A stretch of DNA of 41,425 nt from a virus. The notes under the pieces were generated by a model, which saw only the letters and a program-made list of their open reading frames with translations, ran no database searches and was not told the DNA's origin. The translations under genes were made by a program, and so were the position numbers. Below, piece by piece: positions 1 to 41,425 of the stretch; positions within the stretch are counted from its first letter, which is position 1, and every line of letters begins with the position of its first letter. Location of the stretch: positions 1 through 41,425 of the IMG/VR virus record IMGVR_UViG_3300045284_000074. One strand, written 5' to 3'.

Positions 1-339
1 CATGGCGTTGCGGATAGCCGGCGCCGGAATGCCTAGCCAGCCTTCCTGGGAGACATGCTTGGCCGCCTCGTAGACCGCATCGAAATCCTTGGGCACGCGC
101 ACCTTCTTGCCCTTGGCCTGCTGTCCCTGGCGCTGGGTCTCCTCCATCTGCTTGCGCTGTTTCTCGCTGAAGGCGTGCTGGACGTATGGGCTGGTACCGA
201 CGATGGCGATATTGGCCGATCGCATCTTGGGCCGGGTGATGCGAATGATTTCCTTGGCCGGTTCCGCCGCCGCCGCCAAGATTTCCTTGGTGGTGAGGCG
301 GGGGATGCGCGTCCGTTTGGTTGGTGAATCAAGCGGCAT
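1..339 (-). CDS. Conserved phage early protein, N-terminal part (gene split by the window ends)
   Basis: Encodes 113 residues from ATG 339 and is still open at position 1. It starts MPLDSPTKRTRIPRL and reaches IPAPAIRNAM. The last 20 bases of the window repeat the first 20 with one mismatch, so the frame resumes at 41405 and stops at 41049, giving about 231 residues. The whole protein resembles a phage family often found beside single-strand annealing proteins; recalled hallmarks are an FPA.G.KNA..SA block and a GIGE.RP block near the C-terminus, here PAPAIRNAMISA and GIGEGRPDSP. Function is unknown; a role beside Erf in recombination is only inferred from position. A strong GGAGG lies 8 bases before the ATG. 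The divergent gene at 446 and the operator triad at 399 share its upstream region. Confidence 0.85.
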   Translation of the reverse strand, partial: MPLDSPTKRTRIPRLTTKEILAAAAEPAKEIIRITRPKMRSANIAIVGTSPYVQHAFSEKQRKQMEETQRQGQQAKGKKVRVPKDFDAVYEAAKHVSQEGWLGIPAPAIRNAM

Positions 340-398
340 TGGCTGGTCCTCCGGTTGGATGTGTGAACGAAAATGCTTGCAACCCCTTGAGAATCATG

Positions 399-426
399 GT
401 GCGACTGAATGTCGCACATGTCGCAC
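399..426. promoter_or_regulatory. Operator-like triad 1 in a divergent intergenic region
   Basis: A perfect palindrome GTGCGAC-TGAAT-GTCGCAC spans 399-417, and a third half-site GTCGCAC follows after two bases (420-426). It lies between the divergent starts at 339 (-) and 446 (+). The same 7-5-7-2-7 architecture recurs at 626-653 and 818-845. The natural candidate binder is the RHH-like protein of the adjacent gene, by inference from position only. Confidence 0.65.
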
Positions 427-445
427 ACCTGGGAGGGGTACGCCC

Positions 446-922
446 ATGCCTGCACACCGAGATCCGTCGTGGCACGTCCGAAGCATGCCGCTCGCCGAAC
501 GCCAGGCGGCGATCGACGCGGCCAGTCGGCAGGACCGCAGCAATGGCGAATGGCTGGCCGCTGCAATCCGGACGCAGTTGCAGCTAGAGGCTGGCGAGCT
601 GGCGCCGACCGGGCGTGATGAGGTGGTGCGACCGAATGTCGCACAGGTGCGACCGCAAGAGGCGGCGCAGGCGCTGGGCGATCTGGATGCGGTATGGCGG
701 TTCTGTGCGGCGGTGGCGCAGGGTGGTGGCAAGCCCATGCCGCGGGATATACAGCGGGCCATGTGGGCACAGGTTCGCGAGCGGCTGGGGATAGCGCCGC
801 CGCCCCGCCGGGGGGCTGTGCGACAGATTGTCGCACCTGTCGCACCGTCAGTCGTAGTCGCCATGCCAGGCTCGCCAGCCGGCCACGAGGCCGACCAGCA
901 GCACGGCGAGGGCGAGCAGTAG
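446..922 (+). CDS. Putative ribbon-helix-helix-type regulator
   Basis: 158 residues. The N-terminal ~40 residues (MPLAERQAAIDAASRQ then SNGEWLAAAIRTQL) have the look of the helix part of Arc/CopG ribbon-helix-helix proteins, with WLAAAIR as the second helix. The rest is an unrecognised helical segment and a low-complexity tail. GGGAGGGG lies 7 bases before ATG 446 and fixes this start; an upstream in-frame extension to 89 would run antisense through the leftward gene. The gene points right inside an otherwise leftward block and converges with the gene ending at 937. Two of the three operator-like triads lie inside its coding sequence, which suggests autoregulation. The DNA-binding call is an inference from motif shape. 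Confidence 0.6.
   Translation: MPAHRDPSWHVRSMPLAERQAAIDAASRQDRSNGEWLAAAIRTQLQLEAGELAPTGRDEVVRPNVAQVRPQEAAQALGDLDAVWRFCAAVAQGGGKPMPRDIQRAMWAQVRERLGIAPPPRRGAVRQIVAPVAPSVVVAMPGSPAGHEADQQHGEGEQ
626..653. promoter_or_regulatory. Operator-like triad 2 (inside the RHH-like gene)
   Basis: GTGCGAC-CGAAT-GTCGCAC at 626-644, then GTGCGAC at 647-653 after two bases. Both palindrome arms match triad 1 exactly; only the 5-base spacer and the orientation of the third half-site differ. It lies within the coding sequence of the 446-922 gene. Confidence 0.6.
818..845. promoter_or_regulatory. Operator-like triad 3 (inside the RHH-like gene)
   Basis: GTGCGAC-AGATT-GTCGCAC at 818-836, then GTCGCAC at 839-845 after two bases. 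Arms are identical to the other two triads. Start-to-start distances between triads are 227 and 192 bases. It is in the 3' third of the RHH-like gene. Confidence 0.6.
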
Positions 923-936
923 GAACACCACCGCGC

Positions 937-1263
937 TCATGGCACCTCCTTTGCGGGCGGCGCGGGCAGCGGCATCCAGTGGGTGGGCTGGCTATACGCG
1001 TTGGACTTCATCCATTGCTTGTGATGGGTGCTCCACCAATCCGTGCTGATGGGCTGGATGGCCGCGTCCAGTTTGGTGTTTACGCGGTAGACGAGGATGC
1101 TGGTTCCATCCTTGGGCGCCTCGCTGATCGGCCGCCACGCAGCAGCATCCGCAGCGGCGAGGGCGGCGCGGATGCAGTCATTCACGGAACCTCCGCCCCT
1201 CATTGCGGCTACAACGAACGGCCGCATCGCCTCGATGGCCGCCTCGCGCAGATCGGCGGTCAC
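937..1263 (-). CDS. DUF551-like phage protein
   Basis: About 108 residues. The second half reads WRPISEAPKDGTSILVY and ends near HWMPLPAPP. This is the pattern of DUF551-type phage proteins: an opening tryptophan, a SEAPKDGT block and a closing HWMPLP.PP. Molecular role is unknown. The open frame extends to ATG 1353, but that would overlap the upstream gene by 94 bases. The GTG at 1263 (or 1266) is preferred because AAAGGAAAGG lies just upstream and its GTGA overlaps the upstream stop, the same coupling used through this operon. It is the last gene of the run before the convergent RHH-like gene. Confidence 0.7.
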   Translation of the reverse strand: MTADLREAAIEAMRPFVVAAMRGGGSVNDCIRAALAAADAAAWRPISEAPKDGTSILVYRVNTKLDAAIQPISTDWWSTHHKQWMKSNAYSQPTHWMPLPAPPAKEVP

Positions 1264-1466
1264 CACACTGACCTTTCCTTTGTCAGGCCACAGCGGTCGC
1301 ATCGCCTCGTCTGAAATATATTGCTGTAATGCTTCATTTCCCACCGGCCCCACCTATGGAAGAAGGGCCAGCACGTCGTCGTGGGCTGCATCTTTCTGGC
1401 TTCGGCAGCGGCACTTTCTGCCAACCGCTTCAGTTCCCTGGTGGCCTCGCGCAGGTCACTCGCCAT
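1260..1466 (-). CDS. Small cysteine-containing phage protein
   Basis: 68 residues. The N-terminus is a short charged helix (MASDLREATRELKRLAESA). The C-terminal half carries CWPFFHRWGRW, then QTRRCDRCGLTKER. Spaced Cys-His plus a CxxC followed by basic residues resembles a common class of tiny phage proteins with a probable zinc knuckle (C..FH.W...QTR.C..CG...R). The ATG at 1466 overlaps the end of the preceding gene by 11 bases, and its stop overlaps the next start, so it belongs to the same leftward operon. The much longer reading frame upstream is a shadow of the 1456-1908 gene. Confidence 0.6.
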   Translation of the reverse strand: MASDLREATRELKRLAESAAAEARKMQPTTTCWPFFHRWGRWEMKHYSNIFQTRRCDRCGLTKERSVW

Positions 1467-1908
1467 CGGTGCGGACCTTCTCGAACGGGGCGAGAGCAGC
1501 GCGCAGGGCGTCGGCTTCCAGGCGATTGAGAGCGGCCTTGTCGGTATCGGGCGGCGTCTTGGCTGCGTGGTGCTGCGCGTAGATATCGAATATCCGCGCG
1601 GCGTCCTTCGCCGCCGCCACCAACGCCGCGATCTCGGCCGGGCCGGGATGCTGCACGACGTTCTGCATCGCCGGTTGCACTCCCGGCGGAAGGGCCATGT
1701 ATGGAACCGCCACGGGGAGCCCGCGCGCCCGTTCCTGTTCCTGCAACTGCTCTTCGACTGTTGTGTAATTGCCCACACGCTGCGGCAAGGGCGGAAGCGG
1801 CAGCCGAGTTTCCAGCGCCGCCAGCCGCCGCTCGATATCGACAAGCCTTTGGTGGACCCGATCCCCGCCGATCCACGGCTCCTGGGGGTAATACCAATGT
1901 CCGCTCAT
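1456..1908 (-). CDS. Hypothetical coiled-coil phage protein
   Basis: 150 residues, not recognised. It begins MSGHWYYPQEPWIGG. Residues ~20-40 (RLVDIERRLAALETRLPLP) look like a short coiled coil, a proline-rich stretch follows, and the C-terminal half is alanine-rich helix (AEIAALVAAAKDAARIF). Its ATG overlaps the stop of the small membrane gene upstream (ATGA), so translation is probably coupled. Position between Erf-linked genes and the DUF551-like gene suggests an accessory early protein. Confidence 0.6.
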   Translation of the reverse strand: MSGHWYYPQEPWIGGDRVHQRLVDIERRLAALETRLPLPPLPQRVGNYTTVEEQLQEQERARGLPVAVPYMALPPGVQPAMQNVVQHPGPAEIAALVAAAKDAARIFDIYAQHHAAKTPPDTDKAALNRLEADALRAALAPFEKVRTDGE

Positions 1909-2051
1909 GGCTGCGGCTCCAACGCGGCGCGAGCGAACCGCCGATAGGCCGCCAATTCCACGCGATCAATGCCCCAAGTGATGAACGAGCCAACCAACAC
2001 GCCGAACGTGAACGCCGCGCCGATCAGTAGTGGGAACACCTGCTCGATCAT
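1905..2051 (-). CDS. Small single-pass membrane protein
   Basis: 48 residues. Residues ~5-27 (VFPLLIGAAFTFGVLVGSF) form one hydrophobic segment, followed by a basic tail (YRRFARAAL). The ATG at 2051 overlaps the Erf stop (ATGA), and the stop at 1905 overlaps the ATG of the next gene (ATGA). Coupling on both sides is the main support for this short gene. Role unknown; tiny inner-membrane proteins are common in phage early operons. Confidence 0.6.
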   Translation of the reverse strand: MIEQVFPLLIGAAFTFGVLVGSFITWGIDRVELAAYRRFARAALEPQP

Positions 2052-2926
2052 GCCGTGGCCTTCTCGGGGTCCGGACCTGGCCAGTCATCGCTGGTCGCGT
2101 CCCACTTCGCGTAGGCGTCGGCCAGGATGTCTCGCACCTGATCCTGTACCCACTCGGGGCCGTTCTCGGCGGCGTCGGCCACGCTGGGCCTGCTGCCGAT
2201 TGCCTCGACCTCGGCGCGGCTTGTGGTGGTGGTGCAGGCTGTCCGGAGCTTGGCGAGGTAGTCGCGCCACTTCTCGTCCGTCTTGGCGGGTGGGGACTTT
2301 GCTATCGGCTCGCGCTCCTCATAGGTCGGCGCCAGCTTCTGCATGCGGGCCATACCGGTGGCGGCGGCCGGGGTGCGGCGCATGGCCTCGCCGTCGTCAT
2401 CCTCGTTCGCCAACACGACGTTAAACGCCATGCTCAAGAGATAGCGGCGTAGGTAGGTTATGGCCGAGCCTACGGCTTGCACTGGGGTCGTGGCGCTGCG
2501 GCCGCCCTGGCTGCCCGTGGCGCTGGTTGGGGCGTCCAGGTAAAGCTCCTCGAAATACCCGGCCGAGTGCGCGACCGTGCAGGTTATCCGGATCAGGCCC
2601 TCGGCTGGCGCCGGAGCCGAGCCATACCGGACGCTGAAACCGTGGTGCGTGTAGATCGGACGGATGGCGTTATCGATCGTCTCCAGCTTGGCGTATTTGT
2701 TGCGTAGATGGGGGTTCTCCTCATCGCGCACCACCGGCTGCATTTCGCGCTGTGCCTCGCTCATCGCCACGTTGAATGCCCGTTTGGCGCGGTCGTGCTC
2801 GATGTCCCGCTGCAATTTGAGCAGTTCGCCGAACTTCGCCACGTCGAACGTCTCGTCCCGGCTGGCGCGCTCGATGAAGGACATCAAGGCGCCGTTGTCG
2901 GCGTCAGTCGTCACCACGGCGCTCAT
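2048..2926 (-). CDS. erf: ERF-family single-strand annealing protein
   Basis: 292 residues. The ERF core runs through residues ~30-180: NPHLRNKYAKLETI (71-84), a middle segment with VAHSAGYFEELYLD (118-131), GSAITYLRRYLL (153-164) and the acidic DDDGE (176-180). ERF proteins such as P22 Erf anneal complementary single strands and help circularise or recombine phage DNA. The C-terminal third is variable, with a charged helix and a Trp-rich end, likely for oligomer or partner contacts. The gene is coupled by ATGA overlaps to both neighbours. No exonuclease partner was recognised next to it; the VRR-NUC nuclease at 6081 lies in the other early block. Confidence 0.9.
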   Translation of the reverse strand: MSAVVTTDADNGALMSFIERASRDETFDVAKFGELLKLQRDIEHDRAKRAFNVAMSEAQREMQPVVRDEENPHLRNKYAKLETIDNAIRPIYTHHGFSVRYGSAPAPAEGLIRITCTVAHSAGYFEELYLDAPTSATGSQGGRSATTPVQAVGSAITYLRRYLLSMAFNVVLANEDDDGEAMRRTPAAATGMARMQKLAPTYEEREPIAKSPPAKTDEKWRDYLAKLRTACTTTTSRAEVEAIGSRPSVADAAENGPEWVQDQVRDILADAYAKWDATSDDWPGPDPEKATA

Positions 2927-3396
2927 TTGGATTTGCTCCTGATCACTAGGGACATTTCGTTAGGGATGATGATGCTCGCTCCCGGCACATCGGCTCCGGC
3001 CTCGATCGCGGATCGGATCGCCTTGCGGTCAGGCACCGGCGGCGGCTGGATCAAGTACGCCTCGGGGATGGTCTTGCTATCGTCGATCGAGAGCACGGCC
3101 GACTTGCGCGCCAGATGAGCGGAAACGCTGCCGCTGTGTAGATTGAAGCAGCCTACGTCCTGCATCGTCCTTGCAAGCTCGTGCCGGGCGGTTTTCTCCG
3201 CCGCATCGGCGACCTCGCGAAGATGCGCTGCCGCCAGCACCAGATCCACCGCATGGGCCAGCGCCTCCACCAGGTCGGTCTTGCTAATCGCCTGCTGATA
3301 GGCGGCGGCGTATTCCTTGCCCGCGGCGTAGACTGGGCCATAGCCAGCCGTGAGGGTCAGGCGGATGGCATCGCGCGCGTCGCTGGCGCCGCTCAT
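2923..3396 (-). CDS. Gp157-like phage protein
   Basis: 157 residues. The C-terminal block LSIDDSKTIPEAYLIQ (102-117), then VPDRKAIRSAIEAGADVPGA (121-140) and SLVIR, matches the pattern of siphovirus Gp157-like proteins: an IP..Y followed by PD...IK..I..G..V.GA..... The N-terminal half is helical. Gp157 itself was reported in phage resistance contexts, but the general function is unknown. ATG 3396 overlaps the stop of the preceding gene (ATGA) and the stop at 2923 overlaps the erf start. Longer in-frame extensions upstream are shadow sequence. Usual Gp157 proteins are of similar length, so it looks complete. Confidence 0.65.
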   Translation of the reverse strand: MSGASDARDAIRLTLTAGYGPVYAAGKEYAAAYQQAISKTDLVEALAHAVDLVLAAAHLREVADAAEKTARHELARTMQDVGCFNLHSGSVSAHLARKSAVLSIDDSKTIPEAYLIQPPPVPDRKAIRSAIEAGADVPGASIIIPNEMSLVIRSKSK

Positions 3397-3602
3397 GTGA
3401 TCACCTTGCGGTCGATGTAGCGCCGCGCCTGGGCGACCTTGTCGGCGGCGGCGAGCAGGTCGTAGGCGGCTTCGCGGGCGTCTTCGCGCAGGCGTTCGTC
3501 TGTGGCGGCGTTGAGGACGAGGCTGCCGTTGAAAGCCCGTTCTATGGCCATGACGCGGGCTTCCAGCGCGCGGAGCCGGAAGGCTGCTTGGGCGCGGGTC
3601 AT
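3393..3602 (-). CDS. Hypothetical small helical protein
   Basis: 69 residues, almost all predicted helix and highly charged (RALEARVMAIERAF near the N-terminus, DAREAAYDLLAAADKVAQAR near the C-terminus). Not recognised. ATG 3602 overlaps the preceding stop (ATGA) and the stop overlaps the ATG of the Gp157-like gene, which decides this start over an upstream in-frame ATG at 3662. Confidence 0.55.
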   Translation of the reverse strand: MTRAQAAFRLRALEARVMAIERAFNGSLVLNAATDERLREDAREAAYDLLAAADKVAQARRYIDRKVIT

Positions 3603-3796
3603 GCCGCGTCCGCCTCGTGCGGCACGAGATGGCCATATTTCGCTAGGACACGAAGGGCCCACCTCGCATCCGGCACGTTCTCATGGGCGACGGCGGCGGC
3701 GCAGCGCAGTGCGAAGGCAGCGATTTCGGGCCACTCGGCGGGCGGGGCTGTGAGGGTAGTGGTGTCGCCGTCCTCGTGGTGGATGGTGTGCTGCAT
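3599..3796 (-). CDS. Hypothetical small protein
   Basis: 65 residues beginning MQHTIHHEDGDTTTL and containing AEWPEIAAFALRCAAAVAHE. No family recognised. It fits the tightly packed leftward operon: 3 bases after the stop of the previous gene, and its TGA overlaps the next ATG. Two overlapping frames are open here; this one is preferred because of the coupling. Confidence 0.5.
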   Translation of the reverse strand: MQHTIHHEDGDTTTLTAPPAEWPEIAAFALRCAAAVAHENVPDARWALRVLAKYGHLVPHEADAA

Positions 3797-3799
3797 GGC

Positions 3800-4042
3800 T
3801 TACGCGGCCGCGTAGGGCTTGTACCAGCGGCGCAGGTTGGCTGCGCGGGCGTCCACCTCGTCGGCGTCGATCTGGCCGGCGATGACGTTGAGGTCGGCGT
3901 GGCGTTCCTCAAGGACGTCGGTGAGGTCGGCTACCAGGGCCTCGACGCGGGCGTCCTCGCTGGCTTTGTAGGCGACGGCGAGGGCGGCGAGAGCGGTGCG
4001 GATGGCGGCCTGGGCGGTCTGGATGGCGTAAGCGTCATTCAT
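3800..4042 (-). CDS. Hypothetical helical early protein
   Basis: 80 residues from ATG 4042 (MNDAYAIQTAQ). The sequence is helical and alanine-rich, with EARVEAL-type heptads and a C-terminal NLRRWYKPYAAA. An in-frame ATG seven codons upstream (4063) is possible, but a GGA about 10 bases before 4042 favours the shorter form. Not recognised; it is an early gene of the Erf-containing operon. Confidence 0.5.
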   Translation of the reverse strand: MNDAYAIQTAQAAIRTALAALAVAYKASEDARVEALVADLTDVLEERHADLNVIAGQIDADEVDARAANLRRWYKPYAAA

Positions 4043-4084
4043 GTTATGTATTCCGGTTGTCATTAGTGTGTCGATTTGTAACGG

Positions 4085-4261
4085 TTAGTCGCCGCTGTTG
4101 TTTTGGTGCCTGATCAGCACGTCCGCCAGCAGATCCCGCAGCTTTTCCAATTTCTTGCGGGTGCGTGATCCGAGCCGGTGCTGGAGGAGCCGACGCACGG
4201 CCTTGTAGGCGTAGTGCAGGGCGTCGATCGCCTCCGCTCGGGTGACGGAGGACGGGGGCAT
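4085..4261 (-). CDS. Small basic helical protein, probably first gene of the leftward operon
   Basis: 58 residues from ATG 4261 (MPPSSVTRAEAID). Very basic helices: AVRRLLQHRLGSRTRKKLEKL. AGG lies 7 bases upstream of ATG 4261; an in-frame upstream start at 4303 would have no visible ribosome site. No family recognised; the charge suggests nucleic-acid contact but this is speculation. The region upstream (4262-4464) has no other leftward gene and carries an 18-bp palindrome, so the operon promoter is probably there. Confidence 0.5.
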   Translation of the reverse strand: MPPSSVTRAEAIDALHYAYKAVRRLLQHRLGSRTRKKLEKLRDLLADVLIRHQNNSGD

Positions 4262-4320
4262 TTTGATACCTATGACGGGTTTGTGAGAATGCAGTTTCAA
4301 CAAGCAACTCTTTGGCCCCG

Positions 4321-4461
4321 TTGGGGGCGGAGAGAGATTCTGAAGTTGCGAGGAAGCTGGAAGCGCGCCGATTGGGGGCGGAATTGGACCTTCCGCTTGC
4401 CGCTTGTGGCGAACTGATTACAGTTCGGCAGGGGGCACTAGCGATAATCTTTGGAGGCGGA
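4321..4461. repeat. Three direct repeats TTGGRGGCGGA
   Basis: TTGGGGGCGGA occurs at 4321-4331 and 4372-4382, and TTGGAGGCGGA at 4451-4461. The first two are 51 bases apart. They lie in the gap between the leftward operon and the repressor gene, flanking the palindrome at 4410. The third overlaps a good ribosome site for a possible gene at 4465. They may be binding sites or chance G-rich repeats. Confidence 0.4.
4410..4427. promoter_or_regulatory. 18-bp perfect palindrome, candidate repressor operator
   Basis: CGAACTG-ATTA-CAGTTCG is a perfect inverted repeat with 7-base arms and a 4-base centre. It lies about 150 bases upstream of the first leftward gene (4261) and beyond the 3' end of the CI-like gene. 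Size and symmetry fit a helix-turn-helix dimer site controlling the leftward operon. No second copy was found in the switch region. Confidence 0.55.
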
Positions 4462-4464
4462 ACA

Positions 4465-4746
4465 ATGCCTCGTGCCGGGCCGATATTGACGACCATTGGG
4501 AAGAGCCTCGCGTCAGTTGACGGAGGCCAACATATGACAATTAGTCTAGCCCGTCAAGGACTAAATGTCTTAGATGACCAGATTGATGATTTCCACGATC
4601 CGACGCCGGACTGCGTTACCCTACCATGCCCTTGCGGCGACCCTTGCCGATGGATGGAACAAGCTCTGGATGCGCTGCGGCAAGACGGATGGCCAGATCC
4701 GCCTCTACGCCTTCTAAGCTTCCATCCATCAGATAGTCGCGACTGA
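4465..4746 (+). CDS. Possible small gene antisense to the repressor 3' end
   Basis: A 93-residue frame starting MPRAGPILTTIGK with GGAGGCGGA three bases before the ATG; a second in-frame ATG at 4534 also has GGAGG upstream. The first half (ISLARQGLNVLDDQIDDFHD) looks protein-like. The second half (from about 4616) is antisense to the CI-like gene and may be only a shadow. If real, it would be expressed from the opposite strand of the switch region and its transcript would oppose the repressor mRNA. Confidence 0.3.
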   Translation: MPRAGPILTTIGKSLASVDGGQHMTISLARQGLNVLDDQIDDFHDPTPDCVTLPCPCGDPCRWMEQALDALRQDGWPDPPLRLLSFHPSDSRD

Positions 4747-4954
4747 TGCGAAGTTTGGCGAGCAGGCGTGGCACCTCGAACTGGTCGGGAAAGCGCAGCC
4801 CGCGTTCGTAGAGGCTCCAGGCAGTCTGGTGAACGCCAACCAGCTCGGCGATCTGCTGCTGGGTCATGCCTCTGGCCTCGCGCACCCAGCGTAAGCGCTG
4901 GCCCAGGCGAAGCATCATGGTCTTGTCGGCTACTGTCCGGCGCGGGCGACCCAT
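4616..4954 (-). CDS. CI-like XRE-family repressor
   Basis: 112 residues from ATG 4954 (MGRPRRTVADK); an in-frame ATG at 5002 would add 16 residues. A classic helix-turn-helix covers residues ~17-75: LGQRLRWVREARGMTQQQIAE, then LVGVHQTAWSLYERGLRFP, ending in LRISRDYLMDG. It resembles XRE/Cro-CI regulators with a short C-terminal tail and no visible LexA/CI cleavage domain. Neither start has a clear ribosome site. A CATACT box 12 bases before ATG 4954, with TTGGCG 18 bases further up, would give a leaderless mRNA like lambda cI from PRM. It faces away from the Cro-like gene at 5042. Confidence 0.8.
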   Translation of the reverse strand: MGRPRRTVADKTMMLRLGQRLRWVREARGMTQQQIAELVGVHQTAWSLYERGLRFPDQFEVPRLLAKLRISRDYLMDGSLEGVEADLAIRLAAAHPELVPSIGKGRRKGMVG

Positions 4955-4961
4955 TGCCGCA

Positions 4962-5033
4962 GTATGACTTTGTGTCGGGATTCCCGCCAACGACGCCTTC
5001 ATGGTTGACCGTATGACTTATCGTCGTGCATTG
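4962..5033. promoter_or_regulatory. Divergent switch region with two GTATGACTT boxes
   Basis: GTATGACTT occurs at 4962-4970 and 5011-5019, 49 bases apart, between the CI-like and Cro-like genes. For the rightward gene, TTGACC (5005-5010) is followed after 17 bases by GCATTG (5028-5033), placing a start point almost on ATG 5042. The second box sits in the spacer of that promoter, so bound repressor would block it. Promoter assignment is by eye and the -10 elements are weak. Confidence 0.45.
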
Positions 5034-5041
5034 TGCCGTCC

Positions 5042-5263
5042 ATGCAATCGCATCGAGACATCATTGAGGCGTTCGGCGGGTATGGAGCGCTGGCCGAGGC
5101 CATCGGAGTGAACCCCAAGACGGCAATCCACTGGGGCGTGCGGGGCATTCCGGCGAAATACTGGCCGGATGTGGAGACCACGCGACTGGGAAAGCGGCTG
5201 GGGATTACTGCACAACTACTGCGTCGGCTGCACCGCTCTGGCTGCCAGAAGGTCGCTGCGTGA
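5042..5263 (+). CDS. Cro-like small HTH protein
   Basis: 73 residues from ATG 5042; an in-frame GTG at 5033 would add three. Sequence SHRDIIEAFGGYGALAEAIG, then VNPKTAIHWGVRGIPAKYWP, is the pattern of small Cro/YdaS-like helix-turn-helix proteins that sit opposite CI in lambdoid phages. The following HRSGCQ tail is unremarkable. It is the first rightward gene and its divergence from the CI-like gene supports a lysis-lysogeny type switch. No ribosome site is visible, consistent with a leaderless transcript. Confidence 0.75.
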   Translation: MQSHRDIIEAFGGYGALAEAIGVNPKTAIHWGVRGIPAKYWPDVETTRLGKRLGITAQLLRRLHRSGCQKVAA

Positions 5264-5281
5264 TGCGAGGAAACCGTCGTC

Positions 5282-5446
5282 ATGGCTGACAGATCAACGT
5301 TTGCATCCAGGCGCTCCGGTTTCGCCAATCTGGCTAAAGTTGGCAATAGGCCAACAGTTGCGCGCTGTGCAAGAGACAAACTGTCTTGTGGCGAATTTCT
5401 TTATCGTGATTGTCACGGCGAAATAGCGCGATTCGGAACGCGATAG
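5282..5446 (+). CDS. Hypothetical small protein upstream of the GcrA-like pair
   Basis: 54 residues beginning MADRSTFASRRSGFANLAK and containing three cysteines in the second half (ARCARDKLSCGEFLYRDCHG). GAGGA lies 9-10 bases before the ATG. Its TAG is immediately followed by the GTG start of the next gene, which has no ribosome site of its own, so coupling supports both. No family recognised. Confidence 0.45.
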   Translation: MADRSTFASRRSGFANLAKVGNRPTVARCARDKLSCGEFLYRDCHGEIARFGTR

Positions 5447-5641
5447 GTGAGCGCCACCCGCGCCACGGATCGGACCAAGGGCTGGCCGGCGGTCGACGAT
5501 GCGAAGCTGCGCGAGCTGTGGGATGCGGGGATGGGAAGCCGCGAAATCGGCAAGCAGTTGCGATGTAGCAGGGACGCGGTGCTCGGCCGGGCGCGGCGGC
5601 TGGGGCTGGCGCGGCGGCAGCCACTGCGGCGGGAAGCATGA
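5447..5641 (+). CDS. GcrA-like DNA-binding protein 1 (N-terminal domain only)
   Basis: 64 residues from GTG 5447. KGWPAVDDAKLRELWDAGMG, then SREIGKQLRCSRDAVLGRARRLGL, matches the helical N-terminal DNA-binding domain of GcrA (W...E...L..LW..G.S...IA..LG..RNAVIGK..RLGL). In Caulobacter GcrA binds sigma-70 holoenzyme and activates promoters at adenine-methylated GANTC sites. This copy lacks the C-terminal cysteine-containing RNA-polymerase-binding part and so may act as a competitor or partner. It overlaps the next, fuller GcrA-like gene by ATGA. Confidence 0.65.
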   Translation: MSATRATDRTKGWPAVDDAKLRELWDAGMGSREIGKQLRCSRDAVLGRARRLGLARRQPLRREA

Positions 5642-6084
5642 GCGGGCAATCGTGGCCTCCGGAGGAGACGGCCCGGCTGGCGGGGCTGTGGGAGGCTGGC
5701 ATCTCGTCGGGGCGGATTGCGAAGTTATTGGGGCGGACGCGCAGCTCGGTGATTTGCCGGGCGCACCGGATGGAGCTGACGCCGCGGGCTCGAACGCTGC
5801 CGCGCGCTCCCAAGCCCTATGTGCCACCTGGCGGCAGCCCGGTGCAGCTTCCGATGCTGCCGGACCCTGGGCCGCCGGGGGCGAAGCGGGTGCCGCTGCG
5901 GCTGTGGCTGGTGCCGACCACGCCGCCGCGCGAATGCCAATGGCCAACGGGCGAGAAGCCGCATGTGCGCTTCTGCGAGGCGCCGGCAGTCTCGGCGCGG
6001 CCATATTGTGTCCGCCATTGTCGCGTCGCGTTCATCGGCTTTGGGCATCCTCGGCCCACCGGGCACGCATGGGTGTCGCCATGA
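5638..6084 (+). CDS. GcrA-like cell-cycle regulator 2
   Basis: 148 residues. N-terminal domain: WPPEETARLAGLWEAGISSG, then RIAKLLGRTRSSVICRAHRM, the same fold as the preceding gene. A proline-rich linker follows, then a C-terminal region with CQWPTGEKP, FCEAP and YCVRHCRVAF. This is the GcrA pattern C.WP.G....FC......YC..H...A. GcrA controls a methylation-dependent cell-cycle regulon in Alphaproteobacteria, so a phage copy could retune host or phage sigma-70 promoters. Two GcrA-like genes in tandem with different lengths is unusual. Coupled by ATGA on both sides. Confidence 0.75.
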   Translation: MSGQSWPPEETARLAGLWEAGISSGRIAKLLGRTRSSVICRAHRMELTPRARTLPRAPKPYVPPGGSPVQLPMLPDPGPPGAKRVPLRLWLVPTTPPRECQWPTGEKPHVRFCEAPAVSARPYCVRHCRVAFIGFGHPRPTGHAWVSP

Positions 6085-6503
6085 ACGCGATCACCCCGCC
6101 GCCATTCGCCCTGACGCCACCGCTGCCGCCGTTCAAGGCCCGGCCGCAGCATGTGGAGCACCAGCTCCAGCGCAGCGTCCGGGATCTGCTGTGGCGGTTG
6201 CTGCCCCGCTCGGTGTTCTTCACGGCGGTCGATCACGCGCACAAGAAGGACGGGCGCACCGGCGGCATGCTCAAGGCCCGCGGCGGCATCAAGGGGCTGC
6301 CCGATCTTTGGCTGGTGCATGACGGCCGCATTTTTCTGATCGAATTAAAGCGGCCCGGCGGCTACCTGTCGCCCACGCAGAAGGACTGCCACGCCTGGCT
6401 GCGGCGGGCCGGGGCCGAGGTCGTGGTTTGCCGTTCGCCAGAAGAGGTCGAGGCGGCGCTGCGGGGCTGGCGAATCCCTTTAATGGGGAGAATTGCGGCA
6501 TGA
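6081..6503 (+). CDS. VRR-NUC domain nuclease
   Basis: 140 residues from ATG 6081, which overlaps the GcrA-like stop (ATGA). The core RGGIKGLPDLWLVH (67-80), FLIELKRPGG (85-94), Q100 and a closing AGAEVVVCRSPEEV (110-123) match stand-alone phage VRR-NUC proteins. Likely catalytic residues are D75, E88 and K90 with Q100 of the PD-(D/E)XK type. Family members cut branched DNA such as Holliday junctions, so a role in resolving replication or recombination intermediates is likely. Usual length is about 100-150, so it is complete. Confidence 0.85.
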   Translation: MNAITPPPFALTPPLPPFKARPQHVEHQLQRSVRDLLWRLLPRSVFFTAVDHAHKKDGRTGGMLKARGGIKGLPDLWLVHDGRIFLIELKRPGGYLSPTQKDCHAWLRRAGAEVVVCRSPEEVEAALRGWRIPLMGRIAA

Positions 6504-6751
6504 CCCAGCCCCCGCTCTCGCAGCAATGCCGCCGCATCATCGCGTTGCAGCAAGATCTGTGCGCGGCGATCGACGAGAGCGAATGCCAGTGGGGCGAGGC
6601 GGTGGGGTGCGTCGGGTTTGCGCTCGGCATGCTGCTGGACCGGCACGAGGACGACGCGGTGCGGGTCGCGATGGCGCAGCGGGTGGCCGAGCATCTCATG
6701 TCCGGCGCCTGGACGCGGGGATCATTCGGAGAACCGGAGAGGATGCAATGA
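6500..6751 (+). CDS. Hypothetical early protein
   Basis: 83 residues, MTQPPLSQQCRRIIALQQDL then a helical body (GEAVGCVGFALGMLLDRHED, RVAMAQRVAEHLM). ATG 6500 overlaps the nuclease stop (ATGA). Not recognised. Position between a resolvase-like nuclease and the replication gene suggests a DNA-metabolism accessory role, an inference from context. Confidence 0.55.
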   Translation: MTQPPLSQQCRRIIALQQDLCAAIDESECQWGEAVGCVGFALGMLLDRHEDDAVRVAMAQRVAEHLMSGAWTRGSFGEPERMQ

Positions 6752-6930
6752 CCGTTGTTGCGGCTGCGCGTGCGTACGTTCAAAATGCAGAACAGCCCGG
6801 CTGGAACCGGGCTGTAACTGGGATTGAAACCGATCGGCTCTGGCGGCCAACCGTTAGAACAAAGGGAACGTCGCTGTTCCTGTTCTCTCACAAAGCCTCT
6901 TGGGTCGTCAACAGGAGGCTTGTGCCATGA
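6748..6930 (+). CDS. Doubtful short frame lying over a structured leader
   Basis: 60 residues from an ATGA-coupled ATG 6748 (MTVVAAARAYVQNAEQPGW). The first ~15 residues are plausible; the rest is encoded by sequence whose main features are three RNA hairpins, and the stop falls inside the start of the next gene. It may be a regulatory leader peptide, or translation may only be incidental. Codon content and hairpins cannot both be selected without cost, so confidence is low. Confidence 0.3.
   Translation: MTVVAAARAYVQNAEQPGWNRAVTGIETDRLWRPTVRTKGTSLFLFSHKASWVVNRRLVP
6792..6921 (+). promoter_or_regulatory. Structured 5' leader that sequesters the ribosome site of the replication gene
   Basis: Hairpin 1: ACAGCCCGG (6792-6800) pairs with CCGGGCTGT (6807-6815), 9 base pairs, loop of 6, no T-run after it. 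Hairpin 2: AGAACA (6856-6861) and GGAAC (6865-6869) pair with GTTCC (6876-6880) and TGTTCT (6881-6886). Hairpin 3: AAGCCTC (6893-6899) pairs with GAGGCTT (6915-6921), extendable to CACA/TGTG with one bulged A. The right arm contains most of the GGAGG ribosome site (6914-6918) for ATG 6927, so folding would hide it. Confidence 0.6.
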
Positions 6931-7817
6931 GCATTCCGGCATTTGCATGGGCGATGGAGCGCGGCCGCGCGCTGAAGTTGTTGCCGTCCGAGCGGCTGGT
7001 GCTGATTTACCTGGCGGACATGGCGAACGGGGCGCGGGTGTGCTGGCCGGGCCAGGAGACGATCGTCCAGTTCACGGGATTGGCATTGCGGACGGTGCGA
7101 TCGGCGGTTGACCGGCTGGTCGGGCGTGGACTGATCCGGGTTGAGGACAGCCCAGGACGAGTGATGCGATATCATATACTTAGGGACGACACCCCGGCAA
7201 ATGATGACGGGGTAGGCAAGCCCAACGGCCAAGTTGTCCACAACCCCGGCAAATCGTCACAGGGTAAACGCTCGCAACCCCGGCAAAATGTGCCTACCCA
7301 CCCCGGCAACTCGTGCATTGAACCCAGAGACATTTCGACCGAAACCCCGGCAAAATGTCTCACCGACCCTTACTTACCCAAGAAAGAGACCCTAGAAAGA
7401 GGCGCGTGCGCGCCCGAGGCGAAGGCTCAGAATTTAGATTCGGGGGGGAAGGAAAGGCAGCAAGCAAGCCAGCAAGCGGCTCCTGAAGCGGCCGACCCTG
7501 ACGCCCGAGTGTCCGAGGAAGCATTCGCCGCCGTGCGCCGCGCCATTGCCGGCGAGCCCGAGGCCGAGCCGGTGCCCGATGCCCAACGCATGGAGGCTCG
7601 GAACATCGTCGGCGGACTCACTCGCCACCTGGGCCAGCGCGAATATGCCCCCGGCCGCCGTCCCGTCCGATCCGTTCACGAGCAGATTGCCGCAGCCGAA
7701 GACGCGCCGCTCGACGCGCCGTTGCCGCCAATCCATCCCGCCGTCGCCGATCACGTCTGGGCTGCCCGCCGCGCTCTCGCCGAACACGCCGCCAGGCTGG
7801 GGAGGGTGGCGGCATGA
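6927..7817 (+). CDS. Helix-turn-helix replication initiator-like protein
   Basis: 296 residues. A winged helix-turn-helix occupies residues ~15-86: LLPSERLVLIYLADMANG, TIVQFTGLALRTVRSAVDRL and GLIRVEDSPGRVMRYHIL. This is the arrangement of phage replication proteins of the lambda O / DnaD-like type, which bind iterons and recruit host replication machinery. Five CCCCGGCAA repeats lie inside the coding sequence (7192-7353), where lambda O also carries its origin. The middle is polar and disordered; the C-terminal third is an alanine-rich helical segment. ATG 6927 has GGAGG at 6914-6918 within a hairpin. The specific loader partner is not visible nearby. Confidence 0.7.
   Translation: MSIPAFAWAMERGRALKLLPSERLVLIYLADMANGARVCWPGQETIVQFTGLALRTVRSAVDRLVGRGLIRVEDSPGRVMRYHILRDDTPANDDGVGKPNGQVVHNPGKSSQGKRSQPRQNVPTHPGNSCIEPRDISTETPAKCLTDPYLPKKETLERGACAPEAKAQNLDSGGKERQQASQQAAPEAADPDARVSEEAFAAVRRAIAGEPEAEPVPDAQRMEARNIVGGLTRHLGQREYAPGRRPVRSVHEQIAAAEDAPLDAPLPPIHPAVADHVWAARRALAEHAARLGRVAA
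7192..7353 (+). repeat. Five iteron-like repeats, probable replication origin
   Basis: CCCCGGCAA occurs at 7192-7200, 7244-7252, 7278-7286, 7301-7309 and 7345-7353, each preceded by A and mostly followed by AATGTS or ATCGTC-like sequence. Start spacings are 52, 34, 23 and 44. The repeats fall in all three codon phases (T-P-A, N-P-G, Q-P-R, H-P-G, T-P-A), so the DNA is conserved and not the peptide. An A/T-richer stretch follows at about 7354-7440. Repeats inside a replication-protein gene followed by AT-rich DNA match the lambda origin layout. Confidence 0.7.
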
Positions 7818-8395
7818 CCCCGGTTTGCGACGACCCCCCGCAGCAACGGTGCCGGACGTGCGGCGCGATGTTGGACCGAGATGCGTTCTTCCGAAAGAAC
7901 CCAGACAAACGATCCCGGACACATATATCTGTCCGGGCGTTCAAAGCCACCTGCATCGGCTGCGAACTAACGGCACGCACACAACGCAAGCAAACAAACC
8001 CATGGCTAGAAAAGGCGCGCTCAACCATCCAGAGACATGCCAAAAAATACCATCGCACACCGGACGCATTTGCTCGGCAATACGGCTGGGATGCCCCACG
8101 AGTGGCACATATACTTGAACACGCATTCGACAATACATGCGTCTATTGTCGCGAGCCTTACAAGAGCATGGACAATGCGCAGTGGCAGGTCACCATGGAC
8201 ATCATCGATCCACGCAAGGCGCCATACCTCGCAACCAACGTCCAGCCCTGCTGCCAGACCTGCAACCGGGAGAAATCCAACACCGATCCGGAACTATGGG
8301 CGCGGAAACTCCAAGCTTGGGCCGGATGGGAGGAACACCGCAAACAGGCCCGGCCGCCCCCCGTGCAACTCGATCTCGGGTTCGGCGACCCGTGA
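7814..8395 (+). CDS. HNH-type nuclease-like protein with zinc-binding cysteines
   Basis: 193 residues, coupled to the replication gene by ATGA. N-terminal CRTCGAMLDRDAFFRKN and a later CIGC form one cysteine group. The C-terminal half has CVYCREPY, VTMDIIDPRKA, NVQPCCQTCNREKSN, the layout of HNH domains (CxxC, a D-x-x-D in place of the usual DH, N, then CxxCN..K). The catalytic histidine position reads as DIID, so activity is uncertain. HNH proteins next to terminase genes often assist packaging; others are homing enzymes. This one keeps normal operon spacing, which favours a resident phage function. Confidence 0.65.
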   Translation: MTPVCDDPPQQRCRTCGAMLDRDAFFRKNPDKRSRTHISVRAFKATCIGCELTARTQRKQTNPWLEKARSTIQRHAKKYHRTPDAFARQYGWDAPRVAHILEHAFDNTCVYCREPYKSMDNAQWQVTMDIIDPRKAPYLATNVQPCCQTCNREKSNTDPELWARKLQAWAGWEEHRKQARPPPVQLDLGFGDP

Positions 8396-8994
8396 ACGCC
8401 GTCGCAACCTGCCGAGCGCACCAAAACCTTGACGCTAAGCCTTTGGCGGCATTAGAAGCGCCAACATCGCGCGCCAGCCACGCCGACTGCGGACGCTATT
8501 GGGCCACCGCACAAACCCATCCCCAAGCCGAACGCTGGGCCGCCCAATGCCTCACCCGCCGCGGCTATCACGTCTACCTGCCGCTGCTCATCGTCCAGCG
8601 CCGTGATCGAACCATCCCAACCCTGCTGCATCGCATCGAGCGACCGCTCTTCAGCAGCTACCTCTTCATCCAACTCGGCAACACCGATCCCTGGACGCCG
8701 GCGCGCTACACCGATGGCATCCGCCAGCTCCTCATGAGCGGTTCAAAGCCCCATAAATTGCCCGAAACCGTGATGCTTGCCCTCCAGGCCGGTGACGCCT
8801 TCCGCCGCCTCCCACTACCGGACGCACCGCTCCTGCGCCCTGGCGCCCCCGTCACGTGCCTGTACGGGCCATTCCAGGGACGAGACGCCGTCGTCATCGC
8901 CGCCGCCACCAATACCGCACGCATCGCACTCCCAATGCTCGGCGCCATGCGAGAGCTGGTGGTGCCAATCGCATGTCTCACAGCACGAGAATGA
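8392..8994 (+). CDS. NusG-like transcription antitermination protein
   Basis: 200 residues from GTG 8392, whose GTGA overlaps the preceding stop. The NGN-type domain spans ~36-120: RYWATAQTHPQAERWAAQCL, RRGYHVYLPLLI, RIERPLFSSYLFIQL and a DGIRQLLMSGSKPHKLP segment. A KOW-like end follows (RPGAPVTCLYGPFQGRDAVV, ~149-168). This is the pattern of NusG/RfaH, which clamp RNA polymerase and prevent termination. Just upstream of the terminase and the 26-kb late block, it most likely promotes late-gene read-through. Lambdoid phages usually use Q-type factors, so a NusG paralogue here is notable. The first ~35 residues are an extra low-complexity leader. Confidence 0.8.
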   Translation: MNAVATCRAHQNLDAKPLAALEAPTSRASHADCGRYWATAQTHPQAERWAAQCLTRRGYHVYLPLLIVQRRDRTIPTLLHRIERPLFSSYLFIQLGNTDPWTPARYTDGIRQLLMSGSKPHKLPETVMLALQAGDAFRRLPLPDAPLLRPGAPVTCLYGPFQGRDAVVIAAATNTARIALPMLGAMRELVVPIACLTARE

Positions 8995-9003
8995 TCGCCA
9001 CCA

Positions 9004-9273
9004 ATGGCTACACGCCTCAGCCCCAAGCACGACGAACTGACACGCTCAAAAATCCAGACAAGTCAGCTCGTCAATCGCTTGAACGCATTCGCTTTGGACG
9101 AGGATGATTCAATCCGGATGTCCTCTGACCAGGTCCGTGCCGCTCTCGGCCTCCTGAAGAAAACCATCCCGGATTTAGCGGTCACATCGCACACCGGCCC
9201 AGATGGCGGCGCCGTCACAATCGAGGTTATTACCGGCGTTCCAAGACGCGAAGAGAGTAGCTTCGATCCGTGA
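9004..9273 (+). CDS. Putative terminase small subunit
   Basis: 89 residues: MATRLSPKHDELTRSKIQTS, then QLVNRLNAFAL and MSSDQVRAALGLLKKTIPDL. The pattern R.KI.TS.L...L...A.G...M...Q..AA..LLKKT.PDL is a phage family found just before the large terminase gene. I call it the small subunit mainly from position and motif. No ribosome site is clear; translation may be coupled to the NusG-like gene ending at 8994. A competing frame from ATG 8991 (38 codons) overlaps it and is judged less likely. Confidence 0.6.
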   Translation: MATRLSPKHDELTRSKIQTSQLVNRLNAFALDEDDSIRMSSDQVRAALGLLKKTIPDLAVTSHTGPDGGAVTIEVITGVPRREESSFDP

Positions 9274-9292
9274 TTTGTTGCTAAGATTGCAT

Positions 9293-9775
9293 ATGGGAAT
9301 AATAGCGCGACCGCTCCTTGAGCGACTTCAAGAGAAATACCGTGTCAACGACATAACTGGATGTTGGGAATGGACAGCATCCATTAAACGCAACGGCTAT
9401 GGTCAGATCGGCATTCCCGGACCCAAACCGACGATGCTGGATGCTCACCGCGCCTCGTGGATCGTTCACAACGGACCCATTCCGCATAAAATGCTGGTTC
9501 TGCATACTTGCGACGTAAAAACGTGCGTCAACCCGGCCCATCTCTGGCTCGGGACGCAGAGAAACAACATGCAGGATTGTTTACGCAAAGGCCGATTTGA
9601 TCGCGTCAAGAAGCTACGTGGCGAGAGCCATTATGCCGCGCGTCTTACCTGGGATCAGGTTGAGGCAATTCGTGCCGACACACGCAGGCAAATAGACATC
9701 GCTGCTGATTACGGCATTCGGCAAGGTTATGTGTCGGGCATCAAATTGTACAAGAAATGGCGGTCAAAAGAATAA
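9293..9775 (+). CDS. HNH homing endonuclease between the terminase subunits
   Basis: 160 residues. GCWEWTASIKRNGYGQIG (23-40), AHRASWIVHNGPIP (51-64), VLHTCDVKTCVNPAHLWLGT (69-88) and NNMQDCLRKGRF are the hallmarks of free-standing HNH_3 homing endonucleases. The C-terminal part (LTWDQVEAIRADTRRQI, AADYGIRQGYVSGI) is the usual DNA-binding helix-turn-helix of these enzymes. Its DNA is clearly A/T-richer than the neighbours, a sign of transfer. It overlaps the start of the large terminase gene by 19 bases, so insertion may have reshaped that start. Confidence 0.9.
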   Translation: MGIIARPLLERLQEKYRVNDITGCWEWTASIKRNGYGQIGIPGPKPTMLDAHRASWIVHNGPIPHKMLVLHTCDVKTCVNPAHLWLGTQRNNMQDCLRKGRFDRVKKLRGESHYAARLTWDQVEAIRADTRRQIDIAADYGIRQGYVSGIKLYKKWRSKE

Positions 9776-11064
9776 CTTTGAACTACCGGCCGAGGGAGCA
9801 ATTCCTTGAGTTCCACCAACGCAAAGAACGGTGGGCGTGCATTGTTGCGCATCGTCGGGCCGGGAAGACAGTCGCTTGCGTGATGGATCTGATAGACCAC
9901 GCTCTACGCTGCAAAAAGGAAGCTGGGCGATATTCATATCTGGGGCCGACATATGCACAGGCGAAGGATTTGGTGTGGTCATACTTAAAGCGATTCACGG
10001 GTGACATTCCGGGTATTGAGCAGCGGGAATCCGACCTTATGGTCACGTTTCCCAACGGCGCCAGGGTTCGTCTTTATGGTTGCGACAATTTCGATCGACT
10101 TCGCGGCACTTACAACGATGGTCTGATTTTAGACGAGTTTGGAGACATGGACCCCCGCGCATGGCCGGAAGTGCTGCGGCCCTCGCTGGCGGACAGAAAG
10201 GGATGGGCGGTCTTCATTGGCACGCCAAAAGGCCGCAACCATTTCCATGAGATATTTAAGTTGTCCGAAGCTGGCCCTGACTGGTTCTCCCTCGTCCTTC
10301 GCGCAGATAAAACCGGCATCCTCGATGCTCATGAGCTTGCTGAAATGCGCGCTATGATGACTGAGGATACCTATAACCAGGAAATGCTTTGCAGCTTCGA
10401 GGCCGCCATCCGCGGCGCCATCTACCGCGATGAACTCGCCGAAATGGCCGCATCCGATCGCATCTGCGGCGTGCCGTTCGATCCCGCCGTGCCCGTCTGG
10501 ACTGCCTGGGACCTGGGCATCGGCGATGCCACCGCAATAATATGCGCCCAGCTTGTCGGTCGCGAAATCCACATCATCGACTACTACGAGGCCACCGGCG
10601 AGCCGCTGACGCATTACGTCGCATGGCTGGAGTCTAAACCCTACCGATACGGCATCGACCTGCTGCCGCACGACGCTGGCGCGCGGGAACTCGGCACCGG
10701 CAAAACCCGCGAGGAGCTGCTGCGCCAGAACGGCCGCAAGGTCCGCGTGCTGCCCCGGCAGGACATCGATGACGGCATCAACGCCGTGAAGCTGCTGCTG
10801 CCGCGATGCTGGATGGACCGCGCCAAGACCGAGCGGCTGCGCGAGTGCCTGGCGCACTATCACCGCGACTTCAACGACCGCATGGGCGTGTTCAAGGATG
10901 CCCCGGTGCATGACTGGGCATCACATGCCTCTGACGCGGCGCGGACGCTGGCGATGGGGCTGCGCGAGGCAACGCCGAAGGTCGTGGACATCATCAGCGG
11001 GCAGTTGCCGACCCGGAAATACCTCGAGCTGCGCGGGCTCGAATCATCGTGGATGGGGATATAG
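9757..11064 (+). CDS. Terminase large subunit
   Basis: 435 residues. ATPase domain: Walker A AHRRAGKT (31-38), Walker B GLILDEFGDM (122-131) with the catalytic Asp-Glu pair, and motif FIGTPKGR (153-160). Nuclease domain: WDLGIGDATA (about 249-258), LLPHDAGARE (about 302-311) and a late HASDAAR supply the acidic residues of an RNase-H-like fold. This enzyme packages DNA into procapsids at the portal and cuts concatemers, as P22 gp2 does. Length is normal for the family. The first ~600 bases are A/T-richer than the rest, like the HNH gene they adjoin, suggesting co-transfer or gene conversion on homing. Confidence 0.95.
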   Translation: MAVKRITLNYRPREQFLEFHQRKERWACIVAHRRAGKTVACVMDLIDHALRCKKEAGRYSYLGPTYAQAKDLVWSYLKRFTGDIPGIEQRESDLMVTFPNGARVRLYGCDNFDRLRGTYNDGLILDEFGDMDPRAWPEVLRPSLADRKGWAVFIGTPKGRNHFHEIFKLSEAGPDWFSLVLRADKTGILDAHELAEMRAMMTEDTYNQEMLCSFEAAIRGAIYRDELAEMAASDRICGVPFDPAVPVWTAWDLGIGDATAIICAQLVGREIHIIDYYEATGEPLTHYVAWLESKPYRYGIDLLPHDAGARELGTGKTREELLRQNGRKVRVLPRQDIDDGINAVKLLLPRCWMDRAKTERLRECLAHYHRDFNDRMGVFKDAPVHDWASHASDAARTLAMGLREATPKVVDIISGQLPTRKYLELRGLESSWMGI

Positions 11065-11067
11065 GTC

Positions 11068-11457
11068 ATGGCGGCTGATCCTGACGACCTGCGGGATATG
11101 CTGATGATGCTCACAGCGGATTGGCTGAACGGCGACCGGACGCATGCGGGCAAGATTGCCGATATGTATGCTCACATCCTTGCCGGTCTGGGTCCGCCGG
11201 TGAATGTGGATGTTCCGTATGTGACGCAGGCGGGCGATGTGTTGTCTTGCACCAAGGGCAACTGGGATGGCGAGCCGGACGCGTACGATTATGCCTGGCA
11301 CAGCGATGGTGTTGCGAATGGGGCGAGCGGCGCGGATTACACGATCCTCGAGGCGGATGCCGGGCATACGCTGGCGTGCGTGGTGACGGCATCTAATGCG
11401 CTGGGATCTACGGCCGCCCCGATGTCCAACGGCGTGGCCATTCCACCCGCGCCGTGA
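11068..11457 (+). CDS. Ig-like domain protein, possible virion decoration
   Basis: 129 residues. Residues 1-40 form a helical start (DDLRDMLMMLTADWLNGD). From ~45 on the pattern PYVTQAGDVLSCTKGNWDGE, YAWHSDGVANG, YTILEADAGHTLACVVTASN and a closing GSTAAPMSNGVAI is a bacterial Ig-like fold with the two core cysteines (CTKGNW and CVVTASN) and the D.G...C motif. Such domains bind carbohydrate or decorate phage capsids. The helical start resembles that of the 11798 gene (INLLIAMLATDWVVGDKHH): both read L.AMLxxDWxxGDxxH, indicating a shared module. Starts three bases after the terminase stop. Confidence 0.65.
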   Translation: MAADPDDLRDMLMMLTADWLNGDRTHAGKIADMYAHILAGLGPPVNVDVPYVTQAGDVLSCTKGNWDGEPDAYDYAWHSDGVANGASGADYTILEADAGHTLACVVTASNALGSTAAPMSNGVAIPPAP

Positions 11458-11696
11458 GCGCCGGGCGTATGCCTGCGCGGGCTGATGTTCCGCAGCCGCT
11501 GCCAGCGCCGCCGCCGCCGAGCTGCGAAAATTGTCTGTTTGCGTATACCGACCAGGTGCGGTTTGTGTGTCGGCGCCATCCGCCCTCGCCGCGCAGCACG
11601 TCGAGCGAGCTGGGCGTTGTGGACACTTACCGCTGGTGGTGGTGCGGCGAGTGGCGGCAGCGGACGGGTGCGCTGCCGATGGGGGACATGCCATGA
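11454..11696 (+). CDS. Small cysteine-rich, probably zinc-binding protein
   Basis: 80 residues from GTG 11454, coupled by GTGA. Proline-rich start, then SCENCLFAYTDQVRFVCRRH, PPS and WWWCGEWRQ. The C..C...C..PP....W.CGEW pattern is common in small phage proteins and suggests a single zinc site. Function unknown. Confidence 0.6.
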   Translation: MSAGRMPARADVPQPLPAPPPPSCENCLFAYTDQVRFVCRRHPPSPRSTSSELGVVDTYRWWWCGEWRQRTGALPMGDMP

Positions 11697-11797
11697 AAGC
11701 CGCGAAACCGATCCCGAAGCGGAACCTTCCCGCTCCTGCGCCGTTACCCACACGCGCGCCAGCGAAGGCCGCGCAATCCCCAAAAAGGAGAACGAAA

Positions 11798-12124
11798 ATG
11801 GCCATGTTCCCGACGCATGAGGAGAAGACGACGCACGAGGCACACAAGGTGCAAGATGAGGCGCACAAGGCGGCAGAGGCGCGTGCTGCCGAGGAGAAGC
11901 GCGTGGCGGCAACTCCGCTCACCCCGGCAGGCATCAATCTGCTTATCGCCATGCTGGCCACCGACTGGGTGGTGGGCGACAAGCATCACTATGCCATCAT
12001 CCGCAAGCAGACGCTGAAGCTGCTCACCGATCTGGGCGCTGATGGTGCCGAGACCAAGGCGCGGCTTGAGGGGCTGAGCAGCGCCGCGCCGCCCGTGCTG
12101 GCGCCGACTGCGAAAGCCGCATAG
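11798..12124 (+). CDS. Hypothetical helical protein
   Basis: 108 residues from ATG 11798 (MAMFPTHEEKTTHEAHKVQ); AAAAAGGAG eight bases upstream makes this the best start. An in-frame ATG at 11693, coupled by ATGA to the previous gene, would add 35 proline- and lysine-rich residues, and cannot be excluded. The N-terminal half is a charged His/Glu/Lys/Ala helix. The C-terminal half (GINLLIAMLATDWVVGDKHH) shares the L.AMLxxDWxxGDxxH module with the Ig-like protein at 11068. Function unknown. Confidence 0.6.
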   Translation: MAMFPTHEEKTTHEAHKVQDEAHKAAEARAAEEKRVAATPLTPAGINLLIAMLATDWVVGDKHHYAIIRKQTLKLLTDLGADGAETKARLEGLSSAAPPVLAPTAKAA

Positions 12125-12145
12125 CAACCGAAGGGGGGCGGGCAG

Positions 12146-12337
12146 GTGATTACGCTTTTGGTGTGGTTGCTGGTGCTTTGTTTGGTGCTTGGGCTGATCA
12201 TCTGGGTGATTCAGATGCTGCCGCTGCCCGCGCCCTTTGGCACGATTGCGATTGCGATTGTGGCGTTGATATTCATTCTGATTTTGGTGGGGGCATTGCT
12301 GGGCGAGGTGCCGCTGCGGCCGATCCGGTTGCAATAA
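12146..12337 (+). CDS. Small two-pass membrane protein, holin candidate
   Basis: 63 residues from GTG 12146 with AAGGGGGG upstream. Two hydrophobic segments, ~3-23 (TLLVWLLVLCLVLGLIIWVI) and ~32-54 (FGTIAIAIVALIFILILVGA), are joined by MLPLPAP. The segment LPLPAPFG recurs, as I recall, in small alphaproteobacterial phage membrane proteins of unknown role. Two-pass topology and size suit a holin, but no lysin is adjacent, so this is only a candidate. Confidence 0.6.
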   Translation: MITLLVWLLVLCLVLGLIIWVIQMLPLPAPFGTIAIAIVALIFILILVGALLGEVPLRPIRLQ

Positions 12338-12342
12338 CGCGC

Positions 12343-12552
12343 ATGAGCGAGCACGAACCAGAAGGCGGCGATCCTAATGCATCGCTGCCACCCGATGCGT
12401 CGCCGCACGTCAAGGCGTTCTATGACACGGTGAACAAGCTGGTCGATGAGATATCCGCATCCGATCCCGTTGCGGGCAAGGCGCTGACCGAGATATGGGA
12501 CTGGATGCAAACCCACGTTCCGGAACGCTTCCTGCGGCCTAAGCCAATATGA
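12343..12552 (+). CDS. Hypothetical small acidic protein
   Basis: 69 residues: MSEHEPEGGDPNASLPPDAS, then HVKAFYDTVNKLVDEISASD and EIWDWMQTHVPERFL. Acidic, helical C-terminal half. No family recognised. It starts 6 bases after the membrane gene and belongs to the same run of small genes. Confidence 0.55.
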   Translation: MSEHEPEGGDPNASLPPDASPHVKAFYDTVNKLVDEISASDPVAGKALTEIWDWMQTHVPERFLRPKPI

Positions 12553-12577
12553 CGTAACAACCCTGGGGAGGGGGGAC

Positions 12578-12925
12578 ATGCCATTCGATTTACTGCCGGA
12601 ACGCGAGGCCGAGGATATCGTCCGCCTGCGGGTGGCGCGCGATGGGGTGGGGGCACACTGGTGCACCGGCAAGATCGGAATCGAGGACGATCCGCGGCAT
12701 TGCGCCGTAGGCTGGCTGCTGGTGGCGACGGACTGGGATCCGGGCGAGGCCACGCGGCTGGCGCTGGAATACGTCTACCCGGCCCTGCCGCCCACCGTGC
12801 AAGCCAAATACAACGGCCGCCTTGAGGCGATCTGGAAGTTCAACGACGGCGCCGACAAGAAACGCGTGCTGCGGCTGTTCAACGACGCGATCGCCCTGGC
12901 CGAAAAGGCCCATGCGCCTCGATGA
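12578..12925 (+). CDS. Hypothetical phage protein
   Basis: 115 residues with an excellent ribosome site (GGGGAGGGGGG, 4 bases before ATG). Sequence features are LRVARDGVGAHWCTGKIG, RHCAVGWLLVATDW and a helical C-terminus (KKRVLRLFNDAIALAEKAH). The HWC.G......C..GW pair of cysteines appears in phage proteins of unknown role that I have seen with this layout. Its end overlaps the sigma-like gene by 14 bases. Confidence 0.6.
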   Translation: MPFDLLPEREAEDIVRLRVARDGVGAHWCTGKIGIEDDPRHCAVGWLLVATDWDPGEATRLALEYVYPALPPTVQAKYNGRLEAIWKFNDGADKKRVLRLFNDAIALAEKAHAPR

Positions 12926-13838
12926 GCAGTCGTCCGCCCCGTGGGACTACGAACGGCAACTGATTGACCGCATAGCCATCCGCGAGGCGGTGCGGGATGT
13001 ACTGACGCAGCGGCAACGACGCATTCTGAGCGGTTACTACCACCGCGGCGAAACGCTGGACGATCTGGCACAACGCGAGAAAGTAAGCCGATCACGCGCG
13101 TTGCAACTGGTGCAGAATGCCGAACGCAAGCTGAAGACGCGCTTCGCCGGGCCGAAGATCACCCAGGCGGCGCCGCTCCAGACGACGGCACAGACGTTCC
13201 CGCCAGGCTTCGACAAGGCCGCCTTCCTCGCCCACATGCGCGGGCTCAAGGACTGGGAGTTCAACCGCAAGGCGCGCGAGTTCGAGCAAGAGCGCCGCCG
13301 CCTGGCCGAAATGCTGGAGGAGGAGCGCCGCAGCCGGGACTACGCCGAGAAGCTGACGGCCAAGGCCAAGGCGGCGCACCCCGTAGGCAAGATCACGCTT
13401 CCGGTGCAATATAAGGTCGTTGCGGCCCCGCCGGGCATCGCGCCCACCGCCTACCACTACCACGACGGCGGCACGGCCTTCCAAGGCACCTACTACACCC
13501 ACCCGCCGCCGCTGACGCACGCGGAGATGGTCACCAAGGCGGACTGGGCGCTGCGGCTGTTCCTGCTGTCCCGCCGCCCGACCACCGCGGGCGTTCCATG
13601 GCTCGGCAAATGGGCAACACGGGTGCAATACCCGCGCGACGGCGGCCAGATCGGCGAGGCCGTGGCGCAACTGGCTCGGGATATCCCGCCGAACGCGCTG
13701 CTCTCGGCGTTTCCGCTTGAGATCCCCGAGGGCGTCAAGGGCGCGATTGCCACCAATAGCTGGGCCAGCCTGCGGGTATTGGCCAGCAAGGACGACCTGC
13801 TGCTGTTCGTCGATGCCACCTGGGACGAAGGGCCGTGA
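12912..13838 (+). CDS. Sigma-70 region 4-like protein with a long C-terminal domain
   Basis: 308 residues from ATG 12912. Residues ~20-75 read IAIREAVRDVLTQRQRRILS, GYYHRGETLDDLAQREKVSR, SRALQLVQNAERKL, a good match to sigma-70 region 4 (the -35-recognition helix-turn-helix, L...R..VL..Y...G.TL.EIA...G.S..R..Q....A..KL). A charged coiled coil follows (REFEQERRRLAEMLEEERRS, ~115-140), then an unrecognised Tyr/Pro-rich C-terminal domain. No region 2 is present, so it cannot be a complete sigma factor; it may bind DNA or modify RNA polymerase. An in-frame extension upstream to 12822 lies over the previous gene. Confidence 0.6.
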   Translation: MRLDEQSSAPWDYERQLIDRIAIREAVRDVLTQRQRRILSGYYHRGETLDDLAQREKVSRSRALQLVQNAERKLKTRFAGPKITQAAPLQTTAQTFPPGFDKAAFLAHMRGLKDWEFNRKAREFEQERRRLAEMLEEERRSRDYAEKLTAKAKAAHPVGKITLPVQYKVVAAPPGIAPTAYHYHDGGTAFQGTYYTHPPPLTHAEMVTKADWALRLFLLSRRPTTAGVPWLGKWATRVQYPRDGGQIGEAVAQLARDIPPNALLSAFPLEIPEGVKGAIATNSWASLRVLASKDDLLLFVDATWDEGP

Positions 13839-13844
13839 CATGCG

Positions 13845-14222
13845 ATGGAGCAGCCGCCGCCAGAACATAGACCGCGCAACTGGCTGACGCTCGGCGTGCT
13901 CGGCGCCGCCGGCGGCGTTGCCGTCTACGTCTTCACCATCGGCAACGAAATTGGCACGATGAGGCAACAGACCGCGAGCCAGGAAATTCGCATCACGGCG
14001 CTGGAAACGCACGGGTCAGGCCCAGTGCAGACCGCCAACGCCAAGGTCGATGCCGTCATCGCACGGGCCGACCGGATACTCACCGAGTTGCTGAACATGC
14101 AGCAGCGCATTGCCGACATCCAGGCCACCCAGCAAGCCCAAGCGGTGGCAATCGCCCGCCTGCAGCAGGACATGACCACGCGCCGGCAACTGCCGGACCC
14201 ACCAACCAACGGGGAACGATAA
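13845..14222 (+). CDS. Membrane-anchored coiled-coil protein
   Basis: 125 residues. One transmembrane segment at ~13-33 (WLTLGVLGAAGGVAVYVFTI), then a long coiled coil (~35-112) with QEIRITALETHG and MQQRIADIQATQQAQAVAIA. N-in, C-out topology with a periplasmic coiled coil resembles inner-membrane spanins and XhlA-like proteins, so a lysis role is possible, though no outer-membrane partner was identified. Its stop overlaps the start of the PEP-CTERM gene (TAATG). Confidence 0.6.
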   Translation: MEQPPPEHRPRNWLTLGVLGAAGGVAVYVFTIGNEIGTMRQQTASQEIRITALETHGSGPVQTANAKVDAVIARADRILTELLNMQQRIADIQATQQAQAVAIARLQQDMTTRRQLPDPPTNGER

Positions 14223-14959
14223 TGCGCCATTACCTCGGCATTGGCATGATCGCGTCGGCCGCATTCAGCGCCGCCATCGCCCTCTCGCCGCATCCGGCCC
14301 ATGCAACGCTGCAACTCGCGGCGGACTTCGGCGGCACCACGTTCCTCTGCGTCGATAACGCCGCCTGCGATACCAACCTGTCCACTGGCACCATCCAGAT
14401 CGCCGACCAAACGATTGGCGGGGTGACGGTGAACGGGTCCATCCAGGGGTCGGTGGGGACGCCCGCCAACCCGAGCACGCAAGATATCCTCAACACTAGC
14501 AGCCTGTCGGCGATCAATACGCTCGGCGTGGCTGTGGGGTATACCGTCACCGTCTCGGATACCAATTTCGCGGCGCCGGTCGGGCAATTCAGCCTGTCAG
14601 GGTCGGGCGTCTTCGAGAACGCGGTCGGCTCCACCGCCCTGATGCGCTGGTGGGCCGATACCGCCAACAGCCAGGGCGCGGACGCAGTGGGCGACACGCC
14701 GGGCACGCTGCTCGATAGCTTCTCGTCCACGGCCACGCTGATCGCCGACAGCTACAGCCACAGCAGCAGCGGCCCGTTCGTCGCCACATCCCCGTTCTCA
14801 ATGACCGAGCAGATTACCGGCACCATCGCCGCTAACGGCACGCTGCTCAATCGCGGCCAGACCGAAATCCTGTCCCCGGTGCCGGAACCGGCATCCATGG
14901 CGCTGCTGGGCGCCGGGCTGGTCGGCATGGCCATGGTCCGCAGGAGGTCGCGGCGCTAA
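14222..14959 (+). CDS. Secreted PEP-CTERM sorting-signal protein
   Basis: 245 residues. An N-terminal signal peptide (MRHYLGIGMIASAAFSAAIA with a probable cut after AHA near residue 28) leads to a Ser/Thr/Gly/Ala-rich beta-type body with one Cys pair (FLCVDNAACD). The C-terminus carries SPVPEPASMALLGAGLVG followed by MAMVRRRSRR: the PEP motif, a hydrophobic segment and an arginine cluster that define PEP-CTERM substrates of the exosortase system. Host exosortase would cleave and anchor or export it. Such proteins are bacterial surface or matrix proteins; finding one between terminase and portal is unusual. It may alter the infected cell surface, or be a host-derived cargo gene. GGGGAA precedes the ATG. 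Confidence 0.85.
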   Translation: MRHYLGIGMIASAAFSAAIALSPHPAHATLQLAADFGGTTFLCVDNAACDTNLSTGTIQIADQTIGGVTVNGSIQGSVGTPANPSTQDILNTSSLSAINTLGVAVGYTVTVSDTNFAAPVGQFSLSGSGVFENAVGSTALMRWWADTANSQGADAVGDTPGTLLDSFSSTATLIADSYSHSSSGPFVATSPFSMTEQITGTIAANGTLLNRGQTEILSPVPEPASMALLGAGLVGMAMVRRRSRR

Positions 14960-14961
14960 CC

Positions 14962-17175
14962 ATGCCCAAGCCAAAAGCCGCAGACGAGAAGATCCTGCGC
15001 GAGGCGAAGGCCCGCTTCGAGCGCTGTCAGAGCTGGGAGTCAGCTTGGAGGGATAGAGCAAAGTTCGATATAAAATTCGCAAATGGAGACGCTTTAAATA
15101 ATGGTCAGTGGGACAGCAATGTCCGCCAGGAGCGCGGCGCGAGGCCGTGTCTGACGTACAACCAGGTGCGGACCCATAATCTCCATATTATTAACGATGC
15201 GCGACAGAACAAGGCGCAGATCAAGGTAACGCCTACGGGCGGACGGGCCTCCTACGAGTCCGCCCAGATCTTCAGCGGCATCATCCGCCGCATTGAATAC
15301 CAGTCCAAAGCGGTCGATGCCTACAGCACGGCGATATATCATCAGGTGGAATCCGGCATCGGGTATGTGCGCGTCGAAACCGACTATGTGGATCAAAATT
15401 CGTTCGATCTGGACCTGTTCGTGCGCCGCATCGCCGACCCGTTCACCATCTACTGCGATCCCGACGCGAAAGAATACGACAAGGCGGACATGAACTTCTG
15501 CTTCGTGTTCGAGGATGTGCCAAGGGATCGCTACGAGGAGGAATACGGCAAGGAAGACAGCCCCGCGCCCACCACCTTCGACAATACCGACAACTGGAAC
15601 GACAAGGACCACGTCCGCATCGCCGAATACTGGCGCCGCAACATCAGCGACGACACCATCCACCTGATGCAGGACGGGACGACGGTGCGGGATAGCGAAA
15701 TCCCGGCCGAGGTGCGGGAGCAGATCACACCGTTTATCGTCAAGAGCCGCAAAGTCGCCGAGCCGGAAATCGAGTGGTTCAAGCTGGCGGGAAACAAGAT
15801 CATCGACCGTGAGGAATGGCCGGGGAAATACATCCCGATCGTGCCGTTTCTCGGCGAGGAGCTGGTGATCGACAACGAAATGGACCGCAAGGGCCACACG
15901 CGGTCACAGATCGACGCCCAGCGCATTTACAACTACTGGGCCAGCGCGGCGGTGGAACAGGTAGCACTCCAGACCAAGACGCCGTACGTCGCCACCGCCG
16001 CGGCCATCCAGGGCCACGAAGAACAGTGGATCACGGCCAACATCAAGAACTGGAGTGTGCTGCTCTACAACGGCGTGGACGAGACCGGCGCCCCGATCGC
16101 CCCGCCGGCCCGTGAACCGCCTCCGCAGATGGCGCAGGCATACGTGACCGGCATGCAGATCGCCCGCGAGGATCTCCGCGCCGTCACCGGCCAATACCAG
16201 GCCGAACAGGGCATGCCGAGCAACGAACGGTCAGGCATCGCCATTCAGCAGAGGCAACGTCAATCCGAAACCGCAACCTACCACTACGTCGATAACCAAG
16301 CCAAGGGCATCAGGCAGGTTGGCCGCATTCTGCTCGATCTGATCCCCAAGATTTACGACGTGCAGCGGGTGGTGATGACCTTGGGTGAGGATGGCAGCGA
16401 GGCGAAAGTGCTGGTGGCACCCGATGCGCCAGAAGCTCACCAGGCGATCGGACAGGGGCCTGACGGGCAGCCGCAGACGCTGACGCAGGGCGATGCCCAG
16501 CAGCAGATGCAAGACCCGGACAAGCCGGACCCGACGATCATATTCAACCCGAACGTGGGTCTTTACGACGTCGAGGCCGATGTCGGCCCGAGCTACGGCA
16601 CCCAGCGCCAGGAGGCGGCAAACGCCTTCAGCCAGATCATGGCGCAGAACCCGGCGGCGTTTCAGATCGTCGGTGACTTCTGGGCGAAGAACAGCGATTT
16701 CCCCGGCGCTGACGAACTCGCTGACCGGCTCAAGCGCGGGCTGCCGCCGATGTACAAGGCCGACGCGCCCGATCCGCAGGTCGTGGCGATCACCCAGCAG
16801 GCACAACAGACGCAACAGCACGCGCAACAGCTTCTCGGGCAGGCCGATCAGGAGATACAGACGCTCAAGCAGCAGGTTGCGGTGTTGCAGGCACAGGCCA
16901 AGGACAAGAGCGCCGAGATTGCGGTCAAGGACTACAGCGCCGAAACGGACAGGCTCAAAGCCGTGGGCAGCATCGACCCGCTATCGCTGCAAATCATCGT
17001 CCGTCAGATGGTGCAGGACATGCTCCAGACTGAACTGGAGCCGGCGCTGCACGCTCACGCCGAGATGGAGGGGCAACTGGCGCAACGCATGGCCCCGCCA
17101 CAGCCGATGAACGGTGAGGGCGCACCTAACGGGCAGGCACCAGCCCCAGCACAGCCCCCAGGACCGATGCAATGA
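14962..17175 (+). CDS. P22-like portal protein
   Basis: 737 residues, close to the P22 portal (725). The N-terminal half contains QNKAQIKVTPTGG, VESGIGYVRVETDYVDQ, DPFTIYCDPDAKEYDKADM and AEYWRRN, typical of P22-type portals. The C-terminal third is Gln-rich helix (TQQAQQTQQHAQQLLGQADQ) matching the portal barrel. A dodecamer at the head vertex conducts DNA and docks the terminase and tail. It follows the PEP-CTERM gene by two bases and is coupled by ATGA to the next small gene. Confidence 0.95.
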   Translation: MPKPKAADEKILREAKARFERCQSWESAWRDRAKFDIKFANGDALNNGQWDSNVRQERGARPCLTYNQVRTHNLHIINDARQNKAQIKVTPTGGRASYESAQIFSGIIRRIEYQSKAVDAYSTAIYHQVESGIGYVRVETDYVDQNSFDLDLFVRRIADPFTIYCDPDAKEYDKADMNFCFVFEDVPRDRYEEEYGKEDSPAPTTFDNTDNWNDKDHVRIAEYWRRNISDDTIHLMQDGTTVRDSEIPAEVREQITPFIVKSRKVAEPEIEWFKLAGNKIIDREEWPGKYIPIVPFLGEELVIDNEMDRKGHTRSQIDAQRIYNYWASAAVEQVALQTKTPYVATAAAIQGHEEQWITANIKNWSVLLYNGVDETGAPIAPPAREPPPQMAQAYVTGMQIAREDLRAVTGQYQAEQGMPSNERSGIAIQQRQRQSETATYHYVDNQAKGIRQVGRILLDLIPKIYDVQRVVMTLGEDGSEAKVLVAPDAPEAHQAIGQGPDGQPQTLTQGDAQQQMQDPDKPDPTIIFNPNVGLYDVEADVGPSYGTQRQEAANAFSQIMAQNPAAFQIVGDFWAKNSDFPGADELADRLKRGLPPMYKADAPDPQVVAITQQAQQTQQHAQQLLGQADQEIQTLKQQVAVLQAQAKDKSAEIAVKDYSAETDRLKAVGSIDPLSLQIIVRQMVQDMLQTELEPALHAHAEMEGQLAQRMAPPQPMNGEGAPNGQAPAPAQPPGPMQ

Positions 17176-17429
17176 GCCACAGCAATGCCCTGCAAATGCC
17201 GGTCGCAGCCGCCTATGCGGACAACCCGCTCGCGGGCGGCGTCCAGCCGGTCGCCCTGCAAGGCCAGCCCGGTTCCTGGCAATGGCACATCGAGCCGCTG
17301 GGCAATGAATACCGTATCTTCGGCAGTCCGCCGGAAAGCGACAAGTTTCAACTGATGGGCCGCGAAGGATCGCAGGAACAGGCGCTCAAACGGCTTGAGA
17401 TGCTCAAAACCCTGCTTGGTGGCCCATGA
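17172..17429 (+). CDS. Hypothetical small protein after the portal
   Basis: 85 residues, coupled by ATGA to the portal gene. The body SWQWHIEPLGNEYRIFGSPP, then SQEQALKRLEMLKTLL, suggests a small alpha/beta domain. Not recognised. Position between portal and scaffold suggests head assembly, an inference only. Confidence 0.55.
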   Translation: MSHSNALQMPVAAAYADNPLAGGVQPVALQGQPGSWQWHIEPLGNEYRIFGSPPESDKFQLMGREGSQEQALKRLEMLKTLLGGP

Positions 17430-17593
17430 GCGACAACGTCGCCGAACTCCTCGCCGAGATCACCCGCCTGCGCGCCCGCGTGGCCGAGTTGGAGGCCGAA
17501 CTGGCCACCATGCGCGGCAGCCTGGCGCCCCACCCGGCCGACGATGAGCCGGGCAACTACACGCACGACGTAGCACCTAGCGCCCCGCGCTAA
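17426..17593 (+). CDS. Small coiled-coil protein
   Basis: 55 residues. MSDNVAELLAEITRLRARVA, then ELEAELATMRGSL, is a clean leucine-heptad coiled coil, followed by an acidic, proline-rich tail. ATGA coupling at 17426 and a 14-base gap with GAGG to the scaffold gene support it as a real gene. Function unknown; possibly a helper of head assembly. Confidence 0.55.
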   Translation: MSDNVAELLAEITRLRARVAELEAELATMRGSLAPHPADDEPGNYTHDVAPSAPR

Positions 17594-17607
17594 CCTAGAG
17601 GCAACCC

Positions 17608-18369
17608 ATGAGCGACCAGCCCAACCCATCGCCCCCCGGCGAAGGCGAACCCGCGCCCGCAACGGAGCCGACACCAGCCCCCGATTCCGGACAACCGGCA
17701 CCTTCCCCGGAAACGCCCGAGCAAACGCCGGAACAGGCGGCAGAGGCCAAATCCCGCGGCGACCGACGCTTTGCGGAACTCACGGCAAAGCTGTCCGCCA
17801 GGGAACGCGAGTTCGCCCGCGTCAACGAGGAAAACGAACGCCTGCGCCGCATCGCCCAACAGGTGCCGCAGCAGCAACAGGACAATCCCGAGGCACGCTA
17901 TCAGCAGGAACGCGCGCAGATCGAGGCCGCAGCCGAGGCACGGGCAGAGGCCAAGCTGTTGCAGCGGCGCTTCCACGAGGAAGGCAACGCGCAATATCCC
18001 GACTGGCCGCAGAAGACCCGCGAACTGATCGACATGGGCGCCGATCCCGGCATTGCCTCGCTGCTCGTCAACATGCCAGGCGGCGTCCGCGTTACCGCCG
18101 CCCTCGCCGACGATCCCGCCGCCGTCCAGCGCATCGCCAGCATCCAGACGCTGGAGGGACGCGCCGTCGCACTGGGCAAATACGCCGCCCAGATCGAGGA
18201 CGGAGCGGGCAGAGCCGTGCATACCCCACGCCCGGTGACCAGCGCTCCGCCGCCTATCCGCACCGTCACCGGGCGGGCTAACCCGCAGTTCAACGAATAC
18301 GCCGCCGACGGCCAGACGCTGGTGGACAAATACATGAAGGACGACCTGGCACGCCGCCAGCGCCACTGA
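17608..18369 (+). CDS. Scaffolding protein
   Basis: 253 residues placed between portal and coat, as P22 gp8. The start is proline/glutamate-rich and disordered, the middle is coiled-coil helix (RFAELTAKLSAREREFARVN, ENERLRRIAQQ, EARAEAKLLQRRFHEEG) and the C-terminus is basic (KYMKDDLARRQRH), as expected for a coat-binding helix. Low complexity plus position is the basis of the call. GAGGCAACCC before the ATG gives a good start. Confidence 0.8.
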   Translation: MSDQPNPSPPGEGEPAPATEPTPAPDSGQPAPSPETPEQTPEQAAEAKSRGDRRFAELTAKLSAREREFARVNEENERLRRIAQQVPQQQQDNPEARYQQERAQIEAAAEARAEAKLLQRRFHEEGNAQYPDWPQKTRELIDMGADPGIASLLVNMPGGVRVTAALADDPAAVQRIASIQTLEGRAVALGKYAAQIEDGAGRAVHTPRPVTSAPPPIRTVTGRANPQFNEYAADGQTLVDKYMKDDLARRQRH

Positions 18370-18457
18370 ACACGCCCACCCCGCCGCGGCCGGGTAATGC
18401 CGCTGTGCCTACCGCCCAAGGTCGTCGCGCCCGACCCTAACCCGCGCTGCGCCGTGC

Positions 18458-19120
18458 CTATTCCTGGGAGGCTCGCCTTGCAGCGTGATAGGCCCGCATC
18501 TTCGCGGCTTGCCGCTCTTTCGCTTCAGGGTCTTTCCAGCGTGACGCTCGGCGGGCCTCCAACTTCTTTCGCCGCTCGGGATCTGCCCAGAGTTCTTTCA
18601 TCCGCTGGGCATGCTCGGCGCTCTGTTCTGGGGATTTGGTGCTAGGCATCCCTTTATAGAAGCCGTTGCCCTGCTCCAGCCCTTTCAGCATTGCCGCGCG
18701 CTGTTCCGGATCTTTCCAGCGATTTTTCGTGTGCTGGCGCATGTTCTCGCGCTGTTCGTCGGTCTTGCCGCGATGGCGGTTCTGTTCCGACAGCATCAAC
18801 CGCAACTCGGGCGGCAGCACGAAACGCTCATTCAATAGATCGGCTTTCACCTCGTTGTAGGAGCCGATTTTAGCGATCCACTCCAGTTCGGACCGTTTGG
18901 CTACGGCTGGGGCGGCATCTACCAAGACCGCGAGAATGATCGGCGCGAATGCGGTCTTGCCGTATCGGTTCCAGGCAGCTTGCAGGCCCGGATTCCGGTG
19001 CTGGCCTAGCTCCAGTTGGTGCCGATGCTCTGGCCAACGGCTCTCGATGCGGGTGGTGCAGCCGACATAGGCATTTCCCGAACGGCGGTGAATGACCGCA
19101 TAGACGTAATACGTTTTCAT
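18458..19120 (-). CDS. GIY-YIG homing endonuclease inserted between scaffold and coat
   Basis: 220 residues from ATG 19120, on the opposite strand to all neighbours. The nuclease domain opens MKTYYVYAVIHRRSGNAYVG (GIY-YIG core as YVYAV and AYVG), with R28 and a later acidic residue. A segment of basic helical repeats follows (MRQHTKNRWKDPEQRAAMLK, ERRKKLEARRASRWKDPEAK), the NUMOD3-type DNA-binding motifs of homing enzymes. An in-frame extension to 19267 is not needed. Reverse orientation and insertion in the late operon mark it as a mobile intruder. Confidence 0.9.
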   Translation of the reverse strand: MKTYYVYAVIHRRSGNAYVGCTTRIESRWPEHRHQLELGQHRNPGLQAAWNRYGKTAFAPIILAVLVDAAPAVAKRSELEWIAKIGSYNEVKADLLNERFVLPPELRLMLSEQNRHRGKTDEQRENMRQHTKNRWKDPEQRAAMLKGLEQGNGFYKGMPSTKSPEQSAEHAQRMKELWADPERRKKLEARRASRWKDPEAKERQAAKMRAYHAARRASQE

Positions 19121-19334
19121 ACTGTTCGTATAGCCGAAACCGTCGCGGTCGGTCAATCCGCTGTGTCTCCGCTTATCCTGTCGCGTCCAGGCAATGGCGC
19201 TGTGGATATGCCGACCGATGTGATTGCGGCTTTGAGTTTCGTCACACCGGGTTTCTGACGATCCCAAGAACTTACGGGTGCGGGATCTTTGGTTTCCCTA
19301 GGCGATATTTCGCCTATAGTGTGAGTAACTCAAA
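19121..19334. promoter_or_regulatory. Leader between the GIY-YIG gene and the coat gene, with a hairpin
   Basis: 214 bases without a gene. TAGGCGA-TATT-TCGCCTA (19299-19316) is a perfect 7-base-pair hairpin 18 bases before the coat ATG. It could be an operator, or an RNA structure protecting or controlling coat mRNA. TATAGT (19315-19320) resembles a -10 box but no good -35 was seen. The upstream part shows nothing recognisable; it may also hold the promoter for the leftward endonuclease gene. Confidence 0.4.
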
Positions 19335-20522
19335 ATGCCAGCCACCAATACTTTGTTGACTATAAATATGATTACGGCAAAGGCGCTAGCTATTCTCCAT
19401 CAGAAGTGTAACTTCATCGGCGCCATCAACAGACAATATGATGATTCCTTCGCTAACTCCGGCGCCAAGATCGGCACTACTCTCCGCATCCGGCTCCCGG
19501 TGCAGTACACCACCAGCACCACCCCGGCGCTGTCGCTCCAGAACACGGTGGAAACATCCGTCAGCCTGCCGATCACGAACCAGTACCATGTGGACTTCTC
19601 GTTCTCGTCCGCCGAACTGACGCTCACCATCGATGAGTTCTCGGTCCGCTATATCGAGCCGGCCATCGCCCAGCTCGCAGCCTCCATCGAGGCCGCAACC
19701 ATCAACATGATGTGGCCGACCGTCTGGAACCAGGTCGGCACGGCAGCCGCCGCGATGCCGTTCAAGACCGTATTGCAGGCCCGCAAGCTGCTGCTCGATA
19801 ACCTGACGCCGCAGAGCAAACAGTGGTTGTTGCGTATTAACACCCAAGACAACGTCGATCTCGTTGACGTCACGAAAGGATTGTTCCAAGCCTCGACGCA
19901 GATCGCCAAGCAATACACCGATGGCGTGATGGGGCTGTCTGCTGGGTTTGAATGGGCGGAGAACACCCATCTCACCACCCAGACGCGCGGCGCGGAATCC
20001 GGCTATCTGGTGTCGCCAGCATCGCAAACCGGCAGCACATTGGCGGTGATCACCGGCACGGGCGCGGGAAATGCCGGCGACGTCTTTACCATCACGGGCG
20101 TCTATCGCGTTCACCCGGAAACCAAGATCAACACCGGCGTGCTCCAGCAGTTCGTGCTGACGGCGGCATACACTGGCGGCGCGGGCAACATGGCGATCGC
20201 ACCGGCAATCGTCACGTCCGGCCCGACCCAGAATGTAAGTAATAGCCCAGCTTTGAACGCGCCGATCACGTTCGCCAACACGGCGTCCGTCGCCACCGGC
20301 CTGTCGCTCGCCTTCCACCCGGATGCGTTCACCTTCGCCACCGCCGACCTCGTGATGCCCGGAGGCGTGGACATGGCCTCGCGGGTCGTCAAGGACGGCA
20401 TCTCGATGCGCGCCGTACGGCAATACAGTATCAGCGACGACACCTTCCCCATCCGCATCGATGTGCTCTGGGGAGCCGTTGCACTTCGGCCACAGTTGGC
20501 AGTTCGGCTTGTGGCCAATTAG
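19335..20522 (+). CDS. P22-like major coat protein
   Basis: 395 residues (P22 coat is 430). Starts MPATNTLLTINMITAKALAI, with early blocks KIGTTLRIRLPVQYT and SLPITNQYHVDFSFSSAELT, then a Thr/Gly-rich insertion-like middle (GTGAGNAGDVFTITGVYRVH) and an end ISMRAVRQYSISDDTFPIRI. This is the P22 gp5 family arrangement, an HK97-type fold with a telokin-like I-domain. It builds the icosahedral shell. The start lacks a strong ribosome site, which is odd for such an abundant protein and may reflect the upstream insertion. Confidence 0.9.
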   Translation: MPATNTLLTINMITAKALAILHQKCNFIGAINRQYDDSFANSGAKIGTTLRIRLPVQYTTSTTPALSLQNTVETSVSLPITNQYHVDFSFSSAELTLTIDEFSVRYIEPAIAQLAASIEAATINMMWPTVWNQVGTAAAAMPFKTVLQARKLLLDNLTPQSKQWLLRINTQDNVDLVDVTKGLFQASTQIAKQYTDGVMGLSAGFEWAENTHLTTQTRGAESGYLVSPASQTGSTLAVITGTGAGNAGDVFTITGVYRVHPETKINTGVLQQFVLTAAYTGGAGNMAIAPAIVTSGPTQNVSNSPALNAPITFANTASVATGLSLAFHPDAFTFATADLVMPGGVDMASRVVKDGISMRAVRQYSISDDTFPIRIDVLWGAVALRPQLAVRLVAN

Positions 20523-20531
20523 GAGCGCATC

Positions 20532-21023
20532 ATGGCAATCAAACCAAACGACGAGGGGGCCTCGAAAGAGGCTCCCGACCCCAAGGACATCCCCACCATC
20601 GCGCCCCGGATCTTCTCGGATCGCGGCCCACAGGATAACGTCGCCGGCGGCGGCTACTCGGCCGGAAACCAACTGTTCGATCCGTCAATCGCCGCCATGG
20701 GTGGGGGACGCTCATACGCGAGCGCGCTCACCGCTCGGGCCGGGGGCGGCAGGCCAAACGCCACCAAGGTAACGGCAGCCGTCAATCGTATCACCGTCTG
20801 CGCCACGGCGGCTGATAGCGTCTCGATCCCGCCCGCGGTCGGGGGCCAGGTGATCTACGTGGTGAACAACGGCGCATCGGCCTGCCAGGTCTTCGCGGAC
20901 CCCAGCACCAGCGACACGATCAACGGCATTGCCGCCGCCACCGGGGTCAGCCTGGCAGCCGCGAAATCCGCCACCTTCGCCTCCCCAGGACCGGGCATCT
21001 GGTACTGGAACCTCTCAGCCTAA
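20532..21023 (+). CDS. Head decoration-like protein
   Basis: 163 residues with AGGAGC before the ATG. The N-terminal 70 residues are Gly/Pro-rich and disordered. The C-terminal part reads KVTAAVNRITVCATAADSVS, IPPAVGGQVIYVVNNGASAC, QVFADPSTSDTINGIAA, then a closing YWNLSA. This is a beta-domain that I recognise from proteins encoded beside phage coat genes. Probably binds the capsid surface or a fibre base; the role is inferred from position. Confidence 0.55.
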   Translation: MAIKPNDEGASKEAPDPKDIPTIAPRIFSDRGPQDNVAGGGYSAGNQLFDPSIAAMGGGRSYASALTARAGGGRPNATKVTAAVNRITVCATAADSVSIPPAVGGQVIYVVNNGASACQVFADPSTSDTINGIAAATGVSLAAAKSATFASPGPGIWYWNLSA

Positions 21024-21080
21024 CCGCCTCCTGCCGGGACCGGGCACATCCCTCCTCCCCCGCCCGAAGCCATGCGTGTA

Positions 21081-21117
21081 GCCCCCGAGCGCAGTCCCGA
21101 GCCAGACGATCGGGGGC
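21081..21117 (+). terminator. GC-rich inverted repeat in a 112-base intergenic gap
   Basis: GCCCCCGA (21081-21088) pairs with TCGGGGGC (21110-21117) with a 21-base loop. It lies between the decoration-like gene and the 21136 gene. No T-run follows, so it may slow transcription, stabilise the upstream coat transcript or be an RNA-processing signal. Terminator is only one reading. Confidence 0.3.
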
Positions 21118-21135
21118 AACTTCATAGGTGCATGA

Positions 21136-21309
21136 ATGATCGAAACGCCCGGCGATCCTGCGATTGATATCAATCGGCTCCTCTGGGTGCTCTGCCGTGG
21201 GCTGTATGCCCTCAACGCAGGCGAGGCGCTGGACCCGGCTGAGCGATTATTCCTGCGTGTTTGCGAGAAACGCTTGGCAACCCTCTTGCAGGGAACAGTC
21301 GATGATTGA
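21136..21309 (+). CDS. Hypothetical small helical protein
   Basis: 57 residues: MIETPGDPAIDINRLLWVLC, RGLYALNAGEALDPAERLFL. Helical throughout. Its stop overlaps the start of the gp4-like gene (ATGATTGA), indicating coupling. Not recognised. Confidence 0.5.
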   Translation: MIETPGDPAIDINRLLWVLCRGLYALNAGEALDPAERLFLRVCEKRLATLLQGTVDD

Positions 21310-22069
21310 CACCGTCGGGGATATGATCAATTTCGTTCTGCGGGCGAGCGGGATCAACGGCGTCGGCCAGACACCCATGGCCGAGGACAGCAACACCGGC
21401 CTGGACATGACGCGAATGCTCATGAGCCAGTGGCAGCAAAAACGCTGGCTGGTGTGGAACGAAACCGAGCTGACGCTGACGGCGACGGGCGCGGACTACT
21501 ACACCATCGGACCCGGCGCCGACTTCGACATCCCCGTGCGGCCAACCAAGATCCACGCCGCATGGTGCCGCCTGCTGCCGAACACCAGCGCCGCCAATGT
21601 CGATATCCCGCTCGCCATCATCCAGGCCAAAGAGGACTGGTCAACCATCACCATCAAGAACCTCAAGAGCCTGCCCAGCGCCGTGTTCCTCGATACCGCA
21701 TGGCCACAGGGACGGGTGCATTTCTGGCCGGTGCCGCCGGTCGCGCAGCAGATGCAGCTCACGCTCGTCCTCAAGGCATCGCTGCCGAATTACACCACGC
21801 TGGTGGACCCGCTCGGGCTGCCGCCGGAATATCAGGAGGCGCTGATGTGGTCGCTGTGCGTTCGCATGCAGATGGCCTACGGGCTGCCGTCGCGCCCTGA
21901 CCATGCCGCCGCCATGCGCCAAGCCGTGAACGTCGTCATGATGGCCAATACCCAGGTTGCCACGCTCGGCATGCCCGGCATCGGCAGCCGCAGCGGTGAC
22001 GTGTCGAGCTGGGCCGGGCGCGGGCTGGATCGGGCGTGGACCGTGGGCGGTTCCTGCGTGCTGACATGA
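21302..22069 (+). CDS. gp4-like head-to-tail adaptor / tail accessory factor
   Basis: 255 residues from ATG 21302 with AGGGA 8 bases before it. The first ~90 residues (TVGDMINFVLRASGINGVGQ, MTRMLMSQWQQKRWLVWNET) are the helical head-completion type start; then beta segments (DYYTIGPGADFDIPVRPTKI, WPQGRVHFWPVPP) and a late helix (PEYQEALMWSLCVRMQMAYG). P22 gp4 (166 residues) closes the portal and carries hydrolase activity; this is longer but sits at the same place. Long in-frame extension upstream is not used. Confidence 0.75.
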   Translation: MIDTVGDMINFVLRASGINGVGQTPMAEDSNTGLDMTRMLMSQWQQKRWLVWNETELTLTATGADYYTIGPGADFDIPVRPTKIHAAWCRLLPNTSAANVDIPLAIIQAKEDWSTITIKNLKSLPSAVFLDTAWPQGRVHFWPVPPVAQQMQLTLVLKASLPNYTTLVDPLGLPPEYQEALMWSLCVRMQMAYGLPSRPDHAAAMRQAVNVVMMANTQVATLGMPGIGSRSGDVSSWAGRGLDRAWTVGGSCVLT

Positions 22070-22284
22070 GCGACACCGATCAAGCCTACCCCTGGATACC
22101 CGGCGACCACCTAAACGCCGCAGCCCTCAATGCCGCCATCGCCGCCGCCACGACCGGCGCGCTGGGACCACCCGGCCCCGATGGGCTGTCGTTCCTGTCC
22201 GGCGCCGGGCCGCCCACCGTGGATGCCCCAGTCGGCACCACCTACCTTGACGTGAACAACGGCGACATCTGGGTGTTTGCCTGA
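22066..22284 (+). CDS. Short tail protein module, copy 1
   Basis: 72 residues, coupled by ATGA. AYPWIPGDHLNAAALNAAIA, then GPPGPDG and GPPTVDAPVGTTYLDVNNGD. Almost the same order of motifs opens the next protein (PYPWHDGDTLTADDLNSAIA, GPPGVPG, GPPTEDAPDGTTYFDLSNGD). This is therefore a tandem duplicate that consists only of the N-terminal module: helix, collagen-like turn and a small beta segment. It may cap or adapt the fibre complex, or be a leftover of duplication. Confidence 0.65.
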   Translation: MSDTDQAYPWIPGDHLNAAALNAAIAAATTGALGPPGPDGLSFLSGAGPPTVDAPVGTTYLDVNNGDIWVFA

Positions 22285-23114
22285 TGCCCTACCCCTGGCA
22301 CGATGGCGATACGCTGACGGCGGACGACCTCAACAGCGCCATTGCCAACGCCGCAAACGGCCCGGAAGGCCCCCCAGGCGTCCCCGGCGTCATGATCCAG
22401 ACCGGCTATGGACCCCCGACAGAAGACGCGCCGGACGGGACGACATACTTCGATCTGAGCAATGGCGACGTGTGGACATTTGGCCCGGCGCCGGTTGCTC
22501 CACCCGCATGGCTTCCGGCAGGCGCTATTGCCTACGCCGATTTCGTGGCCGGGCACTACTACGCAGGCGGCGCCGAGGTGACGCTTGCCGAAATCATCGC
22601 GGACCCGAGCAAGGTGACGGCCGCCGGTCTTACCTTCACTGAGGCAAGCAGCGGCATCGCTATGCTGGGCGCCTTCTCCGCCGCATTCCTGACCATCAAC
22701 TGGACCGTCGATTTTAGCTGGCAGACTGACGGCAGTAGCCCCGGAGGTCCCACGTTGTTCTCTGTGCATAACGCAAGCGGAACCGACCTGGTTCTTGCAA
22801 AGGTAGACCCAGGCGGAAGCCTCAATGTCGTCCAGGATTGGCTCGATGATTGGAACGAGGTGGGGCGCGAAGTGGACCCAGTTACTGACACTTTCGGATA
22901 TGCGAACCGGGTGGTCACGGCGCGGATCACCAGAACGAACGCCAAGCTGTCGGCGAAAGTCGAAGCCCTGCCTACGGTAAGCGATACCAGCTTCGCCTTC
23001 GGATTCACGCCAACCATCGCAGAGTTCGGTGACGCGCCGGGGCCGTTTTACAATCCGGGGCGGATCAGCATCAAGACTGTCGGCGTGTTTCCCCCCGTCG
23101 ATCTGGTCCTATGA
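22284..23114 (+). CDS. Tail fibre-like protein, copy 2 of the module plus a C-terminal domain
   Basis: 276 residues starting at TGATG overlap with copy 1. Residues ~1-68 repeat the module of the preceding gene. The remaining ~200 residues form a new beta-rich domain (YADFVAGHYYAGGAEVTLAE, TINWTVDFSWQTDGSSPGGP, RVVTARITRTNAKLSAKVEA), resembling concanavalin-like carbohydrate-binding folds. Probably host-surface binding. Function inferred from fold-like pattern and tail position. Confidence 0.65.
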   Translation: MPYPWHDGDTLTADDLNSAIANAANGPEGPPGVPGVMIQTGYGPPTEDAPDGTTYFDLSNGDVWTFGPAPVAPPAWLPAGAIAYADFVAGHYYAGGAEVTLAEIIADPSKVTAAGLTFTEASSGIAMLGAFSAAFLTINWTVDFSWQTDGSSPGGPTLFSVHNASGTDLVLAKVDPGGSLNVVQDWLDDWNEVGREVDPVTDTFGYANRVVTARITRTNAKLSAKVEALPTVSDTSFAFGFTPTIAEFGDAPGPFYNPGRISIKTVGVFPPVDLVL

Positions 23115-23123
23115 GGTCACGCC

Positions 23124-23930
23124 ATGGCATGGACTAAAACCGGCAACATCACCGGCCCGACAGGCCCCGCAGGACCGCCCGGCGCGGCTACCGGCGTGCA
23201 ATCGGTGGCGACTACGGGCGCCGGGATATCGGGAGGTCCAATCACCAACACCGGCACGCTTTCGGTGCGCTGGAATGCGGGAGCGGTCAACAGCATCGGC
23301 ACCGGGATCAGCATCGCAGGCGGCGTCATCACCAGCACTGCCACCGGCGGCGGGGCGCCTACAGGGGCCGCAGGCGGGGATTTGAGCGGCACCTACCCCA
23401 ACCCCACCCTGGCGGCGTCAGGGGCGTCTGCGGGCGTCTACGGCGACACCAGCCACGTCCCGGTCGTCACGGTCGATACCAAGGGCCGCATCACCAATGT
23501 CGGCCTGGCCACGCTCTCGGCGCCGTCGTCATTTGCCACCATCACCGGGACCGCGTCATACGCCCAGCTACCGACCGAAGTGCAGCAGGTTCCCGTGCCG
23601 TTCGTATTCAGCGGCAAGCCCGCCACCGGGGCGATGATCAACGTGCCCATGGTCATGGCCCTGACGATCCCGGCCTCGCTCAGTGGCGCTACGGTCTACG
23701 ACGCCACACAGGCGACATCATCAGCAGTGTTCACGCTCAACCGCATATCCGGGGGAACGACAGTCACAGCACTGGGCACTATCACCGTCACCAGCGCAAG
23801 CCATACCAGCGCGACACTGGCAGGCGCGGGCGGATCACTGGCGATCGGCGACGTGTTGCAGCTACTGGCACCCACCCAGGATGCAACGCTCAGCGATATC
23901 GGCATCACCATCCTGGCCGCGAGGGTTTAA
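23124..23930 (+). CDS. Tail fibre protein with collagen-like start
   Basis: 268 residues with GAGG before the [20 protein letters not shown] is a short collagen-like triplet run. It is followed by beta-repeat sequence common in phage fibres: [35 protein letters not shown]. The C-terminal ~100 residues ([40 protein letters not shown]) form a likely receptor-binding or trimer domain. Function as tail fibre is a family-level call. Confidence 0.8.
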
Positions 23931-23935
23931 ATAAG

Positions 23936-25519
23936 GTGGCGTGGTCATTCGGGGATGGGTTCGACCTGTACGCTTCGCTAGCCGATTGCCAGACCACCTT
24001 TTGGGATACATGCACCAGCCCTGCCAGTTGGACCCTCGTCGCCGGCCGGTTTGCTGGCAGCCAGGCCATAAACATGGCGAGCATCTCGGCAGCTATCCGC
24101 AAGAGTTCCGGGGTCAACGATGCAGTCCACCACTTTGTCTTCGCGTTTCGCCAGATCGCAGCAATAAGCGGATCGACCCTGGGCGCCAACATCCAGATGG
24201 TCGATGTCGCCACCGTGCAATGCTCCATCGTGTTCCGGTCAGATGGCGCGATCCTGCTGACCTCCGGCGCACCGACCGGCACAGTGCTGGCAACCTACAC
24301 AGGCGCGGTTCCGGTAGCCAATACATGGTATGCGTTTGAAATAGAGGTCGTGGTCAACAACACGACCGGCAGCTTCACCGTTCGCAAGAACGGCAACACC
24401 AGCAATGACTTCTTCCTCGGATCGTTGAACACGCGCGGGGGCACTGCGAACAACTACGTCAACTTCATCGGGATCGGGCAGCAGGTGTCAATCACCGCGC
24501 AGATCGACGACTTTTTCTGGCGTTCCGACGCCTCCAGCGTGGCGTGGCTCGGCGATATAAGGTGCTTTACGAGGATGCCCGCGAGCGATTCCAGCGTGCA
24601 GTTCTCGCGGACGCCGACAAGCAATACGCAGACTCCGGTGACAGCATCCACCACGGGGGCCGTCACCGCAGGCACCGCCCGATATACAGCCTTCACCGCC
24701 GCCTATGACGGCACCATCGGCACCGCGACGGTTTCACTCGGCACCGGCTATACCGGCAACCTGAAGGCCACCATATTCGCCTCGTCCGGCAGCGCGCCAA
24801 CCACAGTGCTCGGCTCGGCAACCGTCGTCACGAACCCGGCCACCGGCTCCAACACGATTACCTTCGGCTCGCCGGTCGCCGTGACCAGGGGAACGGCGTA
24901 TTATATCGGCTTCGACAGCGATACCTCCTCAGGCACCTGGTCCGTCGCCAGCGGCACCACGGGTTTCAGCAGTGCAACCGCCTATGCGAGCTTCCCGGCC
25001 GCATCGCCATCCACTAGCGCCGCCGCCGCGATCGTTTGCACGCTGACGGTCACGACAACCACGAATTACCAGATGGTCAATGAAGCCCAGCAGGACAGTG
25101 CCACCAGCTACGTCTTCGACGGCACGCTTAACGACGCCGACTTTTATGCCATCGGCAGCATTGCAGCACCGCCGCTATCCACGATCGCGACCACCACACG
25201 CGCCTATATGCAAAAGTCAGATGCCGGCACCCGCACAGCCGCAGTGCAACTCAAGAGCGGAGGCACGACCGTCGCTTCGTCCTCTCCGACGTTAAGCAAC
25301 GTCGGCTGGGTGTGGGCATGGCGCATGGATCTGGTCAACCCCAACACCGGAGCGGCATGGACGGCGGCGGCAGTGAATGCAGCGACGATCGGTCCTGTCG
25401 CGCTCTCTACAACATCGGCAACGACTGCGCGTGCCACTCAGGTGGCGCTGGAGCACTGGGCCACCGTTGCGGCGGCGCTGCCATCCACCCAGAACATTTC
25501 CGCCATGGTGCTGGCATGA
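23936..25519 (+). CDS. Large tail/receptor-binding protein, LamG-like and beta-rich
   Basis: 527 residues from GTG 23936. The first ~200 residues (WSFGDGFDLYASLADCQTTF, GSFTVRKNGNTSNDFFLGSL, AQIDDFFWRSD) match a concanavalin/LamG-like lectin fold, often carbohydrate-binding. Residues ~240-380 hold a second beta domain rich in Thr/Gly (GTATVSLGTGYTGNLKATIF, GTAYYIGFDSDTSSGTWSVA). The C-terminus has a further beta domain (NYQMVNEAQQDSATSYVFDG, RAYMQKSDAGTRTAAVQLKS). Virion surface protein by position and composition. Confidence 0.7.
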   Translation: MAWSFGDGFDLYASLADCQTTFWDTCTSPASWTLVAGRFAGSQAINMASISAAIRKSSGVNDAVHHFVFAFRQIAAISGSTLGANIQMVDVATVQCSIVFRSDGAILLTSGAPTGTVLATYTGAVPVANTWYAFEIEVVVNNTTGSFTVRKNGNTSNDFFLGSLNTRGGTANNYVNFIGIGQQVSITAQIDDFFWRSDASSVAWLGDIRCFTRMPASDSSVQFSRTPTSNTQTPVTASTTGAVTAGTARYTAFTAAYDGTIGTATVSLGTGYTGNLKATIFASSGSAPTTVLGSATVVTNPATGSNTITFGSPVAVTRGTAYYIGFDSDTSSGTWSVASGTTGFSSATAYASFPAASPSTSAAAAIVCTLTVTTTTNYQMVNEAQQDSATSYVFDGTLNDADFYAIGSIAAPPLSTIATTTRAYMQKSDAGTRTAAVQLKSGGTTVASSSPTLSNVGWVWAWRMDLVNPNTGAAWTAAAVNAATIGPVALSTTSATTARATQVALEHWATVAAALPSTQNISAMVLA

Positions 25520-28500
25520 GGCTCGCGTTACTCGGGGGGGCGTATCAGGCGCATTCGGTGATTGCTTCGTGCCAAAGGAGCATGAATTTATATTCCGAAC
25601 CCGTTCCGGAAAACCTGGGCGAGCCCGCAAAAGCCACCGACTACCCCACGCCAGGCTTGCGGCTGCTGGGCACGGTCGGCACCGGCCCGATCCGGGGCAT
25701 ACGCCAGGGCACGAATGGCAACGTCTACGTGGTCAGCGGCAGCGAGGTCTACAGCGTCAACACCACCAGTTGGGTCGGCACGTCGCTGGGCAGCATCACC
25801 GCGGGCCTCACGACGCCCGTGTCGCTGTGCGACAACACCCTCGACATGGTCGTGGTCGATGGGACCGCGAACGGCTGGGTCATCAACCTGGCAGCCAACA
25901 CCATGGCGCCGATCGCGGACCCCGGCGGGCTGTTCGAGGGCGCGGACAAGGTCGATTACCTCGATGAAGTTCTGATCTTCAACAAGCCCAACACGCCCCG
26001 TTTTTACTGGTCATTGCCCGTGTCGGTGACATTCGACCCGGACGCAAAAGATTGGATCAACAAGGATTCATACACCGACCTGATCATGACCTTGATTGTC
26101 GCAAAACGCGAGATCTGGGTGATCGGGCAAATGACCACGCAAATCTACTATGACAAAGGGGCAGCCGACATTACCGACTTGCGGTTTGATCAAGTCCAGT
26201 CGGTATTCATCGATCACGGCACATGCGCGAAGTATTCAGTGGCGGGCTATGATAACGGGGTGTTCTGGCTCACGCGGGATCGGCAGGGCCAGGGCTTCGT
26301 GGTCATGGGCGCCGGTTATCAAACCAAGCGGGTGTCCACCTATGCCATCGAGGCCGAGCTGGCGGGATATGCGCGGCTCGATGACGCCATCGGCTACTGC
26401 TACCAGCTCGCCGGCCACACCTTCTATGTCATTACGTTTCCGCATGCGGACCATACCTGGGTCTACGACACCACGACCGGGCTGTGGCACGAATGGCTGT
26501 GGATCGACAGCAATGGCGAGGAGCACAGGCACCGCAGCAACTGCTATTGGCCGGTAGATGGCAGCATTCCCGTAGTCGGCGACTGGCAGAACGGCAATCT
26601 GTATGCCTTGGACAACCGGGTGTTCACCGATGCGGGCCAACCCATCAAGCGGGTGCGGTCGTTCCCGCACATACTCAATGACGGCAAACGTGTCTTCTAC
26701 CGGCAATTCCTGGCCGACATAGATGCCGGAACGTCCACCGCCGTAGCGCCCGCCACGTTTGCGTTCTTGAGCGCGTCGTTCACTGCTGCTGACGGCACCA
26801 CGCTCGACACCTACACCTCGGAGGTCGGCGGCGGCTGGACGGCGGTTGGCGCCGATACCAACGCCGTGATCGTGGATGCCAGAGTGATCGGAACCGGCGG
26901 CGATGCACTCTATGCGGCGGCTGTGGAGCCCCCGAGGTCCGACTATTCGGTACGGTTCAACGTCGTGCCATCAGCCTATGATTCGGTGGTCACCGGAACG
27001 AATATGTATGTCATCGGACGGGCGTCTGCGGCGAGCGGCTACCGCGTCAAGGTATCGGCGGATGGCACGCAATACACCATGGCGCTCGCCGTGGCGGGCG
27101 GGGCTACCTCGGTCAGCGTGCCTATGGGAACCATCACGTCCGGCATATACACGGCGTGGCTGGTCATGCGAGGCACCACGATCGCCGCACAGGTCCAACG
27201 CTCGCAGGACGGGCTGTGGCTGCGCGGGGACAGCACCTGGCAGGCCAGCAGCGGCACCACGGCGGCCCAGTTCACCGATGCGACCTACGCCGCGCCAGGT
27301 CTGGTGGCGATCGGGGGCACATGGCCGGTGCCGGTTCCGGTAACGCCCGCCGCGCTGGCCGCCACGCATATGACCCCGTTGACTCCCGACCCGAATTTTC
27401 CGTCAGGATACAATGACGCCGGTTTCTACCAGGCGTTCGATTTTACCCGGAACTGGTGGTATTCGCCGATTGCCGACAGTACCAACGGGGGCATCGCGAT
27501 CACCGATCTGTCCACGATGCACGTATTGCTGACGGCGACACTGGATCAGATGTTTTCCGGCACCGCCTTCGGCCCGACGCCTGGTGTGCCCTATTCGCAG
27601 GAAATCCGTGACATCGCCGCTGGCCTCGGCGGCGATCTCTATCTCGTCCACGGGCCGGATACTTCCAACGAACACCTGATCCGGGTTGATCCGGCAACCA
27701 TGAAGGTCACAGGCGATCTTTACGGCGTGCCCGGAATCTATGGCGTGGTCAACCGGACGACCTCTCACACGATCGTCGCCTTTTCCGGCCTTACCACAGG
27801 CGGGAAGCCGCTGATTTACGACGGCACCGGCATGAGCTTCGTTGGCTACGGTCCGACGCCGGGCCTGGGTGACTTCAACAGCAGGTTCGTGATCGCCGGA
27901 GCCAGGCCGATCGGTGGCAGTTGCGATTTCCTGTTCCTCTGCTCAGACCAGCTCACCAACAGCGGCAACCTGGAAATCTGGCGCATCACTGTATCGGACA
28001 GCCTCACGATCACCTCGACGCTGACCGGAACGCCCAACGTGGCGTCGATCATCCCCATCACGACCGGATTGTTCATCGCGCAGGCGGATTACGACACCGC
28101 GCATGACTGCATCATATTGCAGCTCACCAACAGCACCAGCCCGTCATCACCGCCGATCTGGGTTCTGTCGGTCGAGATCAACGGCACCATCAACTGGTCG
28201 TCGGGGTCGTTCGGCACCAATGCAAGCCACTACAGCAAGGGCCAATCGCTGCTTTCCGGCACCACGCTGATGATTGGCGGCGGCGCGGGCCTCGTGCAGC
28301 TTGACACCGCGACCGGCGATGTCACCTTCACCGGCAGCGTGTCCGGTGCGGGCGGCTCGTTCTTCCGCGTCTATGACGCCTCGCGATTGTCGTATTGGAC
28401 CTATAATCTTGGGGCTTTCGGGTTCACCCGGATTGACTACATCGCCCCCACGATTCCGCCGACGCTGGGCATGGACGATGTGGTGGCAACCACCGAGGCG

Positions 28501-28725
28501 GCGTTGAGCAGCAACCTAATCAGCCTGCGGTACAGCGACGATCGGGGACATTCTTACGGTAACCCAATATCGCAGAGCATGGGTGAGGTGGGAGAATATC
28601 GCACATCGCTCCAGTGGCAGCGGCTGGGCATGTGTCGGGACCGAGTATGGGAGCTTTCATGGTCCGTCCCGTGTAGCGCCGCGCTGCAAGGCTGTTGGGT
28701 CGATGTCACGCCCGCGCAAAGCTAG
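25516..28725 (+). CDS. gp10-like packaged-DNA stabilisation protein with a large internal insertion
   Basis: 1069 residues (P22 gp10 is 472). Coupled to the previous gene by ATGA. Residues ~1-410 match the gp10 family: SMNLYSEPVPENLG, YPTPGLRLLGTVGTGPIRG, YLDEVLIFNKPNTPRFYWS, WVIGQMTTQIYYDKGAAD, RKOVS-like bends and FPHILNDGKRVFYRQFLADI. The typical gp10 C-terminus reappears at ~1000-1069 (NLISLRYSDDRGHSYGNPIS, EYRTSLQWQRLGMCRDRVWE). Between lies a foreign ~590-residue block: a lectin-like part, then a repeat-rich, possibly propeller-like part. gp10 plugs the tail hub after packaging; here it also probably displays a binding domain. Residue limits of the block are estimates. Confidence 0.85.
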   Translation: MRLALLGGAYQAHSVIASCQRSMNLYSEPVPENLGEPAKATDYPTPGLRLLGTVGTGPIRGIRQGTNGNVYVVSGSEVYSVNTTSWVGTSLGSITAGLTTPVSLCDNTLDMVVVDGTANGWVINLAANTMAPIADPGGLFEGADKVDYLDEVLIFNKPNTPRFYWSLPVSVTFDPDAKDWINKDSYTDLIMTLIVAKREIWVIGQMTTQIYYDKGAADITDLRFDQVQSVFIDHGTCAKYSVAGYDNGVFWLTRDRQGQGFVVMGAGYQTKRVSTYAIEAELAGYARLDDAIGYCYQLAGHTFYVITFPHADHTWVYDTTTGLWHEWLWIDSNGEEHRHRSNCYWPVDGSIPVVGDWQNGNLYALDNRVFTDAGQPIKRVRSFPHILNDGKRVFYRQFLADIDAGTSTAVAPATFAFLSASFTAADGTTLDTYTSEVGGGWTAVGADTNAVIVDARVIGTGGDALYAAAVEPPRSDYSVRFNVVPSAYDSVVTGTNMYVIGRASAASGYRVKVSADGTQYTMALAVAGGATSVSVPMGTITSGIYTAWLVMRGTTIAAQVQRSQDGLWLRGDSTWQASSGTTAAQFTDATYAAPGLVAIGGTWPVPVPVTPAALAATHMTPLTPDPNFPSGYNDAGFYQAFDFTRNWWYSPIADSTNGGIAITDLSTMHVLLTATLDQMFSGTAFGPTPGVPYSQEIRDIAAGLGGDLYLVHGPDTSNEHLIRVDPATMKVTGDLYGVPGIYGVVNRTTSHTIVAFSGLTTGGKPLIYDGTGMSFVGYGPTPGLGDFNSRFVIAGARPIGGSCDFLFLCSDQLTNSGNLEIWRITVSDSLTITSTLTGTPNVASIIPITTGLFIAQADYDTAHDCIILQLTNSTSPSSPPIWVLSVEINGTINWSSGSFGTNASHYSKGQSLLSGTTLMIGGGAGLVQLDTATGDVTFTGSVSGAGGSFFRVYDASRLSYWTYNLGAFGFTRIDYIAPTIPPTLGMDDVVATTEAALSSNLISLRYSDDRGHSYGNPISQSMGEVGEYRTSLQWQRLGMCRDRVWELSWSVPCSAALQGCWVDVTPAQS

Positions 28726-28734
28726 GAACGCATC

Positions 28735-29532
28735 ATGAGCATCGACCCGGTCGTCCTGCCGATCCTGCAATATTCCGACGCGGATGGCGTGCCGTATGCG
28801 GGCGGTTCCATAGCCACATTCGTTCCGGCTACGTCCACCCCCAAGCAAACCTGGTTGGACCCGGCACAAACCGCGCTGAACACCAACCCGGTCATCCTGG
28901 ATAGTGCGGGCCGGGCGACCATGTACGGCGACGGCGAGTATAGGCTGGTACTGAGAGACGCTGTCGGAAACCTGGTGTGGGACGTGCAGGCCACGACGAT
29001 CGTGTCGGCAGCCATGGCCCCGGTCGTCACCGCAGCCACCATCCCTGACGCGCTGGCGCTGCTGGGCGTGTCCGATCTGATCGCGGCCGAAGCGACCGCA
29101 CGATCGAACGCCGACAGCACCGAACAAAGCGCGCGCATCGCCGCCATGAACGTGGAACAAACGGCACGCGAGGATGGCGATACCGATTTATACAACGGGA
29201 TCGTTGCCGAACAGGACCGGGCGCTGGCGGCTGAGGCGGCACTGGCGGGCGGGGCGCTCAGCGGCGGGGCAGGCTATGCCCATGTCGCCGGGGCTAACCT
29301 CATCCAGTGGGGCAGTGCTACCGCTACCGGCGGCACCGGGGTCGCCACGGTCAACTACCCGGTCGCCTTCGCGGCTGTGCAATCGGTCCAGGCCACGCTT
29401 GTCGCCAACACGCTCAACCTGACGATCCGAATATCCGCAGTCAACACCACGGGATTCACGGTATTCATCGAGGACACCAGCAACACCGGCGGCAAGGATT
29501 CGCTGTTCTTCTGGTCGGCCTTCGGCGCGTAG
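28735..29532 (+). CDS. Tail fibre protein with adaptor N-terminus
   Basis: 265 residues, AGGAA before the ATG. The opening PVVLPILQYSDADGVPYAGG, SIATFVPATSTPKQTWLDPA, NPVILDSAGRATMYGDGEYR and RLVLRDAVGNLVW is the common virion-attachment domain of phage tail fibres. A coiled-coil stalk follows (SNADSTEQSARIAAMNVEQT). The C-terminal domain (HVAGANLIQWGSATATGGTG, NTTGFTVFIEDTSNTGG) is a receptor-binding tip of a type common in fibres. Complete. Confidence 0.8.
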   Translation: MSIDPVVLPILQYSDADGVPYAGGSIATFVPATSTPKQTWLDPAQTALNTNPVILDSAGRATMYGDGEYRLVLRDAVGNLVWDVQATTIVSAAMAPVVTAATIPDALALLGVSDLIAAEATARSNADSTEQSARIAAMNVEQTAREDGDTDLYNGIVAEQDRALAAEAALAGGALSGGAGYAHVAGANLIQWGSATATGGTGVATVNYPVAFAAVQSVQATLVANTLNLTIRISAVNTTGFTVFIEDTSNTGGKDSLFFWSAFGA

Positions 29533-29536
29533 TTCC

Positions 29537-30055
29537 ATGTCCACCAGCACCGCATCGCCCATCCGCGCGGCATTTCCGTCCGGACCGATCGCCGACGAGA
29601 ACGGCAACGTCACCGCCGTCTGGCGCGGGTATTTCCAGAGCCTGTATGTGCGGACAGGATCGGCGCCGGGGGCATCCACGCCGAACCTGGGGGTGGCGCT
29701 CGCCGCCGAGAGTGTTGCCCGCAGCAGCACCGACACGGGGCTGTCCAACGCCATCGCGGCCGAACGCACTGCCAGGGAAAATGCGGACCTGTCCGAAGCG
29801 AGCACCAGGGCGGCGGCTGATAACACCAAGATGCCGTATGCCGGCGGGACGTTCACCGGGGCGATCTACGGCCCCAGCGCGCGGTTTGATCTGTTCCAGA
29901 GCGGCACCATGGGCGGGCCGACATGGACGAGCGGCTACGGCGCCCCGGCCAGCACGCAGCCGCTGGGGTCGCTGTATAGCCGCAGGGATGGAACGGTGGG
30001 CGCTACGCTGTACGTGAGCCGGGGGGGCAGTTGGTTGGCCGTGGTGGGCGTATGA
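29537..30055 (+). CDS. Small tail fibre or fibre-tip protein
   Basis: 172 residues. A beta start (IADENGNVTAVWRGYFQSLY) is followed by a coiled-coil stalk nearly the same in style as the previous protein (RSSTDTGLSNAIAAERTARE) and then YAGGTFTGAIYGPSARFDLF, the pattern of phage fibre segments before a tip, ending SRRDGTVGATLYVSRGGSWL. Likely works with the 28735 protein. Stop overlaps the next start. Confidence 0.7.
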   Translation: MSTSTASPIRAAFPSGPIADENGNVTAVWRGYFQSLYVRTGSAPGASTPNLGVALAAESVARSSTDTGLSNAIAAERTARENADLSEASTRAAADNTKMPYAGGTFTGAIYGPSARFDLFQSGTMGGPTWTSGYGAPASTQPLGSLYSRRDGTVGATLYVSRGGSWLAVVGV

Positions 30056-30138
30056 TGCTCTCTAACCGCGCGCTCTATTACATCATCGTGGCGCTGTCCC
30101 TCGCCGTGGTGTGGACCGCTGGGTTGCGGATGCTGTGA
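30052..30138 (+). CDS. 28-residue single-pass membrane peptide
   Basis: MMLSNRALYYIIVALSLAVV, then WTAGLRML. Coupled by ATGA to the previous gene and by an overlapping GTG to the next. Size and topology resemble phage micropeptides such as pinholins, but function is unknown. Confidence 0.4.
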   Translation: MMLSNRALYYIIVALSLAVVWTAGLRML

Positions 30139-30692
30139 GAAACTTCCAGCTCATCCACGCCGGGTTGGATGTCGCGCCGATCCTGGCGGAACTGGAGGCG
30201 GTCCCCGAGTGGGGCCAATATGCCGAGCGCAAGGAACGCGACGGCACCGCCCACGGCGCCATGACCGACCTGTGGATACGCTACTTTCCGCATGAGACGC
30301 TGAAGGAGCCGGCCGACTTCAATCGCCCCGGCCAGTGCGTGTTCTATCCGGTGTGGCACAGGCTGCCATCGATCCATCCCATCGTATGGAGCCTGATGGC
30401 CTCGCAGCATTCAGTGGAACTCGGCGGCATTCTCTGCACACGGCTGCCACCCGGCGGGCGCATTCAGCGCCACTCGGATCGCGGCGCCTGGCACGCCGAA
30501 CGCTACAACTTCAAATGCTACGTGGTGCTCCAGGCCAATGCGCGCTGCGTGGTCGAATGCGACGGCGATGAACAGGTGTTCCGCCCCGGCGAGATCTTCG
30601 AGTTCGACAATCTGCGACCGCACTCGATGAGCAACGAGGGCAGCGACATGCGAACGACGCTCATAATTTGCTTGCGGGTGGAAACATGCTGA
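30135..30692 (+). CDS. Aspartyl/asparaginyl beta-hydroxylase-like dioxygenase
   Basis: 185 residues from GTG 30135, coupled to the micropeptide. Core: GGILCTRLPPGGRIQRHSDR (97-116), GAWHAERYNFKCYVVLQAN, then EIFEFDNLRPHSMSNEG and RTTLIICLR. H113-x-D115 and H163 form the iron triad, and R173 would hold 2-oxoglutarate. This matches phage and bacterial Asp/Asn beta-hydroxylases. The target may be a virion or host surface protein, and none is identified. Adjacent to a cupin gene that overlaps it by 7 bases, suggesting a two-protein module. Length fits the single-domain family. Confidence 0.8.
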   Translation: MRNFQLIHAGLDVAPILAELEAVPEWGQYAERKERDGTAHGAMTDLWIRYFPHETLKEPADFNRPGQCVFYPVWHRLPSIHPIVWSLMASQHSVELGGILCTRLPPGGRIQRHSDRGAWHAERYNFKCYVVLQANARCVVECDGDEQVFRPGEIFEFDNLRPHSMSNEGSDMRTTLIICLRVETC

Positions 30693-31027
30693 AGCGTGCG
30701 CCGAACCAGCCGGTCTCGACCGAGATCAAGCTGACGGATGACCTGTTCATCAAGACCGCCGTGGTGGCGGACGCCGGCACCATCATCCCGACCCACGCGC
30801 ACCGCTACGCCCATGTCACGCTGCTGGCCTATGGCAGCATGCGGATCGAGGCCGATGGCGTGATGCTGGGCGACTATACCGGCCCGGTGGGCATCCTGAT
30901 CCGTGCCGGGGTCAAGCACACCATGACGACGCTGACGCCGGGCGTGGTGTTTGCTTGCATCCATGCGCTGCACGGGACCGATGGCGTCGAGATCGACGAG
31001 CCGCATGAATTAGAGATGGAGGACTAA
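30686..31027 (+). CDS. Cupin-fold protein
   Basis: 113 residues from ATG 30686. Motif 1 is IIPTHAHRYAHVTLLAYG (H37, H39, H43), motif 2 GPVGILIRAGVKHTM (H78). This is a small single-domain cupin with a likely metal site. It overlaps the hydroxylase gene by 7 bases and shares the same metal-enzyme theme, so both may act on the same substrate. Substrate unknown. Confidence 0.75.
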   Translation: MLKRAPNQPVSTEIKLTDDLFIKTAVVADAGTIIPTHAHRYAHVTLLAYGSMRIEADGVMLGDYTGPVGILIRAGVKHTMTTLTPGVVFACIHALHGTDGVEIDEPHELEMED

Positions 31028-31030
31028 GCG

Positions 31031-31828
31031 ATGCCTTGGGCGGCAGCAGCGATTGCGGGCTCGGCGGTCATCGGGGGCGCAACCTCGCTTATCGGCAGCA
31101 GCATGGCGGCGGATGCGTCGAAGGATGCGGCCGACCTGCAAAACCAACGCTATGCGACCACGCGCGGGGATCTCTCGCCATACTTTCAGCCGGGATATAA
31201 CGCGCTGAACGACGCCTATGGGCTGGCCAGGTTGGGGCCGACCGGCGGCGGCCCGGATTACCTAAGCCAGGCCGCTGGCAATCTGCCGGGGAGGATGACG
31301 CAGGCCGAATTGGAGGCCACGCCCGGTTACCAGTTCGATCTCAGGGAGGGCCTCAAGGCGGTGCAAAGCAGCGCCGCCGCGCGGGGCTTGGGGGTTTCGG
31401 GCGCCTCGCTGAAAGGCGCGGCGAACTTCGCGACGGGGCTGGCAAATAAAACATATTTGGATCAATTCAACGTCGGACAGAAGCGGTTCGAGGACTATCT
31501 CAACCTGAACACCGGGCAGCAGGGGAACGTCACCAACAGCTTCAATCGTCTCAACGCCATCGCGGGCATGGGTGCCAATGCGGCGGCCGGGCTGGGCACT
31601 ACCGGCGCGGGGCTCGCCAATACCGCGGGCAACTACATCAACCAGGGAGGCCTCGCCAGCGCCGCGGGCCTGCAAGGGGTCGGCAACGCCGTTACCGGCG
31701 GGGTGAACAACTACCTCGGATACAACGCATTGCAAAACTACCTCGGGGGGCAGACCAAGGGTTATGACAGCTCGCCGGTCGTGAAGAATGAGCAACTGCC
31801 GTGGACCGACGTGCAACCCGGCAGCTAA
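31031..31828 (+). CDS. P22 gp7-like DNA ejection protein
   Basis: 265 residues with GGAGG upstream. The start MPWAAAAIAGSAVIGGATSL, then IGSSMAADASKDAADLQNQR and YATTRGDLSPYFQPGYNALN, is the pattern of phage DNA transfer proteins (gp7 type): hydrophobic signal-like start, then R...LSPY...G......  The body is Ala/Gly/Asn-rich (AAAGLGTTGAGLANTAGNYI). Gp7 leaves the virion with the DNA and helps it cross the envelope. First of three consecutive ejection genes. Confidence 0.8.
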   Translation: MPWAAAAIAGSAVIGGATSLIGSSMAADASKDAADLQNQRYATTRGDLSPYFQPGYNALNDAYGLARLGPTGGGPDYLSQAAGNLPGRMTQAELEATPGYQFDLREGLKAVQSSAAARGLGVSGASLKGAANFATGLANKTYLDQFNVGQKRFEDYLNLNTGQQGNVTNSFNRLNAIAGMGANAAAGLGTTGAGLANTAGNYINQGGLASAAGLQGVGNAVTGGVNNYLGYNALQNYLGGQTKGYDSSPVVKNEQLPWTDVQPGS

Positions 31829-31843
31829 TAGGAATCACGCACC

Positions 31844-33439
31844 ATGGCCGACGACCTCAATAGCTTGCTCGCCGCGAACCGTTCCAGCAGCGTGCTGCAA
31901 GGCATTGCCAACCCCGCGCAGGTCAATCCGCTCGCGGCGGTGAACAGCGCGACGCAGGCGGCGCGGGGCATCTACGATCTGCGCCAGGCGCAGGCACAGG
32001 AGGCGGCTGGGCAGGCGTTCCAGAACTCGATTGACCCGGCAACCGGGCAGCCCAACCAAGCGCTGCTCATGCAAAACCTGCGCGATCCACGCGCGGCGAT
32101 GGCGGCACAGGAAGCCGCGCAGAAGGGCATCACGCTCGATACCAATACCTACGATCTGCACAACAAGCGGACGACAAGCATGATGAGCGGCATGAGCCAG
32201 CTCATCGCCGACAACCCGAACGGCGTGCCCATCGAGGCAGCCCACGCCCTCATCGACCATCGGCTGCAACTCGGATTGATCACGCCCCAGGAAGCGCAGG
32301 CGATGAAGGCGACCATGAGCGCGAACCCGATCAAGAACACCCAGGTCATCCTGCAAGGCATGGCATCTAACCTGAGCGCACAGTTGGCGCTTCAGGCGGC
32401 CAAGCCGCAGCCTGCGGTGACCGACACCGGGCAAGTTATACAAGGCACCCAGACGCCGGCGCCGCTATCGTCCACGGGTCAGCCGGGAGCCATTTCCCCG
32501 GTCGGCGGCAGTATCGCAAAGTCGATGCAGCCAGGTGCGGGCGGAACAGTCGATGCTGTCGTGCAGACACCGGACGGGCCGGTGACGGTGAAAATACCCT
32601 ACCAGTCGGCCTTTCCTGGACAGGTCACTCCAGCAGCGCGAACGGGTCCGACAAGTGCAGCGCCGGGCGTTCCCCCACCGCCGCCATCCGGCACCACGGC
32701 GCGTCCTGCCGCTGGCGGCGCAGGAACTCCAGCCGCCGCCGGGACATCATCGCCGGTCGTCCAGACGCCAGCCGGGCAAGGAATTGTCACATCGCTGCCG
32801 GTCGGTCAGCAGCAAGCAACAGAGAGAACCGCCGAGGACTATGCCAAACAAGCAACGGCTCTGACTGCACGCGCCGATCAGGTTCCGACCAACAAAGCAA
32901 ACTACGCCAACATGCTGGGCGATCTGGAGCGGATCGGAAATATGCCCGCAGGCGGCGAGCGTGAGGTCGCCGTCAACACCTTCCTGCAAAAAGCTACTGG
33001 CTCCGGTCTCACCATGACACGGGATCAGGTAGCGGCTGCCAACAGCTTCTCGAAACTGGCCAACATCGCCGTGGGGCAGCAGCTCGCTGCCATTGGGGGC
33101 ACCGATGCCCGACAGGCGTTATTCATGGGTTCCAATCCCAATCTCGACCTGTCGAAGCTCGGCAATACGCAAATCATCCATATGCTTCAGGGCAACGAAG
33201 ACGCCATCCAGGCCAAATCGCGCGCGTGGCAGGAATGGGTCAGGAGCGGCAACGGACCCGACACCTACGGTAGATTCCAAGATGACTTCAATCACCACTT
33301 CGATCCGCGCGTGTTCCAGCAGCGGTATATGTCCTCGCAGGAAATCCAGGCGCTTCGCAAGAGCCTGACCGGCCCCGGCGAGACGCAGAAATTCTTGGAT
33401 GACGTGAAATACGCCAGAGGTCGCGGCTGGATTCAGTAA
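31844..33439 (+). CDS. Ejection protein (gp20/gp16-like position)
   Basis: 531 residues with AGGA upstream. N-terminal part is Ala/Gln-rich helix (VNSATQAARGIYDLRQAQAQ, KRTTSMMSGMSQLIADNPNG). The middle ~200-300 is a disordered Pro/Gly/Thr linker (PGVPPPPPSGTTARPAAGG). The C-terminus is helical (RTAEDYAKQATALTARADQV, YMSSQEIQALRKSLTGPGET). Composition and order (between gp7-like and the hydrolase) suit a P22 gp20-type injectosome protein. Called by context more than sequence identity. Confidence 0.65.
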   Translation: MADDLNSLLAANRSSSVLQGIANPAQVNPLAAVNSATQAARGIYDLRQAQAQEAAGQAFQNSIDPATGQPNQALLMQNLRDPRAAMAAQEAAQKGITLDTNTYDLHNKRTTSMMSGMSQLIADNPNGVPIEAAHALIDHRLQLGLITPQEAQAMKATMSANPIKNTQVILQGMASNLSAQLALQAAKPQPAVTDTGQVIQGTQTPAPLSSTGQPGAISPVGGSIAKSMQPGAGGTVDAVVQTPDGPVTVKIPYQSAFPGQVTPAARTGPTSAAPGVPPPPPSGTTARPAAGGAGTPAAAGTSSPVVQTPAGQGIVTSLPVGQQQATERTAEDYAKQATALTARADQVPTNKANYANMLGDLERIGNMPAGGEREVAVNTFLQKATGSGLTMTRDQVAAANSFSKLANIAVGQQLAAIGGTDARQALFMGSNPNLDLSKLGNTQIIHMLQGNEDAIQAKSRAWQEWVRSGNGPDTYGRFQDDFNHHFDPRVFQQRYMSSQEIQALRKSLTGPGETQKFLDDVKYARGRGWIQ

Positions 33440-33445
33440 CCACCA

Positions 33446-34075
33446 ATGGCAGATCCTCAATCCGACGACATCTTCGGCGCCTGGGGGCGGGCGCTTGATG
33501 CTGATCCATCAGTGCGCCGCCGTGGCTTTCCACAGGGCGCGCAGGACGCGACTGGCGCTAGTGGAGGCGTAACACCGCCACAGCAGCAGGAGGCGCCTCC
33601 TGCGGCCATCCAGCGGCCCGCGGCGAGCGGCGAGGCGATTGCATCGACAGCCGCCAAGCTCGTCGGAAACAACAGCAGCAGCATTCTCCCCTTCCTGCGC
33701 CAAACTGGGCAGAGCCTCGATGCCACCCGTTCCAACTGGTGCGCCGCTTTCGTCAATGGCGTGCTCGGAGCCAACGGCGTCGAAGGCACGCAAGGCTCCA
33801 GCAAGAACGTGGCGACGAGCTTCCTGAACTGGGGAGCCCCGGCCGAGGGAGAGCCACAGCCGGGCGATGTGCTAGTACAGCCGCGCGGGCATCCGGCAGG
33901 CGGCATTGGCGGCCATGTCGGCATCGCTACCGGCCAAGTCGCCGAGGGGGCCGGGCAGACCTACTACCTGATGCAGAGCGGCAATCTGAACGGCAAGGTG
34001 GCATATAGCTGGGAACCCGCCCACAGCGTCGTGATACGCCGTGCCCCGCCGAAACCCACACAGGCGCAGCAATAA
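33446..34075 (+). CDS. Virion cysteine peptidase, CHAP/NlpC-like (TIGR02594-type)
   Basis: 209 residues. After a low-complexity start, the domain reads SNWCAAFVNGVLGANGVEGT (C99), ATSFLNWGAP, QPGDVLVQPRG and GGIGGHVGIATG (H157), then YYLMQSGNLNGKVAYSWEPA. The WCA.FVN....G..GT...A...L.WG....PGD..V....GHVG pattern is a CHAP/NlpC-like peptidoglycan hydrolase. Placed among ejection genes, it probably opens the wall during entry. No other lysin was recognised in the window, so it might also serve in lysis. The last base of its stop is the first of the next start (TAATG). Confidence 0.8.
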   Translation: MADPQSDDIFGAWGRALDADPSVRRRGFPQGAQDATGASGGVTPPQQQEAPPAAIQRPAASGEAIASTAAKLVGNNSSSILPFLRQTGQSLDATRSNWCAAFVNGVLGANGVEGTQGSSKNVATSFLNWGAPAEGEPQPGDVLVQPRGHPAGGIGGHVGIATGQVAEGAGQTYYLMQSGNLNGKVAYSWEPAHSVVIRRAPPKPTQAQQ

Positions 34076-35721
34076 TGGCCAACACAGCAGACGACGAGCT
34101 ATGGGGCAGCTTGGGGGTGAAGCCAGCCACACCGGCGGCTGCCGGGGGCGATGATGCGATCTGGGGCACTCTCGGCAGTGGTAAGACGGACACAACCCAG
34201 ACCGCACCCGGTGACCAATCGACGCTATCAACGATCGTAAGTGGCTTCTCGCGCGGGGCACATCAGGGCCTGGACATTCCGGCGGAAGCATTCGCCAGCG
34301 CCGGGGATTGGATTGCCCGCAAATTCGGATTTAATACGAATGAGCAGGAAAGACTCAGAGCCAGCAATACTGCGGCACGCGAGGCATACGAGGCCGATCC
34401 GTCGAATACTGGCATCGTGCCCGGTGTGGCTAGGGTGGCCGGCAATCTTCTGACCACGGTTCCTACTGCAATAGCTGCCAGCACTCCGGTGGCACGCGCT
34501 GCCGGGATTGGTGCGGGTCTTTTGACCACGGCAGGGGAAGCTGGCGTTCCGCTTGTCGGCACGGCGTTGCGCTATCTACCGTCTGCCCTGGCTGGCGCGG
34601 CAGGTGGAGCAACGGTGTCCGCACAGACCGGCGAGCCGATCGGCGAGGGCGCGGCAACCGGCGCCGTTCTCGGCGGTGCGTTCCCGGCCGTCAAAGACCT
34701 CGGCAACGCACTGCTGGCGAGCAAGAACCCTGCGGTCGTGCGGGCCGTGACCGAACATGGCATTCCGCTGCGATATGGTCAGGTGTCGGACAACCGCATC
34801 ATCCGGTATCTGGACGACATCACCGCACCCCAATCCTCAAACGCCGCCCAGCGGACTGCCGTAACGACGGACGCGGCTCGGGCAATGGGTGTCACGCCAG
34901 AGCTGGCCGCCGCGAACGGTTTGCCTGCGGGTGAGATAACGCCCCAGACGATGGCATTTGCCAAGAAGCTGAACGGCGGCACGATGAATGGAGTTGAACA
35001 GCGCACGACCATTCCGCAGACCCCGGATATAATGAACAGATTGCGCGATATTGCGGTGGATGCGTCGAAGACGCCGAGTGCGTTTGACGACATAAAGCCG
35101 CATCTCAAGGACATTCTTGACTCGTTTACCAAGAACGGTGGCCAGTTGCCCGGCAAGATCTATGGCGATCTCGTCGCGAATGGAACGCCGTTGGATGTCG
35201 CCCTCAGTTCGGACAACGCGGTGGTGCGGCGCTATGCTGGACGGATCAAGGAAGTGCTACAGGATGCCATGCAGGCAGCCGCATCGCCGGAAGATGCTGC
35301 GGCGTATGCTCAGGCTCGACTGCAATACAAGAACATGATGACCCTGGCCCCGTTGGTTAACAAAGGCATTCCTGGGCAAATCAGCCCATTGCTTTTACAG
35401 GGGGCAGCCAACCGCTCATTCACAAACAATGCTTTCAGCGGTTCTGGACAGTTGGGTAGCCTGGGCGATGTCGGGCAGCAATTCCTCAAGGCGCCGCCAC
35501 AGAGCGGGACCGAGCCGCGCCAGCTTGTGCGCGATACGCTGTGGGGCGACGTGAAGGGCTTGTTGAAGATGGGCGGGTCGATGACTGGTGGCCGGGCGGC
35601 ACAGATTATCTTGGGCGCCAATCCGCTGGCCCCTATGGGCGCCGTCGTTCCTGGCGCTGTCAGCCCCGGTATTCCTTCCGCTGTGGCGCTTCAGAACGCC
35701 TTGCGGGATGATCGCAGATAG
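34075..35721 (+). CDS. Ejection protein (gp16-like position)
   Basis: 548 residues, TAATG overlap with the peptidase gene. The N-terminal region is Trp/Gly-rich, then long glycine/alanine hydrophobic helices (ARAAGIGAGLLTTAGEAGVP, LPSALAGAAGGATVSAQTGE, AATGAVLGGAFPAVKDLGNA) that could be membrane-active. The C-terminal half (AVTEHGIPLRYGQVSDNRII, GTPLDVALSSDNAVVRRYAG) is soluble helix. Such large Ala/Gly-rich proteins at the end of P22-like late operons are ejected with DNA. Its 3' end overlaps the convergent leftward gene by 31 bases. Confidence 0.65.
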   Translation: MANTADDELWGSLGVKPATPAAAGGDDAIWGTLGSGKTDTTQTAPGDQSTLSTIVSGFSRGAHQGLDIPAEAFASAGDWIARKFGFNTNEQERLRASNTAAREAYEADPSNTGIVPGVARVAGNLLTTVPTAIAASTPVARAAGIGAGLLTTAGEAGVPLVGTALRYLPSALAGAAGGATVSAQTGEPIGEGAATGAVLGGAFPAVKDLGNALLASKNPAVVRAVTEHGIPLRYGQVSDNRIIRYLDDITAPQSSNAAQRTAVTTDAARAMGVTPELAAANGLPAGEITPQTMAFAKKLNGGTMNGVEQRTTIPQTPDIMNRLRDIAVDASKTPSAFDDIKPHLKDILDSFTKNGGQLPGKIYGDLVANGTPLDVALSSDNAVVRRYAGRIKEVLQDAMQAAASPEDAAAYAQARLQYKNMMTLAPLVNKGIPGQISPLLLQGAANRSFTNNAFSGSGQLGSLGDVGQQFLKAPPQSGTEPRQLVRDTLWGDVKGLLKMGGSMTGGRAAQIILGANPLAPMGAVVPGAVSPGIPSAVALQNALRDDRR

Positions 35722-35960
35722 GTCGGGATGCCGGATGCCAGCCACGCGAGCGGGATGGCAATGAGGAAGGCGAGCCACCCCCTGGGTTGCATCAGGATGG
35801 CGCTATCCGGCGGCGCTATTGAGGCGGCGACAGTGAACCCAATGAGCGGCGACAGCAGGATGAAAGCGGCGAACCTGGCGCCCCAGCCTCCCTGAAGCCA
35901 CGCCATGAGCCAAGCAAAAAACAGGACGGCGCCGATTAGGCATAGGATGAAGGTCAGCAT
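35691..35960 (-). CDS. Small membrane protein, paralogue A
   Basis: 89 residues from ATG 35960 with hydrophobic segments MLTFILCLIGAVLFFAWLMA, RFAAFILLSPLIGFTVAAS and WLAFLIAIPLAWLASGIPTY, ending LRSSRKAF. The C-terminal WLASGIPTYLRSSR is related to WFASGIPIYVRRRR of the 36596 gene, so the two are probable paralogues. It ends inside the last late gene on the other strand. Membrane role unknown (lysis, exclusion or entry block). Confidence 0.6.
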   Translation of the reverse strand: MLTFILCLIGAVLFFAWLMAWLQGGWGARFAAFILLSPLIGFTVAASIAPPDSAILMQPRGWLAFLIAIPLAWLASGIPTYLRSSRKAF

Positions 35961-36592
35961 GGCATGGCCCTGTCCAGATAGTCGAAGAATGCTTCGGTTA
36001 GCGTCAGGCTCTTCTGGAACCGATAGGTCCATATGGATGTGTGAGGGATGCCGTATTTATCGCAAGCGTCCCGTATAAGCTGCCGCTGGCCGCATACAGT
36101 TACGTAGCGCGTATTTTGCTTATTCCTACCTTGTGTTGACACGTTGGCCCATACGCAATTCCCTGGTTCGTAGCCGAGGTCGTTGTCTATTCGCTCGATG
36201 GATGTGCCTTGCGGTTTCTCGCCCATATCGGCCAGGAATTGCGAGAAGTCATTCCATCGCTCGCAAACCGTAATCCCTCTTTCCCCATAGCGATGCCATT
36301 TGGGGTTGTTTGGGTTGTTGCACCGTTTTCGCATGCTTTTCCACGTTTGATAGGTCGAGGTGCGTTTGCCGTTGGCAGCCCCGCCATGCTTCGTGAGCTG
36401 CTGAATAACCAGTTCCTTGTGCAGGCATCCGCATGACCTTGTTGCGCCGCTTTGAAGATTGCCGCCGGCAACCGTCACGACTGCGCCGCACAAGCATTGG
36501 CATTTCCACATTCGATCTCTGCCACCGCTTGCCTGTTCCAGCACCGTCAGCCTGCGGAACACATGCCCGGTTCTATCTATGAACGCTGGCAT
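35954..36592 (-). CDS. HNH endonuclease, homing type
   Basis: 212 residues. WKCQCLCGAVVTVAGGNLQS, then SCGC, TYQTWKSMRKRCNNPNNPKW, HRYGERGITVCERWNDFSQF, DMGEKPQGTSIERIDNDLGY and NCVWANVSTQGRNKQNT make up the well known free-standing phage HNH pattern. C-terminal helices (RQLIRDACDKYGIPHTSIWT) are the DNA-binding part. It sits between paralogous membrane genes 35691 and 36596, overlaps the first by 7 bases and is A/T-richer than both, so it is a likely insertion into a membrane-gene cassette. Confidence 0.85.
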   Translation of the reverse strand: MPAFIDRTGHVFRRLTVLEQASGGRDRMWKCQCLCGAVVTVAGGNLQSGATRSCGCLHKELVIQQLTKHGGAANGKRTSTYQTWKSMRKRCNNPNNPKWHRYGERGITVCERWNDFSQFLADMGEKPQGTSIERIDNDLGYEPGNCVWANVSTQGRNKQNTRYVTVCGQRQLIRDACDKYGIPHTSIWTYRFQKSLTLTEAFFDYLDRAMPC

Positions 36593-36595
36593 GTG

Positions 36596-36820
36596 TCACC
36601 CGCCTGCGCTGGCGTAGCCGCGGCGCCGCCGCCGCACGTAGATCGGGATGCCGCTGGCGAACCAGCCAATGCCGCCGACTATGACGCCGCCCGCAATCTC
36701 GCCGATCAGCAGGCCATAGCCGACGAACAGCAGGAACACCACGACGCGGGCAAACCAGTGCCCGGCCAGCCAGGAGTAGAGCAGGACGAGGGCGATGCCG
36801 AGGCCGGTCAGGATGCTCAT
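36596..36820 (-). CDS. Small membrane protein, paralogue B
   Basis: 74 residues: MSILTGLGIALVLLYSWLAG, HWFARVVVFLLFVGYGLLIG and EIAGGVIVGGIGWFASGIPI, ending in an arginine-rich tail (RRRRRGYASAGG). Probably three short membrane segments. The WFASGIPIYVRRRR end is like paralogue A. Lies just upstream of the HNH gene in the leftward cassette. Confidence 0.6.
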   Translation of the reverse strand: MSILTGLGIALVLLYSWLAGHWFARVVVFLLFVGYGLLIGEIAGGVIVGGIGWFASGIPIYVRRRRRGYASAGG

Positions 36821-36829
36821 GCCGCGCTC

Positions 36830-36937
36830 CTAATGGATGAACAGCTTGAGCAGGATTGCGACCGACACGGCGAAATGGCTGCCCACCATCCATTTGAGCA
36901 CCGCCAGGTCGCGCTTCATGTCGATCACGTCGCTCAT
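36830..36937 (-). CDS. Tiny XhlA-like membrane protein
   Basis: 35 residues: MSDVIDMKRDLAVLKWMVGS, then HFAVSVAILLKLFIH. A short charged start and one C-terminal transmembrane segment with a lysine, a shape like XhlA-family phage proteins that assist lysis. ATG 36937 overlaps the preceding stop (ATGA). Confidence rests on coupling and topology. Confidence 0.5.
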   Translation of the reverse strand: MSDVIDMKRDLAVLKWMVGSHFAVSVAILLKLFIH

Positions 36938-37146
36938 TTCGCACCGAGCAAGTGTACAATGAGCGCCATCACGCCGACTGCCGCAGTAAGCGTTGCCGCG
37001 CCCGCCGCGAAGCCAGTCGCGAGCACCTTCCATGGCTCCCATTTGGCGAGGCCATCCTTGTAGGCCGTGTCGGCTTTCTTGTTGGCGATGTCTGCGACCA
37101 TGAGATCCATTTTCAGTTGCCGTTCGGTTTCGTCCGCACCACTCAT
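36934..37146 (-). CDS. Small single-pass membrane protein
   Basis: 70 residues. Charged helix (ETERQLKMDLMVADIANKKA), then a transmembrane segment (~43-66, LATGFAAGAATLTAAVGVMA, LIVHLL). ATGA coupling on both sides. Holin-like size, but single-pass; function unknown. Confidence 0.55.
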   Translation of the reverse strand: MSGADETERQLKMDLMVADIANKKADTAYKDGLAKWEPWKVLATGFAAGAATLTAAVGVMALIVHLLGAK

Positions 37147-37277
37147 CGTCCGACCCTGTGGATTAGGCGAGCCAGTTCGGCCATCTGTTCTTGCAGCCGG
37201 TCAAGGCGCTCCATTAGCTCGGCGCGCATACCGTCCAGCCGCTCGATGACCTGCGCCAGCGTCGGTTCATCGCTCAT
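37143..37277 (-). CDS. Tiny coiled-coil protein
   Basis: 44 residues: MSDEPTLAQVIERLDGMRAE, then LMERLDRLQEQMAELARLIH. Leucine heptads throughout. Start ATG 37277 is overlapped by the stop of a short upstream peptide, and its stop overlaps the next ATG. Longer in-frame extension to 37373 is less likely. Confidence 0.5.
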   Translation of the reverse strand: MSDEPTLAQVIERLDGMRAELMERLDRLQEQMAELARLIHRVGR

Positions 37278-37324
37278 CGCCGCTTCTCGCGCGGCAGCCG
37301 GTGGGATATAATCGGGTAAGTCAT
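37274..37324 (-). CDS. Possible 16-residue coupled leader peptide
   Basis: MTYPIISHRLPREKRR, with GGAGG at normal spacing (7 bases) before ATG 37324 and a TGA overlapping the ATG of the coiled-coil gene. The best ribosome site in this cassette belongs to this tiny frame, while the following gene has none of its own, which suggests translational coupling. A peptide this short could be chance. Confidence 0.35.
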   Translation of the reverse strand: MTYPIISHRLPREKRR

Positions 37325-37350
37325 CGCAATCCTCCACACAGGTTCGGTGA

Positions 37351-37410
37351 TCAGGGCGCCGAGGCCGCACCAACGGCTTCAGGCGCCCGATTTGTGTCTA
37401 GCACGGTCAT
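37351..37410 (-). CDS. Possible 19-residue peptide
   Basis: MTVLDTNRAPEAVGAASAP, ATGA-coupled to the HTH-like gene, GAGGAAGGA about 10 bases upstream. No recognisable feature. Listed because every other gene in the cassette uses the same coupling, but it may not be translated. Confidence 0.25.
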   Translation of the reverse strand: MTVLDTNRAPEAVGAASAP

Positions 37411-37610
37411 GCGGCGGCGTCCTTCCTCGGCGGCGGCGTGTGCTCGGCGTGAGTGACGCGGCTTTCGAGCCAGTCCTCGATCTCGGGCGGGATGGCGGCA
37501 CCCTTCAGCCAGCGGCGGACCTGGTGTTCGTGGCGGCATGTCAGCCGGGCGAGGTAGCGCGTGGACCAGCCGAGGGCGTCCAGGCATTCCCGGAGGCGGG
37601 CGGCATTCAT
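37407..37610 (-). CDS. Small HTH-like protein
   Basis: 67 residues: MNAARLRECLDALGWSTRYL, ARLTCRHEHQVRRWLKGAAI, then PPEIEDWLESRV. The layout L.E.L..LGWS...LA......V.RWL.G...P is that of short phage transcription regulators. A repressor or accessory role in controlling the cassette is inferred. ATG 37610 overlaps the preceding stop. Confidence 0.55.
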   Translation of the reverse strand: MNAARLRECLDALGWSTRYLARLTCRHEHQVRRWLKGAAIPPEIEDWLESRVTHAEHTPPPRKDAAA

Positions 37611-37831
37611 AGCGCGCCCACCTTGGCGCCGATCTTCAGCAGCAGCCACAGTGCGGGTGCGATCAGGGCGTAGATGCCGCCGACCATCACCATCAGCACC
37701 GCTAGCCGCGTTTCTATCCCCGCCAGCCGGTTATCGTAGCTGGCGAGTTCCTCTGCCGCCCGGTTGGCGGCGTCCTGTGAGGCTCCCGCGTCGAGGAGGG
37801 CCGTCCGCAGGGCGCCGAGTTGCAGTGCCAT
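37607..37831 (-). CDS. Coiled-coil plus membrane protein
   Basis: 74 residues: GALRTALLDAGASQDAANRA, AEELASYDNRLAGIETRL, then a hydrophobic end (AVLMVMVGGIYALIAPALWL, LLK). Helical head and one C-terminal membrane segment, of a type common beside phage lysis or exclusion genes. Ends by ATGA coupling to the HTH-like gene. Confidence 0.6.
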   Translation of the reverse strand: MALQLGALRTALLDAGASQDAANRAAEELASYDNRLAGIETRLAVLMVMVGGIYALIAPALWLLLKIGAKVGAL

Positions 37832-37834
37832 AGC

Positions 37835-38092
37835 TCAGGCTGCGGCGTATTCAGCGCGGATTTCTTGTCGGCGGAAGTCACCGAGTTCCTCCAGCAAGCG
37901 CGCCGCATCGATGTCGAGCATCCGGCAGATGTCAACGAATTGCATGAGGGTGAGCGGTTGGATGCCGGCTTCACATCGGCTGATGCTGGAATACGGGAGG
38001 CGAAGCAAAGGCTCGAACTCCCGCTGGGAAACGCGAAGCTCACGTCGTCTCTTGGCGAGAATGCCGCCGATATACGCGTCGAACTTTGTCAT
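37835..38092 (-). CDS. XRE-family transcription regulator
   Basis: 85 residues: FDAYIGGILAKRRRELRVSQ, REFEPLLRLPYSSISRCEAG, then IQPLTLMQFVDICRMLDIDA. A standard XRE helix-turn-helix (residues ~8-65) with no extra domain. CGGAG lies 4 bases before ATG 38092. A TATAAA box lies 47-52 bases upstream on the minus strand, and two 16-base repeats (38149-38186) lie just beyond it, so the protein probably controls itself and the downstream membrane cassette. Confidence 0.75.
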   Translation of the reverse strand: MTKFDAYIGGILAKRRRELRVSQREFEPLLRLPYSSISRCEAGIQPLTLMQFVDICRMLDIDAARLLEELGDFRRQEIRAEYAAA

Positions 38093-38148
38093 TCGCTCCG
38101 GTCTTTGTCTCTGCCGGGGCCAATCCCCGTGCTCTGCCCTTTATATCG

Positions 38149-38186
38149 GCGCAAAACGCGCACAACGCAAGCGCAAAACGCGCACA
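38149..38186. promoter_or_regulatory. Two 16-base direct repeats upstream of the XRE gene
   Basis: GCGCAAAACGCGCACA occurs at 38149-38164 and 38171-38186. The 22-base period puts both copies on the same face of the helix (two turns). Both lie upstream of the XRE regulator and overlap where its promoter should be; TTTATA (TATAAA on the minus strand) is at 38139-38144. They are candidate operators. Confidence 0.55.
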
Positions 38187-38210
38187 TGGGCAAAGTATTT
38201 TCGGGTGGCG

Positions 38211-39239
38211 TCAGATCGCCCGCTCGGCCTCTGCCGCAAGGATCATCCGCCCCAACAGCTCCGGTATCTGAGGCACCAAGCTGTTCCCGAGCGCCTTGAG
38301 CCTGCTCACCCGATCCGGCACGCCATGCGCTACCCGCGGGATGCCGTCTTCCCAGTCGGCGCCCCAAGGTCCAGCCATCCCGGCGGCAATCCCATCAGCG
38401 CACAGACCCAGGCTGGATTGAGGGCGCCACCAACCGCGTTCGGCAGTTGCTCGCCCTTCGTGCCCCCGCCCCGTTCCGCGTAGCTGGTCGCGTTCGGATG
38501 CCGATAGTCCCGGCTCGCCGGCGTCGGCCATAGCCCGTCCCGCACCGCCGCATACAGCGAGCGCGTCGGGTCCGTCCCGCCCGCATCGTGCCCCTCTGCC
38601 CTCGGGGTAGGCCACATCCCGCTGCGCGCCATCACTGCCAGCGAGGAGCATGTGCTGCGTCCCATCCGCGCCTTCATCGCCATGTGCCCCTCGAAGGATT
38701 TCCCGTCGTCCTTCGCCACCGGGGTGGGCAATGATCCATACCCGCTCCCGGCGGTGCGGGGCTCCCATGTCGGCCGCTGAAATAATGTCCCACTCCGCGT
38801 CATACCCGAGCGCGGAAAGGTCTCCGAGAACACGTCCCATTCCCCGTCCAAGCAGAGCTGCGACGTTCTCCACGAGCACGTATCGGGGTCGTATCTCGCC
38901 AATGAGCCGGGCGAACTCGGACCACAGGCCGGATTGTTGCCCCTCGATGCCAGCGCCCTTTCCGGCAACGCTGATATCGGTGCATGGAAATCCTCCGATG
39001 ATGACATCGGGAACAATTCCATCTGCTGCCAGGCGGGCGCCGGTAAGCGTGCGAACATCGTCATACTGGGGCACCCCTGGCCAATGCTTCGCCAGCACCC
39101 GCCGGCAGAATAGGTCGATCTCGACAAACGCGGCGGTGCGGAACCCGTTGGTGCGCTCCAGCCCGAGGTCAAAGGCACCGATACCGCTGAACAGCGAGAG
39201 GACGGAGAGCATCATGGGGTGTCCAATGTCATACGTCAT
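38211..39239 (-). CDS. DNA cytosine-5 methyltransferase
   Basis: 342 residues from ATG 39239; an internal ATG at residue 9 or 10 is also possible. Motif I FSGIGAFDLG (17-26), motif IV GGFPCTDISVAGKGAGI (82-98, catalytic C86), motif VI ENV (124-126), motif VIII GAPHRRERVWII, and motif X GNSLVPQI near the end. A single target-recognition region lies between VIII and X. The usual PCQ is PCT here. It forms 5-methylcytosine. No partner restriction enzyme was seen, so protection of phage DNA or regulation is likely. The pentanucleotide arrays lie beyond its 5' side. Confidence 0.9.
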   Translation of the reverse strand: MTYDIGHPMMLSVLSLFSGIGAFDLGLERTNGFRTAAFVEIDLFCRRVLAKHWPGVPQYDDVRTLTGARLAADGIVPDVIIGGFPCTDISVAGKGAGIEGQQSGLWSEFARLIGEIRPRYVLVENVAALLGRGMGRVLGDLSALGYDAEWDIISAADMGAPHRRERVWIIAHPGGEGRREILRGAHGDEGADGTQHMLLAGSDGAQRDVAYPEGRGARCGRDGPDALAVCGGAGRAMADAGEPGLSASERDQLRGTGRGHEGRATAERGWWRPQSSLGLCADGIAAGMAGPWGADWEDGIPRVAHGVPDRVSRLKALGNSLVPQIPELLGRMILAAEAERAI

Positions 39240-39618
39240 GAGGAAACGGTCGTTTGGGCGTCGGCCGCGAGATTGTACAGCCGACGAAACCCGGCTCGGA
39301 AAAAGTCAAGGCGGCGGAACTCGCGCACTTAATGTTTTTTCCGGCGGATTTCGCGGCGCATTTAATGCCCCGTGCAATCAACGGGTTAGCCGGGCAGTTC
39401 CGCCGGGTTTTTGTCCAGTGCGGCGATATCGCGGAGATAGCAAGAGGTTTGGCGGAACTTGCTTTGGTGTCATTACCCAGTTCTGTCGGGTTATGTCGGG
39501 TTATGTCTTGCATTGCGCTAGCCGGGCTAGCGTGACTGCGCCGGATCGCCCGGCGGCCGACGCGAACGGGGCGCGTTGCTTCAATCTCGACGGATGGGGC
39601 AGCCGATATCAGTGCCAT
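39229..39618 (-). CDS. Possible protein upstream of the methyltransferase
   Basis: 129 residues, MALISAAPSVEIEATRPVRV, then HNPTELGNDTKASSAKPLAI and IKCAAKSAGKNIKCASSAAL. Its stop overlaps the methyltransferase start by 11 bases, as elsewhere in this genome. But the region also holds tandem and inverted repeats, composition is Ser/Ala-rich, and no family is recognised. It may instead be regulatory DNA. Confidence 0.35.
   Translation of the reverse strand: MALISAAPSVEIEATRPVRVGRRAIRRSHASPASAMQDITRHNPTELGNDTKASSAKPLAISAISPHWTKTRRNCPANPLIARGIKCAAKSAGKNIKCASSAALTFSEPGFVGCTISRPTPKRPFPHDV
39485..39532. repeat. Tandem 10-base repeat and an inverted repeat
   Basis: GTCGGGTTAT is repeated in tandem at 39485-39494 and 39495-39504. 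CGCTAGC-CGG-GCTAGCG (39516-39532) is a perfect inverted repeat with 7-base arms. Both lie between array 1 and the methyltransferase gene and may be regulatory sites for the methyltransferase. Confidence 0.45.
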
Positions 39619-40045
39619 GCCTAACCTGCCATGCCCGGCCGGCCCCCGGCGATCCTTGCCTCACCCCGCCTGCCATGCCTCGTCGGTCCCTGCCAGGCCC
39701 GGCCACCGCGAGCCATGCCTAGCCTGCCCACCCAAGCCGCGTCCGGACCCTCCAGGCCAGACCCATCCGCGCCTGCCATGCCATTGCGAGCCTGGTCCCG
39801 ACACGCCGCGCCTTGCGTTGCCTGCCGTGCCGCGCCCCACCGGGCCGATCCTGGCCTCGCCCTGCCATGCCTGCCCGGCCGGGCCATCCCTGCCGTGTCT
39901 AGACCAGCCGGGACGCTCGAAGCCACGCCGGGCCTGCCGAAACGTGCCCTGCCCGGCCGTGTCGTGCCACTGCGGGCCGTTCCCCGCCTGCCCGGACCGG
40001 CCGAGCCTTTCCGAAACGGGCCTACCCCCGCCACGCCTGCCGTGC
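39608..40045. repeat. Degenerate pentanucleotide array 1 (NNGCC on +, GGCNN on -)
   Basis: About 440 bases built of 5-base units, two variable bases followed by GCC, for example TTGCC, TCACC, CCGCC, ATGCC, CTGCC, AGGCC, CGGCC. Phase holds for many units, with occasional one-base slips. Unit identity is low but the C at one column is almost constant. The array fills the gap from the region upstream of the methyltransferase to the stop of the 40046 gene. Several frames stay open across much of it because of the period and the lack of TAA/TAG/TGA; I read these as artefacts. Confidence 0.85.
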
Positions 40046-40513
40046 CTAAGCCGCCGTCTTCGTCCGCCGCCGGGCGCGCAGCTTCTCGGCCGCCGCCCAG
40101 ACCTCATTCAGGTCGGTCAGCTTCTTGTACCGCTCCTGCACCCGCTCCAGATCATGCAGCGCGTCGTTCATCATGACCTCGCGCAGGTCGGGGCGTTCCA
40201 TCACCTCGGACAGAGGTCGGTAGCCGTTGCTGCCGTCATGCTTGCGGTCGATCGACAGCGAGACAAACCGGCGCCCGCCATCGGCATCCACGATGTAGAC
40301 CGAGATCATCTGCCGCACCTGCCAGATGCGCCATTTCTCGCCGGCGATCTCGTCGTCCCACTCAAGCGCGCCATGCAGGCTGCTTTTGCGGTGCGTCTTC
40401 GCCCACGAAACGGCCTCGGCGGGGTTGATCACCCCGTTGCCGTTGCGTAGCGCCAGCAGCTCCGTCGCAATCGACTCAGTGCGTTCGCTCATGGTTCCGG
40501 TTCCTTCGCTCAT
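40046..40513 (-). CDS. Conserved phage protein flanked by the arrays
   Basis: 155 residues from ATG 40513, with GGAGG 5-6 bases upstream (an in-frame ATG at 40492 is weaker). INPAEAVSWAKTHRKSSLHG, then ALEWDDEIAGEKWRIWQVRQ, MISVYIVDADGGRRFVSLSI and a C-terminal helix (LHDLERVQERYKKLTDL). The A..SPLH..FEWDD..A...RL.QAR.LI block is one I recognise from many phage early regions, function unknown. Non-repetitive and protein-like, unlike both flanks. It lies leftward like the wrapped gene 41049. The long frame continuing upstream through array 2 is a shadow. Confidence 0.8.
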   Translation of the reverse strand: MSEGTGTMSERTESIATELLALRNGNGVINPAEAVSWAKTHRKSSLHGALEWDDEIAGEKWRIWQVRQMISVYIVDADGGRRFVSLSIDRKHDGSNGYRPLSEVMERPDLREVMMNDALHDLERVQERYKKLTDLNEVWAAAEKLRARRRTKTAA

Positions 40514-40520
40514 GTGTTCC

Positions 40521-41048
40521 TCCATGCCTGCCGTGCCGTGCCCATCCCAGACGTTCCAATCCGTGCCGGGCCTGCCCCGTCCCGCCGATCCAAGCCGCGC
40601 CAGGTCGCGCCATGCCCTGCCCTGCCTGCCAAGCCGCGCCGGACCAGACCCTGCGGCGCCGAGCCAATCCCTCCCGTGCCTGCCGGGCCGAGCCTGGCCA
40701 GGCGCTGCGATGCCGAGCCTAGCCATGCCGAACCTGCCTCTCCGAGCCTCATCCCGCCATGACGGTCCCAGCCCATCCTTGCCTGCCCCGCCGTGCCCCG
40801 CCGTGCCCGGACACGCCTTTGCACCCCTTGCCAAGCCTGCCGTGCCTGTGCCCAGCCATGCGTGGCCGCAACGCGCGACGCCGCCCCATCCCACGCCTGC
40901 CCAGCCGGCGCATGCCTCGCCATACCGGGCCAACCCCGGCCTCGCCTGCCGTGCCCATCTGCGCCATGCCGTGCCGGCCCCAGACGTTCCAAGCCTGCCC
41001 GGCCATGCCTTGACCCGCGGTGCGCCGCCATGCCTCGCCCAGCCGCGC
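40521..41048. repeat. Degenerate pentanucleotide array 2 (NNGCC on +, GGCNN on -)
   Basis: About 530 bases with the same 5-base unit and the same orientation as array 1. In phase it reads, for example, GCCTG CCGTG CCTGT GCCCA GCCAT, with position 2 nearly always C and position 3 mostly C. It runs from the ribosome site of the 40046 gene to the stop of the 41049 gene. Open frames in several phases on both strands result from the period and give low-complexity Gly/Ala/Arg/Trp peptides, not real proteins. Confidence 0.85.
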
Positions 41049-41425
41049 CTACTCCACCACCTCGAAATGACCCCAGCCGAGGCCGTTGGAATTTGGTGAA
41101 TCCGGCCGGCCCTCGCCAATGCCAACCTGCACCCCGGCGCGGTGCATCAAATTCATCACATCGGTCGCGCTAAACTGGTCCTCGTCCCAGGTCACGCCCA
41201 CGTTCGCGCTCCATTTTTCCCACATCGGACGCCAGCGTATGTCGGCCACGCCGGTCTCGTTCCTCACCGTGGCCCGGTGAATGCGCGGATCGCCGATGAT
41301 CTTGACCAGCGGCGTGCCGTCGTTCTTGTCGATCCCGTCAGCCGCCACGAAGACCGAGAGCTTCGCCCGCGTCATGACGATCCCGACTAATTTGCAGGCG
41401 CTGATCATGGCGTTGCGGAAAGCCG
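41049..41425 (-). CDS. Conserved phage early protein, C-terminal part (continues at position 339..1)
   Basis: Runs in from the window end with no start and stops at TAG 41049. It carries GIVMTRAKLSVFVAADGIDK, ADIRWRPMWEKWSANVGVTW, then SATDVMNLMHRAGVQVGIGE and GRPDSPNSNGLGWGHFEVVE. The repeated window ends join this in frame to the 113-residue part at 1-339; in the joined protein the last codons before the junction read AIRNAM from the start of the window and AFRNAM from its end. See the entry at 1-339 for the family. Confidence 0.85.
   Translation of the reverse strand, partial: AFRNAMISACKLVGIVMTRAKLSVFVAADGIDKNDGTPLVKIIGDPRIHRATVRNETGVADIRWRPMWEKWSANVGVTWDEDQFSATDVMNLMHRAGVQVGIGEGRPDSPNSNGLGWGHFEVVE
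41406..41425. repeat. Terminal overlap with positions 1-20
   Basis: CATGGCGTTGCGGAAAGCCG matches positions 1-20 except one base (A here at 41420, T at position 15). A gene continues in frame across the join, so this is a circular-assembly overlap. The mismatch is either a sequencing/assembly error at a contig end or a true variant. Confidence 0.85.

Follow-up and report, generated by a model that had tools for sequence, protein, structure and literature searches.

The window, that is, the whole stretch of DNA analysed here, is an entire IMG/VR virus record of 41,425 bases and reads as a P22-like phage. Besides the features collected in Table 1, it carries a P22-type coat gene at 19335-20522 and genes for a head-tail adaptor, ejection proteins, an Erf-like annealing protein, a Gam-like protein and a replication initiator. 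The closest portal matches, those of Acetobacter phage phiAX1 (41%) and Pseudomonas phage PAE2 (45%), are too remote for naming a host. The gene under study lies between terminase and portal, as the first-pass annotation had placed it, with several small genes separating it from the terminase. Its ATG at 14222 overlaps by one base the TAA stop of the preceding gene (TAATG); because it starts on the last base of that stop, it looks translationally coupled to its neighbour and part of the late operon. This type of neighbour is present in 15 of the related loci described below, and its homologue in locus L003 has a weak match to the Rz-like spanin family phrog_739 (E 0.013). The homologue of the small two-helix membrane protein had no match in PHROGs.

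Table 1. Position and basis of the features at the locus.
Feature	Position	Strand	Basis
Terminase large subunit	9757..11064	+	phrog_2, E 1.6e-37
Small two-helix membrane protein	12146..12337	+	Holin-like by layout alone; gene caller and hydropathy; 16 loci
Upstream neighbour, one N-terminal membrane helix and coiled coil	13845..14222	+	Spanin-like by layout
PEP-CTERM protein gene of phage	14222..14959	+	ORF and translation, 245 aa and stop; PF07589 and TIGR02595 above cut-off; dN/dS 0.11-0.17
Predicted signal peptide, residues 1-28	14222..14305	+	Putative cleavage after AHA; conserved Ala26/Ala28; model helix 8-21
Predicted exported beta-sandwich domain, residues 29-219	14306..14878	+	AlphaFold2 pLDDT mostly >90; conservation; VIA-align
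PEP-CTERM sorting tail, residues 220-245	14879..14956	+	VPEP motif, hydrophobic helix 224-244, Arg cluster; TIGR02595/PF07589
P22-type portal protein, next gene downstream of the PEP-CTERM gene	14962..17175	+	PF16510, E 7.9e-166; phrog_156, E 8.3e-125

Several further observations concern the same genome. Two genes upstream of the PEP-CTERM gene, the ORF at 12822-13838 (called start 12912) encodes a sigma-70 region 4 domain (PF04545, 30.2 bits against a cut-off of 24.1) with a long extra C-terminal part. After the terminase, the product of 11068-11457 matches the NCBIfam model ZirU below its cut-off (22.9 bits against 100). The segment 40615-40808 holds about two copies of a 54-nt tandem repeat (74-78% matches), and the ORFs of the C-rich end region around it look non-coding.

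Exosortase and the PEP-CTERM proteins that are its clients have been described in bacterial genomes, where they are linked to exopolysaccharide, flocs and biofilms. The 245-aa product of 14222-14959 starts with MRHYLGIGMIASAAFSAAIALSPHPAHA followed by Thr and finishes in VPEPASMALLGAGLVGMAMVRRRSRR. Its N-terminus has the look of a signal peptide, with a positively charged start, a hydrophobic stretch and an AxA site, and was modelled as a helix at residues 8-21; its C-terminus combines the PEP motif, a hydrophobic helix and a basic cluster. The first-pass annotation had proposed this architecture, and profile searches bear out the tail: TIGR02595 scored 26.2 bits (cut-off 16) over residues 220-243 and PF07589 scored 29.2 bits (cut-off 20.7) over residues 219-242 in the protein scan, and a genome search with PF07589 gave a single match in the whole window (E 1.9e-9, 34.1 bits). 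The PEP-CTERM feature is thus real and well beyond chance. PHROGs returned no match for the protein, and its phage family is absent from that collection.

Six pairwise comparisons between the window and the related loci L002, L003 and L004 gave a dN/dS of 0.11-0.17 for the PEP-CTERM gene (pN of 0.064-0.077 against pS of 0.35-0.47), as compared with 0.04-0.14 for the portal gene, which marks it as a genuine gene maintained by purifying selection. In the exported domain, the Cys/Asp motif formed by C43, D45, C49 and D50 stands out, with Cys and Asp residues that are invariant in the aligned relatives.

AlphaFold2, run with 68 sequences, returned a model with a pLDDT of 88.8 and a pTM of 0.80, in which the predicted helix at residues 8-21 precedes a run of strands spanning 31-219, and a second helix covers 224-244. 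A sequence search of the PDB found no match to the window protein, and Foldseek matches of the model were weak (TM-score below 0.35 of the query). VIA-align placed it closest to Bdellovibrio Bd1399 (8okh_B, Z 9.5 over 141 residues), followed by the surface glycan-binding protein SGBP-B (7kwc, Z 8.5) and the carbohydrate-binding module TmCBM61 (Z 8.1), although by the tool's own caution such Z values are attainable by a common beta-sandwich arrangement. As modelled, the ectodomain is a jelly-roll of the sugar-binding kind, similar to the beta-sandwich of TmCBM61 and SGBP-B (Z 8.1-8.5) at a sequence identity of 6%, and the shared fold shows no function.

Relatives of the phage were found to carry the client as well. 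A first scan of IMG/VR yielded 22 relatives, 43-91% identical to the window protein, and a second, alignment-based scan of these viral contigs yielded 129, the best 80 of which were retained; the patterns of the second scan sit in the ectodomain, none of them in the tail. Together, the window and the 84 loci of both scans form a family set of 85 loci with 74 distinct proteins. A literal PEP tail ends 76 of the 85 first copies, two are cut off at contig ends, and seven have variant tails, PEA, REP, SEP, TEP and AEP forms among them. Alignment A2 (68 rows) revealed near-complete conservation of key residues at both termini: E222 is present in 68 of 68 rows, P223 in 67 and P221 in 64, at least two Lys or Arg residues fall within the last 12 residues in 67 rows, and Ala28, just before the cleavage site, is found in all 68 and Ala26 in 65. 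TIGR02595 matched 59 of these 68 members at E 0.01. PF07589 matched in 47 of 50 longer records, the three exceptions being L012, L013 and L050, and at least two matches were found in 17 of the 50.

The named model scoring best on the window protein was the flocculation-associated floc_PepA (NF033554), which covers residues 112-243 and hence part of the ectodomain, and which matched 62 of the 68 members at E 0.01. The window protein was nevertheless rejected as a PepA, its 42.9 bits falling far below the cut-off of 80.

In 19 loci the gene caller placed a second ORF with a different ectodomain directly downstream; PEP-type tails terminate 18 of these, and the remaining one is truncated by a contig end. 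The tandem genes have mainly the signal peptide and the tail in common, and their ectodomains differ. Examples are L026 10663-11382, L051 10837-11583, L063 10705-11505 and L077 10681-11457, and for the second ORFs scanned, matches to named PEP-CTERM models are either confined to the tail region or below the model cut-offs. In L059, the ORF at 8619-9617 (332 aa) runs on for about 90 residues beyond a GEP-type tail, either by fusion or by frameshift.

The genomic settings of the family vary. L002, L003 and L004 have the terminase-to-coat block of the window in common, and elsewhere the terminases differ (phrog_38 in L005 and phrog_9 in L055, as compared with phrog_2 in the window), as do the neighbouring genes, which indicates that the gene travels among unrelated phages. 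No exosortase was found in any of 50 related phage records, and none of the 50 encodes a sigma-54 activator scoring above cut-off. Sorting would accordingly need an exosortase of the host, and the absence of a phage enzyme supports the reliance on host sorting that the first-pass annotation had suggested.

The family was then sought beyond uncultured viral contigs. Among 50,697 records of isolated phages, tblastn found no relative of the window protein (E up to 0.01) or of the L074 protein (E up to 1); a 26-residue generic tail query gave no match either, a result in which the low-complexity filter may have masked the query. A single-pattern scan of 84,980 bacterial and archaeal genomes found no true relative of the ectodomain family, and the one of 28 stretches that passed, from a Moraniibacteriota MAG (L024), matched in the tail alone (residues 217-245). 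Since the pattern fits 30 of the 85 phage members, this absence is meaningful yet incomplete. Plasmids gave five weak partial matches, all in Roseomonas. A PEP-CTERM tail pattern run against viral contigs gave 85 listed matches, of which 81 lie at the C-terminus of an ORF and 27 come from the present family or from its tandem partners. As the matches listed exceed this family, further phage-borne PEP-CTERM families exist, in contigs that may include prophages with host flanks. Loci L087-L165 contain several such families, one of them, for example, marked by the motif SFGQTxGTPITATENGA, which recurs across many contigs.

The upstream regions of the family genes recall a regulatory layout described for bacterial clients. 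According to PMC1569441, 99 of 167 proteobacterial PEP-CTERM genes have a 17-nt motif ending in TTTACA upstream, a spacer of about 63 nt (32-92) leads to a sigma-54 -24/-12 site averaging 71 nt before the start codon, the motif is tied to the regulator PrsR, and box and sigma-54 element are confined to Proteobacteria with PrsK/PrsR. PMC9850573 likewise describes a PEP-CTERM gene as RpoN-dependent. Our initial scan used a sigma-54 consensus, with score weights of our own; the box pattern was later taken from PMC1569441, before its test.

In 17 of 81 family genes, as compared with 8 of 1,489 other genes, the region 45-75 nt ahead of the start contained a site with a sigma-54 score of 24 or more. 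The composite element, defined as [CT]TTACA, 20-95 nt and a sigma-54 site with a score of at least 20, was present upstream of 30 of 81 family genes against 4 of 1,485 other genes and 25 of 4,050 shuffled upstream regions; among the four controls, L037 8730-9503 also encodes a PEP-CTERM protein, though of a different kind. On both strands of the family loci we counted 64 composites, and as only 31 of them precede the PEP-CTERM gene, the element alone is not perfectly specific. Among the tail-scan matches listed, 3 of 51 non-family PEP-CTERM ORFs have the element. Two PEP-CTERM genes on Roseomonas plasmids are laid out alike: the spacer measures 62 nt in one and 41 nt in the other, whose box reads TTTACT rather than TTTACA.

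The 23 distinct elements give a 17-nt box consensus, TGTCGG(n)AAACTTTACA, and spacers of 40-42, 50-53, 62-63 and 84 nt. These spacers follow a period of 10.5 (R 0.87, reached by 0 of 20,000 uniform simulations), a pattern spotted post hoc in elements that share phylogeny and are not independent. Such helical phasing would be expected if the activator has to lie on one face of the DNA, turned towards RNA polymerase. An upstream gap of at least 103 nt was found for 27 of 28 measured genes with the element, and a gap below 100 nt for 33 of 50 without it.

A blind scan of IMG/VR with the strict element returned 19 stretches. Twelve lead to a PEP-CTERM gene within 36-70 nt, together representing at least five ectodomain types, and seven lead to none; after removal of near-identical copies, 10 of 15 lead to a PEP-CTERM gene. 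Three near-identical contigs (L203, L208 and L211) carry the strict element with no PEP-CTERM gene found downstream.

The composite is absent from 51 of the 81 family genes tested, the window gene included; none lies on either strand of the window, and the window gene thus lacks the promoter of a PrsK/PrsR regulon. On a tree of 68 ectodomains, 25 rows bear the element, with eight changes. The window forms a supported clade with L002, L003 and L004 within a supported clade of 18, and 13 of the 14 other members carry the element, so that the window lineage is most simply accounted for by loss of the element on a move into the late operon. Many of the relatives, judged by their upstream sequences, appear to be wired into the host exopolysaccharide regulon through a PrsR-type box and a sigma-54 promoter.

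The phage proteins share with the clients of the PEP-CTERM/exosortase (EpsH) system (TIGR02595/PF07589) the signal peptide, PEP motif, hydrophobic helix and basic end, and many of them have kept the sigma-54 and TTTACA-box promoter of proteobacterial clients. They differ from bacterial clients in lying in phage gene clusters devoid of an exosortase and in having an ectodomain family that the pattern used did not reveal in bacterial genomes. They also resemble superinfection-exclusion and envelope-modifying proteins of phages in that they are phage-made and would act on the envelope of the infected cell, and we know of no such protein that uses exosortase sorting.

These features argue that the gene probably encodes a client of the host exosortase, displayed outside the inner membrane; the case for sorting, made from sequence, is strong. 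The product of this late-operon gene of a P22-like phage combines signal peptide, all-beta domain and PEP-CTERM tail; it would be exported by Sec and retained in the membrane by its tail, and the host exosortase would cleave and transfer it for display on the outer membrane or in the exopolysaccharide. There, the sugar-binding-like domain could alter the interface between envelope and exopolysaccharide of the infected cell, by masking receptors, rearranging the matrix or easing release. The first-pass annotation had suggested blocked superinfection or an altered biofilm as putative effects. In the favoured version, masking or rearrangement of receptors and matrix would keep competing or sibling virions from adsorbing. 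Host clients offer a parallel: they hold exopolysaccharide to the cell (PMC12188702 and PMC9850573), and PepA overexpression raises cell-bound exopolysaccharide (PMC9850573). The masking step itself is proposed only tentatively. We favour it on two grounds: most phages that retain the gene have no integrase, and copies with the host-type promoter could be transcribed by host polymerase ahead of late phage expression. The surface of a lysogenic cell, which the first-pass annotation had also considered, is unlikely as the main setting, given that the window has no tyrosine integrase and that only 6 of 50 records searched (the window counted among them) have one.

Next after masking or rearrangement we rank a lysis accessory, exported late to weaken the outer membrane or exopolysaccharide shell or to bridge the envelope layers at the end of infection. 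The window gene does overlap a membrane/coiled-coil gene, small membrane proteins with at least one helix lie within three genes in 36 of 52 loci (24.4 expected; 0 of 1,000 shuffles), and a GH25 endolysin cluster (representative phrog_291, E 4.8e-33) adjoins the gene in four loci. However, small holin-like proteins with at least two helices show no enrichment at a distance of one or two genes (p 0.41 and 0.21) and reach it only within four (p 0.009), the gene adjoins DNA replication genes in other loci, and the host-type sigma-54 promoter before many copies would ill suit a late lysis gene. The signal peptide, moreover, contains no Cys (the first is residue 43) and hence no lipobox of an outer-membrane spanin, so the protein is not an ordinary o-spanin lipoprotein. 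All in all, we consider a role in lysis unlikely. That the protein is a decoy which saturates the host exosortase, leaving host PEP-CTERM matrix proteins undisplayed and the floc or biofilm loosened, is a more improbable reading still. It would fit the tandem genes, whose common parts are mainly the signal peptide and tail, and a host-matched promoter would time expression with the host clients, but the ectodomain is under purifying selection and keeps its invariant Cys and Asp residues, from which it follows that it does something itself.

Two further accounts would dispense with viral use of sorting altogether. The tail could be a mere C-terminal anchor in the inner membrane that resembles PEP-CTERM, as a signal peptide, a C-terminal helix and basic residues would anchor any protein. 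Membrane anchoring has no need of Pro-Glu-Pro, yet E222 (68/68) and P223 (67/68) are kept, and the regulatory element of bacterial PEP-CTERM genes precedes many copies; we regard this account as quite improbable. The contigs could also be bacterial or mis-assembled and the gene a host gene, IMG/VR contigs being predictions, several of them short, and PHROGs giving no match for 4 of the 10 large proteins that were scanned in loci with the element. For the window this is refuted by its terminase, portal, coat, adaptor, ejection and annealing genes, and the same block recurs in L002-L004. Element-bearing loci likewise carry terminases (L005, L055), a virion structural protein (L033), a head-tail adaptor and portal (L071) and a phage-type DNA polymerase (L067), and the single-pattern genome scan gave no true relative, so that for the family as a whole a host origin of the contigs is hardly credible.

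Searches of the open-licence PMC literature found no paper on phage-encoded PEP-CTERM clients and none on a phage gene in the PrsK/PrsR regulon. The nearest precedent is a single sentence in PMC11003980, which names, among the genes of hot-spring viruses that were transferred horizontally, TIGR03118 proteins whose exosortase interaction domain is putative. What is new here are PEP-CTERM clients of viral origin, many of them under the promoter of bacterial clients. We lean towards the broader view that phages of exopolysaccharide-forming Proteobacteria maintain a class of viral PEP-CTERM proteins with several unrelated ectodomains, using the host exosortase tag and the PrsR/sigma-54 promoter code. 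If so, these viral genes would be members of a bacterial surface-matrix regulon, and it would be unusual for a virus to place genes under a sigma-54 surface regulon of its host. Because the element is confined to Proteobacteria with PrsK/PrsR according to PMC1569441, the uncultured phages of the family most likely infect such hosts. By keeping the tag, and often the promoter code, through wide divergence, the family demonstrates the importance of the PEP-CTERM system in phage-host conflict, and it supplies small, selected proteins for testing that system.

A last observation concerns the coat gene of the related L002. No RNA families were detected in the window or in L002, and the insert described here had no Rfam match at the gathering threshold. 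At L002 11541-13567, the coat gene, unbroken in the window, is split after codon 29 by 842 nt coding for an HNH-like protein, in which visual inspection picked out zinc/Cys pairs and a HIEND motif. The arrangement resembles that of a homing endonuclease carried by an intron.

Follow-up and report, generated by a model that had tools for sequence, protein, structure and literature searches.

What are two long arrays of degenerate five-base units doing on either side of one small phage gene? The window analysed here, a stretch of 41,425 nucleotides (positions 1 to 41,425 of IMG/VR virus record IMGVR_UViG_3300045284_000074), carries such arrays, and an original prediction made from the letters of the DNA had described them as NNGCC/GGCNN repeats that share one orientation, end sharply and flank one gene. 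Using Viterbi decoding with a slip-tolerant model, we placed array 1 at 39614–40049 and array 2 at 40527–41051, both on the minus strand, where the plus-strand NNGCC reads as (GGC NN)n in the RNA sense. Against 300 dinucleotide shuffles, the lag-5 autocorrelation was 0.51 in array 1 (z = 8.7) and 0.50 in array 2 (z = 9.0), and the signal was absent from the gene between the arrays and from the upstream flank (z = −1.7 and 0.7, respectively). The boundaries and the autocorrelation together confirmed the two arrays, their common orientation and their sharp edges. A peak at period 5 above dinucleotide shuffles, which the original prediction had named as a check, was thus found by autocorrelation (z ~9); in a Fourier scan of 300-base windows the arrays did not stand out in period-5 power, because 4-nt units shift the phase at intervals. 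An Rfam search over the arrays, hammerheads included, returned no family at gathering score, and a tandem-repeat search at the locus found short or degenerate units only, with no long identical repeats.

The phase slips, taken at first for rare one-base events, do exist but follow a regular pattern. Nearly every phase shift recognised by the slip-tolerant model is a single 4-nt GGCA that takes the place of a GGCNN unit, once every 8–10 units. The window contains 18 modules in total, each with 8–10 GGY-NN units between 4-nt marks: array 1 comprises eight GGCA-separated guide modules of 8–10 dinucleotides, one of which closes with GGAT, and array 2 comprises ten GGCA-separated modules of 9–10 dinucleotides. 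The next GGC follows directly after GGCA, so that the modules abut. Taken over all arrays near the Vipr family of the window (see below), the punctuation was the same: A is the last letter in 810 of the 869 4-nt units, the modules have a mean length of 9.3 units (s.d. 3.2), and 83% of them are 7–13 units long, compared with 25% expected from random slips. GGCA marks are also present in arrays of Mycobacterium and cyanobacterial phages. We speculate that GGCA may act as a processing or phasing mark. At 40615–40749, adjoining modules are 54-base tandem near-copies of each other, which suggests, at the level of sequence, that guides arise by duplication of modules followed by changes in the NN letters.

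Repeats of this kind have a counterpart in the VIPR (Viral Interference Programmable Repeat) systems, which were first described in 2026 with tests confined to a single clade, type II (PMC13142463). According to that preprint, which distinguishes seven types, VIPR consists of phage-borne guide RNAs with 9–16 YNNGG repeats, a RAMP protein named Vipr and a small accessory gene, for which vap1–6 are named, and it recognises DNA through NN dinucleotides with one skipped base; binding to dsDNA has been demonstrated experimentally for the VIPR of phage SUSP1. The preprint supersedes the statement in the original prediction that similar stretches in other phages had no known function. As a positive control, our array detector recovered four vrRNAs in SUSP1, one of them upstream and three downstream, in agreement with that account.

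A vipr gene adjoins array 2 in the window, split over the two contig ends, and had been overlooked before. Its C-terminal part, encoding a RAMP protein with the G-loop GIGEGRPDSPNSNGLGWGHFEV, occupies 41049–41425 on the minus strand (stop codon 41049–41051; phrog_4652, E = 2e-13), and its N-terminal part, which begins with MPLDSPTKRTRIP, occupies 1–339 on the same strand. The two parts were joined by tblastn with the full-length Vipr of a relative (L126), of which residues 1–118 aligned at 339–1 and residues 113–236 at 41423–41052; the C-terminal part in the window is 93% identical to this protein. As vipr crosses the contig ends, the contig is a circularly permuted genome, probably near complete. 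The ends also share a 20-base near-repeat with one mismatch.

The Vipr gene of SUSP1 likewise belongs to phrog_4652, and its product is identical to PDB entry 36pp ('SUSP1 Vipr protein'), which the Vipr family profile matched with E = 8.4e-8; hhalign of Vipr gave a probability of 96. The AlphaFold model of the L126 Vipr (mean pLDDT 75) found its best fold matches in CRISPR Csm and type VII RAMPs (E ~1e-4, probability 1.00), with TM-scores to RAMPs of 0.3–0.45, the level of distant relatives. By PHROG, 36pp profile and fold, the window vipr therefore encodes the RAMP homolog of ~20 kDa that is typical of VIPR. Pfam and NCBIfam had no family for Vipr or for the accessory protein, and a PADLOC scan restricted to these two proteins gave no convincing match, with one at E = 0.009.

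Between the arrays lies a candidate vap, the accessory gene of a VIPR locus. Located at 40046–40513 on the minus strand, it encodes 155 aa assigned to phrog_15946, and carries the motif LHxxxEWDDxxA(A/G)xxxRxxQxR; comparison with relatives makes 40492 its likelier start. A model of the protein had no significant match in the PDB, where weak winged-helix matches were all that appeared, and in a viral library it matched two uncharacterised phage proteins. A homolog adjoins vipr in 103 of 108 loci and is also found beside the vipr of Mycobacterium phages, and we speculate that the accessory gene might have a part in the workings of the VIPR locus. Array 1 starts at the stop codon of this gene (40046), and array 2 extends from the vipr stop codon (41049) to 13 bases short of the accessory gene start. 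Since the arrays adjoin the 3′ ends of vipr and of the accessory gene, each belongs to a two-gene unit as a segment downstream of one of the genes: the gene at 40046–40513 does lie between them, but to call them its flanks misses this arrangement.

We then compared the loci of relatives. Arrays were present within 3 kb of vipr at 106 of the 108 loci found through the Vipr protein of the window's family, a count that includes overlapping fetches of single contigs, so that the number of independent loci is smaller. This is the recurrence in relatives that had been proposed as a further check. Near vipr, 139 arrays are on the same strand as the gene and six weak ones on the opposite strand. Depending on the relative, the arrays are placed upstream of vipr, between both genes or downstream, and a gene flanked by arrays is therefore just one of the layouts seen. 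The phage collection contained 27 Mycobacterium records that matched the array DNA and 27 that matched the Vipr protein. A pattern of seven perfect units was found in at least 120 IMG/VR stretches, of which 65 carry a Vipr of the window's type. The other 55 (within L006–L125) have perfect GGCNN runs and no match to the window Vipr profile; other Vipr types may be present in some of them, and others, such as L024, are low-complexity repeats. The system extends to Mycobacterium and Gordonia phages, recognised by their Vipr homologs, to a cyanobacterial phage and to contigs with an assignment to Proteobacteria, Planctomycetota or other groups.

Several single loci deserve mention. In the Cheoctovirus records, a vrRNA array is annotated as protein-coding, namely as gene 48 of Donkeykong (L003, 5978–6364) and gene 39 of ByChance (L004, 6037–6195), and gp49 and gp50, the adjacent 'hypothetical proteins' in Donkeykong, are a Vipr homolog and an accessory protein. 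In a Bacteroidetes contig with 34% GC (L149, 1246–2293), vipr and the accessory gene are present with no detectable GGY array, and this phage may use another repeat consensus. The arrays at L132 6902–8155 (1.25 kb) and L164 5581–6890 (1.3 kb) rank among the longest, and the number of guides per phage varies widely. In the window itself, gp157 and Erf genes (the latter at 2048–2926) lie near vipr in the minus-strand operon neighbourhood, and a C5-cytosine methyltransferase gene (38211–39239) and an HNH endonuclease-like gene (35954–36592) are encoded on the same strand just downstream.

We hold with high confidence that this is the VIPR locus of a P22-like phage, whose arrays would encode ~18 guide RNAs that silence genes of competitors. 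In the mechanism we propose, the minus-strand operon (gp157, Erf, vipr, array 2, accessory gene, array 1) would give rise to one RNA with ~18 guides, each made of 8–10 GGC-NN units bounded by the 4-nt GGCA, which would also reset the register. Vipr, a RAMP relative of the CRISPR proteins Csm3/Cas7, would form a polymer along the GGY triplets and leave the NN pairs exposed, and these would bind DNA in an NN-x-NN-x register, with one target base skipped per unit, usually the codon wobble. The bound complexes would then silence competitor genes such as the large terminase, a primase-helicase-like gene and a virion protein, and the guides of relatives would additionally silence the vipr and vap genes of rivals. 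Transcription, processing, RNA binding, DNA binding and repression at the window locus are all expected by analogy with SUSP1. The original prediction of selection on spacing, in which each fifth base would be read by some protein or RNA, was right in kind: the proposed reader is a RAMP protein with a guide RNA in a 5-nt code.

To look for targets, we rewrote the modules as NN-x-NN-x patterns and compared them with ~25 phage contigs carrying related systems, with all arrays masked. For 243 modules of at least nine dinucleotides and at most one mismatch, the skip of one base gave four sites, while skips of 0, 2 and 3 bases gave 0, 1 and 0; guides with shuffled order gave a mean of 0.23 sites and a maximum of 2 in 40 repeats. 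A larger test (807 modules, 3.9 Mb), from which the low-complexity CG-repeat 'module' of L024 was removed post hoc, gave eight distinct module–target pairs with the one-base skip, compared with 1, 2 and 0 for skips of 0, 2 and 3, and 3 and 2 for the shuffles. It agrees in direction with the smaller test, with a modest excess. One of the eight pairs is not wobble-aligned. In a test of all loci with modules down to eight dinucleotides, no clear excess over shuffles was seen; the target signal emerges once the contigs are complete and the modules have at least nine dinucleotides. Within these bounds, the targets follow the one-base skip of VIPR, with the skip at the wobble position, as judged against the other skips and the shuffles.

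Three of the 18 window guides have a target. The guide TC.AT.TA.TC.AT.AG.CT.CA.TC.CC (40685–40734, minus strand) fits genes of the terminase large subunit, with 20/20 bases in one contig (L294) and 19/20 in two others (G008 and G009). When its exact 20-base gapped pattern was searched through all of IMG/VR, the large-terminase gene of L294 was the one match. The match is located at GEWRLIDYIE, with the AGG codon as predicted by the guide and the skip on the wobble base, and the mismatch in G008 and G009 (CGG for AGN) keeps the arginine of this motif. The terminase of the window itself (~40% identical) does not match this module. The guide GA.CG.TT.CC.AT.GA.AT.CC.TG (40902–40946, minus strand) fits 17/18 bases of a 770-aa virion/lysozyme-like gene in the closest relative, G001. 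The third guide, GG.GA.AA.TC.GG.CC.CG.AT (39631–39670, minus strand), fits 16/16 bases of an AAA_25 primase-helicase-like gene in G003 and is weaker, with eight dinucleotides. Among the relatives, a guide of G002 fits the accessory (vap) genes of G020 and G023, and guides of G019 and G024 fit the vipr genes of G021 and G007, all wobble-aligned.

Chance matches are rare, since four other window modules of ten dinucleotides each (41049, 40680, 39724 and 40626) had no exact match in IMG/VR, and module 40734, allowed up to one mismatch, had none in 297 genomes from the family to which the Bradyrhizobium host of L139 belongs, a search that doubles as a chance control. In the window's own genome, the best match of every module had at least three mismatches. 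At the nine sites inspected, target matches were not seen to run past the GGCA unit, which is suggestive only.

The same pairs bear on whether the guides of a VIPR-related system could act on RNA, like those of type III Csm/Cmr, and not on DNA. The closest solved folds, the type III and VII RAMPs, bind RNA targets, and for several targets, among them the three found for the window, the guide is complementary to the mRNA. However, the guides against the vipr genes of G021 and G007 have mRNA sense, so that template DNA is the sole partner with which they could pair. This favours DNA targeting, as does the dsDNA binding shown for SUSP1 VIPR (PMC13142463). We therefore consider action on RNA improbable.

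It is far harder to credit that the arrays are a functionless degenerate microsatellite shaped by slippage and drift. Some adjoining modules do have stretches in common, as in the 54-base tandem copies at 40615–40749, but the arrays accompany vipr at 106 of 108 loci and keep a fixed strand, GGY is kept while NN varies freely, the slips are A-specific and regularly spaced, and gapped target matches exist. The original prediction had also raised a recombination cassette, with the array edges serving Erf as borders for an exchange of the enclosed gene. Erf is encoded nearby (2048–2926) and there are arrays on both sides of one gene; nevertheless, almost every relative has a member of one conserved family in this place, with no swapping of the gene, and many relatives have an array on one side only. 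The accessory gene is a conserved partner of vipr, often with no array between the two, and not exchanged cargo, which makes the cassette extremely unlikely. Finally, we give practically no credence to a methylation-dense region tied to the C5 methyltransferase (gene at 38211–39239), likewise raised before, or to a protein-coding low-complexity region: we found nothing for methylation and the arrays track vipr across unrelated phages, while the frames that stay open through the arrays, annotated as genes in Mycobacterium phages, are a by-product of GGCNN allowing a single stop (TAG), and the NN letters are hypervariable without codon conservation.

Taken as VIPR, the window locus and its ~100 relatives represent a second lineage beside type II. 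Because the guide boundaries can be read from the sequence as GGCA, natural targets can be decoded on a large scale for testing, and the concrete guide–target pairs obtained here comprise the terminase and the vipr and vap genes of rivals. These predicted natural targets would be new for the tail-less lineage, which Mycobacterium phages make experimentally reachable with a standard laboratory host. VIPR-type arrays pass as ordinary genes in the annotation of public phage records. In a broader proposal, which we judge evenly balanced between right and wrong, an invariant 4-nt GGYA would replace the 3′ tail as guide boundary in this lineage, reset the pentamer register, fix ~9–10 dinucleotides per guide and allow ~18 abutting guides per transcript, for use in phage–phage warfare that includes the vipr and vap genes of rivals. 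Relative to the main text of the VIPR preprint (PMC13142463), the GGCA punctuation is new; its authors may already know it, since staggered, overlapping arrays are mentioned for the supplement.

Compared with the type II VIPR of SUSP1, the window locus has a homologous Vipr (phrog_4652), GGY/NN guide repeats, a small accessory gene, here of phrog_15946, a phage-borne location, targets in rival phages and a 1-nt skip at the wobble; all sequence-level hallmarks of VIPR that we tested (Vipr, GGY-NN guides, accessory gene, skip rule) were thus found. SUSP1 has four separate GGT-rich vrRNAs, each with a structured 3′ tail, whereas the guides of the window abut, are separated by GGCA and lack the invariable structured 3′ tail of type II, which is visible in SUSP1 by the same method. 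The accessory proteins are unrelated (phrog_15946 in the window, phrog_5926 in SUSP1): with an hhalign probability of 0.2 against SUSP1 Vap, the window protein is no homolog of Vap1. The missing tail and the unrelated accessory protein make this a VIPR of another type than the characterised type II. The 'staggered arrays with overlapping vrRNAs' of the preprint (PMC13142463, fig. S18), for which the main text gives no sequence, possibly correspond to the long, register-shifting arrays of the window. With the CRISPR type III and VII RAMPs (Csm3, Cas7), the locus has in common the RAMP backbone fold of the Vipr model, a glycine-rich loop and the proposed RNA-guided recognition. It differs from these systems in that no CRISPR array of identical repeats and unique spacers is present at the window locus, which consists of vipr and one accessory gene, and in that its guides would read two bases in five.
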